From Omphalotus guepiniiformis (Eukaryota > Basidiomycota > Agaricomycetes > Agaricales > Omphalotaceae), in NCBI GenBank assembly GCA_028554645.1, contig JAQOOI010000019.1, positions 992,001 through 1,056,000 on the forward strand: a DNA stretch of 64,000 nucleotides, read 5' to 3'. A program made the position numbers and the translations under genes. The notes beneath the pieces were generated by a model. It had not been told where the DNA came from. It did not search any database and was given only the letters and a program-made list of their open reading frames with translations. Shown here one piece after another: positions 1 to 64,000 of this stretch (positions are counted from its first letter, which is position 1; every line of letters begins with the position of its first letter).

Positions 1-2629
1 ATATGGATAAGCTCATCCTCAGCGGGTAAACGACCCGTGAGCTTGAGCCTGGAGAAAGAAAAAAAGGAAAGGTGATCAACGATACTGCAGTGAGAAAGAA
101 ATAGGTTAGGAAGACGTACATCCACCAAGGGAAGATGCTTCCAGGAGGGATAACCCATTCTTCTGATGCTTCAAAGTTAGGAGGAACAATACGGTCGCCA
201 GAGAGCTTGCGAATGATCCATGGGATACCGTTGATGAGGAGGTAGGAAAGGATGCCGGCAATGACACCGTATGCAATGCTACACGTCGTGTCAGACCGTG
301 TTCGCTTCTAAAACAGCATAAACAGAAGTTACGCACTTGTAGGTCAAAGGAATGATAATGAGAGTAAGGAATGCGGGGACTGCATCACCGATATAGTCCC
401 AGTTGATATCGCGTACGCTGAAAGATCCAAGCCGTCAACAAACGCTCATTTGTGCAGAATGAATTCGTCTCTTTGACTTACGTTGCGGATCATGAGAGAA
501 CCGACGATAACGAGAGCGCCACCAGTAGCCCATGAAGGGATAGATGCGAAAATTGGGGAGAAGAAGACAGAGACGAAGAACGCAAAGCCAACGGTTATAG
601 CAGTGAGACCGGTTTTTCCACCCTCTATGGCAATGATATCAATGGACGTGCCGAGAGAGTAAATGACACACACAGATGCTTACCACTAATACCGGTCGCA
701 CTCTCAATGAAAGCAGTGACTGGACTGGTACCAAGGAGAGCACCTATACTGATACTGAAAGCATCGACACAGTACGCGATGGTTGACCGTTCAAAGTCGA
801 GAGTCACCGGGTCACGCAGGCCGGCAAACTTGGCCATGGAGTACAACGTACTGTCATCAAGCTCTCAGTGTTCATGTACTTTTGTAATAAAGAAGAAATG
901 TTACCCAGTGGTGTCTAAGAACGTTGCAGATTAGCGGGTCGAATAACAGATGAAGATGGAGAAGACATACCCAAAATATCGACATAAAGGAAGGTAATGA
1001 GGGCATACCACACTTTGCCTTTCCTGTAAGAGGCAAATAAGAAGTCTGATGAGGAAAATCAATGGATGTAACGAACCCATAGTGATACTAAATAGCATGG
1101 ACATTTGTTCAGATCTTCATAGTAAAATCAGTTGAAGAATCATGTGCAACTTACATCAATGACATTCCCAACTTTGTCAATGTGGTGGAAAGTTACGACT
1201 TTCTTGAAGTAGTCGAAAAGTGCATCCCCACTGTCCGTGTGGGGGAAGTAGGTGACGGAAGTGGGACGGGGCCACGAGATAATGGACACGAGGAAGATAC
1301 CAATGAGGATAGCTCCACGCACACGGTACAACATAAGAAGTACGGTGAAAATACTTCAAGGCTTGTCAGAAAACTATCGTCCGAAATTATTTGAAGTTGT
1401 TGTCCGCTCACCCGCCAACGAAGATACCCAGCCACATAGTAGGACTGCGAAGCTGCCCGTGGGCGCAATAGTTGGGAAGATCAGCGCTTACAAAGTTGTC
1501 GGCGGTACATCCGCCGAGGCCAACAAAGTTGGTGGTGTCGCCACCAATAACGCCAAGACCTCCCGACGCTAGAGGCTAATCAGAATGACAGCCGACCGAG
1601 GGAAATCACGAGCTTACACAGGCCAATAAAACTATGGGAAAAAGTATGACTTTCAAGGACCGTACGAGGAGTAGCGATACCACTTACGCAATGAAAAGAC
1701 CGATACCCGCACCTACCGCAAGCACCAAGGATTGGGGCATAATGCGAACCAGCCATTGTCGGAGACCGAGTATAGAGAGCGCGAAGAATATCCAGCTGAG
1801 CAGACACATCAGAGCATGATTAAATCCATCATTGCGCTAGTACGAACCCTTCGAGGAAAACTGCGGATAACGCTTCACGGTATGAGATGATACCTGTACC
1901 GTGGAAGCCGACGACCGAGTAGGCGAACTATGATAACTTATCAATGAGAGCGTTGCATGTGAGATAATTAATACCTACATAAGCGTTCAAACCGAGACCA
2001 GGTGCCATTCCGACTGGCAAGTTTGCTAACAAGCCCATGAGGAAAGACGAAAGTGCGGCGATGGCCGCAGTGGAGATAATGAGATCCCTGCGGACCTCGT
2101 CGACGCAGGAGAGGTAAGTAGCGTCGGTCGAGCAAGTGGGGTCATCGGTGTTTGTGCAAACGCAAGTTCCTCCGGAATCAGAGATAATTGAAGCATTAAC
2201 CGAGATCTAGCAGGTTCTGATGAAAAATACGTGACATCAGGTAAAGTGGGGAGTACACACGATGTACGCCATAGCAGCCTTCACGCATCATTGAAAGGCT
2301 ATCAGAGCCCGCTTCTTTGGACGAAAGAACACAACCTTGAACGATACTCACCCATGTTGTGAGACCAGCACGAATTTCAGTCTATTGAATGTGGTTCGTT
2401 AGGGCAAAGTGTTGCGAAGAAACTCATAAGTACTCACAGTAAACCGAGAACCTATACGTTCCTTTGGATGACCTGATCCCTCTAGTTGGAACCACCTCCC
2501 AACAAACGAATCTGCAACCTAGAGAAGGTTTTTCAGGGCGAGGGTATATCGATAGTAAGAGCATGAAGCAAGCCAGAGAAGTCGTCGAAAACGAACCTGG
2601 GCATTGAAGCGATCAACGAAGCTGATCAT
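1..2629 (-). CDS. azgA: AzgA-type purine (hypoxanthine/adenine/guanine) permease, 3' end beyond window
   Basis: NCS2/AzgA-family plasma-membrane purine:proton symporter. I start it at the ATG 2629-2627, which reads [11 protein letters not shown] before a first intron. Spliced exons then give the family signatures in order: a [18 protein letters not shown] segment, EIRAGLTTW, a Cys-rich CVCTNTDD loop, [30 protein letters not shown], a [16 protein letters not shown] stretch, [35 protein letters not shown] and EGGKTGLTA, then several further membrane helices. At least nine short introns are needed and every join I tested kept frame, so the gene looks intact. The last exon reads on through base 1 without a stop, so the extreme C-terminus is missing. 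No partner genes are adjacent. Assignment to AzgA rather than the UapA branch rests on the GLNAY and GADTTN-like motifs. Confidence 0.88.
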
Positions 2630-3312
2630 ATTGGATACAGCCCAAGGACGAAAGGAATGAAAGAGCAGAAAAGAAAGCTAACGAAGGAGAGATAAGTAAA
2701 TCCGGATACTTGTACATTTTGAATGTCGGCCAAAGTCCCATCAAGGATTTTCCAAATGAAGTTACTGTAATCTGTTCCTCACATGGAAAGGGCCAAGGTC
2801 CGATAGTCCCTGGGCGCTTCAAATTTTGAAACCTAGGTTACACACTGAAGGCTTCCAATTTTTATTTCTACTTGGTATGTTACAATTCTTCTGGCTTTGA
2901 CCTTTAAACACACTGCTATAACAGGCTACACCTTCTGACCCTCAAAACTTCCTTGAAAATCAGGTTGCTACGTGGAATTATTGGCCATCACTTCGATTTT
3001 CTTATCACCTCTTCAATTCTATGTAGCCGATCCGCTGATTTATCTCTTGACATAACTTAACGTTTAAAACTGATCATGACAGAGGTACCGCAGGCGATCG
3101 CAGGCTGTATACGTGACATACGTCCAGACACCACAAGCCATGAGAACTTCCATATGAGCCTGGAAAAACCCAACGTGCTCGAGGGCCGAGCCTGACCCGC
3201 GATTCGGACTCTCTCTGGACTCTCTTATTCATTCGTACTCCAGAGTTATTTTTTGACTTCCTGTGAATGCATCTGACATCATGCTGGATGTGCGAGTTGA
3301 GCTGTATTACTC
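2630..3312. other. intergenic region between divergent azgA and SDR genes
   Basis: About 680 bp between two divergently oriented starts, so it should hold both promoters. I see no convincing TATA box, open frame or repeat. Confidence 0.5.
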
Positions 3313-4581
3313 ATGTCTGAACCGCTCAAAGGAAAGCTTGCACTCATTACAGGTTGCACGTACGTGTCATATTTCATCATCTGCGTGCGCCCACAACTGC
3401 ATTCATCAGATTCTATCTTTTCAGAGGTGGCATCGGAAGCGCCACTGCGTTAACTCTAGCCCGTCAAGGATGTTCTATCGCGATACATTACAGCTCAGCG
3501 GAGCAGAAGGCCCATGTGCTTGTTCAAGAGCTCTCGTCCAAGTTTGAAGGTGTACGTGCAGCTGCATTCCAAGCTGATCTATCAGACTACGACAACGTCC
3601 GCCGTCTGCATACTGAAGTCGTGGAGAAACTCGGTCATCCTGATATCTTGTTTAACAATGCTGGAGACACTGTCAAGGTTATAGGTCGCATGGGTGATAT
3701 CCAGAGTATCAGTGTGGAGGATTTTGAGAAAACATGGAGACTGAACGCTGGTTCTACTTTCCTGGTAAGTGATTACATCGAAAATGTGATGAAAACATAA
3801 TTTTGAAATTTGTATCCATCTCATAATAGCTCACACAATTATGCCTCCCGCACATGGTGACACAGAAGTTCGGGCGTGTGATATTCTGCTCTAGGTAAGA
3901 TATTTAAAGTTTTCAACCCTCTTTTAATTGAGGTCGATGTCGGTTTCTAACTGTATATTATTGCACAGTGTTGCTGCAGGTAATTTCATGCCAGAGCAAG
4001 GTTGTTTTTTCCCAAGTAATAACGGTGGATACCAGGTACAGGCGGAGTTATCGGACCCCACTATGCGTCTTCGAAGTCGGCCCTTCATGGTCTCATGCAT
4101 TGGATAGCTTCTAGATATCCAAAGGAAGGCATCGTAAGCCGCATGATCGTTATTGCAAGTGTACGAGAACGAGAATTTGAAGTATAATTGGTCTTCGTCA
4201 GACTTGTAACGCGGTTGCCCCGGCTCTCATTATCGGTGAGAACGTTCACACATCTGCTTATGCTAACGCAGCTCCTCATGATTCCTCAGAAACTGGCATG
4301 ATGGCGAATCCTACGGAAGAGATGCGAGTAAGTCTTCACCACATCCTAGCAAGACTGTCAGTTTGTGCGGAAGACTGACCCGTGTTTGGCCCCCAGAATA
4401 TGATCCCCATTGGCAGATTGGGTATCCCTCAAGAGATTGCATCCATTGTCGAGCTCTTGGTCACCAACGCATACATGACCAATAAGGTGCGTACAAGCAT
4501 CAGTCTTCTCATATTTGCTTCTTCTGATCCAAATTTCAGATCATTGTGGCGGACGGTGGTTACACTGCGGGTAACTTCTGA
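3313..4581 (+). CDS. short-chain dehydrogenase/reductase (FabG-like)
   Basis: Classical SDR NAD(P)-dependent oxidoreductase with a Rossmann fold. The ATG at 3313 opens MSEPLKGKLALITG. After the first intron the cofactor motif reads TGCTGGIGS, followed by NNAG, a catalytic-Ser region around FCSSVAAGTGG and the YASSK motif that supplies the catalytic Tyr and Lys. The C-terminus has the usual IPIGRLGIPQEIASIVELL and VADGGYTAGNF ending, stop 4579-4581. About 270 residues in roughly seven exons, a normal length for the family. It resembles 3-oxoacyl-ACP reductase-like SDRs, but the substrate cannot be told from sequence. No pathway neighbours are present. Confidence 0.87.
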
Positions 4582-5690
4582 CGAGAAATGGCAAGAGGAT
4601 TAAGGATTCTATAAAAGAATCGCGGTGAAGTATTCTTAAGTAAATGGTGATATTTGAAGTATGTAAACATAAATCTTCTGGTTACGACAAGTAACGACAC
4701 AAGAATTTGACGCGAGCACATATGAGAAGATACTTCGCCACCGAATTGCAAGCGCTTTCGTCGAAGCACCTCAGTGAACATGATAGAGCTCAGGAATCCT
4801 TGATCTCATGTAAATCATGTACCTTCGGGATCGTCAACGCATAATTAGGAAGATTCAGAAGAGTTCGGGTGTGTTGTTCAAGGTTCAAGGGTTTTTTGGC
4901 CAATGCCTTTTTGATGGGCATGTATCTTCATCGGGGCGGACCAGAGAAACGGGGGGCAATCCTGGTGCCTTGGTAAGCGCTCTCTTGTGGCTCGGTTGGA
5001 TGTGTTTTTGGACGAAGTGATTGGATCCCCCAGCACCAATGATGAGAAGGATGAAACGACAGGTTCTTTAAGCTCGTTTCATGCCTGAAGCGTATAATGG
5101 AGACATGCGACCTATGTACTTTGCCCACCATAGAAATCAGCGGGCGACTGTTCCCGCAGGACGTTCCCCAATTGCTTCGGCACCTCTTCGGAGTTTTCAC
5201 TGGCTCTGTCAATGATTACAGCAAGACTTAATGTGAGCAGTGTTTGTGAAACGTTCTAGAACCAAATATGTAACTGAACGAGCTGAGGATTGCACTCGCC
5301 GTTATGTAGACTCGGAAGGCTTGGCAGCCAGCGAGTCGCGTCGAACATGTCAGAGAGCGAGACAGGATTATGCAGTGTCGGAGATGCCTCGTGAAGGGAG
5401 CGACCAGAACCGGTCGTATTCCAGCCAACGAAATGACTGATATAGAAAGTAACTGAGACGCGAGCTAGTGACCCTTCCGTTACAAAGGAAGGGTGCCTAT
5501 TAGTTGTATCCAGTAGTAACTCTCGTCCGACAAAGATATTTCATCTTGGGCGCAATGGTCAAATCGAAAGATATCATAACCGACAAGCAAAACGATGAAA
5601 GTACAAAAAGCTCTAGACGGAGGCATGTTTCACCAGAAAAGCCATCGTCCCCCAACCGTGGTAGCCATACGACTCTGGACTTCAGAGTCC
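4582..5690. other. intergenic region, no gene recognised
   Basis: About 1.1 kb between the 3' ends of the SDR and hydrophobin genes. Open frames here are short and not protein-like. The only structure seen is the hairpin at 5471-5494. Confidence 0.45.
5471..5494. repeat. perfect 8-bp inverted repeat (hairpin)
   Basis: ACCCTTCC and GGAAGGGT are separated by an 8-nt loop. It lies about 200 bp beyond the 3' end of the minus-strand hydrophobin gene, so it could fold in that gene's 3' transcript or simply be chance. Confidence 0.5.
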
Positions 5691-6170
5691 CTAAACGTTG
5701 ATAGCGGTGCAACCGAGCGCAACAACCCCTTTCTAGAAACAACTTTTATCAGCCTCACTGCACTGAAGGTAAGAAATACTACTCACGAAGTTGTTATTTG
5801 AACAACAGACGGGTTGCGCAGAGCAAGAAGTGCCGCTGAGGACACCGACGACGGGGCTGCACGTAACTCCACTGAACAGACCATCAGGAAGCCTGTTCAT
5901 GAGTGTAACAGACCGATGCCTTACACAAGAGTTTCAATGGTCGGGACGGGAATGCCAGCATTCTTCAGTATACTGATGGTGCTAGGGGAGCTGGACTAAT
6001 TGTGAACAGATAAGTTACTCAAAGGCGCCGTGCCACGTGTACAAAGGTTCACGTACGGACTGAACGCTTTGGCAGCATTGAATGGAACCAGTGTTGCACG
6101 CGCCGTTAGGAGCAGCCACTACGAGGCCAGCGATCGCAGAGAGCGCGAACAGAAGAGCTTTGGCGAACAT
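5691..6170 (-). CDS. class I hydrophobin (1)
   Basis: Small secreted amphipathic protein that self-assembles at air/water interfaces and coats aerial hyphae and fruiting structures. The ATG at 6170 begins a signal peptide (MFAKALLFALSAIAGLVVAA) with likely cleavage near Ala-Pro. The eight-Cys pattern is complete across four exons: CNTGSIQCC, GVTCSP, SCSAQPVCC and a final VALGC. Introns follow VQS, precede GLPDGLFSG, and follow CCSNNNF; the last exon reads KGVVALGCTAINV then TAG (5693-5691). Roughly 110 residues. The long gap between Cys3 and Cys4 and the SNNNF motif after the second Cys pair are class I traits. A TATA-like box lies about 92 bp upstream. Intron layout resembles the second hydrophobin at 62932-63581. 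Confidence 0.92.
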
Positions 6171-6261
6171 TTTGAAAGAGAGATAGATGCAATGAGATTT
6201 GAGAACGCAGAAGCTGAACGAGGAAACTTGGTTCGGACTGCAGAAATCTGCAAGCAACAAT

Positions 6262-6269
6262 TCTTTATA
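6262..6269 (-). promoter_or_regulatory. TATA-like box of hydrophobin 1
   Basis: TATAAAGA on the minus strand, about 92 bp upstream of the hydrophobin ATG. Confidence 0.5.
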
Positions 6270-7600
6270 CAGTAGGCCGTTGGTCTGTGCGCATCGCGGT
6301 TCGAGGCGCCATTGAATTAGGGCTCAAATCGAAGTTTTAGAAAGAGCACAGGAGCTTCACTAGTACTCTTCGGTTTACGTCGCCATTGAGTCTAAGGTTT
6401 GCGTTGCCATGATGAATAGATGAGACACTCGCTTAGAACGAGGAAGTAAACGCGATCCGTTCGTGTTGAATCTAAGAGAAACAGCTCAAATGAAAGCTCA
6501 TTTCCTAGATGACAGGGAAGCCATACCTAGCACTGCGGTGGAACACAATTCATACTCCTTTCTGGAGTAACGAACTTTTTCATGGATCCAAATTCCGCGG
6601 ATAAGCGTTCTTTCCAGCTTTCTGTACTTACGCGTTCTGAGTCCTCTTGGTGACTTCTCTTGACTGAACTACGAAGTTGACCTTTGCATTGATCATTCAC
6701 CGACACATACCCTATGGGAAAAACACGCGGAGCACTTTCTTTTGAACCTGAACAAGTCTTCGAGTCAGAATGGAAGCGGAACGGCTGTTGAATATTGAAT
6801 ACTTACATCGACGTTTGGCGCTCTAGTTGCAACTGCCAGTGGTCTGGACTTGTGATCGCCATCACTATCTTCGCAAAAGCACGGCACATTATGAACCAAA
6901 ACCGATTTGTTCCACACCAACTCTAGAGCTAGGGGCATTCAATGCTCGATATCTGGTTATGCTAAGTATGAGCATTGAATGTCCCTTTCAATAGCGTCCT
7001 GGGACTTTTCAAGAGGTCTGCTCCGTGAGTCCGCTAGATAGTGAGCTGTCAATAGGAGGACAAAATAGCTGTGGCAGTATTACATACATTTGGTGATAGG
7101 TCACCAACGCAGCTCAGAAAGAGTTGGAGAATGAAGGTTCCTACGACTGCCCCTATATGTATCATCCCAGCGCAAACGCGAAAGCATTGGCCCCGCTTAC
7201 GACGCAATCGGAGATTTGAAGATATGGAGCAGATGAATGAACGCAACGATTCATAACCTTGCGTTCATGAATGCTTCCAAGTCTCGACGCTTCACGGAAG
7301 TCAACAGAGTGTCGGAGTTTTCCGAATCCTCGGCATGGACTGCCGAATGTAGAACAAAGAGATTGTTTATTGTTCTCGCCACACTGCGACACCATTTTCG
7401 GCTATGAAATGCTTTGTGCGGTACTATTGCTTTGTCCTTGAACAATGGCGCCCTGTGCCACCCATCAACCAGCCACTTTGACCTCCGATGCTTTGACCAC
7501 CGTGTAACATATTTAGTGTCCCGAATGGCCATTCTTGCCACTCTACTTTTACCACCCACTAGCCCAATAGAAAACATTCGTGTATCCAGTCTCTCTTATC
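6270..7600. other. intergenic region with one inverted repeat
   Basis: About 1.3 kb without a recognisable gene. Open frames of up to about 108 codons occur but have no familiar motif or splice context. It contains the inverted repeat at 6932-6985. Confidence 0.45.
6932..6985. repeat. 16-bp imperfect inverted repeat
   Basis: GGGGCATTCAATGCTC (6932-6947) and GAGCATTGAATGTCCC (6970-6985) are inverted copies with one mismatch and a 22-bp spacer. It may be a hairpin, a binding site or the remnant of a short inverted-repeat element. Confidence 0.6.
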
Positions 7601-9755
7601 ATGAACGCATCCCCAGTCATTCCAGCGGACGTCGCAACTCGCTACCTGCATGGTAGGATGCAAGCAGACGACCTCATGCGGCAGGGCCGTGTGTATGTAG
7701 AAGATTACGCAGAAGTGAGTAGTTCTTCATCGTCCCCTTTGTGATTGATTAACGACGTGTTTGATAGCGTTACTGTATTCCGTTCGATCTCCCCACCGAC
7801 GACATCGTCGACCGCATTTTTACCAAAGGAGTCGAATTTATTCCCGTTCTCCCTAACCATGTATGGGCTTTCGTCGAAGGCCGGGTCGACCTAATCTGCC
7901 GGAAAAACGTGACCAAACCACCCCACTTTCTGGAGACTGCAGGGATGACTCCTAGCTACCCTTTTCCTCGGGAAAGGTTTCCTGAAGTTCCACGCGACAC
8001 CTACTCGCCTGAGCCACCCGAATCTGCTACCAATGCCGGGCCTGTGGCAGGGCCCGCTGAACCTGAGGGCTCTCGATCCACAGATGCTGCCGGTAATACA
8101 ACCAAAGGGGATGCTCCTGTTGAAGAAGGACAGAAACCTCCTATCACCTGGTTGGAGAATATGCTGATAGACTTCGAAGCCAAGAGAAAAGTAATGGAGG
8201 ACGACTTCGATACGCTAGTCGACCAAGCAAGGGATCTTAGCTCAGACGTGATGGAGTTGTTAGGAAAGATCGGTGAAGAGAGGGAGGATACGATGCGGTT
8301 GATCGACGCTGTCCGTACCGTTTGTGGCGAAGACATCATCAACAGCATCAAGAACGACGTGAGGAAAACGTTATCCTTCGATATCAATTTTCGAAGAGGT
8401 ACCAAGGGTGACGTGAAGCCTGTCCTTCATGCTCCAGCCCCCGATGAAGAGGTGGATCCAGATGCCGGAACACTGTACGTATCCTCATATTTGCTTTTCC
8501 ACTACCAGGTAACCTCTAACTCCTATTTCTGTCCAGTCGCAAATCCCGCTTTTCCCGGCATAGACAGATGCTGGGAAAGTCAGGTGAAATACCCTTCTTA
8601 TGGACCGAAGGTGACCATCAATATCAGAAAACTTTGTTACCCAGACCGAAGCCAGCTCCGGAGAAACTTGCTCTAGTGGCTGCCAATTCAACACCCGTCA
8701 CTTTTGGCACCACGACAGGTAGCTCTGTGGCTGAGTCGCACTCTCTAACCAGGGAACGCGCTGTTGTGTGGACCGAGATGCGAGGAGCCAAGCGTCCTCG
8801 AACCGATGACGATGATTCGGATGACGGCGGACTGGGTTCCACCTACGAGGCGACTGCACGTGCGCGGCCCTCATCACCTGCCTCCTCTACTTCCTCGAGT
8901 CACAAACGGGCTAGACGTGACCTAGAGCAACAGCATGACGCATCTCCTTATTTCCCTGTGGGTTGTGCTAGCCAGATGAGGGATTACATGGAGGCCCAGC
9001 GTGCAGCCCTGGTGGCCGGATCGTCAAAGCAAGGTGCAGCTCCGTCTGCACTGACCGCAGAGGTGCAGGACGCAGGTGCCAGCGACAACAAAACTTGTCA
9101 GAGACACGGCAGCGAGCCTGAGGTCGCACAGATGCTGCTGTCGGAGGACGAAGACCAGACTGATGAACGGGCATCAACAGAGAATCCGCGTAGGTCGACC
9201 GACGACACTGTGAACCCTACTACTTCCCGATATTCCGTTGGCAATCCTTTTCTCATCCCTATGCCTGTGTATCCCCCCGGCATTTGGGATGCTGTCCAAT
9301 CATCTCCGTCTGAACAACAGCCATCAACATCCCAAACGATAGGCATCGAGCCCAGCGCACCAGCACCCGCATTACTACCCGCACCAGCACCACAGCATGT
9401 GTCCTCGCGTTCAAACTCCCCCTCCCCCTCGCCTCCCCGGCGCCCACCCAAACCTCTCACCCGGAGCTTCACGCGAGTGAGAATCAATTCCAAGACGGGG
9501 AAGCTTGAAGAGTTCGATTTTCGAGATACCAAGGAGTATCAAGAACTCGGTGAGGTGGCCCAAGACATCATGAACAAGAGCATGTTGCGCACATTCACGT
9601 TGATGCGGTCAACGTCTGGCGCAGAGATAACCTTCGACGACTGGAACTCTGTTGCGGGCTCAGCGTCAGGAGTACAATCAGGTTCAGGTTCAGCTTCTAA
9701 TCGTGGTCCCGGGCAACCTAGTGTCAAGGAGGTAGGGAGTACGATCCCATTTTGA
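7601..9755 (+). CDS. large Ser/Pro/Glu-rich protein of unknown function
   Basis: I do not recognise this gene. The ATG at 7601 opens MNASPVIPADVATRYL. Introns follow YVEDYAE and the AGT residues near 8474; the final exon runs to TGA 9753-9755. The N-terminal ~100 residues look folded (RYCIPFDLP, FIPVLPNHVWAF). A charged helical stretch with coiled-coil character follows (about residues 185-250, rich in Asp, Glu and Arg). The rest is low-complexity: Ser runs, acidic DDDDSDDGG, and Pro/Ala-rich AP repeats. A conserved-looking C-terminal block contains RSFTRVRINSKTGKLEEFDF. About 650 residues. The composition suggests a nuclear or scaffold protein; no catalytic motif is visible. Confidence 0.75.
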
Positions 9756-10058
9756 AACTTTCAGAATGAGGGCTTTGTTGTGTGTTTCGCTTTTTTTTTT
9801 TTTGACATTGTAAAATAATCGGAGTCGTGATACGAGCAATAATCGAATTTGAATCCTGTAACTTGGCTATAATGTAAGTAGGTTTTCAGAGGGGACGAAC
9901 AAGAAAAGGGAAAGCAGAATTGAATTCTCGTCAGAAAAATTACACGTCCTTGGCGTTAAGGTAGTGGTACAAGTAATGGATAACATTTGCACAGCAACAA
10001 AAAATGATTGCAGAGGGATGCCAACATGGGCATCAAGGCACACCTTGTAGCAATAGGT
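9756..10058. other. convergent intergenic region
   Basis: About 300 bp between converging 3' ends, with an uninterrupted run of T near 9790 and AT-rich sequence, presumably shared 3' untranslated regions. Confidence 0.4.
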
Positions 10059-11367
10059 CTAATGCCCTACTCCCGTTCCGTTCGATAGGGCTGGCATCCC
10101 TTCCTGCTCAACGGCAGACATCCCAGGTGGCATCGGTATGGGGGCGGTCAATGCTTCGGCAGCGGGACTATGAACGAAACATTAATTTAGGAGCATACAA
10201 GCAGGAAAGATATTGAAACCCACCCAAACGTTGCATGCAGGAGACGATCCATAGCTACATCCTTCTCTTCCCTCTCTCTTTTCAGCTCAGCCCTCGCAAC
10301 GCGGAGCTCCTCAAGTAAGAAATCACGCTGCTCCAACGCGTATCGGTGTTTCGCTTTCATCAACAGATACAGCACCATCTCTGGCGTGCGCCCCAAGATG
10401 AGATTAGTGGAAGGTTCATAGTGAGTCATAAGATGCGGCGGGACATCAGAGGAGGAGGAGTTGTATCCTTCGTCGTCGTCGGCGGCATTGGGGGACGGTG
10501 ATCTGGGAGGTCCTGCATGGTTGTCATTACTACGAGGATTTTGCCTCAAATGACGACGTCGATCATGTCCATTAGCGCGAGTGAAATTGTGGTAATCTAG
10601 TTCAGCGTCGTCCATAAATTCTGGGTTTGGCATTCGTTCAACTTTGAAAGTACTGAAGCCGCCTGTGCTCGTACCATTGGTTTGCATGTTTGGAGGTGGA
10701 GTATTCGGATGGTTTTGCTGCTGGTCGGTGATTGTAGCATCTGCACCGCGCTTACGCTTGCGCGCGCCACCGCGGCCTGGGGCGGGAGGTTCAATGTTAT
10801 GCTGGAGACGCATATGCTTGGCCAGAGCATCTGAGCGAGTAAATGATTTATCACATTCTAGTGGTAATTCGTTGAAATTGACTTTTAGCATAAGAGAAAC
10901 GATCTGGTCTGCATACCTGGTAAAGAACATACGAAGGGCTTTTCACCAGTGTGCGACCGAATGTGGGAAATGAGGGCGAACCGGGATGTCTGTGAGAGAC
11001 CTCGACGGTGACAGGTAGTCCATTCACAGGTGTAATTTGACTTGTGCACGCCAATGTGTTCTGAGCATTGAATACGCTTCAGACTTGAAATCAACAGATG
11101 AAATATCTTGCACGACTCACCGTTATGAATATGTTCAATCAGAGTGGGAAGATGCGTGAACACGACACCGCAATCGTCCCAAAGACAGGTAACACTGTCG
11201 TCCTCTTCTACGAAGTTATCCTGACGAGGCGAACCGGGACGCGAGATTGAAGAGACATTATCATTTTGAATGAGATGCTCGTCATCAGAAGAGTCTGAAG
11301 AGGTTGATACAGGCATCAAATTTACTGGAGATGGAGAGCGAGAGGGGTCGACAAGTGAAGATGCCAT
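10059..11367 (-). CDS. C2H2 zinc-finger protein with GLI/ZIC-like finger layout
   Basis: Probable nuclear DNA-binding or chromatin-complex protein. ATG at 11367. A Ser/Asp-rich N-terminus leads to a first finger (SVTCLWDDCGVVF...HIHN), a second with the split YTCEWTTCHRRG pattern, a HTGEKPF linker, and a third ECDKSFTRSDALAKHMRLQH. The tandem Trp-containing CxWxxC fingers resemble GLI/ZIC proteins and fungal relatives such as the INO80-associated Iec1; I cannot decide between these. Then come a basic KRKRG patch, Asn-rich linkers, and a C-terminal helix (about 50 residues starting LGRTPEMVLYLL) with coiled-coil character. The final exon adds PMPPGMSAVEQEG and ends GVGH, stop 10061-10059. Three introns, all with clean GT-AG borders. 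Confidence 0.82.
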
Positions 11368-12638
11368 TACAAGGCAAGTTGCTGGAATTCGTCCATCTCA
11401 ACGTTAACGGCGCTAAGGATCAATGGAAAGCTGGAAAACTTCCCACGATATGTCTGTCCAAGCAGTACATAATTAGGTACGACCATAGCACAGAAAATCT
11501 TGATGATTATTGTCTTCAAAACTTGTTCTGGTTCTGAGATCATGAATGGTGTGATATAACTCACAGAATATCGTCTCAATCACCTTGAGTTTTCTGGCAG
11601 CAACCAAGCAGCAACAGCGGCGCTAGCGCGAGCTTTTCTGGCAGTAGTCCAGCTCAAGTGCTGTGCTCAGGGTAGAGTTCGTCATAAATTCTGCGTATAT
11701 AAAGTATGTACTCCTCAAAGTTTACGTTCACCTTGACTTCCCCCGGCTGAGTGCAGAGGTCTGGAGGTCTGGTCAAAGCGAGTGAAAGCTAGATCACATG
11801 GCCGCGTGCCTGATTACTTAATTTGGACCAGGACTCGTGTCGGTGGAGTCAGTGTTCGTCGGTGTCTTATGTCCGACCATGATTGGATCGGATTCTGGTA
11901 TAGCGTCTACATTACCACATATATCAAGAAATCAGCTCTGATTCTCAGATGGAATTGGATGATATCTCCTTGATATAAGTACATCGCAGGTACCAATTCA
12001 AAACTTCTTGGTCTCAGGCTAGGAAGACTTCGCTATAGCCCCACTGATATATCGAAAAGGCATCTAAACATGTTCATTCGACATTACTAGGTCAAAATCA
12101 AGGTGACCTGTTCAGCTGATGATGCTACTGATCAACCTCATACATCACTGAACATCCCAAGTTCTTGACAAGGTACGAGTTTCAACATGAGATACTGGGT
12201 CCATTTTATTCACTTCGTAGTTTATCATCTTCCTGTTTGCAGATTCGTTGCTTTTCGCTGCGGAAATGTATAGCTATAGTCGTACAAAGCCGGTGACCGC
12301 GCAGGATACACCCCAATGACTTTGGAACCGCCCACACTGGCTGAGTAGGCATTTACGTTACACCTGATTTGTCTATGCTAATGTACTCGTCGTCTTCCAT
12401 AGATTCTTCTATTTCTCGTTCTTGAGAATCATATTCTGCAAAGGCGCCGGAATGTACCTCACATGGTCGCGAAGGTGTACTCTGGGAATATCATACTACA
12501 TTTCGCGGGACCATTCTCCGCTTTCGTTTCGATAAATACGTTCTTCCCCGAATGGATGTGGATTTGTTTGCTTCACCCCCGGTAATTTTCGCTCCTTAGC
12601 TTGACTGGCGTTCCTTCCAGACCCAGGGGTAGGCGACA
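11368..12638. other. divergent intergenic region
   Basis: About 1.27 kb upstream of both the C2H2 gene and the seven-helix gene. A TATAAA-like stretch occurs near 11698. No coding signal recognised. Confidence 0.45.
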
Positions 12639-14356
12639 ATGGTCGAGTCCCTTTCGAATGCGATTGAAGTGCAGCACGAATCCTATTCAGGTAGAGATGA
12701 CACTTCTTGTTCAGTCTGTGGTTTGTTTACTGATCAAATACTTTGTATGTGAATTCAGTCACGTCGCAAGTTTTTCTTGTCCTGCAGCTCATTGGATTTA
12801 CCTGCACGCTCTTTACATTCATTGCCGCTATACTCTCCTCGAAAAAGCGACATCTAACCTGGTACAACTTCATGGCTAGCTGGGTCTTATACTGCCTGTC
12901 GTATCTGTTGCTATTTATGTCAGGCCAAGCAAACAATCTCAATCCTCCTTTTGCACTATGTCTTGTTCAATCTGCAATGGTGCATACAACTGCCCCATAG
13001 TAAGCAGCGTATCGCTGACATCCTCTTCCGATGGGAGATATTGAACGTTGCTCCCATCCTAGTGCATCCTCGACAACGTTAGGTTTGATTGTACAGGTAT
13101 GTTGTGGTGCTGGGCTTAAGAGTTGATAATGAACCCTTTCTTATCTAGCTATTCCTTAACGTTCAATCGGCGATTAGAGGCAGAGCCTTGAGGTATCAAA
13201 AGTTCGGGGAAATTTTTGTAAATGTGGAATCATTGGTTCCGGATTTACGCGAGGACTGAAAGGCTACCGTGCTCAGATCCTAATCGTGCCCTATTTGGTC
13301 GTGTCGAGCCTCATGCTGTATTCTGTTGTAGTGAGTAGGCCATTTGAGTACACTCATATTCATCGCTAATGTTCCCTACGACCGTATTTGTAGTTGGGTC
13401 TCGTCACTCCACGACAGGATCTTCACTTCAAAGTTGCAGCGTTTCAGTGTACCGCGAACTCGATCATCCCGTATGTCTTGTCCTTCGATTTGACTGAGCA
13501 CTTTCCGTGTAACTAACGATTTCGGATTGTGTAGTGGGAGACTAGCTGCTGGTTTGACGGTCTCATTCGTGATTTCATTATTGATCATAAACGGTATGTT
13601 CTAAGTGGCCATCGTACTATCTCATTTGGTTTTAGTGTTCTCAATCCCCGAGCAGCCGTGGTCTATTATCGCCTTCGAAAACACTGGTCGATATTGCAAT
13701 TATCTGGGCCAACTTGGCACTCTACTTCCATGATCATTCGCGCCTCGCTTTTCAGTGTTTTTGGCGTCCTTGCTGTGATGTACGTGATTGAATCGTTTGC
13801 GATCTTGAGTCTCATTATTCTTTAGAGCCGGTTTGATCTTTTTCTTCGTTGTTTTCATTCATCGCTCGGACACACCAAAGGCGTTGACGTATCACGCATT
13901 GAATCTGATCTTGGCTCTTTGTGAGTGTCCCTCCCTTCCTACGTACGTTTGACCCGATATTTACGAGATCTACTTTCCAGTCCCAATCGCGGTCATCATC
14001 ATATTCGGGACACACTCTGTAAGCCTTTCCAGAATTCCAGGCTAGAATTCCGATAACTCAATCACTTGTACTAGGATCTCCTCGGCATTTTGATCTTCTG
14101 GAGGAAGAAACGACAGACGACGGTTATGAGCGCTGCTAGTACTAACCGTATGACAATGACGATCACACACTCTGTCAACTCGAGCGCTGAACCGACTTTC
14201 GAGTTTGTTTGTATGGGGGATGTGCCGCCCGTAGTTGCTACCAACTACGAAAAGGAACTCAGTGAGGACAGTGACCTGCAGAAAAATGACCTTGAGCCAG
14301 AGTCTCAGTCTCGTAGTTCATTTTCGATTATAGGGGATTACTATATGAGAGAGTGA
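12639..14356 (+). CDS. seven-helix membrane protein, GPCR-like, fungal family of unknown ligand
   Basis: Integral membrane protein; family seen in Agaricomycetes but no assigned function. ATG at 12639 (MVESLSNAIEV). Hydrophobic segments in order: VFLVLQLIGFTCTLFTF, NFMASWVLYCLSYLLLF, a NPPFALCLVQSAMVH stretch, TLGLIVQLFLNV, ILIVPYLVVSSLMLY, AGLTVSFVISLLII, FSVFGVLAV, GLIFFFVVFI and FPIAVIIIFG, compatible with seven helices once introns are removed. The C-terminal tail is about 90 polar residues, Ser/Glu-rich, ending YYMRE, consistent with a cytosolic regulatory tail. At least eight introns. It is a diverged paralogue of the gene at 20211-21698: both have a PPFALCLxQ motif before helix 3. Confidence 0.75.
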
Positions 14357-14443
14357 TATTCGAATAGCTCGTGTACTTATTTCGATGTACTTGTAAATGA
14401 ATGGAATGACGTCAACTGAAAGTATTCTTGCTTTCATTCCACC

Positions 14444-15731
14444 ATGTCCTTTGACGGACTCGAAGGAAACCGTACACTAGATATCTTATCCAAGGCCGAG
14501 AAGGGAAAGTACGGTGTACTCGCGCAGTGTTGGCACGTATAGCTCCTTGCACTGTTTCACCGTTTGCACTAAACCCAGAATATCTGCTACGCAGTTACGA
14601 TGCACATTCAGTTATTGGTCTCGTACGCTCCGCTGAGCGTCTGCGGAGCCCAGCGATAATCCAACTCTTCCCTGTAACTTTAGCATATGGCAAGGGCCCG
14701 TTTCTCCGATTTTGCCTCAATGCGTTAGTACAATACTTTCCAGCTCTCGGTTCTGTTTCCATTTAGTGTGCCTTCCGTCACACGATACCTAACCTTCCTT
14801 GTGTATTACATAGTGCACATGAAGCATCGGTACCGATCGCAGTTCACTTGGATCACGCGACTGACCCGGAGCACCTTGAGCTGGCGTTGGGGTTGGCTGA
14901 GCAGGGGATAGCGTTTGATAGCATCATGGTCGATGCTAGCCACGCAGAGGTACCTATATCTCACGCGATTTCCCCCTCTCCTCCGTCGATAGCTCCCAGC
15001 TGACTTCATAACGGAAGACTGACGAAGAGAATATTGAAATTGCTCTTCCTTACGTTGAACGCGCGCGCAAGTGTGGAATCGCAGTTGAGGTAGAGCTCGG
15101 TAGACTGGAAGGAGGCGAAGCCGGTCTTCGCACGATTTCAGATGCAAAGTTAACGAAACCCGAAAAAGCCGAAGTCTTTATGAAGGGGTACGTGGAGTTC
15201 AGAATCTTGTGGCTTGTGGTTTGTTCGTTGTTCGGTAACTTTGTGACTTCGTTCTTCAGGACTGGAGCAGTAATTCTCGCACCAAGTATAGGAAACCTAC
15301 ACGGGTCATACATCAATCCACCAAACTTCAGATTGGACATGTGAGCTGCAGAATTTGTTTCGAATTTCGGATAAATTTCATGGAACTATGTACCTAACAG
15401 TTTGAGGAATCTGCGTAGCACGTTCAAAGATCGCGGAATACCGCTCTGTCTGCACGGCACGGATGAGCTCCCTGATGAGCTGTTCCGTGAGTGCATCGAG
15501 AGCGGTGTGAGTAAGGTGCGTAGGCCATTCCACATGTGTTTACAAGAATAAATGACTCCGGCTACGGTTTAGTTCAATATCAACTCTTGGGCTCGGGATC
15601 CGTACGTGAGGGTGCTTGCAAATGAACTTCAACAAAAGCCGTTCCCAGAAGCCGTGGAAGATGCCACCGAGGTGTTTGCTGGGGTGTGCGATAGGTTTAT
15701 CAAGTTGTTTGGGTCGGACGGGAAAGCTTGA
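14444..15731 (+). CDS. class II fructose-bisphosphate aldolase-like protein
   Basis: Member of the zinc-dependent class II ketose-bisphosphate aldolase family (Fba/GatY/KbaY), cytosolic TIM barrel that cleaves or forms a C3-C3 bond. ATG at 14444 (MSFDGLEGNRTL), only 87 bp after the preceding stop. Family motifs: YDAHSVIGLVRSAE, SPAIIQL, the metal-binding HLDHATDPEHLELAL, FDSIMVDASHAETDEEN, VEVELGRLEGGE, LAPSIGNLHGSY, and FNINSWARDPY near the C-terminus. The loop that is normally HGGSG or HGASG reads LHGTDELPDE, so phosphate binding or specificity may be altered. About 300 residues in roughly seven exons. Fungi use the longer class II enzyme for glycolysis, so this shorter GatY-like form is probably not the main aldolase. 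Confidence 0.85.
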
Positions 15732-15898
15732 TCATCTAAGACCGAGCGTCTAATTGTAAATACATTGTCTCTAACGACCTTCCGGATACTCACATACATA
15801 TGCACTTCATAAATCCATGAACGACCTCAACACAAAAGAGTTCCGAATCTGTGGAACCGAATATCCGTCAACATACTGTATGTCGAAAATTGGCTCTC

Positions 15899-17068
15899 TT
15901 ACATCATCTGACGAATAACCTCTTCGCTCTCAACGGTTTCGCCGCGCCTACATTGCCAGTCTCTTGCTGGTACATCCTATATGCCTCGCGAAGATGATCA
16001 GGTGAAAGAGGGCCCTTGTCCCCTCTACGAGCCTGTACTTGACGCGCTACCCAGGCAGTCGTCAGTGGCGAGAAAATGAAGAGTGATAGTTTATGACCAA
16101 ACCTTTCTCCACAATTTCACCAACAAAGACTTTTGCAATACCAGCCACAATTTGGGCTACCGGCTGCGAGACCTGCTGGCCAAGGGTTTGTTGTATGACC
16201 TGAAATCGAATGAGCGGGTGGCATGAGTGGCATAGATTTGTGAGTACATACTTTTCGAACAGCTTGCTTCGGGAGTGCGTGTCGTCGATAGGCCTCAAAC
16301 CGTTCGTATTGTTCCGGACTGAAGTTCTCCATCAAAACTCTGGTCAGGGAATATGATTTAGTAGTAGCATGGACACTGGCATAATTGAGCGTACTTGAGA
16401 TTATCTTTTGACTGACTTGACCATGATAGTTGGGCCGAGTAATCGTCATCAGCCATGGCAGGTAAAAGTTCATCGTCTCCCTCTCCGTCATCCTCTCCTC
16501 CAGTAGTTCGTGTAGAAGATGTACCTGTAGTAGCAGAAGCACCAGCACCAGCCGCATTAGACATCCTCAACAGCCCAGTCATATTCAGAGGAATACCAGT
16601 GCTAGTGGAGGAAAGCAGAAGATTCGCGGCAGAAGAGGGGTTAGAGCTATACGAGGTAGACGATGTCGACGGCCGGTAATCCGTTGAGGATTGTAAAGAA
16701 TATGTAGAAACACCAGGAGTCGTCACAGTGGAACCTAGCTTCGGCGCTGCTAGACTTGGGCCCTGTAACACCGTACTGCTACTCCCAACACCACTTGACG
16801 AGGCAGCATTTGCAGAGCCAGTCTCATTTGGTAGAGACCAATGTACGTGCGAATACTGAGTAGCAGGAAAAGATGGACTGGCTGCGGTGGTGCTACCGAG
16901 ATCGCTCGAGGGTGTTGGTGAAGCTACGCCCATGGCTGCACGAGGTTTACGACCGCGTTTTGCACCGCTGCCTTTTGGACGACCAGGACCAGGATTAGGT
17001 GTAGCTGGTTCAGGGCTTGCACTTGGACTGAATGCATAAGGCGCATTTGGAACAGCAGGCACATTCAT
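15899..17068 (-). CDS. TAF11: TFIID subunit TAF11
   Basis: Histone-fold subunit of general transcription factor TFIID, pairing with TAF13 near TBP. Start taken at the ATG 17068 ([13 protein letters not shown]); an in-frame TTG lies six codons upstream. A long disordered Ser/Thr/Pro-rich N-terminus contains an AT-hook-like [14 protein letters not shown] and an acidic [11 protein letters not shown] patch. The C-terminal TAFII28 fold follows across short exons: [57 protein letters not shown], then [17 protein letters not shown]. The protein ends VIRQMM, stop 15901-15899. About 320 residues. The neighbouring NAP1 gene and the NC2alpha gene at 50492 also act on chromatin or TBP. Confidence 0.9.
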
Positions 17069-17211
17069 CGTAAGTGAAAGAGGCAAAAGATGCTTATGTA
17101 ATAGCCTCCACTTTTCACTATTCTTCTACTACTACATACATACTGTCGTCCTAAATACTATACAAAAATCACTGTTACTCTTTCACTCAGTACTGCCAAC
17201 ATCATGTGTCG

Positions 17212-18337
17212 TCGTTATCTTCCTCATCCGAATCGTCATCTTCTTCTTCTCCTTCACCCATTGGAGGGTCAATCAAATAGTTCAGCGCAAAGGGGATTAT
17301 CTGTGTAGCCATGTCTATGCAATGAATCGACTTTATTTTCAGAATATGGCCCTTACCTCGTCTCTGATGTCTTCCCCACAATCAAAATCACCGTCTATAT
17401 CATCTAGGAGAGCTCCGTAATCCTCGTCGCTCATTGCATCAACCTCTGCCTTTGATGGTAGAGTTTTGGGATTGAAGAAAGTGAAAAACGAAGGCTCGTC
17501 TTCCTCCAGTACGGTCAAGTCCTTACCGCTCTTCCAAGATATCGAACAACCGACTGATTTCTCATACAGAAGCTCTCCAGACTCATTGACTTCTCCGTGC
17601 TTGTAATAGTAAGTCTTTTCCAGAACTTCGTCCGAGAAGTATCCATTGCGACTGAAATAAAAAGATAGCTTGAATCCGAACGGCTCTGCGCTTGAAATGG
17701 GAGAAACAGTAGTAACAGTAGCGACTGTACCATGTCCAGCCGCGGCGGATGCATATGATCTACCACCCGATTTCCCAGGTGCAGCAGATTTGACGCCAAA
17801 GTAAGTGCATCGGATATCGGTCAGGTGCTCCAGAGCCTTTTGATCCCTCTCTGCGATGATCATTGATAGACCAGGATGGTTCATGAAAATGGCAAGCCAG
17901 AAATTAGCGATTCCATCACTATGCAGAGGGAGGCGGCTGGGTGCTTTAAACTCAGGTCCCAAGGCTTTCTGCAGTGCCTGCTCTCCTGCGTCAAGCTCCG
18001 CGGTTTCTGGTTCTTCACCTCCAGCTAAGAGTGCCTTGCGGCGGTTGTAGAGAGGATTGAGGAGGCTAACGTACTAAGAAAGGGACAGATTTCGTGTCAG
18101 GTTGCGGCATGAGAAAGTCGAAGCCTGTGAAGATAATACTTTGTTTTTCAGTGCCAAGAGTTCCAGCTGGTATTCGTATAGTAGACTTTGTTGCTTGGTC
18201 TCTATTCCTTTGACCGCTTCGAGGATCTGCTGCTCATTTCCAGGAAGGGCGTTGAAGCGACTCAATGGGTCTAACTCGAAATCCTATATGGTATATCAGA
18301 GAACTTCAAGTTTTGCTGAATTGACACTTACAGACAT
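17212..18337 (-). CDS. NAP1: nucleosome assembly protein (NAP1 family)
   Basis: Histone chaperone for H2A-H2B that moves between cytosol and nucleus. The first exon is just ATG TCT (18337); the next continues DFELDPLSRF. Domain order: a long dimerisation helix (QQILEAVKGIETKQQ to LLNPLYNRRKALL), then GIANFWLAIFMNHP, ERDQKALEHLTDIRC, an unusual Gly/Ser/Ala-rich insertion (SYASAAAGHGTVATVT), the core FGFKLSFYFSRNGYF, EKTYYYKHGE, ISWKSGKDLTV and PSFFTFFNPK, and finally IIPFALNYLIDPP with an acidic tail. The nuclear-localisation loop found in yeast Nap1 after DLTV appears shortened. About 340 residues, stop 17214-17212. Confidence 0.9.
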
Positions 18338-18738
18338 AGCAGCAGCGTCGAATGAGGAGGCGAGAGAGAAAGCCCAAGGTGAAGCGATTTCATATTTTTC
18401 AGCCATTAATAAGGCGAGCTATCATCTTCGTTCACGATGGCGTCTATCTATGGTCACAAGTGATGTAAATTTCACCCCTGGTCTTCAAAATATATTTTTG
18501 AGATTAGCATCAATCCTATCTTGGATGAAGGCGCTCGGTTTCTGTGGTATCATTCTTCAAATTCTCCCATACACGAGGCAAGTGTCCAGGGATTCATTGA
18601 CAGGTTTCCTGGAACTCATACCCCGTGTTACTGGCACTAGAGTCGACATCGTTTCGCTCATCTCTCATACATAGCCTCTGTCCCCCATTTCATTCCAATC
18701 CACTCAACCACTCAACCAAAACCTAGCGTGATTCTCCC
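18338..18738. other. divergent promoter region NAP1 / small basic protein
   Basis: 400 bp between divergent starts. No TATA box or coding signal that I can support. Confidence 0.4.
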
Positions 18739-19324
18739 ATGGTTTCGTATCGACGCCCAGCCAAAGCGAAAAAGTATTCATCGTCTCTCCCTGAAGTGGA
18801 TTCGTATACTGAGGTGTGGTTTTCAGACCGAAGGTGGCCACAGATGTAATCATACCACCTGCTTTTACACCCATATTTTCAACCCCCTCTGATTAGCGTC
18901 CTCGACCAAAGACAACGGCGACTGAGGAGAAAAAGAAAACTGACGATGTAAAGGTAATACTAGGTCCTGGTTCCGACCTCTACTTCTAGTGATAAATTAT
19001 CTATCTATTCTACAGAATCCGAAGCCCAACACGGCACCCCCCAGTTACTCTCAGACGCAGAGTTCGTCTACAAGTTCACCGCCTCCTAGTAAATCAAAGT
19101 CAAGATTCGGATGGAAAGCAGCACTCGGAATCGGTGCTCTTGCGCTCGGTTTGGGCATCGGTGCATTGTTGGCAGCCAATGCGGCTGCAAGTAGCTCAAG
19201 GAAGAGACGACCAGTCCCTCGAGCAAAGAAGATACCCCGCGGCTGTGATTGCGCTAGTTGTCAGCGAAGCCGTCGCTCTAAACGGCGTGCTGGCAAATAT
19301 TATAATGATTACTATTATTGCTAG
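18739..19324 (+). CDS. small protein with Gly-rich membrane segment and basic tail
   Basis: Unknown function. ATG at 18739 (MVSYRRPAKAKKYSSS); exons join through RPRPKTTATEEKKK and a Ser/Pro-rich linker to one hydrophobic stretch, AALGIGALALGLGIGALLAA, which could be a single membrane helix with GxxxG packing motifs. The C-terminus is strongly basic with a CDCASC motif and ends in Tyr-rich NDYYYC, stop 19322-19324. About 155 residues, three exons. The tail could bind a metal or nucleic acid, but nothing proves it. Confidence 0.65.
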
Positions 19325-19648
19325 ACGTTCTTTTCAAGTCTATCAGATTTTTCTTTTCGAATAACCTGATGTCTATTTTGTATGATCATAACGTGCACTC
19401 GAGTTTTGGACAAGAACGTCGGTTCCCAAATGCAGACTCTAAGAGTTTTGGCATGGATGTACTTGCAGAACGACAAACAGCCTTCCCGTTATCATGATAT
19501 CCATTCTCACGGAAGCAATTGGAAAACCTTCTAGTTCTAAAGGCGCTTACAGGCGCATACATAATGAAGACACATGTCCAACTGGATGCAGTCCTTTCAC
19601 GTTTCACCCTCCGTCTGTTGCAGACGGCTTGAATTCTGCACCTTCACA
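19325..19648. other. intergenic region
   Basis: 324 bp between two same-strand genes. AT-rich at the start; no feature recognised. Confidence 0.4.
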
Positions 19649-20088
19649 ATGGGTGACCCGCTCATCCAATTGATTGGGAACGCCCTCGACATACTGATAC
19701 GTCCGCGACCCAACTACACCATCATCGACAGACGTCGTTACATCGACAACCACCATGTCGACATGCGGCGGTACGACAATAGGCGTTATGACAATCGAAA
19801 CTACGATCATCGACGTTACGATAATCGGCGGATTGACAGACGCAGAATCGACAAAAGACGAATCAATAAGCGTCGGATTGATAGAAGACGGTATGATAGG
19901 AGTGAATACCCACTTCAAACGTGAGTTTTAATAATTTTTGCAGGTACGATACCCATAACACGACCAACACGACCACTACTACCTATCCGACAACCAATAA
20001 CACTTACACGGTACAACAACCCACATACACACCTACTCTTACATATTATCCCATATATTACTATTATAGGAGGTGGTCATTATGTTGA
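19649..20088 (+). CDS. Arg/Asp/Tyr pentapeptide-repeat protein
   Basis: ATG at 19649 opens MGDPLIQLIGNALDILIRPR, an amphipathic or lipid-facing N-terminus. It is followed by about twelve units of a five-residue repeat of the form R-R-(Y/I)-(D/N)-x (for example RRYDNRRYDN, RRIDRRRIDK). One intron with GTGAGT...GCAG then joins to a Thr/Asn/Tyr-rich tail ending in YYPIYYYYRRWSLC, stop 20086-20088. About 140 residues. Frame is kept across the intron, which argues that it is a real gene. The repeat is also visible in DNA as a 15-bp periodicity from about 19731 to 19905. Function unknown; charge-patterned repeats of this type suggest RNA binding or condensate formation, which is inference. Confidence 0.6.
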
Positions 20089-20210
20089 TGGAGATACGGA
20101 GCGATGGTGCTGAGAGATGGTTGAACATCCCCAGGCTCGGGTCTAGCTTGAAGATAAATTGTACAGTAGTATACATTGTAAAAGCAGTAAAGTACAAACT
20201 CCCCCACCGC

Positions 20211-21698
20211 TCACTTCGAAGATAGTGACGGGTGGTAACTGTGTCTATAACTCCGAGACCCTCGGTCGATGGATTCGACGGAAGGGCGGAAGCTTGGAAG
20301 ATCAGTTGACCTTGTGCTATGGTAGGATGCGGGCAATAATTCGCGCGGTTGATCTTGAATCTGTGGTGCTCTCTTTCGCCAGAATGCATAGTTGCGGAGG
20401 AGATCCTAGTGAAGACAAAAAAAATGAGATAGAGTCCGATCAAAGTGCTCATTCAAGCTTACCATCTGCGACCCGAAGACGACGGCGATGGCGAGAGGAA
20501 CTGCAGAAACGATTTTGATATTTAGTCAGAGTGACCAAGTAACATGGAGCGGAATGAAATACATACTGATTGCAAGTGCATAATACGACGCAGTCTGACT
20601 CGCCTTACCTTCTTCCTTCGCATTCAACAGTACATCGGCCAGGCTGTGAGAAAGTAAATCATTAAATATACCGCGAGGGAAAATCAAGGATACACACATG
20701 ATACCCACACCACCTATTAACGTGAAGATTGCTACACGTGCGAACAGAGCCAATGGAAATCCTGCATTCGATCTATTTGCTCTGATTTCGCTTAGATTTC
20801 TTCGCCTTCTCCAGAGGAGTATGCAGGTGCACACTACAAGTCGACAATCATGATTGATTCTACATAGATCAGAAATAAAAACACGCACATTCGACCAGTG
20901 TCATCATCACAATACACACAACGACCGTGATGCCTGTGATAGTTGTTCTGTTAGGCTCAAATGAGTCAAGGCTTAGGCAGCGATAGATGAACATGGCTGA
21001 CGGAATTTTCGAGGTGAGATGGCAAAACAAGTTCGAGGAGTCAGAGTCCACAAGAGAGTGGTTGCTTAGGCCAAGCTGCATATTCATTGCTCTGAGATTG
21101 CAAGATGGAATTGAGGATACGGACTTACAACGATCGTAATCCAGAATATGATAGAGTGCATGACGGGGGCTATGAGGAGCAGCTAATGATTGGATGTTAA
21201 TGGAAAATGATGAGTGGTAGGAGACGGCATTATTGCTTACGACAAAGGTTTTTCGCTTCTCGAGCGTAGCTTGTGAGAGTGGGTAGGACAATCTCCAGTA
21301 AAGCTTTTGTCATACATGTCCTTGAGCATTGCAACGTCCAGGCAAACGACAATCCTTTACCTCAATCACAAACGATAGACCACATGATGCCACACTGATC
21401 ACAAAGCGAATGGTCAGTAAAATCCTACGAGGTGAACTACAGAACGCACAGTAACAGGTGCTGCATATATCAGTCCAGCCTGAATTAGGCAGAGTGCAAA
21501 CGGCGGCTTCGAATCTGTAGTTTGTTGTCCAACGAGGAGTAGGAAGGATATACAATACACAGCACAAGACAAAATGAGCGCAAACCAGGTCTTCAAGCGG
21601 TAAATGGAGTTTGAAAGGAGCGCAGAGAGGTAGGTGACTAGAGAGAAGAACAATGCCAGGCCCTGCAAGGTGTCGAATAGAACGAAATGCTCCACCAT
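20211..21698 (-). CDS. seven-helix membrane protein, paralogue of the gene at 12639
   Basis: ATG at 21698 (MVEHFVLFDTLQGLALFF). Hydrophobic segments: LALFFSLVTYLSALL, WFALILSCAVYCISFLLL, the shared KPPFALCLIQAGLIYAAP motif, an exon near 21200 reading AAPHSPRHALYHILD in an alternative frame, TTITGITVVVCIVMM, FARVAIFTLIGGVGIM, YYALAI and PLAIAVVFGSQM. The C-terminal tail is polar and Arg/Ser-rich, with NYAFWRKRAP, and ends YHPSLSSK, stop 20213-20211. About eight introns. The PPFALCL motif and matching helix spacing link it to the plus-strand gene at 12639-14356, with low identity elsewhere, so the duplication is old. Ligand and signalling partners unknown. Confidence 0.7.
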
Positions 21699-21939
21699 GA
21701 CGGGATTTTTTAGCGTCGAAGGAGGTCTACCTGTAGGGAAGTAGACGGTCCTGGCCTGATAAGGAGAGGAAGAAGGGCAACCGAGAACGAACGTGGTCGA
21801 AATGTACACAGGATTTAAAATATCAACACTTTCGATGGTAAGCCATTCAACAGGATGATGTGCACTTTGTTGTTATAGAATGGACCTTCAAGTGAGTGGA
21901 TATCGCCAATCCCCGGATTTGTCTTCTCCAACCGGACTT

Positions 21940-22729
21940 CTAATCACGGTTCCGATGAAAAGGCAAAGTGCCTCAAGCTGCGGACGCAGCCCAGATATTA
22001 GAAGGTTCTGAGCAGTGTGGAACTGTGAGGGAATGGCGAACTTTCTGATCTCGTCGTCCTGCACGGATGGTACTTCCCACTGCGTTAGAAGTAGATAAGG
22101 GTTATGTCCGACGAGAACGCAATGGAGCCGAGGTCAGATTTCTTACGCGCTCAAACACAGTGGAGACGAGAACATACGAGCGTTCAAAGAAATCTCCAGT
22201 AACGCGAGCGATAGATGGTGTCCACACGTGGAGGTTCATAGCACATGCGATTCCAAGTTGTCTGGCTTCCTGAAACACACGCGAATATACAGACTCCCAT
22301 ATCTTTGCGTTCCTGCCGTCTGGTAGCTGACTGATCGGATTCTATGCATTTTTATCACAGATGTCGAGGACTGTTTAGTTTCTCCGTCAATCATTGCTTC
22401 ATGCACAGCACTTTGGTGGTAGATCATGACACACCAATTGAGCGCACTAAAGTATGTTCTCTGTTATGCGCTTCTACCTAAGCGTAGACATGACAAGTCA
22501 TATTCAATGAGAGATCCTCCTGAGCAGTTCCTGATCTCGTTCCAATCAACGACCGGAAGGTGAAATATCCCAATATGCAGGCCGCCGGAAGGACTTTACG
22601 CTCGGTGTTTGCGAGATTTTCAACTTTTGTATAGCATATATCCAGTATAATTCGCGATGGGGCAGTTCGTTCAGTGCTCGAGAATGGCTGGGTACACGTA
22701 GGATCAAAGGTGGCACGGTAGTCGCTCAT
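21940..22729 (-). CDS. possible gene of unknown function
   Basis: I do not recognise a family. The ATG at 22729 opens MSDYRATFDPTCTQPF and continues to FRSLIGTRSG. After one or more introns near 22300-22480, which I could not fix, an exon starts EARQLGIACAMNLHVW and continues to STVFER. A GTAAGA...CGCAG intron then joins WEVPSVQDDEIRKFAIP to the end, LEALCLFHRNRD, stop TAG 21942-21940. The last two joins are clean, which supports a real gene; the middle is uncertain and it could be decaying. Confidence 0.4.
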
Positions 22730-23260
22730 GTTCGTCGCTGAAAAGTTCTGAAGCGCTGGTGAGTTGACGAGTTCGGATGATCGGTGTTTTCGGCCGCTCG
22801 GCCGTTCGTCCGCAGTGTTGTGACCATGAGTGTGACCCGTTTTTTGCAAATTCTTAGCCTCTTCACGCTCTTCACAACCGGTTCACAACCAACCTGGTCC
22901 AATTCGCGACTAGAAAAATAGTACTCTCGAACTCACGCACATGCTCGAAGATCTTCTCTATGGACGCTCCGTACTTTGCATCACCATCCGTATCGATTTT
23001 GAACGTTCAAATGAAATCTGGGCCAAATCACATTACGACATTAAACGCCCCGGAGTATGTACTAGACTTGTGGGGAAAAGAGAGTACGGCTGAGTACGGT
23101 TAGAGTAAATAAATGCGCCAGCCGAAAACAAGCAAAAGATTTGACCTGTCCCGGGAATCGGATTTGGCGTGTCGGGTGACTCGAGCCCGAGTACTTAAAG
23201 TTATAACTTGAGCGGCCTCGAGTCATCCTTCTTGTCCTTTCGCCGGTGTACTTTCTCGCC
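22730..23260. other. divergent intergenic region upstream of the split MFS gene
   Basis: About 530 bp with no gene recognised. It should contain the promoter of the MFS gene that starts at 23261. Confidence 0.4.
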
Positions 23261-24699
23261 ATGTCGTCTCTACCTCCGAACGAAAAGAGGGAGGATGTAC
23301 AGATCATAGATCCTAATGCATCAAGGACTGAACTTGAAGATGGACAAGACTTCGTGACCAGCGATGAACATAGAAGAGCTATACGACGACTCGATTTGGA
23401 AATTTTGCCTATGATGACAATGTACTATCTCTTATCTTTTCTGGTGCGTTTCTTTGCAATATGCCTAGAAGATGCGCGTGTTCACATACTGAACTATAGG
23501 ACCGGGCCAACATTGGTCAGTCACCTCCTGTTGCTCGCCGTTGCTTTCATCCTCTGAACGCGAGATCACAGGAAATGCACGCGTTGCAGGCCTTCAGAAG
23601 GACCTAGGGATGACGGACCACCAGTACTCGGTGTGCATCACGATCCTATATGTGTCTGTACCTCCGACCAGTACTGTCTTCTCATGAAGATTGACTGATT
23701 TGAAACAGACCGTACATCCTCGCCGAGCTTCCCGCCAATCTCCTCTTGCGCAGAATCGGACCACGAATTCTTATGCCTTCAATCCTTACTCTGTGGGGTC
23801 TCATCGTTGCTTTACAAGGCTGGTGCATGCGTTACTTTGGCTGGCGTTCTGAATGAGACTCATGATGTATCATTAGGACTTGTGACCTCGTACGCGGGCT
23901 TGGTCACTGTTCGAGCATTCCTTGGTCTAATTGAGGGCCCCATGTTCCCCGGGATCGTTCTCTACCTTTCCTCATTTTACACACGAGCGGAACTTGCTTT
24001 ACGGTGAGGCGGCTAACCATGTCCTTTTGACTTTCTTGCTAAGAAATTTCCGTTACTCTAGCGTAGCGGTCTTCTTCTCCTCGGCATCAGTGATTCTTTT
24101 GTCGTCTATCCTCGCCCTGCGTGTAACTAATAGATACCTGTCTCTCCTCCGTCGCATTAGCTATCTGGTGCATTTTCTGGGCTGCTTGCGGCTGCCATCG
24201 TAAAAATGGACGGGATAAGCGGACGGCCTGGTTGGGCTTGGATATTCATCTTGGTAAGCACACGGGTACGGAATTACCAGCAGGCAATTTGCTCATAAAC
24301 TTTATACAGGAAGGGATTTTTAGCGCCTTGATCGGGATCTTAGGTTTCTTTGTAATTCCCTCAACGCCAAAGGATCTTAAACTTCTCTCGAAGAACCAGA
24401 AAGCGTAAGACTCTTGTCTTTACGTTTTGATTAGGTCTAACCTCCTGCATTCAGAGCTTTAATAGAACGTCTTGAAGCGGATAGACCATTTGTCAATCCT
24501 CTCGATAGCTTCACCTTTACTGAGGTTGTACAATCGCTTCGATCCCCTCATGTCCTTGTCCTCTTCGTGGTGTTCTACTTGCTCGGCACAGTCCTCTACG
24601 GCCAAGCTTTGTTCTTGCCTTCCATCGTGAATCAGCTAGGATTCAGTCCGAACAAGACACAACTGCTCAGTGTTGGGCCGTTTGCTGGAGGTTTCTTCG
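23261..24699 (+). CDS. ACS-family MFS transporter, N-terminal part (gene split by transposons)
   Basis: Major facilitator superfamily anion:cation symporter branch (Dal5/allantoate-permease-like), plasma-membrane carrier of organic anions or vitamins; the substrate is not predictable. ATG at 23261 (MSSLPPNEKREDVQI). Signatures: RRLDLEILPMMTMYYLLSFL, DRANIGNARVAGL, YILAELPANLLLRRIGPR, a LVTSYAGLVTVRAFLGLIEG block, FPGIVLYLSSFY, GRPGWAWIFILEGI, then helix 7 region FVVFYLLGTVLYGQALF and FSPNKTQLLSVGPFAGGFF. The exon ends at 24699 in the first base of a Val codon. The continuation is at 46830, after a 22-kb insertion. One intron near 23820 has no standard donor that I could fix; a GC-type donor or an alternative GTTACT donor would keep frame. 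Confidence 0.85.
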
Positions 24700-25299
24700 G
24701 TATGTCCAAAGTCACCTCTCTTGTGGGCTAGTGTGCGGTTAATGATATCTGGCACGCTGCTACACCGTAAAAAATATTTGACCTTGGGAAAATACCACAC
24801 GCGGGAGATATGTTAGGTATTGGGCTCATAGTAAACCGACATGATGGCGTAGGCCAATATTACCCTAGTCCTAGAATCAATTTTATCCCAATTTGAGGTG
24901 TGATGTTTTTTTGGCATTGTAATACTATGTTGTTGTAATGTGGCCCAAGACACCAAGTTGATGTCAGGCATCTGCCTCTGAAGATCCAAAACTTTTTGTT
25001 CCTCAGATTGTATTTTAAACATTGTATGCATAGGTCAAGAGGTATTAGTTCAATGTAGTTGTAGGTATTCTGTAAATGCAAGATTGTGTGCCATAGAAAT
25101 GTCGTCGTCGACATTCAATTCATCACCAATATTTTGGCAATCAACCGCAATATTAGACTGTTTCTTGTCGTTGTCTGTGATGTATCTCAACACTTGGTGT
25201 AGACAAGAAAACGATATTTCAATACATATACATTCAAGATCACAATGTACAAAATACAGGCACTCCTTCAACATTATATTTACATATGCCATCGACCCT

Positions 25300-25617
25300 T
25301 TAGACATCCTCGGCATTCACTTGGTCATCACGCCTCCTCTTTCCTTTGCGATTCTCATCCGCAAGCATAGGCTTAATGGTTTTGGCAAATGTGTCGATGG
25401 TGCGCTGGTGGGTAAAGACTTCATGCATCGACACGAGCTCGATCTCCGTGGTGGCAGGGTCTCCATATTCAGCAATATCGCTCTTGTATATATTTTTGAA
25501 TACACTGCATTCGATGTTGAGCAAGCATGCAATAAGAATACAACACGCAACATACCTAAGGAGCTCCTCCGCACTTGTGGTATCTGTACGCCATTGGTAA
25601 AGATCGTTGTCGACTGC
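25300..25617 (-). CDS. transposon partner protein, C-terminal part (downstream of the LTR insertion)
   Basis: Continuation of the gene that starts at 41026. Across the LTR element, with one copy of CTGC removed, the protein reads KWWQAV then DNDLYQWRTDTT without loss of frame. After an intron beginning GTATGTTGCG the last exon reads VFKNIYKSDIAEYGDP and ends with a basic patch KGKRRRDDQ and NAEDV, stop 25302-25300. The basic end could be a nuclear localisation signal. Family function unknown. Confidence 0.65.
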   Translation of the reverse strand, partial: AVDNDLYQWRTDTTSAEELLRYVACCILIACLLNIECSVFKNIYKSDIAEYGDPATTEIELVSMHEVFTHQRTIDTFAKTIKPMLADENRKGKRRRDDQVNAEDV

Positions 25618-26857
25618 TGATGTGCTTGGTATGGGGTATGAATGAGAAGAAGTGCTAACTAACTCGAATGAATCTATCAAGCACTCAAAACACACACACA
25701 ACACACAAAGACTTTTAAGTTCGTGGGGTTTGGGGGACTAACAAACTCTGTGAAGCGAATAAGGTTGTTGTAAGAGGAACGCGGAGACACAGTCAAAACC
25801 GACGCGGCACAGATAACTCTATGCTACACACCACTCAAACAAACTAAACGTGTAACTTTAACAAATCACCGCGACCAGTGACTACAAACGATACAACAAC
25901 CAGACGATTGTTGGGAGATGCCAGACGACTTCTCACTTAGTGGAGTTGGGTATAGGAGGATTTCAGAACTGCCAGACGACGAGTTCAACGAGTGACCAGA
26001 CGATCCACTCTTATTCGCACTACACACACAGGCTCCGCGGTACCAGACGATCCCACTTGTAAACACTTAGGCACACTGACTTATGAACTAACGCGACGGT
26101 TAACACTTTAAAACTTCTAATCACTCAGAGGGACTTAAGCTTTTCCACACACAAATGCTATTAGCTCTATGGGGGGCTCGGGAACCTGTCCTTCCTTGCC
26201 CAGGTTCTATTTCTTATATACAGTATCTCTATTTACATAGTACAAACAAATGTCGCGATACTTGACAGTTATGAGATATATGGTGCATATGGTGCACCGC
26301 GTAAGGTAGGGATGAAGTATAGTACGCGGTAACAGGGTATCCTATATCGGGTTATAATCTTGCCGCTTTTAGAAAGTATCGCGGTAGTTCGCTAACACTG
26401 TGTCTCCTTATGTGTTCTACTTCCGCGTCGTCGGAAGTACTTCGTGTTACATCGTACGTCTAGACCCTTCTGTGGCTCAACAGTGGTCATTAGATATGAC
26501 TAGTGCACGGAGCTACTGCTACCTGGTTTCTAAGTCTGGCCTTCTGAGTAGTGCCGCGGTACTTCGTTACCTACGCGTTGGTTTATACAGTATTGGGGCC
26601 ATCAAGTTATACACGTCGGACCTTAGAACAAGTGCCGCGACGCTTTACTTGAGTGTATACTTAGGTAATACCTACACTGAGAAGACCCATTTAGTGCCGT
26701 TCTACAGTCTTGTACACCTTTGTACACATATACTAGTGGTTGAATGTGCGTAATACACCGCGTAACTTAGGACTATACAGTGTACTTAGTAGGTTTGTAC
26801 TGGAGTGATCAATCCCGCGAGGCCGAAAATGGTAGTGGTATTCCCGCGGTCGTATCA
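25618..26857 (-). repeat. 3' LTR
   Basis: 1,240 bp; starts TGATGTGCTT and ends GGTCGTATCA on the plus strand. Offset to the other copy is exactly 13,115 bp throughout, so there are no indels, and open frames inside both copies translate identically. Confidence 0.95.
25900..26050. repeat. five direct copies of CCAGACGA inside the LTR
   Basis: Copies at 25900-25907, 25921-25928, 25972-25979, 25996-26003 and 26043-26050 (TCGTCTGG in element sense). The same set recurs in the other LTR 13,115 bp away. Spacing of 21, 51, 24 and 47 bp suggests a transcription-factor or enhancer array upstream or downstream of the LTR promoter. Confidence 0.75.
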
Positions 26858-26866
26858 TCTCCCCCT
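26858..26866 (-). other. polypurine tract
   Basis: AGGGGGAGA on the minus strand, directly abutting the 3' LTR; the expected plus-strand primer of reverse transcription. Confidence 0.7.
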
Positions 26867-27238
26867 GACTAAAATATCGACTGTCCCAGTCGCTGGGGTC
26901 CTACTCAGGTTCTATCCCGGAAAGGCGCATCAACCTCCCTTTTCTGGATATCACAAACTTCTTTCTGACTCATGTAGCGCTCTCCCTCCTTCTTGTCACA
27001 TCACATGCCATCACGTTACCTTATTGGTAAATCGCCGCGTCTCTTCATTCCTCATCGTCCGGTTACGTTAGTTCCCGGACATACCGGTTATTCAGTTAAT
27101 GGATTGCCATCGCTTCTTTGTCAAAGCTGTATGTCGTACCCTGAATAAGTGTGTAATACATCAAACTTTTGCTCTCGCGTCTTCTAGGAATGGAACTTGA
27201 TACTGGCACCATTCTGAGGACCCCATCGCCGCGAGGTG

Positions 27239-27245
27239 TATATAA
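27239..27245 (+). promoter_or_regulatory. TATA box of cargo gene A
   Basis: TATATAA, 58 bp upstream of the ATG at 27303 and on the strand opposite to gag-pol, suggesting that the cargo gene has its own promoter. Confidence 0.6.
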
Positions 27246-27302
27246 CCTTCAGCGCCCGGGTGTCGAACTTCAACTTTTTGCTCCCTCTTTCATCACTGGT
27301 TT

Positions 27303-29580
27303 ATGCCTATCAAGGCTGAACCCCTTGACTATAACTCTTTAATAGTAAGTGACGCGGTACTTTTTGCGTGTCTTCTTTGCTTAGCTCCGTTTGATAGGCT
27401 TTTTCTCCTACTGCTTCTGAGGCCGCCTTTATTATGCTTTCTTCTCAACCCTCGACTTCACGCGTACACAAACGAAGACGACGCGACGCTTCGCCTCGAC
27501 CCTCTTCTACTTTGCCTTCCGTCCCGGACAGCTCACAGCGGTCTATATCCGCCGCGGAGCTTATCTTGCTTGAACAGATCCGTACCGGGCAACTTTCCGT
27601 TCAACCTTCCGTGGTACTTCCCATTCCTTCGAACATTCCCGAGGCTTTAGCACCCGTACGCCGTCGTCGAGAGCGCCGTGATAAGGCTTTGTCTGTTCTC
27701 AAGAAACGTCGTGCTCGTCATCCTAGTCAATCTGCTCTGGTTAGTTCCGCGTTCGTTTTATCTGTTGTATTTAACTAACTTGCGGTAGCTTACTCCCGTT
27801 ACCGCTGAGGATCAGGCGAAATTCGCCGATGACTTTTTGGCGTTCCGTGACGAGACCTATTCGCTCCCTCCCGCGACTCCTGTGCCTACTGCCGTTACAA
27901 CTCGTCCGCGGCCTCCTCGTACTTTGTCTGACTTGGAGCGCCAACCCTGGCCCACACGTCTAGTAAGTACTCCTTTGTTCCTTGTCTACTAACTCTTCTT
28001 CTCATTCTTATCCTTAGTTTGACGACGAGGCGGTCGAGTCTTCCAACGAGGGCTCTCCTCCTGCTGCCAAGCGTCGCCGTGGCCCTTTGCGCAAACGAGT
28101 AGAGAGTGATTCTGAGGCTTCCGCGGTGCCTGATAACTCCGTTGGTATTGTGGCTGCTGTATCCTCAGTGACGCGAGACTTGCCTCCCACAGCGCCAACT
28201 CCTCGCTTCGTGAGTAATTCCTGTTATTCCAACTAGTTTTACTCACTCTACTTCCCAGTCTTTTTCTCGTTCTCCCCCTCCTGTGGACTTATCGCAAGGG
28301 TTCACTGTTACTGCCGCGGAACCTTCGGTTCCTACGAACCTTATTCCTGTCACTCCTACACGGTCCCCACTGGTGGAATCTGGTCCCGCGCCTCTCACTC
28401 CTTCTGGTGTCCCAGCCGCATTTTCTCCTCTGACTAGTACCGTACCCGTTCCTCCTGCTGTACCTGTGCTACCTTCAACTTCCGCGGTTCCTTCTTCTGT
28501 GGCAGGACCCTCGACTTTCGTGGAGCCTCCTGCTACTACTCAGGTTGGAACCAAGGTGAGTTCCTTCCCTGTTTAAGCTGCTTCGTTGCTTATTTCTTTT
28601 TCAGGGCAAAAGAAAAGCTTCGCGGAAGTCTAAACTAGCGACAAAAACTACCGCGTCAACTATTCAAGAGGCCGACCGCTTTCGTACTCCCTCTCCTCGC
28701 CCAGGCGACCTCGAAACTAGACGTCGGTTTCTTCGTGAAGTCGAGGGTTACCCCCAATATTGGTACGAGAAAGTTTTCCCCGCCGCGGAGCACTTTGGTG
28801 CCTTTATTCCTCACAACCTTCATCCCATCGAGAAGGGGGACAAAGCCACCGCGGTGCCTACTACCGTAGGTGGCTCTTACGAAGGAGGGGTCCGCTGGTA
28901 TACGGCTAACAACATCCCCGCAAATGGTTTCATTAACTATGACCTACCGGGTATGGTACCTCCGCTGATGACAAGTCACATTCGCCTTCGCCAGATTGTG
29001 GCTTCTTCCGTGAACCTGGTAAGTTCTTCGATACTTTTTCTTCTTACTTCTCTGATTACTTCTTAGCCCTCCATTCGCTGTGGGTCGTGCATTATTCACG
29101 GCAAGCCTTGCGTCTTCGTCAAGGCCGGGGAGTCATGTAACGAGTGTCTTAGCAAGAAGGACTCCGCGTGCACCTTTCGTTATGGGATTCGCAAGATCGC
29201 GTTGGAGGATGAAGCTTTTCACAACCGCGGACTCTTTTCTGCGCGCCGTATGTCTTCTCCCTTACTACTTTCCCTTTTCTCTGATCTTTCCTTTAGATGC
29301 TATGTCTCTGCAACTTGAAGCGTCAATGCTTACTGACCGCTTGAATGAACAAGTTGCCGCGATGCACGGTATTCAGAAAATGGCTCAAGCCAAGATCGAC
29401 GAACTCGCGGATGTTTTAGTACAGGGTTACTATAACTTCGGTCGCGACTATTTGACGCAGGTCCGCCTTAGTGGTGACCTTGCTCAAATGATTGTGGATG
29501 AGAAGATCCTGCCCGCCATCGAGGCTGGGCAGCTCAAATCAATCAACGCGGCATCCGAACATCAGGCATATCAGAAATAG
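27303..29580 (+). CDS. retrotransposon cargo protein A (antisense, spliced, Cys-cluster)
   Basis: Not a known retrotransposon function. ATG at 27303 (MPIKAEPLDYNSLI); eight exons joined by short GT-AG introns all keep frame to TAG 29578-29580, about 600 residues. Order: a basic KRRRRDASPR segment, a helical stretch with VRRRRERRDKALSVLKKRRA, Pro/Ser/Thr-rich linkers, a folded-looking block (LREVEGYPQYWYEKVFPAAE to RLRQIVASSVNL), a Cys cluster IRCGSCIIHGKPCVF...CNECLSKKDSACTF with six regularly spaced Cys resembling a zinc cluster, and a C-terminal helical domain (EASMLTDRLNEQ to YYNFGRDYL). A nucleic-acid-binding role is inferred from the Cys cluster and basic patches. Introns can persist because they are antisense to the element's genomic RNA. 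Confidence 0.75.
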
Positions 29581-30063
29581 TGGTCCCTGCCTTCTCTGTT
29601 CATTTTCTTGCTCTGGTTCCGCGGAAGTAAAAGCTCTTAGTCTCGTAGTGTTTGTAGTATCGCGGAGCTTGTTTTTTTCTTTATTTTATTACTTGGAAAT
29701 GTTATTAGCTTTGTCTCGAGTGATTTTAAACTGTGTGACATTTTCCTTGTTCTATAAAATCGAAAATATTCAAGAAATTCTACGCGGCACTTTTCCCAAA
29801 TTCACGCGATTCTACGCGGTACTAAACTGTACGCGGTGCTTTCTATTCCTACGACCCTTCCCCATCTTTGAAATCACAACTGTCCCCAGTTGTTCAGAAC
29901 ACTCGCGACGCTTGGTAAAGTACCATATGTTCCACCGCGTCAACTTTGAAGGACGGTGCGCGGAATTAGAATTCTACGCGGACAAGGTTCCTTCTGGTCC
30001 AGACTGCCCTGGCCAGTTATAAAAGGACCTCCAAACACTAAGTTCTTCCTATCTGAATCACTT
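29581..30063. other. spacer between cargo genes A and B
   Basis: About 480 bp, AT-rich with frequent CGCG tetranucleotides; contains the TATA box of gene B and presumably the 3' end of gene A. Confidence 0.5.
30018..30025 (+). promoter_or_regulatory. TATA box of cargo gene B
   Basis: TATAAAAG, 39 bp upstream of the ATG at 30064. Confidence 0.65.
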
Positions 30064-31503
30064 ATGTCTACTGATACTTCTTCTGTTGACGTCCAGTTTC
30101 TCGTGGAAGAGGTAGCACCTCTTTACAAGTCGTTTAGCGAGCGTCGAGTCAAACGTGGTGCCGACGATGCTAATCGCGTCGCGATGTCGTGTGCACAAAA
30201 ACTCGCAAGTTTTCTAATGTTCTGCCTTCTGTTCCTGCGCCTTACTTCACTCTTTTTAGCTCGAGCTCTGGAAAGCTCACCCTGATGCCGCGTTGGCTAA
30301 CGCTGACATTCGTACTTTCACTCTGTTCTTCTTTGAACAACTGCCGCGGGACCCAGTTACCGCGAAGTATACACCAACTCATCATTTACTTGGTCCGTAC
30401 CGCGGTAAATGTGTTCAGTTTGGTAAACCCAAGGAGGTTCCCAAAGTCGCCGCGGCTGCTCCTGTTCCAACTGCTGTAACCCCAGCGCCCGTCAAAGGCA
30501 AAGGTCGCGTTCGTACTAGCCGCCGCGTAAGTAATCAGTTCTTTTTCTTGAATAACCACTGGTATTAAAACTTTTTCCTAGATTCGCAAGCGTATTGCAT
30601 CCCAAGCTCGTATTGATAGTAGTGACGAGGAGGTTGACGACGACGCGGCGGGTAGCGATATTGCTATGGGTGACGATGAATCCCCCTCTATTGCAGATTC
30701 CACTACTAATACCACGGTAGGTCGCCACCCTACCCCGAGCCAGCTTGCTCTGTTGCTAAAACTATGTACCTCGCTTCAGACTCTCGACCTCGCAGCAGTT
30801 GAAGAAGTTACCCGCGTTGCCCCCTTTACTCCAAAGGTTGAGCCTAGCGTCGCGGCAGTTAAAAGGGTACGACCACCATTCCTTCTCCCAATGTTATTCT
30901 GACTTAACGTTCCTTTCATAGCCTCACGCGTCGACTAATCACCCCGTAAGATATCTCCACTTTTCTGAGATACCACGCATGCTTATTACTTCACGGCAAT
31001 ACCTTAAGGCAGTTGCCGCGGTGGATAAGAGTACCATCAATCCTCCTGCCAAGAAAGCTAAGATGGAGGTGGTTAGTGTCGCGGCAGCTCCTCCTACTTG
31101 GGCGCACAACTTCTCTATGCTCGATCCACCTCTGGCACCCCCTAGTACGTGTCACGTTTTCATACCGCCGCTAGCGACTTTTCGACTAACCTATCTTTTG
31201 GTAGACCCTGTCTCCACTTTCTCTAACTCGGTTGTGCAGTCACTCGTTGATCGTGCCAATCTCGCGGTGCTCGAACCCGTTAGTGGGCCTACTGATCGTA
31301 GCCTCACCATGCTGGAGTTCGAGACTCGCTCTAAACTTATCGCGGTCAACCATCAGATCAGTCTCCAGCTCCAAATGCGGGATTTGCTGATGAAGAGCTA
31401 CCAGAGCATCGCGTCGCAGCAGAAGGAGCTGGTTAATAAAACTAACGTTCCCCTTATCGATATGACTGGCGACGAAGATATGCCCTCCGTGACTGATACT
31501 TGA
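30064..31503 (+). CDS. retrotransposon cargo protein B (antisense, spliced)
   Basis: Unrecognised. ATG at 30064 (MSTDTSSVDVQFLVEEV). The first intron begins GCAAGT after QKL and ends TTTTTAG, a GC-AG intron; three more GT-AG introns follow, all in frame. About 410 residues. The N-terminal ~120 residues look globular (LELWKAHPDAALANADI, TLFFFEQLPRDPV, LLGPYRGKCVQF). Then come Ala/Pro/Lys linkers with a basic GKGRVRTSRR patch, an acidic DSSDEEVDDD patch, a helical TPSQLALLLKLC segment and a C-terminal coiled-coil-like region (LTMLEFETRSKL to QQKELVNK), ending SVTDT, stop 31501-31503. It converges on pol with a 220-bp gap. Function unknown; it could assist mobility or be captured host sequence. 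Confidence 0.7.
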
Positions 31504-31723
31504 ACTGCTTCTGGAACTTTTCTTGTGCTTCCGCGACACTTTTTAATCTTCTTGTCGTGAATAGAGGTACCGCGTAACTTTCCGTTTCCCTTCCGCACTT
31601 GTATTCAACTATCGCGTAAACTTATTTATTTCCAATTTGTCGTGTATATTTCAACATAACACGTACAGATCATACACTCGTTTTTATAATAAAACTGCCA
31701 TGTGGCCCTATCTTTTGAGTGAT

Positions 31724-34700
31724 TTACTGAAAGATCTTCGGCTTCGATATCCAGTGCTTCGCGTCGTATACTGAAACGTCCGCGTGAATTTCACCATCTA
31801 GGTCTGCTTGATCGTGTTCTACGGATAAATCTTCTTCTTCTTCTTCTAGACCTTGTTCAATTCTCAACAAGCCATCTTCTGACAAACCAATCAACTCACT
31901 TAGGTTCTCAGGGAGTTCAATGTGCGACCTTGGCCAATATGGAATTACGCGGAAGGCTCCGATTTTATTCTGGAACACCGCACCATTTAGGTCTGCCACA
32001 ATGTAACTGCCACCTGTGGTACGCCTGAGTACTACCATAGGTCCTAAATAGCGCGGCTTCGTTTTAGAGTTCAAAGATTTTTCAATCTGAGTATTCCTAA
32101 CTAATACCAAACTACCTGGCTTAAACGCGTAGTCTTTAATAACATACTTATACTCTTTTTCGAACTTCAACAACCGTGACCTTTTCTCGCGTGTTACGCG
32201 TTCCCGCAATTCAACTACGTGCTTCGCGTGCTTAGCCAATGCTTTTGCCCGTAGTCCAATTAGTTCCGCGTCACTTATGAAATGATCAGGATATTCTACA
32301 AGCCATGTTGCCTCAACGATATCAAAAGGTAGCGAGGGGTGCGCACCAGTTACTGCGAAGAATGGGGAGCACCCAAATCTCTTTCTTATGGTACACCTAT
32401 CAGCCCACATTACTAAGTAGAAATAGTAAAACCATTTTGAATCGTCACCTCCCGCGGCCTTTATGAGACTGTGTCGCACATCATAATGCGCGTGTTCCAC
32501 AATACCGTTGGCTTGGGAGTTATAAGGTGATATGCGAATACCGCGCACGCCATATTTCTTCTCTAACCATTCCAACGCCTTTAGAAAAGGTCCGCCATTA
32601 TCTGTTACTATCTCTATAAGACAGCCCCAGCGGCATATAATTTCTTCCCACAACCACTGCCCAATCGCTCTTGCGGACTCTGCTTTCAACGGTCTTCCTT
32701 CCATCCAGCCGGTTAACGCGCACCTACCATGTACAATCAGCTTGTAGCCATTCGACGCCGGCATATACATGGTGTCAGCGTGAATTTTCTGAAAGATTGA
32801 CGGTGTCTTCGTCTCGGTAGGAGGAATCCTGATCTTTGTCTTTTGTCTTACTTGGCACGTATGACAGGTCTTCACATACTCATAGATGTCTTTCTCCATT
32901 TCAGGCCACCAAAAGCGTTCCATAAGTAAGGATTTAGTAGCGAAGAAGCCGCGGTGCCCCAGACTATCATGACAAGCATGGATCATGGCGACGCGACGCG
33001 ACTTCTCAACTACCAGCTTATGTTTTGCCTCAATTCCACGTCGATAGAGTTTTCCGTCTTGTATAAAGAAGTTCCGCGCTAACCTTAAAAAGTTCTTGAA
33101 GCGTTTGTTATTCTCATAGCCTACAGGCCTCTTAGAAGTGTCTGTTAGCCATTTGAAAACCTCCGCGACTGTTTTATCTTGGTTTATCGCTCCCTTCGAT
33201 CGCTTAGACTCATCATACTCTGTTTCGTCAATATGCTCTGGTGGCTCCTCGAGTTCTGGTACTTCACTAGCCAAGTTCGCGGCTACAAACTGTTTTACTT
33301 CTGGTATGTCGCGGAACTCTCGTTCTTGCTTATAAGCACGCGTCAATTCTTCCTTAAAGTCGTCTACCGACGCGGCTAAACCAGTCATATAATTACTTTT
33401 CCATTCCTCTTTCTCATCAACTAATACTTGCGCGTAACCATGCTTAGAGTCAATCTTATCTACAAACTCCTCTAATTTATAGGGTTCTTGAACTTCACCA
33501 TCTTCAGGATTGTCATACTCATCGTCTCCTACTTGCTTATCCCGCCGTGATAGTCCATCAGGTCCGTGAACCTTGCCTGGTACGTGCTTCAGTTTAAAAT
33601 GAAACATCATGATCGACTCTATCCACCTATTTATCGCGGCGTTTGGCATTTGATCAGGATGCTCTAACATGCCTTTAATGTACTTCGCGTCAGTTTCGAT
33701 TATAAGGTTGCGAATACCAAACAACCAATACTGGCACGCTCGTAACGCGCGATACAAACCAAACAACTCCCGTTTCGGCTGTGAAAACCTAGCTTCGCGA
33801 TCACTTAGTGTAATCGAACCGAATCTGGAGTAGAACCTTCGTCGCGGATTCTCTGGATCCACTTGACAAATATAGAACCCAACCGCTTTCCACGACGTAT
33901 CTACTGCCAATATAACAGGGTCTTCCACATCATACTTTAGTGGTCGTAATGCCTTGCTATTCTTTACTGCCTCTTTCAACTTTGCCAACGCGTCACTTTG
34001 CTCTTGTCGCCATTCGAACGGAATATCTTTACGCGTAAATCGGGTTAAAGGCTCCGCGATCTTTGCATAGTCTTTGACGAACATTCTTACTAGTCCCGCG
34101 GTGCCTAAGAATGGTCTTATATCCTTCTCTTCTAGGATATTCTCAGGTCCACCCCAGTTGGTAATAGTTTTCGCTCGTTCCGGGTCGATCTCTCTCCCTT
34201 CTCGTGTACACCTATGTCCGACCACGGTAATCTCGCTTTTACACAATACAGCTTTGGGGCCTGAGAAAGTCCCACCACAGTACTTCATTCTTTGAATGAC
34301 CCTATTCATATTGGTGAAATGTTCCCAAATAAACCTCCGTATCCCATCATTACCAGGAATGGTCTCGTACGTACCATCTTCACTTTGATAAGTCGTTTCA
34401 GGACCGCGTACAGGAACATCATCGATGTATGGTTGCGTAAACTCCGGGATCTCTTCTTGTAATATGTGTGTTACATCATCGTGGAAGATTGGTACTGAAT
34501 TCGTCCATCCCATCGGTAGTGTTACTAACCTCAGGGCTCCAAAGGGAGTCTGGAATGTAGTTAAGTCTCGCGATGCTATTGCCAACTCTCTTTCATCATA
34601 GCCAACATATAAATCTAGAATTCCTCCACAAGCTCTACCACAGAATTTCTCCGCGAGCTCTTCAGTAGCAGGCGGTATACCAGAATGTGCTATTGTTACC

Positions 34701-35671
34701 GCGTTCAACGGTTCCAAACTATGTACTAGTCGAATACTCTTTCCGTCTTTCTTTAACACCGCGAACCACTTCGATCGGTAAGACGAGTTCGATGGTTCGT
34801 AAACTCCCGCGTCAATCTTTCGTCTAACTGCCGCGCATACTTCATTAAAAATACCAGGGGGAATAGGAATGTTCCTCTCAACCCAAGGTGTATGAGGTAT
34901 CACGGGCATCTCTACTGAAGGAAAGAAATCTGTTCTGAATCTTCCGCGTTCACTGTCGTCCCACGCGAACCCTTTCTCTTGCTGCATCATCATATGATGC
35001 ATCAACTTCCGTTCTTCTGGCCAAAGGAATTCTTCCTTATGTATCTCGTCTATTATCTCTTTACGTTCCTGAGTATACCTACCAGTCGGCGTGAATTCTG
35101 GAGGATTAGGCGAAAGCTGCGGCATATCAGCCAATGGATCTCCTTTAATCTCTCTTATGATTCTAAACTTCGATGGTAAATCTCCTAGAACAGGGCGTGT
35201 TTTCAACGCGACAGGTTTGTATTTCTTCCCTGCCAAGATACTAACTGGTTCGTAATGTTCCTCCCACAGCCGCGATGCGTGCCTCCTCACTTGATCTTTC
35301 ATATCAGGGGATACATCAAGCATCGCGATGCTCCTTACATCAAACAGGGGAATTTGTTGTAACTCTTCTACGCCGTCTTCTAGCTCTACTTCTTGCACCG
35401 TGAAATTTGCTTGAGAGTACGCGGCAGGATTTTGCGCTCCATACACCGAACTCAAATAGGATCTCAATACGGGTTTCGTCGTTTCTTTATCACTTTTTAG
35501 ATCAATATACTTCTCCGCGGCAGATAAGTATAGATCGCGTAACTCTCGCTTCTCAAACTTTGATTTTTGCTCTTCGTTTATATCTGCAAATACTACATCA
35601 CTTATGCCAATGGGAATACCTTCGTTATTTAATTCAAAAACCACCGCGGCTTCTCCTTGATCTGGGATCAA
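31724..35671 (-). CDS. pol: Gypsy pol: reverse transcriptase, RNase H, integrase
   Basis: 1,315-codon uninterrupted frame. From about residue 270: RT with a WFAVLKKDGKSIRLVHS core, TLPMGWTNSV and the active-site box YIDDVPVRG; RNase H with ILAVDTSWKAVGFYI and IIETDAKYIKG; integrase with an HHCC finger (HDSLGHRGFF...CHTCQ), catalytic HADTMYM, VTDNGGPF and NGIVEHAHYDVRHS (D, D, E), and a GPY/F-like KPRYLGPMVVL module. No chromodomain is visible at the Glu-rich C-terminus. The frame opens at a TTG, not an ATG, and overlaps the protease stop by four bases, so a frameshift at the overlap or reinitiation is needed to make it. All key catalytic residues are present. Confidence 0.93.
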   Translation of the reverse strand: MIPDQGEAAVVFELNNEGIPIGISDVVFADINEEQKSKFEKRELRDLYLSAAEKYIDLKSDKETTKPVLRSYLSSVYGAQNPAAYSQANFTVQEVELEDGVEELQQIPLFDVRSIAMLDVSPDMKDQVRRHASRLWEEHYEPVSILAGKKYKPVALKTRPVLGDLPSKFRIIREIKGDPLADMPQLSPNPPEFTPTGRYTQERKEIIDEIHKEEFLWPEERKLMHHMMMQQEKGFAWDDSERGRFRTDFFPSVEMPVIPHTPWVERNIPIPPGIFNEVCAAVRRKIDAGVYEPSNSSYRSKWFAVLKKDGKSIRLVHSLEPLNAVTIAHSGIPPATEELAEKFCGRACGGILDLYVGYDERELAIASRDLTTFQTPFGALRLVTLPMGWTNSVPIFHDDVTHILQEEIPEFTQPYIDDVPVRGPETTYQSEDGTYETIPGNDGIRRFIWEHFTNMNRVIQRMKYCGGTFSGPKAVLCKSEITVVGHRCTREGREIDPERAKTITNWGGPENILEEKDIRPFLGTAGLVRMFVKDYAKIAEPLTRFTRKDIPFEWRQEQSDALAKLKEAVKNSKALRPLKYDVEDPVILAVDTSWKAVGFYICQVDPENPRRRFYSRFGSITLSDREARFSQPKRELFGLYRALRACQYWLFGIRNLIIETDAKYIKGMLEHPDQMPNAAINRWIESIMMFHFKLKHVPGKVHGPDGLSRRDKQVGDDEYDNPEDGEVQEPYKLEEFVDKIDSKHGYAQVLVDEKEEWKSNYMTGLAASVDDFKEELTRAYKQEREFRDIPEVKQFVAANLASEVPELEEPPEHIDETEYDESKRSKGAINQDKTVAEVFKWLTDTSKRPVGYENNKRFKNFLRLARNFFIQDGKLYRRGIEAKHKLVVEKSRRVAMIHACHDSLGHRGFFATKSLLMERFWWPEMEKDIYEYVKTCHTCQVRQKTKIRIPPTETKTPSIFQKIHADTMYMPASNGYKLIVHGRCALTGWMEGRPLKAESARAIGQWLWEEIICRWGCLIEIVTDNGGPFLKALEWLEKKYGVRGIRISPYNSQANGIVEHAHYDVRHSLIKAAGGDDSKWFYYFYLVMWADRCTIRKRFGCSPFFAVTGAHPSLPFDIVEATWLVEYPDHFISDAELIGLRAKALAKHAKHVVELRERVTREKRSRLLKFEKEYKYVIKDYAFKPGSLVLVRNTQIEKSLNSKTKPRYLGPMVVLRRTTGGSYIVADLNGAVFQNKIGAFRVIPYWPRSHIELPENLSELIGLSEDGLLRIEQGLEEEEEDLSVEHDQADLDGEIHADVSVYDAKHWISKPKIFQ

Positions 35672-36873
35672 TTCCTCGAAGCTGCTGAAAAACCCTGAGT
35701 CTGTTCCTTGTCTTTGCTTATAGGTACAGAACCTTTCTCTCTCTCATAGGTAGGTATAACAGCTCGCTTCTTAGTGTTAGGGTCCTGAATAACGAGGTCC
35801 TGCGTTCCATCTGCATGATTATCCACTAAACTCTCCGTGATCGTGTCAAAAGGCCGTCCCAGTAGCAATTCATACGCGGGGTCTCGAATTACGTGTACTT
35901 GTAAGTACACGGTGATTCCGCCTAGTAAGAATGGTACATTACGCGCCAATCCCAAAGACTTCTCAACACCCTTGTTAGCCGATTGCATAAAGATTACTAT
36001 GTCCGGGTCCCACGATAAACCTGCTTCGCGAGCTCTTTTCTCCGATGTAGAGATAATCTGTGAACCCGAGTCTAGTAGACTTTCGATCTTCGCGGTACCA
36101 TTTACCAAAGGATACACGCATCGAAGCGACTCTGAATCTCTTGCCACGTAGATCTGAATTGGGTTATCTTTGCTTCCCAGGCTTTCCACGTACTGTTCAA
36201 CTGGATCGCTAATCACAACCGCTCCTGCTGGAAGATCTCCTTCCGCCTGTTTCAGAACAAAAACTTCCGCGGTGACATTAAGGTCAGCTAACGCGACTGT
36301 ATTTGCTGTTACGTGAACCTCTCCTACATTTTCCTCGCTAAAAGGTAATAGGGGGCTTTTGGCTAGGATCTCTCTCAAACCTCCCGCGGTCTCTTCAGGC
36401 TTCAATTTGACTCTTGACTTGATTGTTCCTCTGAGTGAAATTTCTGATTCCACTACTGTTTCTTCCGCGTCAGGATGTTTAGTTAACGGAATAACAGGAG
36501 ACTCCGCGGCCTTCTCATTCCTTGTCTTCCAAATTATCCCCCTCGGGTTCTCTAACCGCTCTTTCTGAGCTTTCAGTTTCTCTTGCTCAGTTGGCGAATA
36601 CGACACATCAGGTACGTTCGCGTAAGGAACCTCTGGTACGCGGCTCTTCTTCACTACTGTAGGTAGCGGAGGCATCTCGACACCATCGAATCTCAAACGT
36701 TTTTCCCTCTTGACCAACTCCTTATACTTATCTTTCTCTAGGCTCGCGTCCTTCTCAGGTTCCGCGTCCTTTTCTTTCCACAACCGTCGTTCATTACCCT
36801 TGTTTTCAGTATCATTCTCAGGTGCCGCGGCCCTAACAGGATTTTTCTCTTTTGTAGGGGCCTGGCTTTCCAT
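35668..36873 (-). CDS. Gypsy protease (retropepsin-like) frame
   Basis: 401 codons from the ATG at 36873, eight bases after the gag stop. The first ~250 residues are Lys/Glu-rich and probably disordered; the aspartic protease motif is IESLLDSGSQIISTSEK at about residue 275, followed by LLLGRPFD (the second conserved region). It ends GFSAASRN at TGA 35670-35668, overlapping pol in another frame. A separate protease frame between gag and pol is unusual but seen in some fungal Gypsy groups. Confidence 0.85.
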   Translation of the reverse strand: MESQAPTKEKNPVRAAAPENDTENKGNERRLWKEKDAEPEKDASLEKDKYKELVKREKRLRFDGVEMPPLPTVVKKSRVPEVPYANVPDVSYSPTEQEKLKAQKERLENPRGIIWKTRNEKAAESPVIPLTKHPDAEETVVESEISLRGTIKSRVKLKPEETAGGLREILAKSPLLPFSEENVGEVHVTANTVALADLNVTAEVFVLKQAEGDLPAGAVVISDPVEQYVESLGSKDNPIQIYVARDSESLRCVYPLVNGTAKIESLLDSGSQIISTSEKRAREAGLSWDPDIVIFMQSANKGVEKSLGLARNVPFLLGGITVYLQVHVIRDPAYELLLGRPFDTITESLVDNHADGTQDLVIQDPNTKKRAVIPTYEREKGSVPISKDKEQTQGFSAASRN

Positions 36874-36881
36874 CCTCGAAC

Positions 36882-38645
36882 TTACCGAAAACCCTCCTCG
36901 AACCTTCCTTTCTCATTGTTACTAACTGCCACGTTACTTATTGAATCTCTTGCCGACCCTCGAATATAGGCCGCGCTGAGATTGGATTCTAACACCCTTT
37001 CTTGAGCACGCTTCGCCTCTTCATATTCTTGCCAAACTCTAGTGTACTGTTTATTGTACGACTCGACCTCCTCTAGTTGCATCTGTAGTACCTCAACCTG
37101 AGAAGCTTGTACTTTCTTTTCAGACAGTCTTCGGTCCACAAAGTCTTTCTGAGGAGGCCCATTTGGAGCTTTCTGTGCTACTGGCTCTCCATCTGGCATA
37201 CAAGTGATCCCTTCTTTCAAAATGATCTTTCCATCATCTACGTACTGCTTGCGTACCATACATTGCCCTGCCATATGTCCGTTTAAGCCACAGAACCAAC
37301 ACGTCGCGGCTCGAAAGTAGTCGGGACGGTTGTCATTCAACGCGGTTCTCCCATAGTCCCGCGGCGCCATATATGGTATACGTTCTGGATGCCTGGTACC
37401 GCTACTCGTTCCAGGTGCCGCGAGCTTTAATTGCTCTAGCAGTTTACCCATCATTTCTTCTTCTCTCGCGGCTCTCTGGGTAAGGTTCTTTGTTTGGATC
37501 GTGATTAGATCTTTCAATTCCGCCACCCATCCTTCCGTTTGCTCATGCTTCACTTTTTCTACCCTCTTTCCTCTATCTTCCTTCGCGGCCCTTACGTTCC
37601 CAAGACTAATTACTTCCTCAACCTGAGATCTCGCGTTAAATTCTGCCTCGTCCAGAATCTCTTCTGCTGTATAGGCATCATCTCTCGGTCTAGCCTCTGC
37701 AGGTGGGTTCGCACGCTTTTGTAACTTCAAAGTCAACGTGATGGATCTCCAAAATTCATCTTCAAACATTCCGCGGAGGACTCTGACAATTTCTCTGTTA
37801 GTATACAACGCGGTCGTAGTGTAGTGCTTAAGGAACGGCCTTAGGGTATTCCTCATTCTTAATACATCTTCGAGATCTTCCATCGTTATATTCTTATACT
37901 TCTTCGCGGCTCTTTCGAATTTTGCGAAGGAGAAAGTTCCCTCGTCCGATCCTCCATCATAACTCTTCAAAATCTCGTCGCGGAACTCGATAAACGTCCC
38001 TTCCTCTTTCTCGTACGTAGGCAACGCCTTCCATTGTTCTCTTATAGTTGCGGGTAGGTAACGCAACGCGACTGATTTCTTATCCGCTTCTTCCTCTATT
38101 TTGAAATCTTGGATAATATCCTCAATCTCCCCCAGATAGTCTCTGACGTCGTCTACATCATGATCGCGACGCAAATCTGGTGCTCCACGTTCTCTTCTCC
38201 TCGGAATCTTATCCATAGCCGGCATTTTTATGATATTTTCTTGAATTATAGGTAAAATAGGTGCAGAGTTCGGTGAAATATGTAAATCAAATAGAAGTGT
38301 GTGGACTTCGGATAGTTCCTCGTCCGAATGAGAATGTCTATCAATAGTTGGTGGGACTACTGAGTTTCGACGCGACGGTGGGTCTGGCCTAGGAAATTGA
38401 ATTGAAGTACCTTCTCCGTAATCAGATAGTTCTTCGTTAAAGTTCCGCGACTGTCTAATACTCGAATCTTCCGCGTCAACTACGTTAATCGATTCTCGGG
38501 GTTGAACAACAACTTCAGGATGTGACTTCCTGTAGCTACTAACTCTTTTGATTGCCTTTGCACGTGCTAACGACTCTCTGGTATTCTCTACCGTTGAAGG
38601 CCGTGAACTTCGCCTAGACGTTTTGTCTGATTGTTGGTTAGACAA
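36882..38645 (-). CDS. gag: Gypsy gag with CCHC zinc knuckle
   Basis: 587 open codons, capsid/nucleocapsid precursor. The central capsid-like region contains VALRYLPATIREQWKAL and FIEFRDEILKSYDG; the nucleocapsid knuckle is CWFCGLNGHMAGQC (C-x2-C-x4-H-x4-C), around residue 460. A Gln/Glu coiled-coil segment follows. The open frame begins just after a stop, with a TTG at 38645; the first in-frame ATG is 38225 (MPAMDKIPRR). The 140 codons upstream look coding (Arg/Ser-rich), so a non-AUG or spliced start is possible. Stop TAA 36884-36882. Confidence 0.88.
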   Translation of the reverse strand: MSNQQSDKTSRRSSRPSTVENTRESLARAKAIKRVSSYRKSHPEVVVQPRESINVVDAEDSSIRQSRNFNEELSDYGEGTSIQFPRPDPPSRRNSVVPPTIDRHSHSDEELSEVHTLLFDLHISPNSAPILPIIQENIIKMPAMDKIPRRRERGAPDLRRDHDVDDVRDYLGEIEDIIQDFKIEEEADKKSVALRYLPATIREQWKALPTYEKEEGTFIEFRDEILKSYDGGSDEGTFSFAKFERAAKKYKNITMEDLEDVLRMRNTLRPFLKHYTTTALYTNREIVRVLRGMFEDEFWRSITLTLKLQKRANPPAEARPRDDAYTAEEILDEAEFNARSQVEEVISLGNVRAAKEDRGKRVEKVKHEQTEGWVAELKDLITIQTKNLTQRAAREEEMMGKLLEQLKLAAPGTSSGTRHPERIPYMAPRDYGRTALNDNRPDYFRAATCWFCGLNGHMAGQCMVRKQYVDDGKIILKEGITCMPDGEPVAQKAPNGPPQKDFVDRRLSEKKVQASQVEVLQMQLEEVESYNKQYTRVWQEYEEAKRAQERVLESNLSAAYIRGSARDSISNVAVSNNEKGRFEEGFR

Positions 38646-38712
38646 CCGCGACTATAACTCTTCGGTCTCGTACGAAACCTAAAACACTTTACTTAGTTTA
38701 TTAATCAGAAAC

Positions 38713-38730
38713 CCCTCGCGGTGGGCTCCA
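38713..38730 (-). other. primer-binding site
   Basis: On the minus strand, two bases after the 5' LTR, TGGAGCCCACCGCGAGGG. It begins TGG, complementary to the CCA end of a tRNA. I cannot name the tRNA without a search. Confidence 0.65.
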
Positions 38731-38732
38731 GA

Positions 38733-39972
38733 TGATGTGCTTGGTATGGGGTATGAATGAGAAGAAGTGCTAACTAACTCGAATGAATCTATCAAGCACT
38801 CAAAACACACACACAACACACAAAGACTTTTAAGTTCGTGGGGTTTGGGGGACTAACAAACTCTGTGAAGCGAATAAGGTTGTTGTAAGAGGAACGCGGA
38901 GACACAGTCAAAACCGACGCGGCACAGATAACTCTATGCTACACACCACTCAAACAAACTAAACGTGTAACTTTAACAAATCACCGCGACCAGTGACTAC
39001 AAACGATACAACAACCAGACGATTGTTGGGAGATGCCAGACGACTTCTCACTTAGTGGAGTTGGGTATAGGAGGATTTCAGAACTGCCAGACGACGAGTT
39101 CAACGAGTGACCAGACGATCCACTCTTATTCGCACTACACACACAGGCTCCGCGGTACCAGACGATCCCACTTGTAAACACTTAGGCACACTGACTTATG
39201 AACTAACGCGACGGTTAACACTTTAAAACTTCTAATCACTCAGAGGGACTTAAGCTTTTCCACACACAAATGCTATTAGCTCTATGGGGGGCTCGGGAAC
39301 CTGTCCTTCCTTGCCCAGGTTCTATTTCTTATATACAGTATCTCTATTTACATAGTACAAACAAATGTCGCGATACTTGACAGTTATGAGATATATGGTG
39401 CATATGGTGCACCGCGTAAGGTAGGGATGAAGTATAGTACGCGGTAACAGGGTATCCTATATCGGGTTATAATCTTGCCGCTTTTAGAAAGTATCGCGGT
39501 AGTTCGCTAACACTGTGTCTCCTTATGTGTTCTACTTCCGCGTCGTCGGAAGTACTTCGTGTTACATCGTACGTCTAGACCCTTCTGTGGCTCAACAGTG
39601 GTCATTAGATATGACTAGTGCACGGAGCTACTGCTACCTGGTTTCTAAGTCTGGCCTTCTGAGTAGTGCCGCGGTACTTCGTTACCTACGCGTTGGTTTA
39701 TACAGTATTGGGGCCATCAAGTTATACACGTCGGACCTTAGAACAAGTGCCGCGACGCTTTACTTGAGTGTATACTTAGGTAATACCTACACTGAGAAGA
39801 CCCATTTAGTGCCGTTCTACAGTCTTGTACACCTTTGTACACATATACTAGTGGTTGAATGTGCGTAATACACCGCGTAACTTAGGACTATACAGTGTAC
39901 TTAGTAGGTTTGTACTGGAGTGATCAATCCCGCGAGGCCGAAAATGGTAGTGGTATTCCCGCGGTCGTATCA
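38733..39972 (-). repeat. 5' LTR
   Basis: Second 1,240-bp LTR copy, upstream of gag in element sense. Carries the same CCAGACGA array (39015-39165) and a TATATAAG box (39328-39335, minus strand). Confidence 0.95.
39328..39335 (-). promoter_or_regulatory. TATA box of the retrotransposon promoter
   Basis: TATATAAG in sense orientation within the 5' LTR. A 7-bp inverted repeat (GAACCTG...CAGGTTC, 13-nt loop) starts about six bases downstream, at 39297-39322. Confidence 0.6.
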
Positions 39973-41026
39973 CTGCCTGCCACCATTTGTCTGGCTCAAC
40001 TGAGTGCATCTTGCATTCCCAGCGCTTCAAGAGCATATAGCTGTTAGCAAGAACTATACAGAATACAGAACAACACCAACACATACCAGGAGAGCAATAC
40101 GCATGTAGACAGTGAGAGTTGGTTGCACACCCTTGTTGCCGATGATGGTCTTGGTCAAGAGCGCAATGTTTCGATCCTTTGCGCCGGGTGACAAGGAATC
40201 CTTAATCTATATATATGATAGGTGACAATCAGTGTGAAGTGCAACTCACAAGAGATCAATTTGAACGTACCTTTGCCTTGATCTGATTCCGATGTTGAGT
40301 GACCAAGTTAGTAATGAACGTGCGCAATTCCTTTACTGCACTCATTTCATGCTGGGCTGGCATGTCTCGAACACCTATTACACGCATTGCTTCCTGTTCG
40401 CTGTTGAGTTGTAACCTCGCAAATCTTTGTTTGAATAAATACTCACAATGACTTTTTCGGCCACATTGCCCTTGTACGAAGTAATCTCGCCAGATAGCAA
40501 CATACAAAACGAGTAGTTGCGAGCGTCAGTCTTAAGAACGTGGTACGTTAGCTTGTCAGAGCTGATAATATAAATTGAATTTTACCTTCAGAGTCTCGGG
40601 AAGGGTATATGTTTCGGTCTTACAGAGCTTTTCGAGAAGCTCGTTTTGGTGAAGTATGAACCCTGCCAAATAATAAATATGCTCTCCTTCGTTGGCCTTG
40701 AAGAAGCGAGGGTCAGAGGGTGGTTAATGCACAACATAAAGAGGGCAACATACCGCTATGAACTTATCCAACAAGCCCGAGGCTTTCGTCTGCAGACCCA
40801 AAGTCCGCTTGATGCGCAAACTGAGGTCGGAGAGCTGTTCGTTGATGAGGCTGTCAGGAGGTGTAAAGATTGCGTCTCCAGTGTGATCGGGAGTGTAATT
40901 GTAAGGTTGAGAGAACGAGTTACTGAATTCATCCGGCGCTGGCAGTTCCGCACGCATGTTCATCAATAACAGCTCCGCAGGAGACAAAAGAGCCGGGTCG
41001 AGGTTTGGGTTGGACATTTCAGACAT
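39973..41026 (-). CDS. transposon partner protein, N-terminal part (interrupted by the retrotransposon)
   Basis: ATG at 41026 (MSEMSNPNLDPALLSPAELL). Exons continue through LINEQLSDLSLRIKRTLGLQ, ANEGEHIYYLAGFILHQNELL, CMLLSGEITSYKGNVAEKVI, GVRDMPAQHEMSAVKELRTF, NIALLTKTIIGNKGVQPTL and VEPDKWWQAV, then stop abruptly at the LTR (39972); the rest is at 25617-25300. Combined, about 370 residues. The family resembles uncharacterised Agaricomycete proteins found beside the large protein encoded at 41396. No enzyme motif is visible; a DNA-binding or assembly factor for transposition is inference. Divergent pairing with the transposase-like gene across 370 bp suggests co-expression. Confidence 0.7.
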
Positions 41027-41395
41027 GGCAAGGGACGACGACAGAGATTTTGATGGGTGAGATAAAAGAAAAGAGAGATAATATATATTGCAGGCCCATC
41101 GTGTGCTTTGATACTGGAAGGTGATAAAATGTGGCCCTGCGCGACTTAGACCAGAACCATTAGAGGCCAAAGAGAAGATGCCGAAGCCATGAGAGGGCAA
41201 AGAGAAGACAGAGACGGGGAGGACGTTGCATGCCATCGTCTGCAGTGTGCCAAAGGTGCCGGTGAAAGGTCAAAGAAGAAGATTGAGAGAAGTGGCATTT
41301 GCGCGCGACGCGACAATGTGCAGGTCACATGCTGATGCTGACACATACACTCTGGACTCGGAGGGGATGACCGTGACTTACCGTGAATCAACGAT
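41027..41395. promoter_or_regulatory. shared divergent promoter region of the DNA transposon
   Basis: 369 bp between the two divergent ATGs. An AT-rich stretch TAATATATATTG lies at about 41079-41090, 50-65 bp upstream of the minus-strand ATG. Confidence 0.45.
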
Positions 41396-44300
41396 ATGGC
41401 TCCCGGAAAAAAACCATTGCCTCCAGGTAAGGAACACTTTTGAAACTTGAGCTTTGTGCTATACACGCGGCTCACTCCTTATTCTATGTAGGCTTTGAAG
41501 AGCAACCTGGTACAAATGGCAAAAAAACTCGATGTATTGTGTGCCGCAATATGGATCCTCTGGGCTCAGGCTCAGATTGGATGCTCCGTTCCTCAGCGAA
41601 GCAACATATGGAGTCGGCGAAGCATCGGTACAACACTCAAAGAGAGGAGGACTTACAAGCGCAGAAAGATGAACAGCAGGTCAAGCTTCGTGATACATAC
41701 ACTGGCACCAGCAGCTTGCAGGATGTGAGCTTTTCCCTTCCGAATTTCGCGTCTCGTCCCAGTTTCTCAGATGCCGGCCCATCTATCTTGTCTGGTGACC
41801 CCACTTCGCACTCATACCTTGACAATATGGAACCGTTCATGGACCCAAACCCTCTTCACAATCCGGAGAACGAACGGGAAAAGATAGCCCAGGAATTTCA
41901 GGCACTGATGCTACGGGCAGCTTTTGAAGAAGAATACGAGGAGGATGTAGGCAATACAAACATTGCGGAACTCATGCGTGAGCTTGGATGTGAGTTATAC
42001 AATCTTCACTCTGGAATTTCATTGAATGCATTTAAATCATAGTGGATGAGAATGAAGAAGATGAAGTGCTTGGCAACGATGAAAATGCATTCCGACCAAC
42101 TGCAGCTATCGATAATATGTCCGATTATTCGCCTTATCCCAACAAACTGGTACGCTATTCGCCGTCGATAGCGACTACTTAATATCTCTACTCAAACTTT
42201 CTGTTAGATGCTGTTGCTTGATATCATGGACAATCTTCCTCGATTACGGCTGTCATCTGCGCATTTCAAGTTAATTCTTTGGCTATTGAAGGAATCTGGT
42301 GTCACAAATGTTCCATCTTACTCCGCGTTCCGAGATATGCAAAAGAACCTTGACTCAATGTGTAGTAACGAACCAATTCCTTGCACGTCCACGCTTGGTA
42401 ACCACTTTTTCGTCAACGATCCTCGAGAAGCAATCAAACGGGTAAAGTACACCCCTGTTACGTTCCTGATATTGTATAGCTAACCTGTACACTCACTCAG
42501 AATTTTGCCAACCCGCAGGTTGCGCCCCATCTAAACTTCTATCCAGAGGAGACCACAGGGCCTGTTTCAGAAGTATGGCAATGTGAACGCTGGAAGGAAT
42601 ATGACCCATCGCAACATACTCCAATGTATTCCACAGGAGGAAAGCAGTTCTATATTGAAGAGGTGTCGAAGCTGTATGATGGTCGCATGGTGATTCCGAT
42701 TACCTGGCTGAAGCGCGATGGGATTTTATATGCGGACTCAAATCTGATTTTGATTACTGCGGAGGTGTGTTTTAGTCGAGCTATATATACATGCTATATT
42801 TATTGTTACTTAGGAAGGAAAATGGGTCCGTAGCCACGAAGTTGTCTCTGTTCCCTCCGATCAATTTCACTTGAACCACATTGACATCATGCAATCAATT
42901 CAAGGTGCGATTCCCTGGAACCGTGAGTTTCTTTGTATGGAATATGTGTATCGAGAGCAACCGTAACAGTAACGGTGTTCATAGATCCTGACGAACTGCC
43001 CGAAATGCCCAATCCAAATCGCAAGCTGGTACCTGAGGGCTACGATCTTTACGATATCTTCATGCCAGTGTGGGCGGATGATGTTTCTGGCAACAAATCT
43101 AAGCAGTATAACAAACACATCAACATCTATGCAGCCAACTCGAACCTTCCTGGCCGCCTGCTTCAGCAAGAATATTTTGTACAATTTGTATCGACTTCAC
43201 CAAACGCAAGTTCTCCTGAGCAATTCTCCGTCATTAAGGATATATTTAAGTGCGTAATGTTTTTTTTCTCATTGAGGGTGGATAGTATTTCCTAATTTCA
43301 TGATGTAGCAAAACATGCACTGAACCCATTATATGCTTTAACGTGGCCACCAAACGAATGTGTGGAGTGCGAGTGCGACCTCCTGCACTTCCCGCGGACA
43401 ATCCTCAGCAGGCGGAAGAGGCTTCGCACATTGGCGGCAATTCACTTTGTCGATGTAGAAAATGTAATGTGGGTGGGCCACCGGAGATTACAGAGTCAGA
43501 CAAAGGCTATCATGAAATGTATACGGTATGCATTTATTCATTTCGCTTTACAGTTTATGTCTTTAACACCATGTGCTACTTAGACTGGGGTCGCTCGCTC
43601 CGCTGCAGAGACGAAGAGGCGGCTTGAGCTTCAGCTGAAGTTGGCAATGAGTGGCAACAAGAAGGCTGTAGTCGAAGCACAGCGAGGAACTGGAACGAAG
43701 GACAAAGTCGCAGAATATTGGATTCAACTTTTGCTCACCAAACATGACGAGATAGAAAAGACCGACCCACACAAGACCAACGACGAAATTACTGCTGAGC
43801 TTGAGCAATGGTTTCAGGAACAGCCAGGAGATAAAATGAATCCCTTACTTGACATTGATGGTTGAGTCAGACCTTTTTTTGGGTGCCAAAAGTTCTAATG
43901 GTTATGTTTGAAGGCCTTGACCCAACGCAAGATACTCCGGTGGAAATTCTACATACAATACTTCTTGGGGTGGTGAAATATGTCTGGCACATGTTCCATA
44001 CATCACTCAGCGAAGCAAACCGGGAGCTCTTTGTCACCCGATTACAATCCACTGATATTGACGGTCTTACAATCCCACCTTTACGGGCAGCGTACATGAT
44101 GCAATATCGCAACAATTTGATTGGGAAGCATTTCAAAACTCTTATGCAGACCATGGTCTTCCACGTACATGGTCTTGTCACTCCTGACGAATTTACGCTC
44201 GTAAAGTCAGTTGGATCGCTGGGTGCGATGCTCTGGGTACACGAGATTGAAAACATGGACAAGTATTTGGTATGTGATAATGCAATTACACCAAAAATTC

Positions 44301-45795
44301 ATATCTAAACTGAAGTTGATAGCAAGATCTTGAAATTGTAATCGCGAATACTCTGGACGCTTTCGCTGCTGTGGATCCTGCAAAGATCATCAATAAGATC
44401 AAGATCCATCTTCTGCCACATCTCATATCCGACATTCGACGATTTGGACCAGCGATCCGTAACTCAACGGAAATTTTTGAATGTTTCAACGCGATCTTCC
44501 GCCTATGCTCTGTGTACAGCAACCATCAAGCACCCAGTCGAGATATTGCACGCAAGTTCACCTCAATGGATCGCTTGAAGCATATATTGAGTGGAGGATA
44601 CTGGCTTTACAAGGACGAATGGGTTCAAGCATCATTACGTGTGCGAAGGGTGTTGATGTCGCATCCCATTATCCAGCGACATCTGGGCTGGATATCTTCC
44701 ACACATATTCAACCAGGTAAGTTTGTTTCCAAATCTAGAACGGCAATTTCTTAACTTTGTACCAGGGAAAATGACGCCACTTGCGAAGAAGAAAACCGAA
44801 AGCTGTGACTGGTCAGAAACTAAGGCGGCAACGGCGATACAGCAAGCCTGGCCCAAATGGAATACCAATCAGTCCGTCATTGCTCGGTCTGGTGACCGTT
44901 GCCTTCTGAATTCTTGGGTTGCAGTACAACTTGACTCAGATACAGTATGTATGAACTATCTCTCCATCCACCAGCAACTAATTGAAGCACTCATAGAGTT
45001 TTGCTATCGGCCGAATCGTTGAGCTGCTTTCACCTGAGATACAAATGCCCAGTACTTCAACTTCAATTCCCGAAAACCTAGTCACAGTCGAGCGATTCAC
45101 TGTGGGTCAAAATCGACATCCAGATTTCGAAATGCCCGTCGTGTATCGCCCACCTGCCAATGAAGGAAACAGGTTTTTAAGTGTTGCGCCAAAGGTGATG
45201 TTGGTTAAGTTCTGACCATCCAAGATTGAGTCTAAAATATTTTACATAGGACGTACTGTTTCGTTTGTCTGTTCAGCACGACTGTCATCTCAAGGGCTGC
45301 GTTGCTTCAGGATCTCGCCCGGTTATTCAGGAGCGACAGGAGACTCATCGTAGAGTCAATGTCATCATTCATACTGATGACGACTGCTTTGTTATTAACA
45401 CGCATGCACTGCACAACGCCATGCTGTTGCGAAAACTACTTCCAGTGCTGACTTCCCCAAAGGTAATACATATAGACAGGGAGAAATGGCATGGAGAAGT
45501 TGCAGCGAAGCTTCGTGCATTGCAATCTGACAAACGTCGAAGGACTCAAGAAAAGCGGAAAGCAACATTAGAAGCAAACAAGAAGAGGGCAGTTGCACGA
45601 CAAGCCACAATGGAAGATGGTTCACCTGATGACGACCAACTCGATCTCCTAGGTACCATCGATGAAATTTTGACCTCTATGGACGACGTCGATGGCGAGA
45701 ATGTGTTTGAAAGAGGCGAAAATGAGGGCAGTACTATGGAAGAACAAACACCGGCTGGGACAGGCCATTCACGCAAGCGGCGACGCAAGGATTGA
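41396..45795 (+). CDS. large transposase-like protein with N-terminal BED-like zinc finger
   Basis: ATG at 41396 (MAPGKKPLPPG), about 1,150 residues in roughly a dozen exons. Near the N-terminus is a zinc-finger-like CIVCRNMD...HMESAKH pattern (C-x2-C, then two His). The core has VWQCERWKEYDPSQHTPMYS, FYIEEVSKLYDGRMVIP, PVWADDVSGNKSKQYNKH, LPGRLLQQEYFVQFVSTSP, a Cys motif NSLCRCRKCNVGG, DTPVEILHTILLGVVKYVW and IFECFNAIFRLCSV. Arrangement of the Asp-rich box, the ILHxxLLGxxK box and the later Glu matches CMC/Plavaka-type DDE transposases as I know them; this is inference. A basic, coiled C-terminus (RALQSDKRRRTQEKRKA) ends SRKRRRKD. All frames look intact. Confidence 0.75.
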
Positions 45796-45836
45796 AAGAT
45801 ACAATGTATTTCATTTGGCTATTTGTATAACACACT

Positions 45837-46465
45837 TTATTCACGTTTCTCATCGGATTCGGTGGTGGTGGGACGAGAAGCTGTGAGATCTTTATGAATG
45901 TAACATATCGGCCTAACACAAGGATCCTCGCATTCGGATTCTGACTCAGTGACAGATTCATCAGAACTGTCTACAAGCCGTCGTGCAAGCTATGAAACGT
46001 CGTCAATCAGTATATATATCATATGATATATGAAAGGTAGAGATTCTATACCATTCGTTCAAAATCACGAAGCGGTGACGGAGTGATAAAAGGTGAGCAA
46101 TGAGCCACATTCTCCTCCACATTCTCCTCTGTATTCTTCAGCACTGAACTATCTCTTGCCCTGACGATGTGCGCTCGGCTGATACGATCTGGTTCTGAAT
46201 CCGGGATACTGATAGCTGGAGAGACTGAACGTTGGTAACGGGCACCAGAAAGTACAGGGCCATTTGCGGAGAAGATCATATTGAAAATCTATAATATCAA
46301 TGTGAGCGTTATACATACTAAATCCCGAAAAAGTTGATGAAAACTTACAATAGGTGCGTTCGAACCCGTCTTCACAGTTACAGACAAGGGCCTCGAAGCC
46401 GGCCCACAAAAGATATTAATGCCTTCAGTCGAAGAAAGCTCGATATGCTCGGAGTCACTGGTCAT
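45837..46465 (-). CDS. third transposon protein, small and acidic
   Basis: Convergent with the transposase-like gene, 41 bp apart. Taken from ATG 46465 (MTSDSEHIELSSTEGINIF). Two clean introns (GTAAGT...TATAG and GTATAG...CATAG) join IFNMIFSANGPVLSGARYQ and LARRLVDSSDESVTESE; it ends TTTESDEKRE, stop 45839-45837. About 170 residues, Ser/Glu-rich with an SVSPAISIPDSEPD segment. No family recognised. An upstream exon (see 46538-46759) may belong to it. Confidence 0.6.
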
Positions 46466-46537
46466 AGGAAAATGTTCAATATAGGGTCTGAGGAAGGCAA
46501 TATATAGCTTGAAAATACCTGGTCAAAGCCCAATGGC

Positions 46538-46759
46538 CTAAGCTAAAACCTGATGAAAAGTTGGTGTCCTACAGAATGTGGCTGCAGGCTCGAGTGTTGT
46601 TACCGTGGTGTGCTGCCAGTTGAGGCCAAATTGACAACAAAGCGCGCGTCGTGTTGAGGTTTCCCACGGAGTCTCTGGCTGGTCTCGCTCGTATACCTTC
46701 GGTGGACCTCTTGGCTTAAACATATCAAATTGATACCTAGTGGTGCGACTACTCGACAT
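46538..46759 (-). CDS. short open frame near the transposon end, possible first exon of the third gene
   Basis: 73 codons from an ATG at 46759 (MSSSRTTRYQFDMFKPRGPP), protein-like composition, 67 bp inside the transposon's right end. I could not find a splice that joins it in frame to the exon containing 46465, so it may be separate or degenerate. Confidence 0.3.
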   Translation of the reverse strand: MSSSRTTRYQFDMFKPRGPPKVYERDQPETPWETSTRRALCCQFGLNWQHTTVTTLEPAATFCRTPTFHQVLA

Positions 46760-46829
46760 AGATACAGGAGCTCTCTCTGGTGGCTACATCATTACATTGA
46801 CTTGCCCTGGATTTTCTTTTGCGGTGTAG

Positions 46830-47518
46830 TGACTTTGGGAGCGTCGTTTTGGTCTGACAACACACGGTCCAGAGCGATTCCAGCTGCTGTCATTCCCTGT
46901 CTCAGTATTATTGGCTTTGCTATGTACTTAAGTACGCGCCCGTTTTTTGGTCTCCTTGTCAATTCTAATGAAATGCTGCAGGGGCTGACAGGGTGTTTGT
47001 GGCGTATGGCTCGCTGTTTCTGACCGTTCCAGGAGTTTATGCTGCTATCCCTGTCGTGTCAGCGTGGATGTCCAACAACTCTGAGCCACATTATCGCCGA
47101 GCGACTAGTATTGCCTTGGGTTTTGTGGCTACTAATGCTGTGAGTTACTTTGGTTCATTTCGACCTTGAATGGTGAACTTACTTTCTGTGTTACAGGGAG
47201 GCATCACGAGTACGTGGCTGTTCCCCACCAGTGAGGGGCCCAAGTTCAGAAGAACGACAATTATCAATCTGTGTTTGTGAGTGATATATCCTCGTCATCG
47301 GTTGTAATTTCTTACTCTTTGCCTTAAGCTGCATATTTTCTGTTGTCGGGGCATGTGTAAACGCGCTTATACTCGCAAGAGCGAATAAGCGTAAGCAGAT
47401 CAGAAGAGAAGAAATCCTAGCGCCCTATTCGAATGAACAGGATCATACAAAGGATGGCGGACTGAGGGCATGGACTGAGTTGGGCGATCGACATCCTGAT
47501 TTCAGGTATACGATATGA
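46830..47518 (+). CDS. ACS-family MFS transporter, C-terminal part
   Basis: Resumes the gene started at 23261. The two bases TG complete the Val codon begun by the G at 24699, giving GGFFVTLGASFWSD, the expected central MFS motif. Exons continue SRAIPAAVIPCLSIIGFAMY, VFVAYGSLFLTVPGVYAAIP, SAWMSNNSEPHYRRATSIAL, GGITSTWLFPTSEGPKF and CIFSVVGACVNALILARANK, with a polar tail to GDRHPDFRYTI, stop 47516-47518. Coding sequence is undamaged, so only the 22-kb intron affects expression. Transcripts would have to cross several transposon genes. Confidence 0.85.
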
Positions 47519-47863
47519 TCAGCCCTGTCGGCAGGAGATGAAATAAAAGGGTACTATGATGCATGATATGCCCAATTCACCGTGCAGCCAGCCTACCCAC
47601 CTTTCTTTAACACCCAGACTTTTTTACTCTTTCCAGAGTCACTATACAATAGAGATTTTCGGTTGGATGGTGTATAAAATATCAATACATATTTCGCCAT
47701 ATGCATGCCGGTTTCGCTGGCCATGGCCAAATTTCTGATTATCGGCAACATTCCCATGCACGGCAGCCGCCAGTAGTGTCATAATGTTACTAATTGGATA
47801 ACACCTTGAGCTAACTCTCTAGCTTAGGATTCACTGGTTACTTTCTGGTCACTTTGCATCCAT
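47519..47863. other. intergenic region between MFS genes
   Basis: 345 bp between two same-strand genes; TATAAAATA-like sequence near 47670. No gene recognised. Confidence 0.4.
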
Positions 47864-50176
47864 CATGCGGCTTTCAGAAGACGAAGAAACTCCTCTACTG
47901 CCCCAATCGCGCATCACGCCTTTGCCCCGCGTTCAGATAATGCTTCTGTTGCTGATGAGAATTACAGAGCCAATATCGTACACGGTTATCTTTCCGTTTG
48001 TCAACCAGGCGAGTGAAAGGGTTTTGTTTTGAGATGAAAGCTGACGCGTGAAGAGTAGATGCTAGAAGATGTCGCTCACATTCCCAAGAGCAAAGTGGGG
48101 TACTATGCAGGCGTGAGTCTTTCCTCGTGTCAATATTGCAGTCACAGGAGATTCGACGCGATATGCAGGTGGTAGAGTCGGTTTTTGCACTGGTTCAATT
48201 CGTCACCGTCTATCATTGGGGTGCTTTGAGCGATCGGATTGGACGCAAGATAGTCGCTCTCGTTGGACTAGCCGGAGTCTTTGTCTCTGTTCTTAGCTTT
48301 GGCCTCTCTAGAAGTTTTACTGCCATGCAAGTCCTTTTCGTCTTCTGTTGACCAGCGTTGTCGGTCCGACTCCGTTGGCTTATTTATGTTTTACAGGATT
48401 GTGACGCGCTGCATAGCTGGTGCAATGAACGGAAATGTCGCTGTGGTCAAGGCGAGTCTTGTAGTAAGTAAGTACATAGATTGGTACTTACCTTTTTGGT
48501 AGAGTATGATGGCTGAGATCACGGATAGCACGAATCAAGCTCGCGCATTTTCACTTCTTCCCGTATCTTGGGCTATTGGCGCGACCGTAGGACCACTCAT
48601 TGGCGGCTATCTGTCTCACCCAGCAGAGCAATACCCCTCAGTATTTGGGAACATCGCTTTTCTGGAGATATACCCTTATTTTCTGCCTTGTGCGTATACT
48701 TACTGGCTTTTGGATGGCGTGCTCAATGGGTACTTTAGGCCTCATAGCATCTATTACGAACGCAACGGCGATCACGATTGGTACTGTTCGTCCTAAACCC
48801 TTCTATCCCTGAGCTGGAGAATTGAAGCAGTTGATTTGGTCTAGTTTTACCTTAAAGAGGTGGCAAACGCGTCATTCAATTTGAGTGCATCGTGCAGTGT
48901 GTCTGATGCACAATGTTTCCTAGACATTAGTCCCTAAGACCAGGGACGTCCGCCAGCAGCATATCACTTCGTCGGATGGTGAATCTGCGCAGGACGACGC
49001 TAGTACTGAGTCTCAACAAGCACCTGCTGTTCGTACTAGTGCCCGTGCCATGTTCACGGGCGACATCACACGCATTCTCACATCTTGGTTCCTCCTAGCT
49101 CTCCTGAACTCAAGTTACCAGTGATGTTGCCTCATCTCTATCCGTTTGTATATGATTTAACTGAAATGTTTTGATCTAGAGCGCTGATCCCGCTGTTTAG
49201 CTGTACGACTTCTCGAGCGATATTCTGGGAAAACTGAGCAGCTTGACTTCATTCTTCTCTTAGACTCTGCATACGAGAATGGAGGGCTGGGTTTCAGTAC
49301 GAACCATGTTAGCGTTGTATATCGTCTGTTGGACCTTGTACTGATCCGAAATCTCTGCAGATTGGAGTAAGCCTCTTCAGCTCTTGACACACATAGTGAC
49401 CGCCGACATGGATACGCTACTTCCTGCAGCTTCTTCTGTCGATCAACGGTGTAACAGCACTGTTCACGCAGACTATGATTTTCCCGGTTCGTCTTTGATC
49501 AGTTTTTCGAGCGAGACCGCATTCATTAATAAAGCATCACTAGCGTCTCGAGCGACGGATGGGACCTGTGAAAACGTATCGGTTGGCCATGTCTTTCCTG
49601 CCTTTGGTGTTCCTTGCACTTCCGTTTGCGCATGTCGTGGTCCCTCTTGGGAAACATGCCGTATGGGGTGTATTGATTGGGATGGTAGCTGCGAAGACGC
49701 TAAGTAATATGGGTGTCGGTACGTGTCTGCTAGTAATGGTTGAGTTGGGTGATGCCGAGCTCAACGTCACGGTGCCAGTTTGCAACAGCCTCCTGATAAA
49801 CAATGCCGCCCCCAGCAGGGACATGCTTGGCTCGCTCAACGTGAGTCTGCATCATTTCTCTGTGCATAGCGACTGATTGAGAAGTTATTCGCGTTGGTGG
49901 TCTGAATAGGGCGTAACGACGGCCTGCTCGTCACTCTCGCGTGCTTTCGGACCCGCAGGTGCAACATCGCTGTTCGCGCTGTCAATAGAAAAGAACATCT
50001 TTGGTGGTTACTTGGTGCATGCTGCACTTGTCTTTGTATGTTCTCATCGATGTCTGACAGCCGTCGTCTCTGGCATCTAAATGTTTCCTTAGACTGCACT
50101 ATTTACATTTGCGATGACTGGGAGATTGCGAGAGGTAGAACCGGCGTGGAGAAAACAACACGGAAATTCGGGATAA
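47864..50176 (+). CDS. MFS transporter, DHA1/ZIFL-like
   Basis: Twelve-helix proton-coupled exporter of the DHA1 type. Close homologues are usually labelled zinc-induced-facilitator-like, though the real substrate is unknown. ATG at 47864 (MRLSEDEETPLLPQSR). Signatures: MRITEPISYTVIFPFVNQML, the motif-A loop WGALSDRIGRK, TRCIAGAMNGNVAVVKASL, SWAIGATVGPLIGGYLS, FLPCLIASITNA, FYLKETLVPK, an acidic central loop (DGESAQDDASTES), ENGGLGFSTNHIGV, FPRLERRMGPVKTYRL, and SRAFGPAGATSLFALSIEK. It ends EPAWRKQHGNSG, stop 50174-50176. About ten introns; a GTTCGT donor near 48785 is weak but keeps frame. Unrelated to the split MFS gene next to it, which is ACS type. Confidence 0.85.
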
Positions 50177-50491
50177 GGAACTATCCCTCAAGCGTTCATT
50201 GAATGGATATTCTTGAGAGACAGAGGGCAGGCAACGAGAAAGATGCATAGTACGGAACACGACCATAGTTTTGGCCTCACGTTCGGACTATGATTCTGCT
50301 TGTTCTCATCCGCTATTACAAACTAAAGCATACTTTACGACTATCAATGAATACAAGACGATGCTCCCAGTATATGGTACATAGTTGGAAAGCGCGACAT
50401 ACAGTATACATCCTAAGCACATATACTACACATACAAGAAAGCACAATTGTGCTCATTATTTACATCTTAAAAATCTGTAGTGGGTAACTG
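50177..50491. other. convergent intergenic region
   Basis: 315 bp between converging 3' ends, AT-rich; nothing else seen. Confidence 0.4.
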
Positions 50492-51343
50492 CTATCGACT
50501 ACTAGGCATATAAGGTGCATCGTTTTTCCAATCATCATCTTCACTATCACTTCTCTGTCTCCGACTGGTTTTCCCTCCATTCTTAGCATCTTCATCCTCG
50601 CCCTCCTGTTCGGATTTATTCGTCTCTTCAGCGTCAGCCATAGCAGCATCCTCGCCGTTCTCCTCGCCATCTTCTGCCACCTCCTCTGATTTCACTTTCT
50701 TTCGCCGTCGTTTAGGTGCTGCGACTGCACCGTCTGAACCAGCAGCAGGAGTTTTCTTCCCTTTCGACCGTTTCTTCTTCGCGGCGTTCTCTGAAGCAAC
50801 CGCATCCAGATCAATCGTGCCGCCAGCTGAGGGATCGGGAACCATTTCGACGATTTCTTTCAGAAAGTCGAACATCTCTGTTGTTTCCACTGCGTGCTTT
50901 CTGCAGAATACGTGAATTGACTTATGTTAATTATGAATTGTAACTGAGTGAAAAGGATGAACTCACAAATGATATGCCTCCACCTTCTTCGACCCTCGTT
51001 CAACCGTCACCTTCCCTGCTTCCTCGACAATTGAGGCAAGAAATAATTCAAGAGCCTTTGCTAGGAAGATGCGATTATGATTGGGAAAAATCGGTTCAAA
51101 TCAGCTAAAAATCCGATAAAACGCGCCAAACTGACTCACATATCACGATAGGTGTAGCTTGAGCAACTTTGCCAACATCATCATCCTTCTGCATAATTTT
51201 CTTGATACGTGCCTATAGTTGTTGGTCATGTTGACAGTCAGAAAAGATTGAAACCGTCTCTAGCCCGAGTACTTCTCGGACCACGAGGAATTCTCGAAAA
51301 TACGTGCGACCGGAAACTTCGTTTGTTTATTCTTGTTCTTCAT
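50492..51343 (-). CDS. BUR6: NC2alpha / DRAP1 histone-fold corepressor
   Basis: Alpha subunit of negative cofactor 2, which binds TBP-DNA together with NC2beta (Dr1) and blocks TFIIB/TFIIA. The first exon is short (ATG 51343, MKNKNKQTKFP) and splices to ARIKKIMQKDDDVGKVAQ, giving the classic KFPxARIKKIMQ start of the histone fold. The fold continues TPIVISKALELFLASIVEEA, VTVERGSKKVEAYHLKHA and TTEMFDFLKEIVEMVPDP. The tail (about 110 residues) has a basic APKRRRKKVK patch and acidic stretches, ending DAPYMPSSR, stop 50494-50492. HAP5 and DPB3 share this fold, but the start motif and the FDFLKEIV segment favour NC2alpha. Confidence 0.87.
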
Positions 51344-51839
51344 CCTTCTAGTTCGATAATGCCTCCAAAGATTAATGCTCTCAGTGTAACTTCCTTCAGG
51401 TGTCTCTAAACAGAGTGTTCAGATTGGTTGATATTCCGAAGAGATTGTGGGAGTGAAAACGAAAACAGAAATCTGGAAATAAGACAGCGAACAGCTACAG
51501 CAATACCTTTTTTTATAACTTTCTATTTCCTAGGACCCAACCCTCGGTTCGGCGGTAAAGTCACGTGACTGACTATTAGATCATGTGATGCACGCGCGCT
51601 CAAAATGCGTTGGTCGCGTCTGGTACGGGATTACATACTATATAGCGAAGTTTAACAGTCAGGGCACCGTAAGTATCGGTATTTTATTGATACAGCTTTA
51701 TTATAGTTCATGCATGCGAGTAGTGTATAAAGTATAGCGACGTTCGGTGAAGGAGTGGCCAGGCCCCAGGGGGTATCGCAGTGTATGGGCGCGACTATCA
51801 AGGAATGCACAGTATCTGGCCCGACTGGTGTCTAGTCAG
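51344..51839. other. intergenic region
   Basis: About 500 bp upstream of NC2alpha and beyond the SLATT gene 3' end. No gene recognised. Confidence 0.4.
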
Positions 51840-52994
51840 TTATACCGGGGAAAGCCTTCGCTCCCTGAAGGTGTTATTTTTAGTAGCTGAATGACACGGA
51901 CATGACCAGTAGCGTAGCGACAAATGCGTACCCATTAGCATTCCCAAGAAGCTCTTCAAAGGTCCGTCTAAAATGACGAAGCTGTTCATCATGTTCATTC
52001 CCAGTCGTGTGGCCGACATCCATGACAAAAGACTGACACTCTCGAACGAATTTCTCGAGGTCCTTAGTTCGGGTGATTGAAAGCTCCGGTTCGTTTGAGC
52101 CGCGAGCGCGGGCCAAGTACGATGCGACAATAGTCGAAAGTCCGCCTAAGTATACAATCATAAGAATAAAGCGATTCAAGGGTCAAACACAATTCAGAAA
52201 CCATACCAAGGATAGAAGTCATTATTGAGGTCTGACAGCGAAAATGGTGAGCGATTCATATGTCTAATGATAAACGACATATCGAAAATATATCTTACCT
52301 GGCGTCCCGAAGTAACCGCTGATAACCCCGTTGTCAGAGCACCTAGTAGGACCTGAAGGCCTAATAACATAGACGAGATTTAGAGCTAGACCTGGGAGAC
52401 AAATTGGTACGCTATACTTACCAATGGCGATGTTCAGTGCATACCCTGTCATTTTTGCTTTTAAGGCATATCTCGCCCTTTCAGCTTCAGCGTGCTCTAT
52501 TGTCGGCAATAAGCGCTCGCCGACGCTTTTGGGCCTGTGGAGTTGCTAAGTAGCGTGAAACAAAAATCGCTTAGAGTTAGTGTGATATGTCGTGCAACAA
52601 AGTCAATTACACACACCGTCTCCCTTTTGTCGTTTTCTATTGGTATCACCCAGTCAAGATCGCCAGTTGGACGCCGACGAGGCGACCGTACAGTTGGTAT
52701 TCTCGCCACACCCGGCACATCAACTCCTGTAGGTATACCTTCTCCATAACTATGTGTGGTGATGGGCGTAGGTGGAGGTAGAGGAGGTAAAGGATTATGA
52801 GGAAGGGTTGAGCTGGGATTACCAGGATTGACAATGTAAGCAGAAGGAGACGCGGTGCTCGGACCGACGGTCTCATAATGTGATGTTGGCGAATTTCTTT
52901 GTGGTCCGCTGGTGTCCCCTGCAGCAGTGGTTTGTGAGGTGATCGCAGGAGTATGTTCTGGAGAAGGGTGAATCGGAGTCCTATCTTGATCCAT
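51840..52994 (-). CDS. fungal SLATT-domain two-helix membrane protein
   Basis: ATG at 52994 (MDQDRTPIHPSPEHTP). The first ~125 residues are disordered and Pro/Ser/Thr-rich. The fungal SLATT domain follows: PKSVGERLLPTIEHAEAERA, KAKMTGYALNIAIG, then helix one GLQVLLGALTTGLSAVTSG, a short GRQ turn, helix two TSIMTSILGGLSTIVASYLA, and RARGSNEPELSITRTKDLEK with a cytosolic helical tail FRRTFEELLGNANG. The last short exon reads ERRLSPV, stop TAA 51842-51840. About 300 residues, six exons. In bacteria SLATT proteins are predicted pore-forming effectors linked to nucleotide-sensing SMODS/SLOG proteins. The fungal copies are solitary, and no such partner is encoded here. Confidence 0.8.
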
Positions 52995-53713
52995 GAGGCC
53001 TTGAGAGACGAGGCTGGTCCGGGTTCTTCAAGCTTGAAAGTGTTATAAACGCAAAGCTGTTGTGCCACGCGTAAAACAGCAGTCAAACTTGCGTCTGAAG
53101 GAGCGATAGCGGGAGACCTTGAAGTCACGAAATCCGGGAATAATCCCGGGCACTCTTTTCCTTTCTTCTTTCATTATAAGTACTCGGCAAGTCGTGCACT
53201 CTTGAAAGGAGAAAATCGCGGCAAACATTCGCTTTCTCAGCCTGCGCAACGGCATTGAAAGAACATCCCGGCCTGAGATATCTAGATGAGAAGGAAATTT
53301 AGTGTCAGAGATCAATGTATTTCTGAATTCTGAGAAGCTTATGATGATCGTATGCGGCACACTAACTTCGGAGGTGTGTGCCAATATTTTAGCTGTCAAC
53401 TGATAATGTGAAACGAAAGGGTTCAACTTCGGATTAGCGATTAGCAGTCAGTCACGCCTCCATCGCGACATCAGGCGACATCAATCCAACAACACGGATT
53501 TCTTCGACAAGATGAATGTCAAGACGTCAATGTTTTAATTCATTCCTGATACGGTCCCGCAAGCTAATAACTTCTAGATTTATTGCATAGTGTACATTGA
53601 ATCTATATAGCGCAAATGGGGATACTGTAGATGATTACCCGGCTTATACTTTTGACTTCGTCTATACTTTTATTTTTTTCCGCTTGTTCACTACTTTTCA
53701 GTCTCAACAGCTT
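52995..53713. other. intergenic region
   Basis: About 720 bp between the SLATT gene start and the URA2 3' end. A 127-codon open frame (53043-53426, minus) has no recognisable features. Confidence 0.4.
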
Positions 53714-56700
53714 TCAACCCAACACACTGGCAAGCAAGGCCATCCTGATCTGTTTCTGAAAGTTAGCGAATACCCGACCATGTGACGGAAAAACATACGA
53801 AAAGACCGTAGCGCATCTGTCGGAAGTAAACTGCTCGCCGGGAATCGAAGTCGACCTCGGGATCAATTTCTGCAAGTAGAAGTGTTGAAAGAATTGTCAC
53901 TCGAGATAAGAAGAAGATCATACCATTAACGCGCGGCAAAGGATGCATAACGATCATTTCCTCCTTTGCTCTCGACAGCACTGCATGATCAATTATATAG
54001 GCGTCTTTCACCTGTTGCCACTGAGCTTCGGTTTCAAATCTTTCCTTTTGAACCCGTGTAACGTATAGTACATCTGTGTCCTCTAGAACTTCATCGAGCG
54101 ATTCACATTGATACACCGGGACTCCGGCTTTACGTGCCGCAGACACCACAGTGGAAGGCATGGCGAGTGAAGGAGGCGAAACGAAGTTGAGTCGGACTGA
54201 GTACAGGCAGAGCAGGGTTACTAGACTGTGTACGGTACGCCCATTCTTGAGATCGCCCAGTAGCGTGATGGTGCGCCCGTTCACAGTACCTAGCTCGGAA
54301 CGAATCGTATACACGTCCAACAATGCCTGAAGAACAAGGTGTCAACGCAAAACATTGCAAAATGTCAAGATGGACTCATACCTGTGTAGGATGCTCTCCG
54401 ATTCCGTCTCCTGCATTGATGATGGGCACAGGGGAAAACTTTGCTGCCAGCTGCGCACTGCCTACGTCAGGGTGGCGTATCACAATGGCGTCGCCGTAAC
54501 ATCCAAGAGTTCTAACGGTATCCGGCAAGGTCTCTCCTTTTGCAACGGAAGAGGTATCAGCTGTGATTTGAACAACTTGCCCTCCACAACGCTTCATAGC
54601 GGCGTCAAAGGAAGAACTTGTCCGGGTGGAAGGTTCGTAAAAGGCTGTACAGAGAACCTTGCCTTTTAGGATATCCAATGTCCCATTCCTTTCAACTTGC
54701 AACCTCATCTCGTGAGCCAACGAGAAGAGATCATACATGTCTTGACGCGTGATTTGCTTAACGGAAAGGATATGACGACCATGGAAGGATGGGTGAGGTA
54801 ACAAATTAGAGAACTGGGGGGCGGGTCCGTAAACCACGGGTCCAGCAGGGGCAGCGAGCGTTGTGATGTTAGGGTGAGTTGCTTCAATATCCTTGGTGGC
54901 AGTCGCCGTACTAGAAGATACATGACTGATGGTCGCACTCGAGATATCGCGTCCGAGGGGAGCAGGTGAGAGTGTTCCGTCCAAGAAACTAGTTTGACCA
55001 TGCACAATTACTCTGTGTATAACACCAGTCACGAAGGATTGCTCTAAAGGCGACCAGCATGACGCTCGCTTCCCGAAAAGCGCCTTTCGCCCAACAACAA
55101 CCTCCACATGAGTCTGTGCTTGTTCCGGGAGACTGAAGATCTGAACAGGTTGATCATGCAGGCGAATGCGAATATCATCTAAGGTAAGTCGACCATCAGT
55201 AACCGCCGTGAGCAGCAGTGGAAGAGCCTCTTCGACGCCCGACGCAGGAGAAGCAGTGTGGTTCGTCTCCGTGGCTAGTTTGTAAGGCAAACTGCCAACT
55301 GAGAAGATATCAATCAGATCAAGTGCCTGCCAGAGAGCCTTTTGGTCTTCTGCGGTGGGTAAGAAGGACGAGGACGGGAACGATTCTCGGGTGAAGAACA
55401 GGGCATAAACAGAAACGTCACACGTTACTTTGAGGTTCTTGGCCTTGCTCAAAGATATCAAAAGCAGGTCGTCCGCATTCTGCACATCGGTGACGTGGAT
55501 GCTTCGGTTATGAAGACTTGCTAAGAGAAGAAGGGAAGCAAGATCGGAACCTTTGGCGTTGGTCACAATAAGCTTTTCCGAGGGCCATGACGCGAAATGA
55601 GCAGCGACCGCCGATAAAGGAACAGGAACGTTCGCAATGCGGAATGGGATGAACAGCGCCTTTGATTCCGCCTTCAATTCCTCGTCAAGCGATTGCACAT
55701 TGTCTGCGGAGGCAGCGATACACAGCGCAAAATTGCAGTAAGCAGCTCCTTGAATATTGGATTTCGCCACCTCGAGTGATGCATGGTCAACAATACCGTT
55801 GTCCTGAGCCTGGGGAATTACAATTGCGGTTGTAAATCCTGCACTGATAGAAGCACGAGTTGCCTCCACGAAGTCCTTGCTGTTTGGAACGGCGAGTCCA
55901 GGAACGAAAGCGGCGACGTTGACCAAGCCAGGGAACGTGTGTGTTTGGTGAGAACTCTTGGAGTCGACGCTAGACACGTCCAGAGGTAATTTACGGACCA
56001 ACGCCTCAGCTAACATCTTTGCATTCTTGACGTTGGTAATCAGAGGAACAGCAAAGTCAACAGCCATACGACGGGTGTGATACCCCTTGCTGGCGTAACT
56101 AGCGGGGCGGCGATAATGGTTCTTGGATGGCAAATTGATGTACATGTCGATAAGATTATTGGCAAGATGTTGAGTCAGAGAATACTCGGACTTTTGCTTG
56201 TCCCGAGCCCCCTCTCCAAGGGTCTCCAAGTACTACAAACGGGAAAAGAAATTATTGAACCGGTCTAAGTGTAGCATATATTGACCTACTTTGCAGGGAA
56301 CATTATGCTCTGTCAAGAAATCAGCCGTTCCCGAGGTTGCGAAGATGTTGTAACCCGCTGCGCTGAGCCTCTGCACCGAAGGAAGAAGTTCGAGCTTCTC
56401 TCTGTAGCTACCGACAGAGAATAGAATGTTCTTCTTTGGCGGTACAATACCAGTCGAGATAAGGGCTTTGAGGTAAGCCTCGTACTTGTCTTTACCGAAG
56501 CACGCTACCTCTCCAGTTGAAGCCATCTCAACGCCAAGCACAGGATCTGCACCAGAGAGCCGGCTGAAACTGAACTGTGGGACTTTGACACCAACATAGT
56601 CTGCAGGAAGTCCAGCGTCCGGATAAGCCTCGACCGGTATTCCCAGCATCACTTTCGTGGCCATCTCGATGGCATCGATCCCAGTGACTTTAGATACGAA

Positions 56701-59700
56701 TGGGAAGGAGCGGGCGGCTCGCAAATTACATTCAATGACCTTGATCTCGTTATTCTTTGCAATGAACTGAATGTTGAACGGCCCAGTCACATTCAAAGCA
56801 TTGCCAATCTTGGCGGTCGCTTCCTCGATCTGACGAACAGTCTGAGGATCGAGATCTTGAGGAGGGTGGATCAAAGTAGCGTCTCCAGAGTGAACACCAG
56901 CGTTCTCGACATGCTCAGAGATATAGTGCATCACCATTTTGCCGTCCTTCGCCACAGCATCCATCTCGATCTCCTTGGCCTGCTCAATATACTTGGTGAT
57001 AACGACAGGATGGTCGCGAGACACTGCGGTGGCTTGGGTAAGGTAGTTGGAAAGGTCATCTCCGGTCGACACGACATTCATGGCGGCACCCGACAAAACA
57101 TAAGAAGGTCGCACTAGAACCGGGTAGCCTACTTTCTCGCAGAAAGCTTCCGCTTCTTCGAAGCTGGTGAGTTCTTTCCACAGGGGCTGGTCGACGCCTA
57201 TCTCGTCCAGCAGTCGAGAGAACTTGAACCTGTTCTCGGCCGTGTCGATCATTTCCGGCGAGGTACCGTAGATTTTCACGTTTTCTCGATACAGAGGTAA
57301 TGCGATGTTGTTCGGTGTTTGACCACCCATAGATAAGATGACACCACGGGCATGCTCTGTGTCGTAGATATCAAGGATTGTCTCCAAGCTGATATTCTCG
57401 AAGTAAAGACGGTCGGCTTCATCGTAATCGGTACTGACGGTCTCCGGATTGTAATTGACCATCACAGTAGGTAGGCCTTGATCTCGTAGCGTTCTAATTG
57501 CACGAACAGCACACCAGTCAAACTCGACGGATGATCCGATACGGTAGACACCAGATCCGAGCACCATGACTCCGCGATCATTGAAAGAGATGTCGTGTTC
57601 AATGGCATTGTAGGTGGTATAGAGATAATTGGTGAAGGCGGGGAACTCAGCAGCGACAGTATCGATCTGCTTGACGAAAGGCGCAATTCCGGCTTCTTGG
57701 CGTAGACGTCTGACTGCCAGCTCTGTAGAGCCAAAACAGATAGCTAGTTGACGATCACAGAATCCTAGTTGCTTCGCACGCCTGAGTTCATCGGGGGTAA
57801 TGTTTGATATGTTGAGGGTCCTGTAATGCAATAATTTGAGCTAAGGAACAAGCTCTATGACAGACAGAAAGCGTACGCGAGGTGTTTCTCCATTTGATAG
57901 ATGTATTGCAGCTTCGTCAAGAACCACTTGTCAATGTTTGTCATCTGCCAAATCTTGTCCACACTGTACCCACGATGGAAGGCGGTCGAAATGGCGAAAA
58001 TGCGCTTGTCGGTAGGGTTGACCAACTCTTCATCAATGTCCTCCACGTATTCATTCTGGAGGTACATTAGTTCGACGCTTTCTTGCACAATACGAAATCT
58101 CATACCTTGGCAAATCCAGAAAACTGATCGTCTATAGCGCGAAGAGCCTTCTGAATCGTTTCTTCGAATGTCCTTCCAATACTCATGACTTCTCCAACGC
58201 TCTTCATACTGCTACTGAGCAATCTACTGACTCGGTTAAACTTCTTCAAATCCCATCTAGGAATCTTCACAACGACATAGTCCAAGCTGGGTTCGAAACA
58301 CGCAGAAGTAACTTTGGTGACATTGTTCTTGATCTCGTTGAGGGGAATGCCTAGACCAAGCTTTGCAGCGATGAAGGCGAGAGGATATCCAGTGGCCTTG
58401 GAAGCAAGAGCGGAGGATCGAGATAGACGGGCATTGACCTTCAGATGTGTTAGTTACGACCGTTCAAGTAGAGAAGCGTATCACCGACTTCGATGATACA
58501 GTATTCTTGCGATTCGGGGTTCAACGCGTACTGTATGTTGCATTCGCCAACAACGCCCAGGTGTCGGATGACGTTGATCGCAGTTGTTCGCAGCATGTTG
58601 TAATCAGAATCTGACAAAGTCTGCGAAGGTGCGACTACAATGGAATCACCGGTGTGGATGCCCAGGGGATCGAAATTCTGTGCACCATGAATATCATGAA
58701 ATACGAAGGTACGAAAAGAGCACAATTACCTCCATATTACACACAGTAATGCAGTTGTCTCGACAATCTCGCACAACCTCGTATTCGATTTCCTTCCAAC
58801 CTTTCATACTCTTCTCGACTAACACCTGAGGACTCGTTGCGAATGCCTTACTACAGAGTGCCTTGAGTTGCTCCCCGTTTTGGGCAAACCCAGAACCTAA
58901 GCCACCAAGGGCATACGCAGCACGAACGATCACAGGGTAACCGATGGTAGCAGCGGCGGCAAGAGCTTCATCTTGGTTCGTTGCCGTGCAACTTTTGGCA
59001 CATTTCTCTCCGATTTCCTCCATCGCGCTAGCGAACAGCTGCCTGTCTTCCGTAGTGATGATGGTGTCGATAGGCGTACCAAGCACCTGTACTCCCAGGC
59101 TTGCGAACTCGTCCTTAAGTTTGATACCAACGTTGAGAGCGGTTTGCCCTCCGAAGGTGACATAGATACCATCCGGCTTCTCGTATTTGATGATTTTCCT
59201 GACAAAATCGGGTGTGACAGGGAGGAAATACACCTTGTCGGCAAGACCTTTCGACGTGGCGATAGTGGCGATATTGGGGTTGACCATGATCGTATATATG
59301 CCCTCTTCCTTTAGCGCCTTGATAGCCTGCGAGCCTGAATAGTCAAACTCGCCGGCCTGACCAATGGACAAGCCTCCGGATCCCAAAATGAGCACTTTGG
59401 TGACTTTAGCTCTCGGGACGCGCTTGTCATTATCCTCCTTCTTTCCGCCAGGCATAGAAATAGGGACAAGACTGTTAGTGGTGGCGCAGTCGATAATATT
59501 TTTTATGAACACGTCGAATAAGAACTCTGTGTCGCGAGGTCCGGGAGTAGACTCTGGATGGAATTGCACAGAGAAGAAGGGTTTATCGACAGAGTAGATG
59601 CCTTCGTTGCTATCGTCGTTTGCGTTGCGGAAGAGCTCCTTCCACGTAGAGGGGAGGGAAGCAGTGTCGACCTGGAAACCATGATTCTGACTAGTGATGT

Positions 59701-60901
59701 AGCATCGGCCAGAAAGCGCATCAGTGCACGGAATGTTTTGTCCACGGTTACCATATTTCATTTTGGACGTCGTGGCTCCAGCAGCAAGAGCCATTAGCTG
59801 GTGGCCCAAACAGATACCAAATATGGGTTTATCCGCACGTTCCATCGCCTTCGAAAGTCTCGCAATGGTTTCCTTCACCATGGTAGGATCACCGGGTCCA
59901 TTTGACACGAAAATACCATCGTATGGTTCAGATTCCGACAGAAAGTCATGATTCCATGGGACGACCTTCAGCTCAACACCTCTAGTGATGAAACATCTGA
60001 TCTGGTTATACTTCATGCCTACGTCGAGCGCTAACACGCGGAGGGGGCGACCCGAAGGATGGATTTTAGGTTCTCCAGTAGGCTTATGAAGTCGTGGCTT
60101 GGAAATGGACACAGCGGCGACGAGATTGACCTGGTTAGGATCAGAGAAAGGAATGTCGAGATAGTCTTCACGCCACGAAGGTGGTGTAAGATGAGGAGAC
60201 GAAGCACGGGAGGGTGCTTGAGAGGGAGGAGGGTTGAGGGCAAGTCTGCGACCAGCAACCGATCCAGGCTTCCTAGCAAGAATTTTGCCAAGCATAGAGC
60301 CCTTTTCTCTGATTTTTTTGGTTAAAACGCGTGTATCCACGCCATAAATGGCAGGGACGCCGTTCTCCTTGAGCCAAGTGCCCAAAGAAGATTTTGCAAG
60401 GAAATGGCTAAAATCCTTGGAGTAGTATCCGATAACAAGAGCCGCGATGTGGATTCGAGATGATTCAAAGGCAGCAGGTATCTCATCAAGAAGATTTTGA
60501 GGTCGTTCTGGAACGCCATAGTTTCCGACTAAGGGGTAAGTGAGCACAAGAATCTGGCCTTCGTAGGAAGGATCCGTCAAGGACTCTGTGTAGCCAACCA
60601 TTCCTGCATAAAGAAATCAATGCCAGTCAGCACAGAGAAATTAACGTGTGGAAAACCAACCTGTTTGAAATACGCATTCTCCAGCAACACTTTTGCTCTC
60701 CGCACCGAAACTAATTCCCCGGTATGCAGAGCCATCGCTTAGCTCAAGAACGCCATCGATGGTGGTCGAGAATTCATTTTCACCTTCAGTTGGAAGAGAG
60801 GTGGCCAATGGAGTTGGTACGTTGGCAGCAAAAGTACTAGCTGCACGCGACAACATAGGTCGCACTGGAGGGAGGTGCCCGGGAAGATTTGATTGAGCCA
60901 T
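53714..60901 (-). CDS. URA2: multifunctional carbamoyl-phosphate synthase / aspartate transcarbamylase (CAD/Ura2)
   Basis: First two steps of de novo pyrimidine synthesis in one cytosolic polypeptide of about 2,200 residues. ATG at 60901 ([16 protein letters not shown]). Domains: small CPSase and glutamine amidotransferase with [15 protein letters not shown] (catalytic Cys) and [12 protein letters not shown]; CPSase first half with [20 protein letters not shown]; second half with [18 protein letters not shown]; regulatory MGS-type domain; a dihydroorotase-like domain; and ATCase with [47 protein letters not shown] and MHPLPRVN. It ends MALLASVLG, stop 53716-53714. The dihydroorotase-like part reads VNVAAFVPG where active enzymes have an HxH metal site, so it is inactive, as in yeast Ura2. 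About nine introns. Confidence 0.94.
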
Positions 60902-61271
60902 GCAATTATCGTATTTTTTTCGTCTTGTTTGAATGGATCGTCTTTCTTCCTCTCCACCTGCGCAACTGAAGGTAAAAGAAAGATCCGAAGGTGGAGAGGA
61001 AGAAGAGGAAAAAACTTTTGCGATCCTCTTTATATACTCCGCATCGGGCTTCTATATCCGGTATCGAGTTTCCAAATCTAGTTACCATCAAATTATCCGG
61101 ATCCTCGTCAGATCATCTTTCAGGAGTTCTCTCCTTCCATCATCCATTCACTTCATCGTCGTTCCATTATTTCAATTTTTTCAAGAGTAAAAACTGGCAA
61201 TATCATACTCGTAAATCATGTCATCTCATGTCAACTATTCGTGAACCTGGTCTCATCAACTAACAACTACC

Positions 61272-61592
61272 TGCTCTCAAGTCATTGCAACTGTCTCAGC
61301 TCGAGCGCGTTTAGCGCTGCTAAAACTTAACCAAGGCGGTGACCATCAGATCCTCGGTGTCGCCGAAAAACTCAGAAATCAGGCCTACCTCGAGAATGAT
61401 GCCGGACAGCATGCACACCTCAAACAATCACAGAAGCAAGTAAGGATGGTGGTAAGAGCTATACTGCGCGTTAACTCCCATGAGGTGAAACGTGCGTCTG
61501 ACATGCTCACCGTCAATAACCAACACTAGGAGATCTGCTACAAGACGGACAACGCATGCAAGTGCGTCCCCCAAGCATTCGAAGATTGCTGA
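61272..61592 (+). pseudogene. possible gene remnant (two exons, no start found)
   Basis: An open stretch reading VIATVSARARLALLKLNQGG then VAEKLRNQAYLEND ends at a GTAAGG donor. An acceptor at about 61529 would join EICYKTDNACKCVPQAFEDC and TGA 61590-61592. The composition is protein-like, but no ATG precedes it in frame. It may be the tail of a decayed gene. Confidence 0.3.
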
Positions 61593-61755
61593 AAGGCGGG
61601 TGTTCAATTGCGACTCGGAGGCTGATCGATGAACGACTTACTAGAGAAGCAAGAGCAAACACACCCCATGTTATCCTGACGATGACCTGCGGTACTTGGG
61701 CTTAAGGTTACTTAGTGGTGGTCCAAGTTACAGGCTTGCTCTGTGTTCGCTCAAG

Positions 61756-61763
61756 TATATAAG
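61756..61763 (+). promoter_or_regulatory. isolated TATA box
   Basis: TATATAAG. The downstream 300 bp show no supported coding exon; it might serve a non-coding transcript or be chance. Confidence 0.25.
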
Positions 61764-62130
61764 GGCTCGGGTCCCTGGGGCAAATTATCCTTTCTTGAAC
61801 TGGTATTCTGTGACGATCAAGCAGTTGCAACAGTTCAGTAGCTCTTCTTCTCGGTTCATATCTTGGAGCGCATCTGGTTATCACGGTAGTGGAAGGCCAA
61901 AATCCGCGATTCGCATAGGACGTGGACGCTCCTTCTCCATTTACACCGGAAGGGCAATCTAGGACAGCGGAGGATGATTGGCAAGATGACGCAGATATGG
62001 TATCCACAATCAACTTCGGATGGTATTGTCATGAAAGATACTAGATCAGAGGTACAGAAATAAGAGCAAAATCATTCATAATTCTTGTCTCTTCCGCGGC
62101 TTTGGCTCTTCCGCGGCCCAAAGCCCTTTA

Positions 62131-62508
62131 TCAGTAAGTTGCTGCCCCCCCTCTCCTCCTGTGTATCACATCAGAACGGATATCATAGTGATGATTCGTT
62201 GATACTCACGAAGAACAACAACCGCATGTCAGGCAATCTACGATACCTACGCAGACGCTTGTGATGGCTGGGAAGGGAAAACAAAATGATTGGTACCATC
62301 TCAGGTAGCGATCAGATGAGAGAATGCGTACCTCCAACAATACACTCAAGCACGTCTGCAATGCAGGCTATAATAGCCATAATAGTACCACCAATGCATG
62401 CAAAAATACCCGCAATACAAGAGAAGATGCAACTAAACGATATGAGAAATCAACGTCAGCTTTGTGTGCATGTAAAGTCGTCAATGAGACTAGCAGTTCT
62501 TACCCCAT
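62131..62508 (-). CDS. tiny Cys-rich membrane protein of the MGC type
   Basis: ATG at 62508. The first exon is only ATG GG; after a 5'-GTAAGA intron the protein reads MGCIFSCIAGIFACIGGT, IMAIIACIADVLECIVG, then AITSVCVGIVDCLTCGCCSS and a basic RRGGAATY end, stop 62133-62131. About 65 residues, three introns, all frames kept. MGC at the N-terminus is a plausible N-myristoylation plus palmitoylation signal. About 10 Cys lie within or beside hydrophobic segments, typical of a small basidiomycete-specific family with MG...AI..I..AI repeats whose function is unknown to me. The gene is easily missed because no exon exceeds about 35 codons. Confidence 0.6.
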
Positions 62509-62931
62509 GATATCGTATGAAATGCTTGCAGTGTTTCCGGAACTCAATCTTCAAGTTCGGGGTATATGAAGGAAATATACAACTGTGGAGCGAGTGCACA
62601 GTGCAAGCGAGTCCATGACGTCGAACATGGACGAATTCCTGACCTAACTGAGTTAAGGGCTAGATTGCCCCAAATCAGGCAAATCATAGACTAAATTTAG
62701 ATAAAAGGCGCATGCATGCAGATTGAACGGGAGAAGCAAGCATCATACTTGTGGATCTGTCAGGAAAGCTAACATCACTCTCTCAAGAAAGCTGAATATG
62801 ACAACGAATCATCATTTCACGGAAACCAACATACGTAGAACATCAAAGACGAAACCTAATTGGAACCATCAAAAAACGTCAAAAGCTACACAAGTTCCAG
62901 AAGAACATTCAACGAGGTCGCGCTCGTGTCT
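62509..62931. other. intergenic region
   Basis: 423 bp between two minus-strand genes; no feature supported. Confidence 0.4.
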
Positions 62932-63581
62932 TTAAAGGTCAATGTTAATAGGCGTGCAGCCAATCGCGATGATGCCATTCTAGTATGGAGCAATTTCATT
63001 GCAAAGATGATGAACGGGATCAGTAATCGTATGTGAGTTTACTATGAAAAGTTCCTTACGAAGTTGTTGTTCTCGCAGCAGACGGGTTGAGCAGTGCAAG
63101 AGTTACCGCCGACACCAATGACCGAGATGGGAGAACAGGTGACGCCACTAGAGGGATAAGTGAGCAGACTTGGTCTGGTCATAAAACTCAGCTTACTGAC
63201 ACAAGCACATTGAGGTCACCAAGGACAACACCCAAAAGGCCAAGGAGGAGGCCAACGCCGCTCGAAGAAGCCTGCACAAGGGAAGGTCACAAAAATTCCT
63301 TGTGACGTTTCTACGAGCCAACTTACAGACTGGACGCTATTGCAGCATTGAATTGGCCCAGTGTTGCACTGGCCCCCAGTTGAGACGGTGGACGTGGTTC
63401 CCGGTGCAGTGACAGTCACCGTTACACTGGAGTTCAGAACTTTTGAGTCAAGGCGCATTTATATAGGTCTGACTCCGGTGAACACTCACGTAGGGTTGTT
63501 CCTCTTGACCGGGTTGGCGACCGCAAGGAGTGCGAAAGTCAAAAACGCGAAGATGATAACTTTGGAAGTGCGCGCAAACAT
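62932..63581 (-). CDS. class I hydrophobin (2)
   Basis: Secreted surface-active protein. ATG at 63581 opens a signal peptide [20 protein letters not shown], then VANPVKRNN with a possible KR processing site. After an intron that uses the acceptor CTCCAG, a Thr/Val-rich spacer ([15 protein letters not shown]) precedes the eight Cys: [24 protein letters not shown] and IGC. The third exon is hydrophobic ([20 protein letters not shown]). The last exon is [15 protein letters not shown], stop 62934-62932. About 140 residues. A TATAAAAG box lies about 80 bp upstream. The donor GTCAGT of one intron is non-optimal but keeps frame. Shares CNTGxIQCC and xAQPVCC with hydrophobin 1. Confidence 0.9.
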
Positions 63582-64000
63582 CGTTGAAGCGGTGAAGAGG
63601 AGTATGTAGTGGAACTAGATGACCTTGTTCAACTAAAGAAACGAGCGGATACGAACCAGCTTTTATACGATTTCACGGCCTTGGTGTACGTATACTTCAA
63701 ACAGGTATAGAGTTGCGCTGCCGAAAACAATGTACTTTCGGGTGCACTTGACAAAAATTAATAGGGTACAATTCACAGTTTTTGGCATATAATTGACATC
63801 CTGGGATACTCATATTGAAAGATCCTGGGAACCGGAAGAACAAGTTTGAACAGGGCTGTTAGACGATGAATGAAATTCATTATAGTAAAAACTCGAGGCC
63901 GCCAAGGGGTCCAATCAGCGCAACGTACCTGTGAACTTCCATCTTGACCGGACGCTCTGAATTCAGGAAGTGTAAACAATTCCACTTGGCATGCACACCT
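63582..64000. other. promoter side of hydrophobin 2
   Basis: No further gene seen up to the window edge apart from the TATA box at 63660-63667. Confidence 0.4.
63660..63667 (-). promoter_or_regulatory. TATA box of hydrophobin 2
   Basis: TATAAAAG on the minus strand, about 80 bp upstream of the ATG. Confidence 0.6.

Follow-up and report, generated by a model that had tools for sequence, protein, structure and literature searches.

Two multi-intron genes, A and B, lie on the plus strand between pol and the 3′ LTR of F1, a Ty3/Gypsy retrotransposon in the window (the whole 64,000-nucleotide stretch of Omphalotus guepiniiformis DNA analysed here), and a short motif characteristic of the F1 family is dispersed over the whole element. 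We tentatively propose that A and/or B bind the motif of their own element and thereby confer VANC-like anti-silencing, a reading we consider quite possible, if somewhat short of probable. F1 occupies 25618-39972, with gag, protease and pol on the minus strand:

25618-26857, minus strand: 3′ LTR, 1240 bp, identical to 38733-39972
31724-35743, minus strand: pol frame, 1339 aa, with RNase H and integrase H2C2 (Pfam)
35668-36912, minus strand: protease frame, overlapping the gag and pol frames
36882-38651, minus strand: gag-like frame, 589 aa between stops, identified by position and a CX2CX4HX4C knuckle in the translation
38733-39972, minus strand: 5′ LTR, 1240 bp

Judged by its identical LTRs, this copy is a young element. 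It is assigned to Ty3/Gypsy by its LTRs, the target duplication (CTGC flanks both outer ends), gag and pol (gag by position) and RNase H ahead of integrase. Pfam gave no match for the gag-like frame and left the RT in pol unmatched, and the protease frame reached E 7.6e-5 and 1.1e-4 with aspartyl protease models, under the curated cut-offs. An Rfam scan of 20-45 kb had no match. By the LTR coordinates, the interior of the element begins, next to the 3′ LTR, at 26858, and 31723 immediately precedes the pol stop. Between them lie the two antisense genes:

27303-29580, plus strand: antisense gene A, CDS, 8 exons, 641 aa
27303-27344, 27398-27739, 27789-27962, 28018-28209, 28259-28555, 28605-29018, 29067-29247, 29297-29580, plus strand: exons of gene A
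29067-29247, plus strand: exon 7 of gene A, which holds the six-Cys motif CX2CX6CX8CX2CX7C; a phase-1 intron comes next
30064-31503, plus strand: antisense gene B, CDS, 7 exons, 362 aa
30064-30204, 30260-30526, 30582-30716, 30780-30866, 30922-30945, 31009-31144, 31205-31503, plus strand: exons of gene B

These coordinates confirm what a sequence-only reading of this DNA had observed, namely two antisense genes between pol and the 3′ LTR; its interpretation is partly supported. It had counted eight exons in A, which agrees with our model, and five in B, where we find seven. Introns are 48-55 bp long in A (phases 0,0,0,0,0,0,1) and 55-63 bp in B (phases 0,0,0,0,0,1). That the intron joins keep frame proved right: exons are in frame, and in four comparisons of gene B gapped columns numbered 0 in exons and 2-4 in introns. 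The TATA boxes that it had placed 39-58 bp upstream of each ATG are also there, the candidates TATATAA (A) and TATAAAA (B) ending 57 and 39 bp ahead of their respective ATGs. The first donor of B is GC in the window copy and GT in the other 8 tabulated copies. dN/dS of B is 0.06-0.19 (15 pairs among 6 copies), and that of A is 0.19 against allele L033 and 0.08 against L025. Frame-keeping exons, intron indels and a dN/dS of 0.06-0.19 support A and B being functional coding genes; together with the invariant cysteines of A described below, the dN/dS and the frame-keeping exons mean that the protein products are under purifying selection.

The spacing of the fungal Zn(II)2Cys6 cluster is CX2CX6CX5-12CX2CX6-8C. 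Both F1 alleles of A fit it, while the second spacer is 8-10 in F2, F2b, F3b and F3c, and the six cysteines are invariant across the 6 aligned A sequences (two F1 alleles, F2, F2b, F3b, F3c). The earlier description of this motif as zinc-cluster-like is based on the spacing of the cysteines; PF00172 was matched by 1 of the 6 sequences, at E=3.2. It is probable from the cysteine pattern that this region of protein A binds zinc. AlphaFold on exon 7 alone was uninformative (pLDDT 50.5), and a six-Cys profile run against solved structures gave 54 weak matches (best E 0.015), the two displayed alignments covering helical parts and not the cysteines. Allele L033, at 58% protein identity, is open throughout despite introns of differing length; its intron borders were transferred by alignment, and introns 3 and 5 start with GG and CT, which makes these two positions approximate. 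A alleles are 55-70% identical while their backbones are mostly 96-100% identical; on these identities gene A is an exchangeable cassette, which is new here.

A check proposed earlier was whether homologues lie antisense downstream of pol; in the same genome A- and B-like genes do so in F2, F3b and F3c, as in F1. With two other families (F2 and F3) sharing the layout, it is a lineage trait. Searched against the F2 locus, F1 A and B gave nothing significant (best E 0.24 and 0.67), so that homology with F2 is drawn from position, cysteines and intron phase. The region between pol and the 3′ LTR is retained in 13 of 13 aligned F1 copies. F3, for which 4995-8011 bp per copy were used, includes an exception: F3a (at least 5 copies of this type) is without A, and of B it keeps only the later exons, the first ones being absent.

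A retroelement with introns of its own risks losing them whenever its RNA undergoes splicing and copying. Antisense placement escapes this, and is used here for two genes: introns of A and B, being antisense, would go unrecognised in genomic RNA and so persist through retrotransposition. The copies fit such survival, already suggested by the sequence-only reading, in that no A or B intron was cleanly lost among 9 tabulated F1 copies. The only short entry is intron 4 of L026 (12 bp), where a partial intron remains; gene A of this copy appears broken.

HBZ of HTLV-1 is spliced, and is a single gene starting in the 3′ LTR; we know of no dispersed motif for it. It resembles A and B as a retroelement antisense gene with a nuclear product (PMC11963269, available text). 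The layout itself had been thought undescribed for any Gypsy family. This is not supported, as available descriptions place antisense genes between pol and the 3′ LTR in Retand, Grande, RIRE2 and PvRetro13 and, among fungi, in Boty (brtn). The available parts of the Retand, Grande and Boty descriptions mention no introns, whereas A and B are multi-intron. Retand shares with F1 a long region between pol and the 3′ LTR, lineage-conserved antisense genes and a predicted DNA-binding product (PMC11963269). However, it is a plant element with TRP28 (PF04195) antisense genes, a domain that neither A nor B matches; the word "intron" is absent from the main text of PMC11963269; and about half of Retand elements carry tandem repeat arrays (same source, in the text available), whereas F1 has just 7 short ones with low scores (30-40). 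Maize Grande gene23 is likewise antisense between pol and the 3′ LTR, with its own promoter and a nuclear product (PMC7264820, available text), but is the one such gene of a plant element. Boty/BcGypsy1 of Botrytis cinerea is a fungal Gypsy element with one extra antisense gene, brtn; it differs from F1, in a comparison by description and not by sequence, in having a single such gene and, according to the accessible account, in that Boty-like gag-pol with brtn has a chromodomain, for which the F1 pol has no Pfam match. Our literature search, with most subscription journals outside its scope, found neither antisense genes with several introns nor dispersed motifs specific to a family reported for LTR retrotransposons.

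The second component is the motif:

25618-39972: CCGCG/CGCGG motif, core CGCG, dispersed across F1

CGCG occurs 159 times in 25618-39032 (11.9 per kb), compared to densities of 2.7 (1-25617) and 3.1 per kb (39033-64000) on either side, and CCGCG was observed 134 times in F1, where the flanks would predict 13.9. F1, F2 and F3a/b differ in their motif, which is CCGCG in F1, CTAGACCC in F2 and AGTTAGATACT in F3a/b, and every motif is enriched solely in its own family. Under an order-2 model p was 1e-19 for CGCGGC in F1, 1e-15.8 for CTAGACCC in F2, and 1e-14.9 in F3a and 1e-10.0 in F3b for GTTAGATA; the strongest p in four host segments was 1e-5.2, inside the simulated maxima (up to 1e-6.2). The same model gave no convincing motif in F3c, where AT-rich words slightly exceed the simulated maximum. 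The non-palindromic F2 motif is present in both orientations (41 and 36, with up to 2 mismatches) and therefore more likely acts as DNA than as RNA; its density with 2 mismatches is 2.6-3.8 per kb in A, spacer and B, 6.3-10.0 in gag-pol and 1.8 in host sequence. Three candidates were left out: CAGACA in F2, a microsatellite in the LTR; GTAAGTA, at least partly splice donors; and GATTAATC in F3c, with just 2 copies. Other raised words, for which we have no explanation, are GCTCGA/CTCGAGC in F2 and AGATTG in F3b.

VANDAL elements of Arabidopsis are MULE DNA transposons. Their element-encoded, variable VANC proteins bind dense family-specific motifs (PMC5735166, available text), and the likeness to F1 lies in a fast-diverging multi-exon element protein and in a dense short motif for each family, as is present in F1, F2, F2b, F3a and F3b. 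F1 does not belong to that group: VANDAL elements encode a transposase (PMC5735166). They are DNA transposons with a DUF1985/DUF287 protein, whereas F1 is an LTR retrotransposon whose A and B gave no Pfam hit at E≤1. According to the available text of the same paper, VANC motifs are mainly non-coding and in tandem repeats, and binding and loss of methylation have been demonstrated, whereas the F1 motif lies also in coding exons, with introns poor in it, and binding in F1 is a prediction from sequence.

By analogy with VANC, A (six-Cys, probably zinc-binding) and/or B would bind the short family-specific motif spread over the whole element, and this would hold an integrated copy accessible or transcribed despite host silencing. 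Transcription and splicing of A and B, motif binding and the anti-silencing outcome we infer from sequence features. In favour of this reading are the family-specific motifs, the double orientation of the F2 motif, the VANC precedent and, as given below, the synonymous-level excess and the retention of CGCG sites at 63-64% identity. Against it, F3a lacks A and the first B exons and still carries the motif, and F3c has an A gene yet no convincing motif. Also against it are the decay of sites in L026, the scarcity of CGCG in F1 introns, the thinner F2 motif over A, spacer and B, the lack of a significant F1 match in the F2 locus, the other raised words, and a 966-bp F3a pol piece in which one of the five words tested (AGTATC) reaches z 3.0. 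A alleles at 58% protein identity both go with CGCG; this and the F3a motif are why we name A and/or B as the reader. A wider version, nearly as likely in our view, is an independently evolved retrotransposon system of self-recognition and anti-silencing, in which proteins of intron-bearing antisense genes would read a family DNA word that is written throughout the element, synonymous positions in gag and pol among them, and rapid exchange of the A cassette would reflect an arms race between element and host. Should A or B bind the motif arrays, self-recognition anti-silencing would extend from plant DNA transposons to fungal retrotransposons. Several families in one nucleus, each with a different word, would be a natural experiment, and gag and pol coding sequence would be under a second, DNA-level code.

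The motif evidence fits equally well if A and B bind the motif as ordinary regulators of transcription or copy number, accessory-like as HBZ or Tax, and not in anti-silencing. A regulatory role has been proposed for plant antisense accessory genes (PMC7264820, available text). We nevertheless find this rather unlikely, because such regulators would need chiefly promoter sites, while the F1 motif is also within coding exons, and pol and gag carry it as densely as the LTR does.

It is improbable that mutation, codon context or host defence gave rise to the motifs as by-products, independently of A and B. This would agree with F3c being without a clear motif, with the scarcity of CGCG in F1 introns (2 in 703 bp) and with L026, the copy whose gene A looks broken, where sites decay at the control rate (kept 16/34 vs controls 51/96, no better; in LTR and leader 14/19 vs 44/55). 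Elsewhere, at 63-64% identity, CGCG sites were kept in place in 15 of 34 cases vs 9 of 94 for control tetramers. What speaks against by-products is an excess at the synonymous level in five genes over two strands: CCGCG and CGCGG exceed synonymous shuffles with z of 8.0 in gag, 6.2 in PR, 9.2 in pol, 6.6 in A and 4.8 in B, with z ≤ 1.4 for the other CpG tetramers tested. CTAGACC in F2 reaches 5.3 in pol and 3.6 in gag. Controls were flat, three host frames and one 2-kb non-clade pol fragment having no excess of the F1 or F2 motif, and F1, F2 and F3a/b differ in motif within one genome. The dispersed family motifs of F1, F2 and F3a/b are new here and, in F1 and F2 coding sequence, go beyond synonymous expectation.

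We regard it as quite unlikely that A or B serves in targeting or self-nesting, with the motif marking existing copies as landing sites or aiding the sorting of the element's own DNA. F1 insertions do lie at NCGN in 17 of 19 distinct flanks (the remaining 2 are CTGN), and copy L031 is nested in an F1 LTR, having entered a CGCG site at its ACGC. However, the single F2 copy examined is flanked by GCGC on both sides and the F2 motif has no CpG, so the target preference is separate from the motif. Very unlikely is an effect of antisense transcription itself, with A/B transcripts and genomic RNA forming double-stranded RNA that tunes silencing; it has been proposed for plant elements (PMC7264820, available text), but the dN/dS, the frame-keeping exons and the invariant cysteines mean that it is the proteins that are selected.

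No relatives of the F1 pol or of part of the F2 pol were found among viral contigs. Neither A residues 340-641 (3219 candidates) nor B (7996 scored) had a match among 5.8 billion proteins, although pol residues 900-1300 have 698 relatives in the same database, the best 69% identical; judging from its source labels the database is apparently mostly unspliced metagenomic predictions, which makes the absence of A and B weak evidence. That A and B are captured host genes carried as passengers, which their introns and TATA boxes resemble, is hardly credible: it is refuted by A/B-like genes recurring at the same place in F1, F2, F3b and F3c, and the database result, weak as it is, also speaks against it. 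"Cargo", the word previously used for them, is the wrong term for what are conserved element genes.

The window element (25618-39972, minus strand) is an LTR retrotransposon of the Ty3/Gypsy family F1, and CTGC is common to both of its outer flanks.

Features of the window element
Minus strand: LTRs, 1240 bp each, identical to one another by sequence comparison
Minus strand: putative primer-binding site, TGGAGCCCACCGCGAGGGG, directly after the 5' LTR, named by position
36882-38651, minus strand: gag-like frame, stop to stop
35668-36912, minus strand: protease frame, stop to stop, with weak Pfam protease matches
31724-35743, minus strand: pol frame, stop to stop, with Pfam RNase H and integrase H2C2
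27303-29580, plus strand: gene A, 8 exons, 641 codons, antisense to gag-pol
30064-31503, plus strand: gene B, 7 exons, 362 codons, antisense to gag-pol

The gag, protease and pol frames overlap (35668-36912), implying that their expression needs frameshifts or sense splicing. The LTR part 25895-26060 holds, by eye, about five CCAGACGA-type 8-mers. The genome that carries this copy (42.5 Mb in 80 contigs) has at least 43 matches to 26858-31723 (40 of 68 candidates scored) and at least 30 places with a pol 97-100% identical (35 of 623 candidates scored). Metagenome and genome proteins include 698 relatives of pol residues 900-1300, at most 69% identical, which indicates that this pol type is widespread.

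The sequence-only reading had proposed two intron-bearing antisense genes of about eight and five exons, the first with a six-Cys motif. Both genes lie where they should, opposite to gag-pol; the exon number holds for A, while B has seven. The six cysteines are invariant in six aligned A sequences (two F1 alleles and the related families or subfamilies F2, F2b, F3b and F3c of the same genome), an alignment in which F1 A is only 14-19% identical to A of the other families. Introns of both genes in the window copy are 48-63 bp and GT-AG, save one GC-AG in B; introns this short would suit a basidiomycete host. This GC donor, at 30205 in the first intron, is GT in the other eight copies tabulated. 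The dN/dS of B is 0.06-0.19 (15 pairs, 6 copies), and that of A is 0.19 against the allele of copy L033 and 0.08 against L025. Gapped columns number 0 in exons and 2-4 in introns of B (four comparisons), and 0 and 4, respectively, for A against L025. Against the diverged L033 allele there are 164 gapped exon columns; that allele is still open for 635 codons, with approximate junctions at introns 3 and 5 (2 of the 7 transferred), whose borders have no GT start. In each of seven copies examined, B is open for 362 codons. A is apparently broken in L026 and L027, and in L028 a frame is unlike that of its sister copy L029.

Twenty regions were taken from the genome and 13 were aligned with the window; the remaining seven are 98.3-99.8% identical to it over the covered part. 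In nine copies (L028-L036) A is 55-70%, the A-B spacer 79% and B 96-99% identical to the window, and LTR plus leader are 96-100% identical, except in L032 (86-87%). For L026 and L027 the values are 77-84% in A and 95-96% in B; in L024 and L025 A is 93-100% identical. Divergence of A has a sharp edge near 27300 and fades across about 29600-30000. Between the window and L033, synonymous divergence is about 1.9 in A, near saturation, and 0.08 in B, which indicates that young F1 backbones carry old A alleles. Most simply, A would be exchanged by template switching during reverse transcription. F2 and F2b, compared by eye, have clearly different A and near-identical B exon translations, with one residue difference seen in the last exon.

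The same layout was found in other families. F2 pol is 51% identical to that of F1, and F3 pol 72% identical to that of F2; the listed places number at least 33 for F2 and at least 26 for F3 (59 of 476 candidates scored). The proposed check on antisense homologues downstream of pol was borne out in F2, where an A-like and a B-like gene of six exons each are so placed; in both genes the last exon follows a phase-1 intron, as in F1. A search of the F2 locus with F1 A and B gave no significant match (best E 0.24 and 0.67), so the F1-F2 homology of A and B is judged from where the genes lie and in what order, from the cysteines and from the phase of the introns. F3b and F3c also have A and B, read exon by exon without full splice models. 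The six-Cys exon of F3b matches F2b (E 1.5e-6) and F3c (6e-6), its last A exon likewise (1.7e-13 and 7e-7), and its first and last B exons match F2b (4.6e-11 and 1.5e-13). In F3a (L039, C78:632500-641000) A and the first B exons are missing and only later B exons are found. At least five places share the F3a-type stretch (40 of 295 candidates scored), suggesting that A and B are dispensable in cis for F3a or provided by other copies. Judging from these families, the antisense A/B layout is a trait of the lineage.

Each family also tends to have its own dispersed motif. CGCG occurs 159 times in 25618-39032, 70 times in 1-25617 and 78 times in 39033-64000, a count that takes in 940 LTR bp; there is no such excess of GCGC. 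Under an order-2 Markov model built from each sequence itself, the top words are CGCGGC in F1 (43 observed, 7.1 expected), CTAGACCC in F2 (13, 0.4) and GTTAGATA in F3a (11, 0.2) and F3b (8, 0.2). In F2b CTAGACCC (6, 0.1) ranks under a microsatellite, and F3c has AT-rich words only, barely over the maximum of 20 simulations (AATAATG 1e-6.1, null 1e-5.2). The strongest word in four host segments reaches at most 1e-5.2. The motif by family table is diagonal: per kb, CCGCG is 10.2 in F1 and 0.2-1.3 elsewhere, CTAGACC 1.4-1.5 in F2/F2b and 0-0.4 elsewhere, and GTTAGAT 2.6 in F3a, 1.0 in F3b and 0-0.15 elsewhere. F2 sites with up to two mismatches fall on both strands (41 and 36) at 5.7 per kb versus 1.8 in host DNA; their density is highest, at 6.3-10.0, in PR, LTR, gag and pol and drops to 2.6-3.9 in leader, A, spacer, B and the gap between B and pol, and none lies in the short 5' untranslated stretch. 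F3 sites show a strand bias (7/16 and 8/13); the matrices read as extending into a TTGAGT-TAGAT-ACTCAA-like inverted repeat. GCTCGA and CTCGAGC in F2 and AGATTG in F3b are further raised words, unexplained.

When synonymous codons were shuffled within each gene, F1 CCGCG+CGCGG counts had z of 8.0 in gag, 6.2 in PR, 9.2 in pol, 6.6 in A and 4.8 in B, and the other CpG tetramers tested at most 1.4. For CTAGACC in F2, z was 5.3 (pol) and 3.6 (gag), with no excess of CGCG; in the F3a pol piece (966 bp) one of five words, AGTATC, reached 3.0. The controls, a 2-kb fragment of a non-clade pol and three frames of the host, had no excess of CGCG, CCGCG, CTAGA or CTAGACC (no z above 0.8). In A plus spacer, at 63-64% identity, CGCG is kept in place at 15 of 34 sites versus 9 of 94 control tetramers (window-L028; separately window-L033), with CGCG totals of 34, 37 and 38. 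The L028-L033 pair keeps 28/37 versus 52/104, and gene B of window-L033 21/21 versus 59/70. Counter-evidence comes from window-L026, which keeps 16/34 versus 51/96 in A plus spacer and 14/19 versus 44/55 in LTR plus leader, and from F1 introns, with only two CGCG sites in 703 bp.

Dispersed family motifs, their upkeep in coding DNA and fast-diverging proteins with a probable metal-binding motif would be expected if an element-encoded protein binds its own element's DNA through the motif. To our knowledge, VANC/VANDAL is the best-studied system in which an element protein does so. There VANC21 binds YAGTATTAY, AGTTGTCC or AGTTGTAC is present in targets of VANC6, and each of the two proteins removes methylation from DNA (PMC5735166). 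By analogy with this precedent, we think that A and/or B may keep element copies open. Either A or B could be the motif reader. F1 A alleles at 58% protein identity both go with CGCG, and their six-Cys stretches are near-identical by eye (68% over 139 residues). F3a has kept its motif although A and the start of B are missing, and so would rely on A/B proteins made elsewhere. Three features are new as far as the literature was searched: two multi-intron antisense genes in a pair, an A gene that is exchanged as a cassette, and dispersed motifs that differ between families. Self-recognition, if true, would add to these.

Integration of this Gypsy lineage seems to prefer CpG: NCGN stands next to the LTR in 17 of 19 distinct left-flank 4-mers of F1 (loci L001-L039) and CTGN in the other two, and GCGC flanks the single F2 copy examined at either end. 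In L040 (reverse complement 39-485) the F3b copy adjoins part of the gag of an F2-like element, and an F1 LTR adjoins F3a (L039), so the F1, F2 and F3 families seem to nest within one another.
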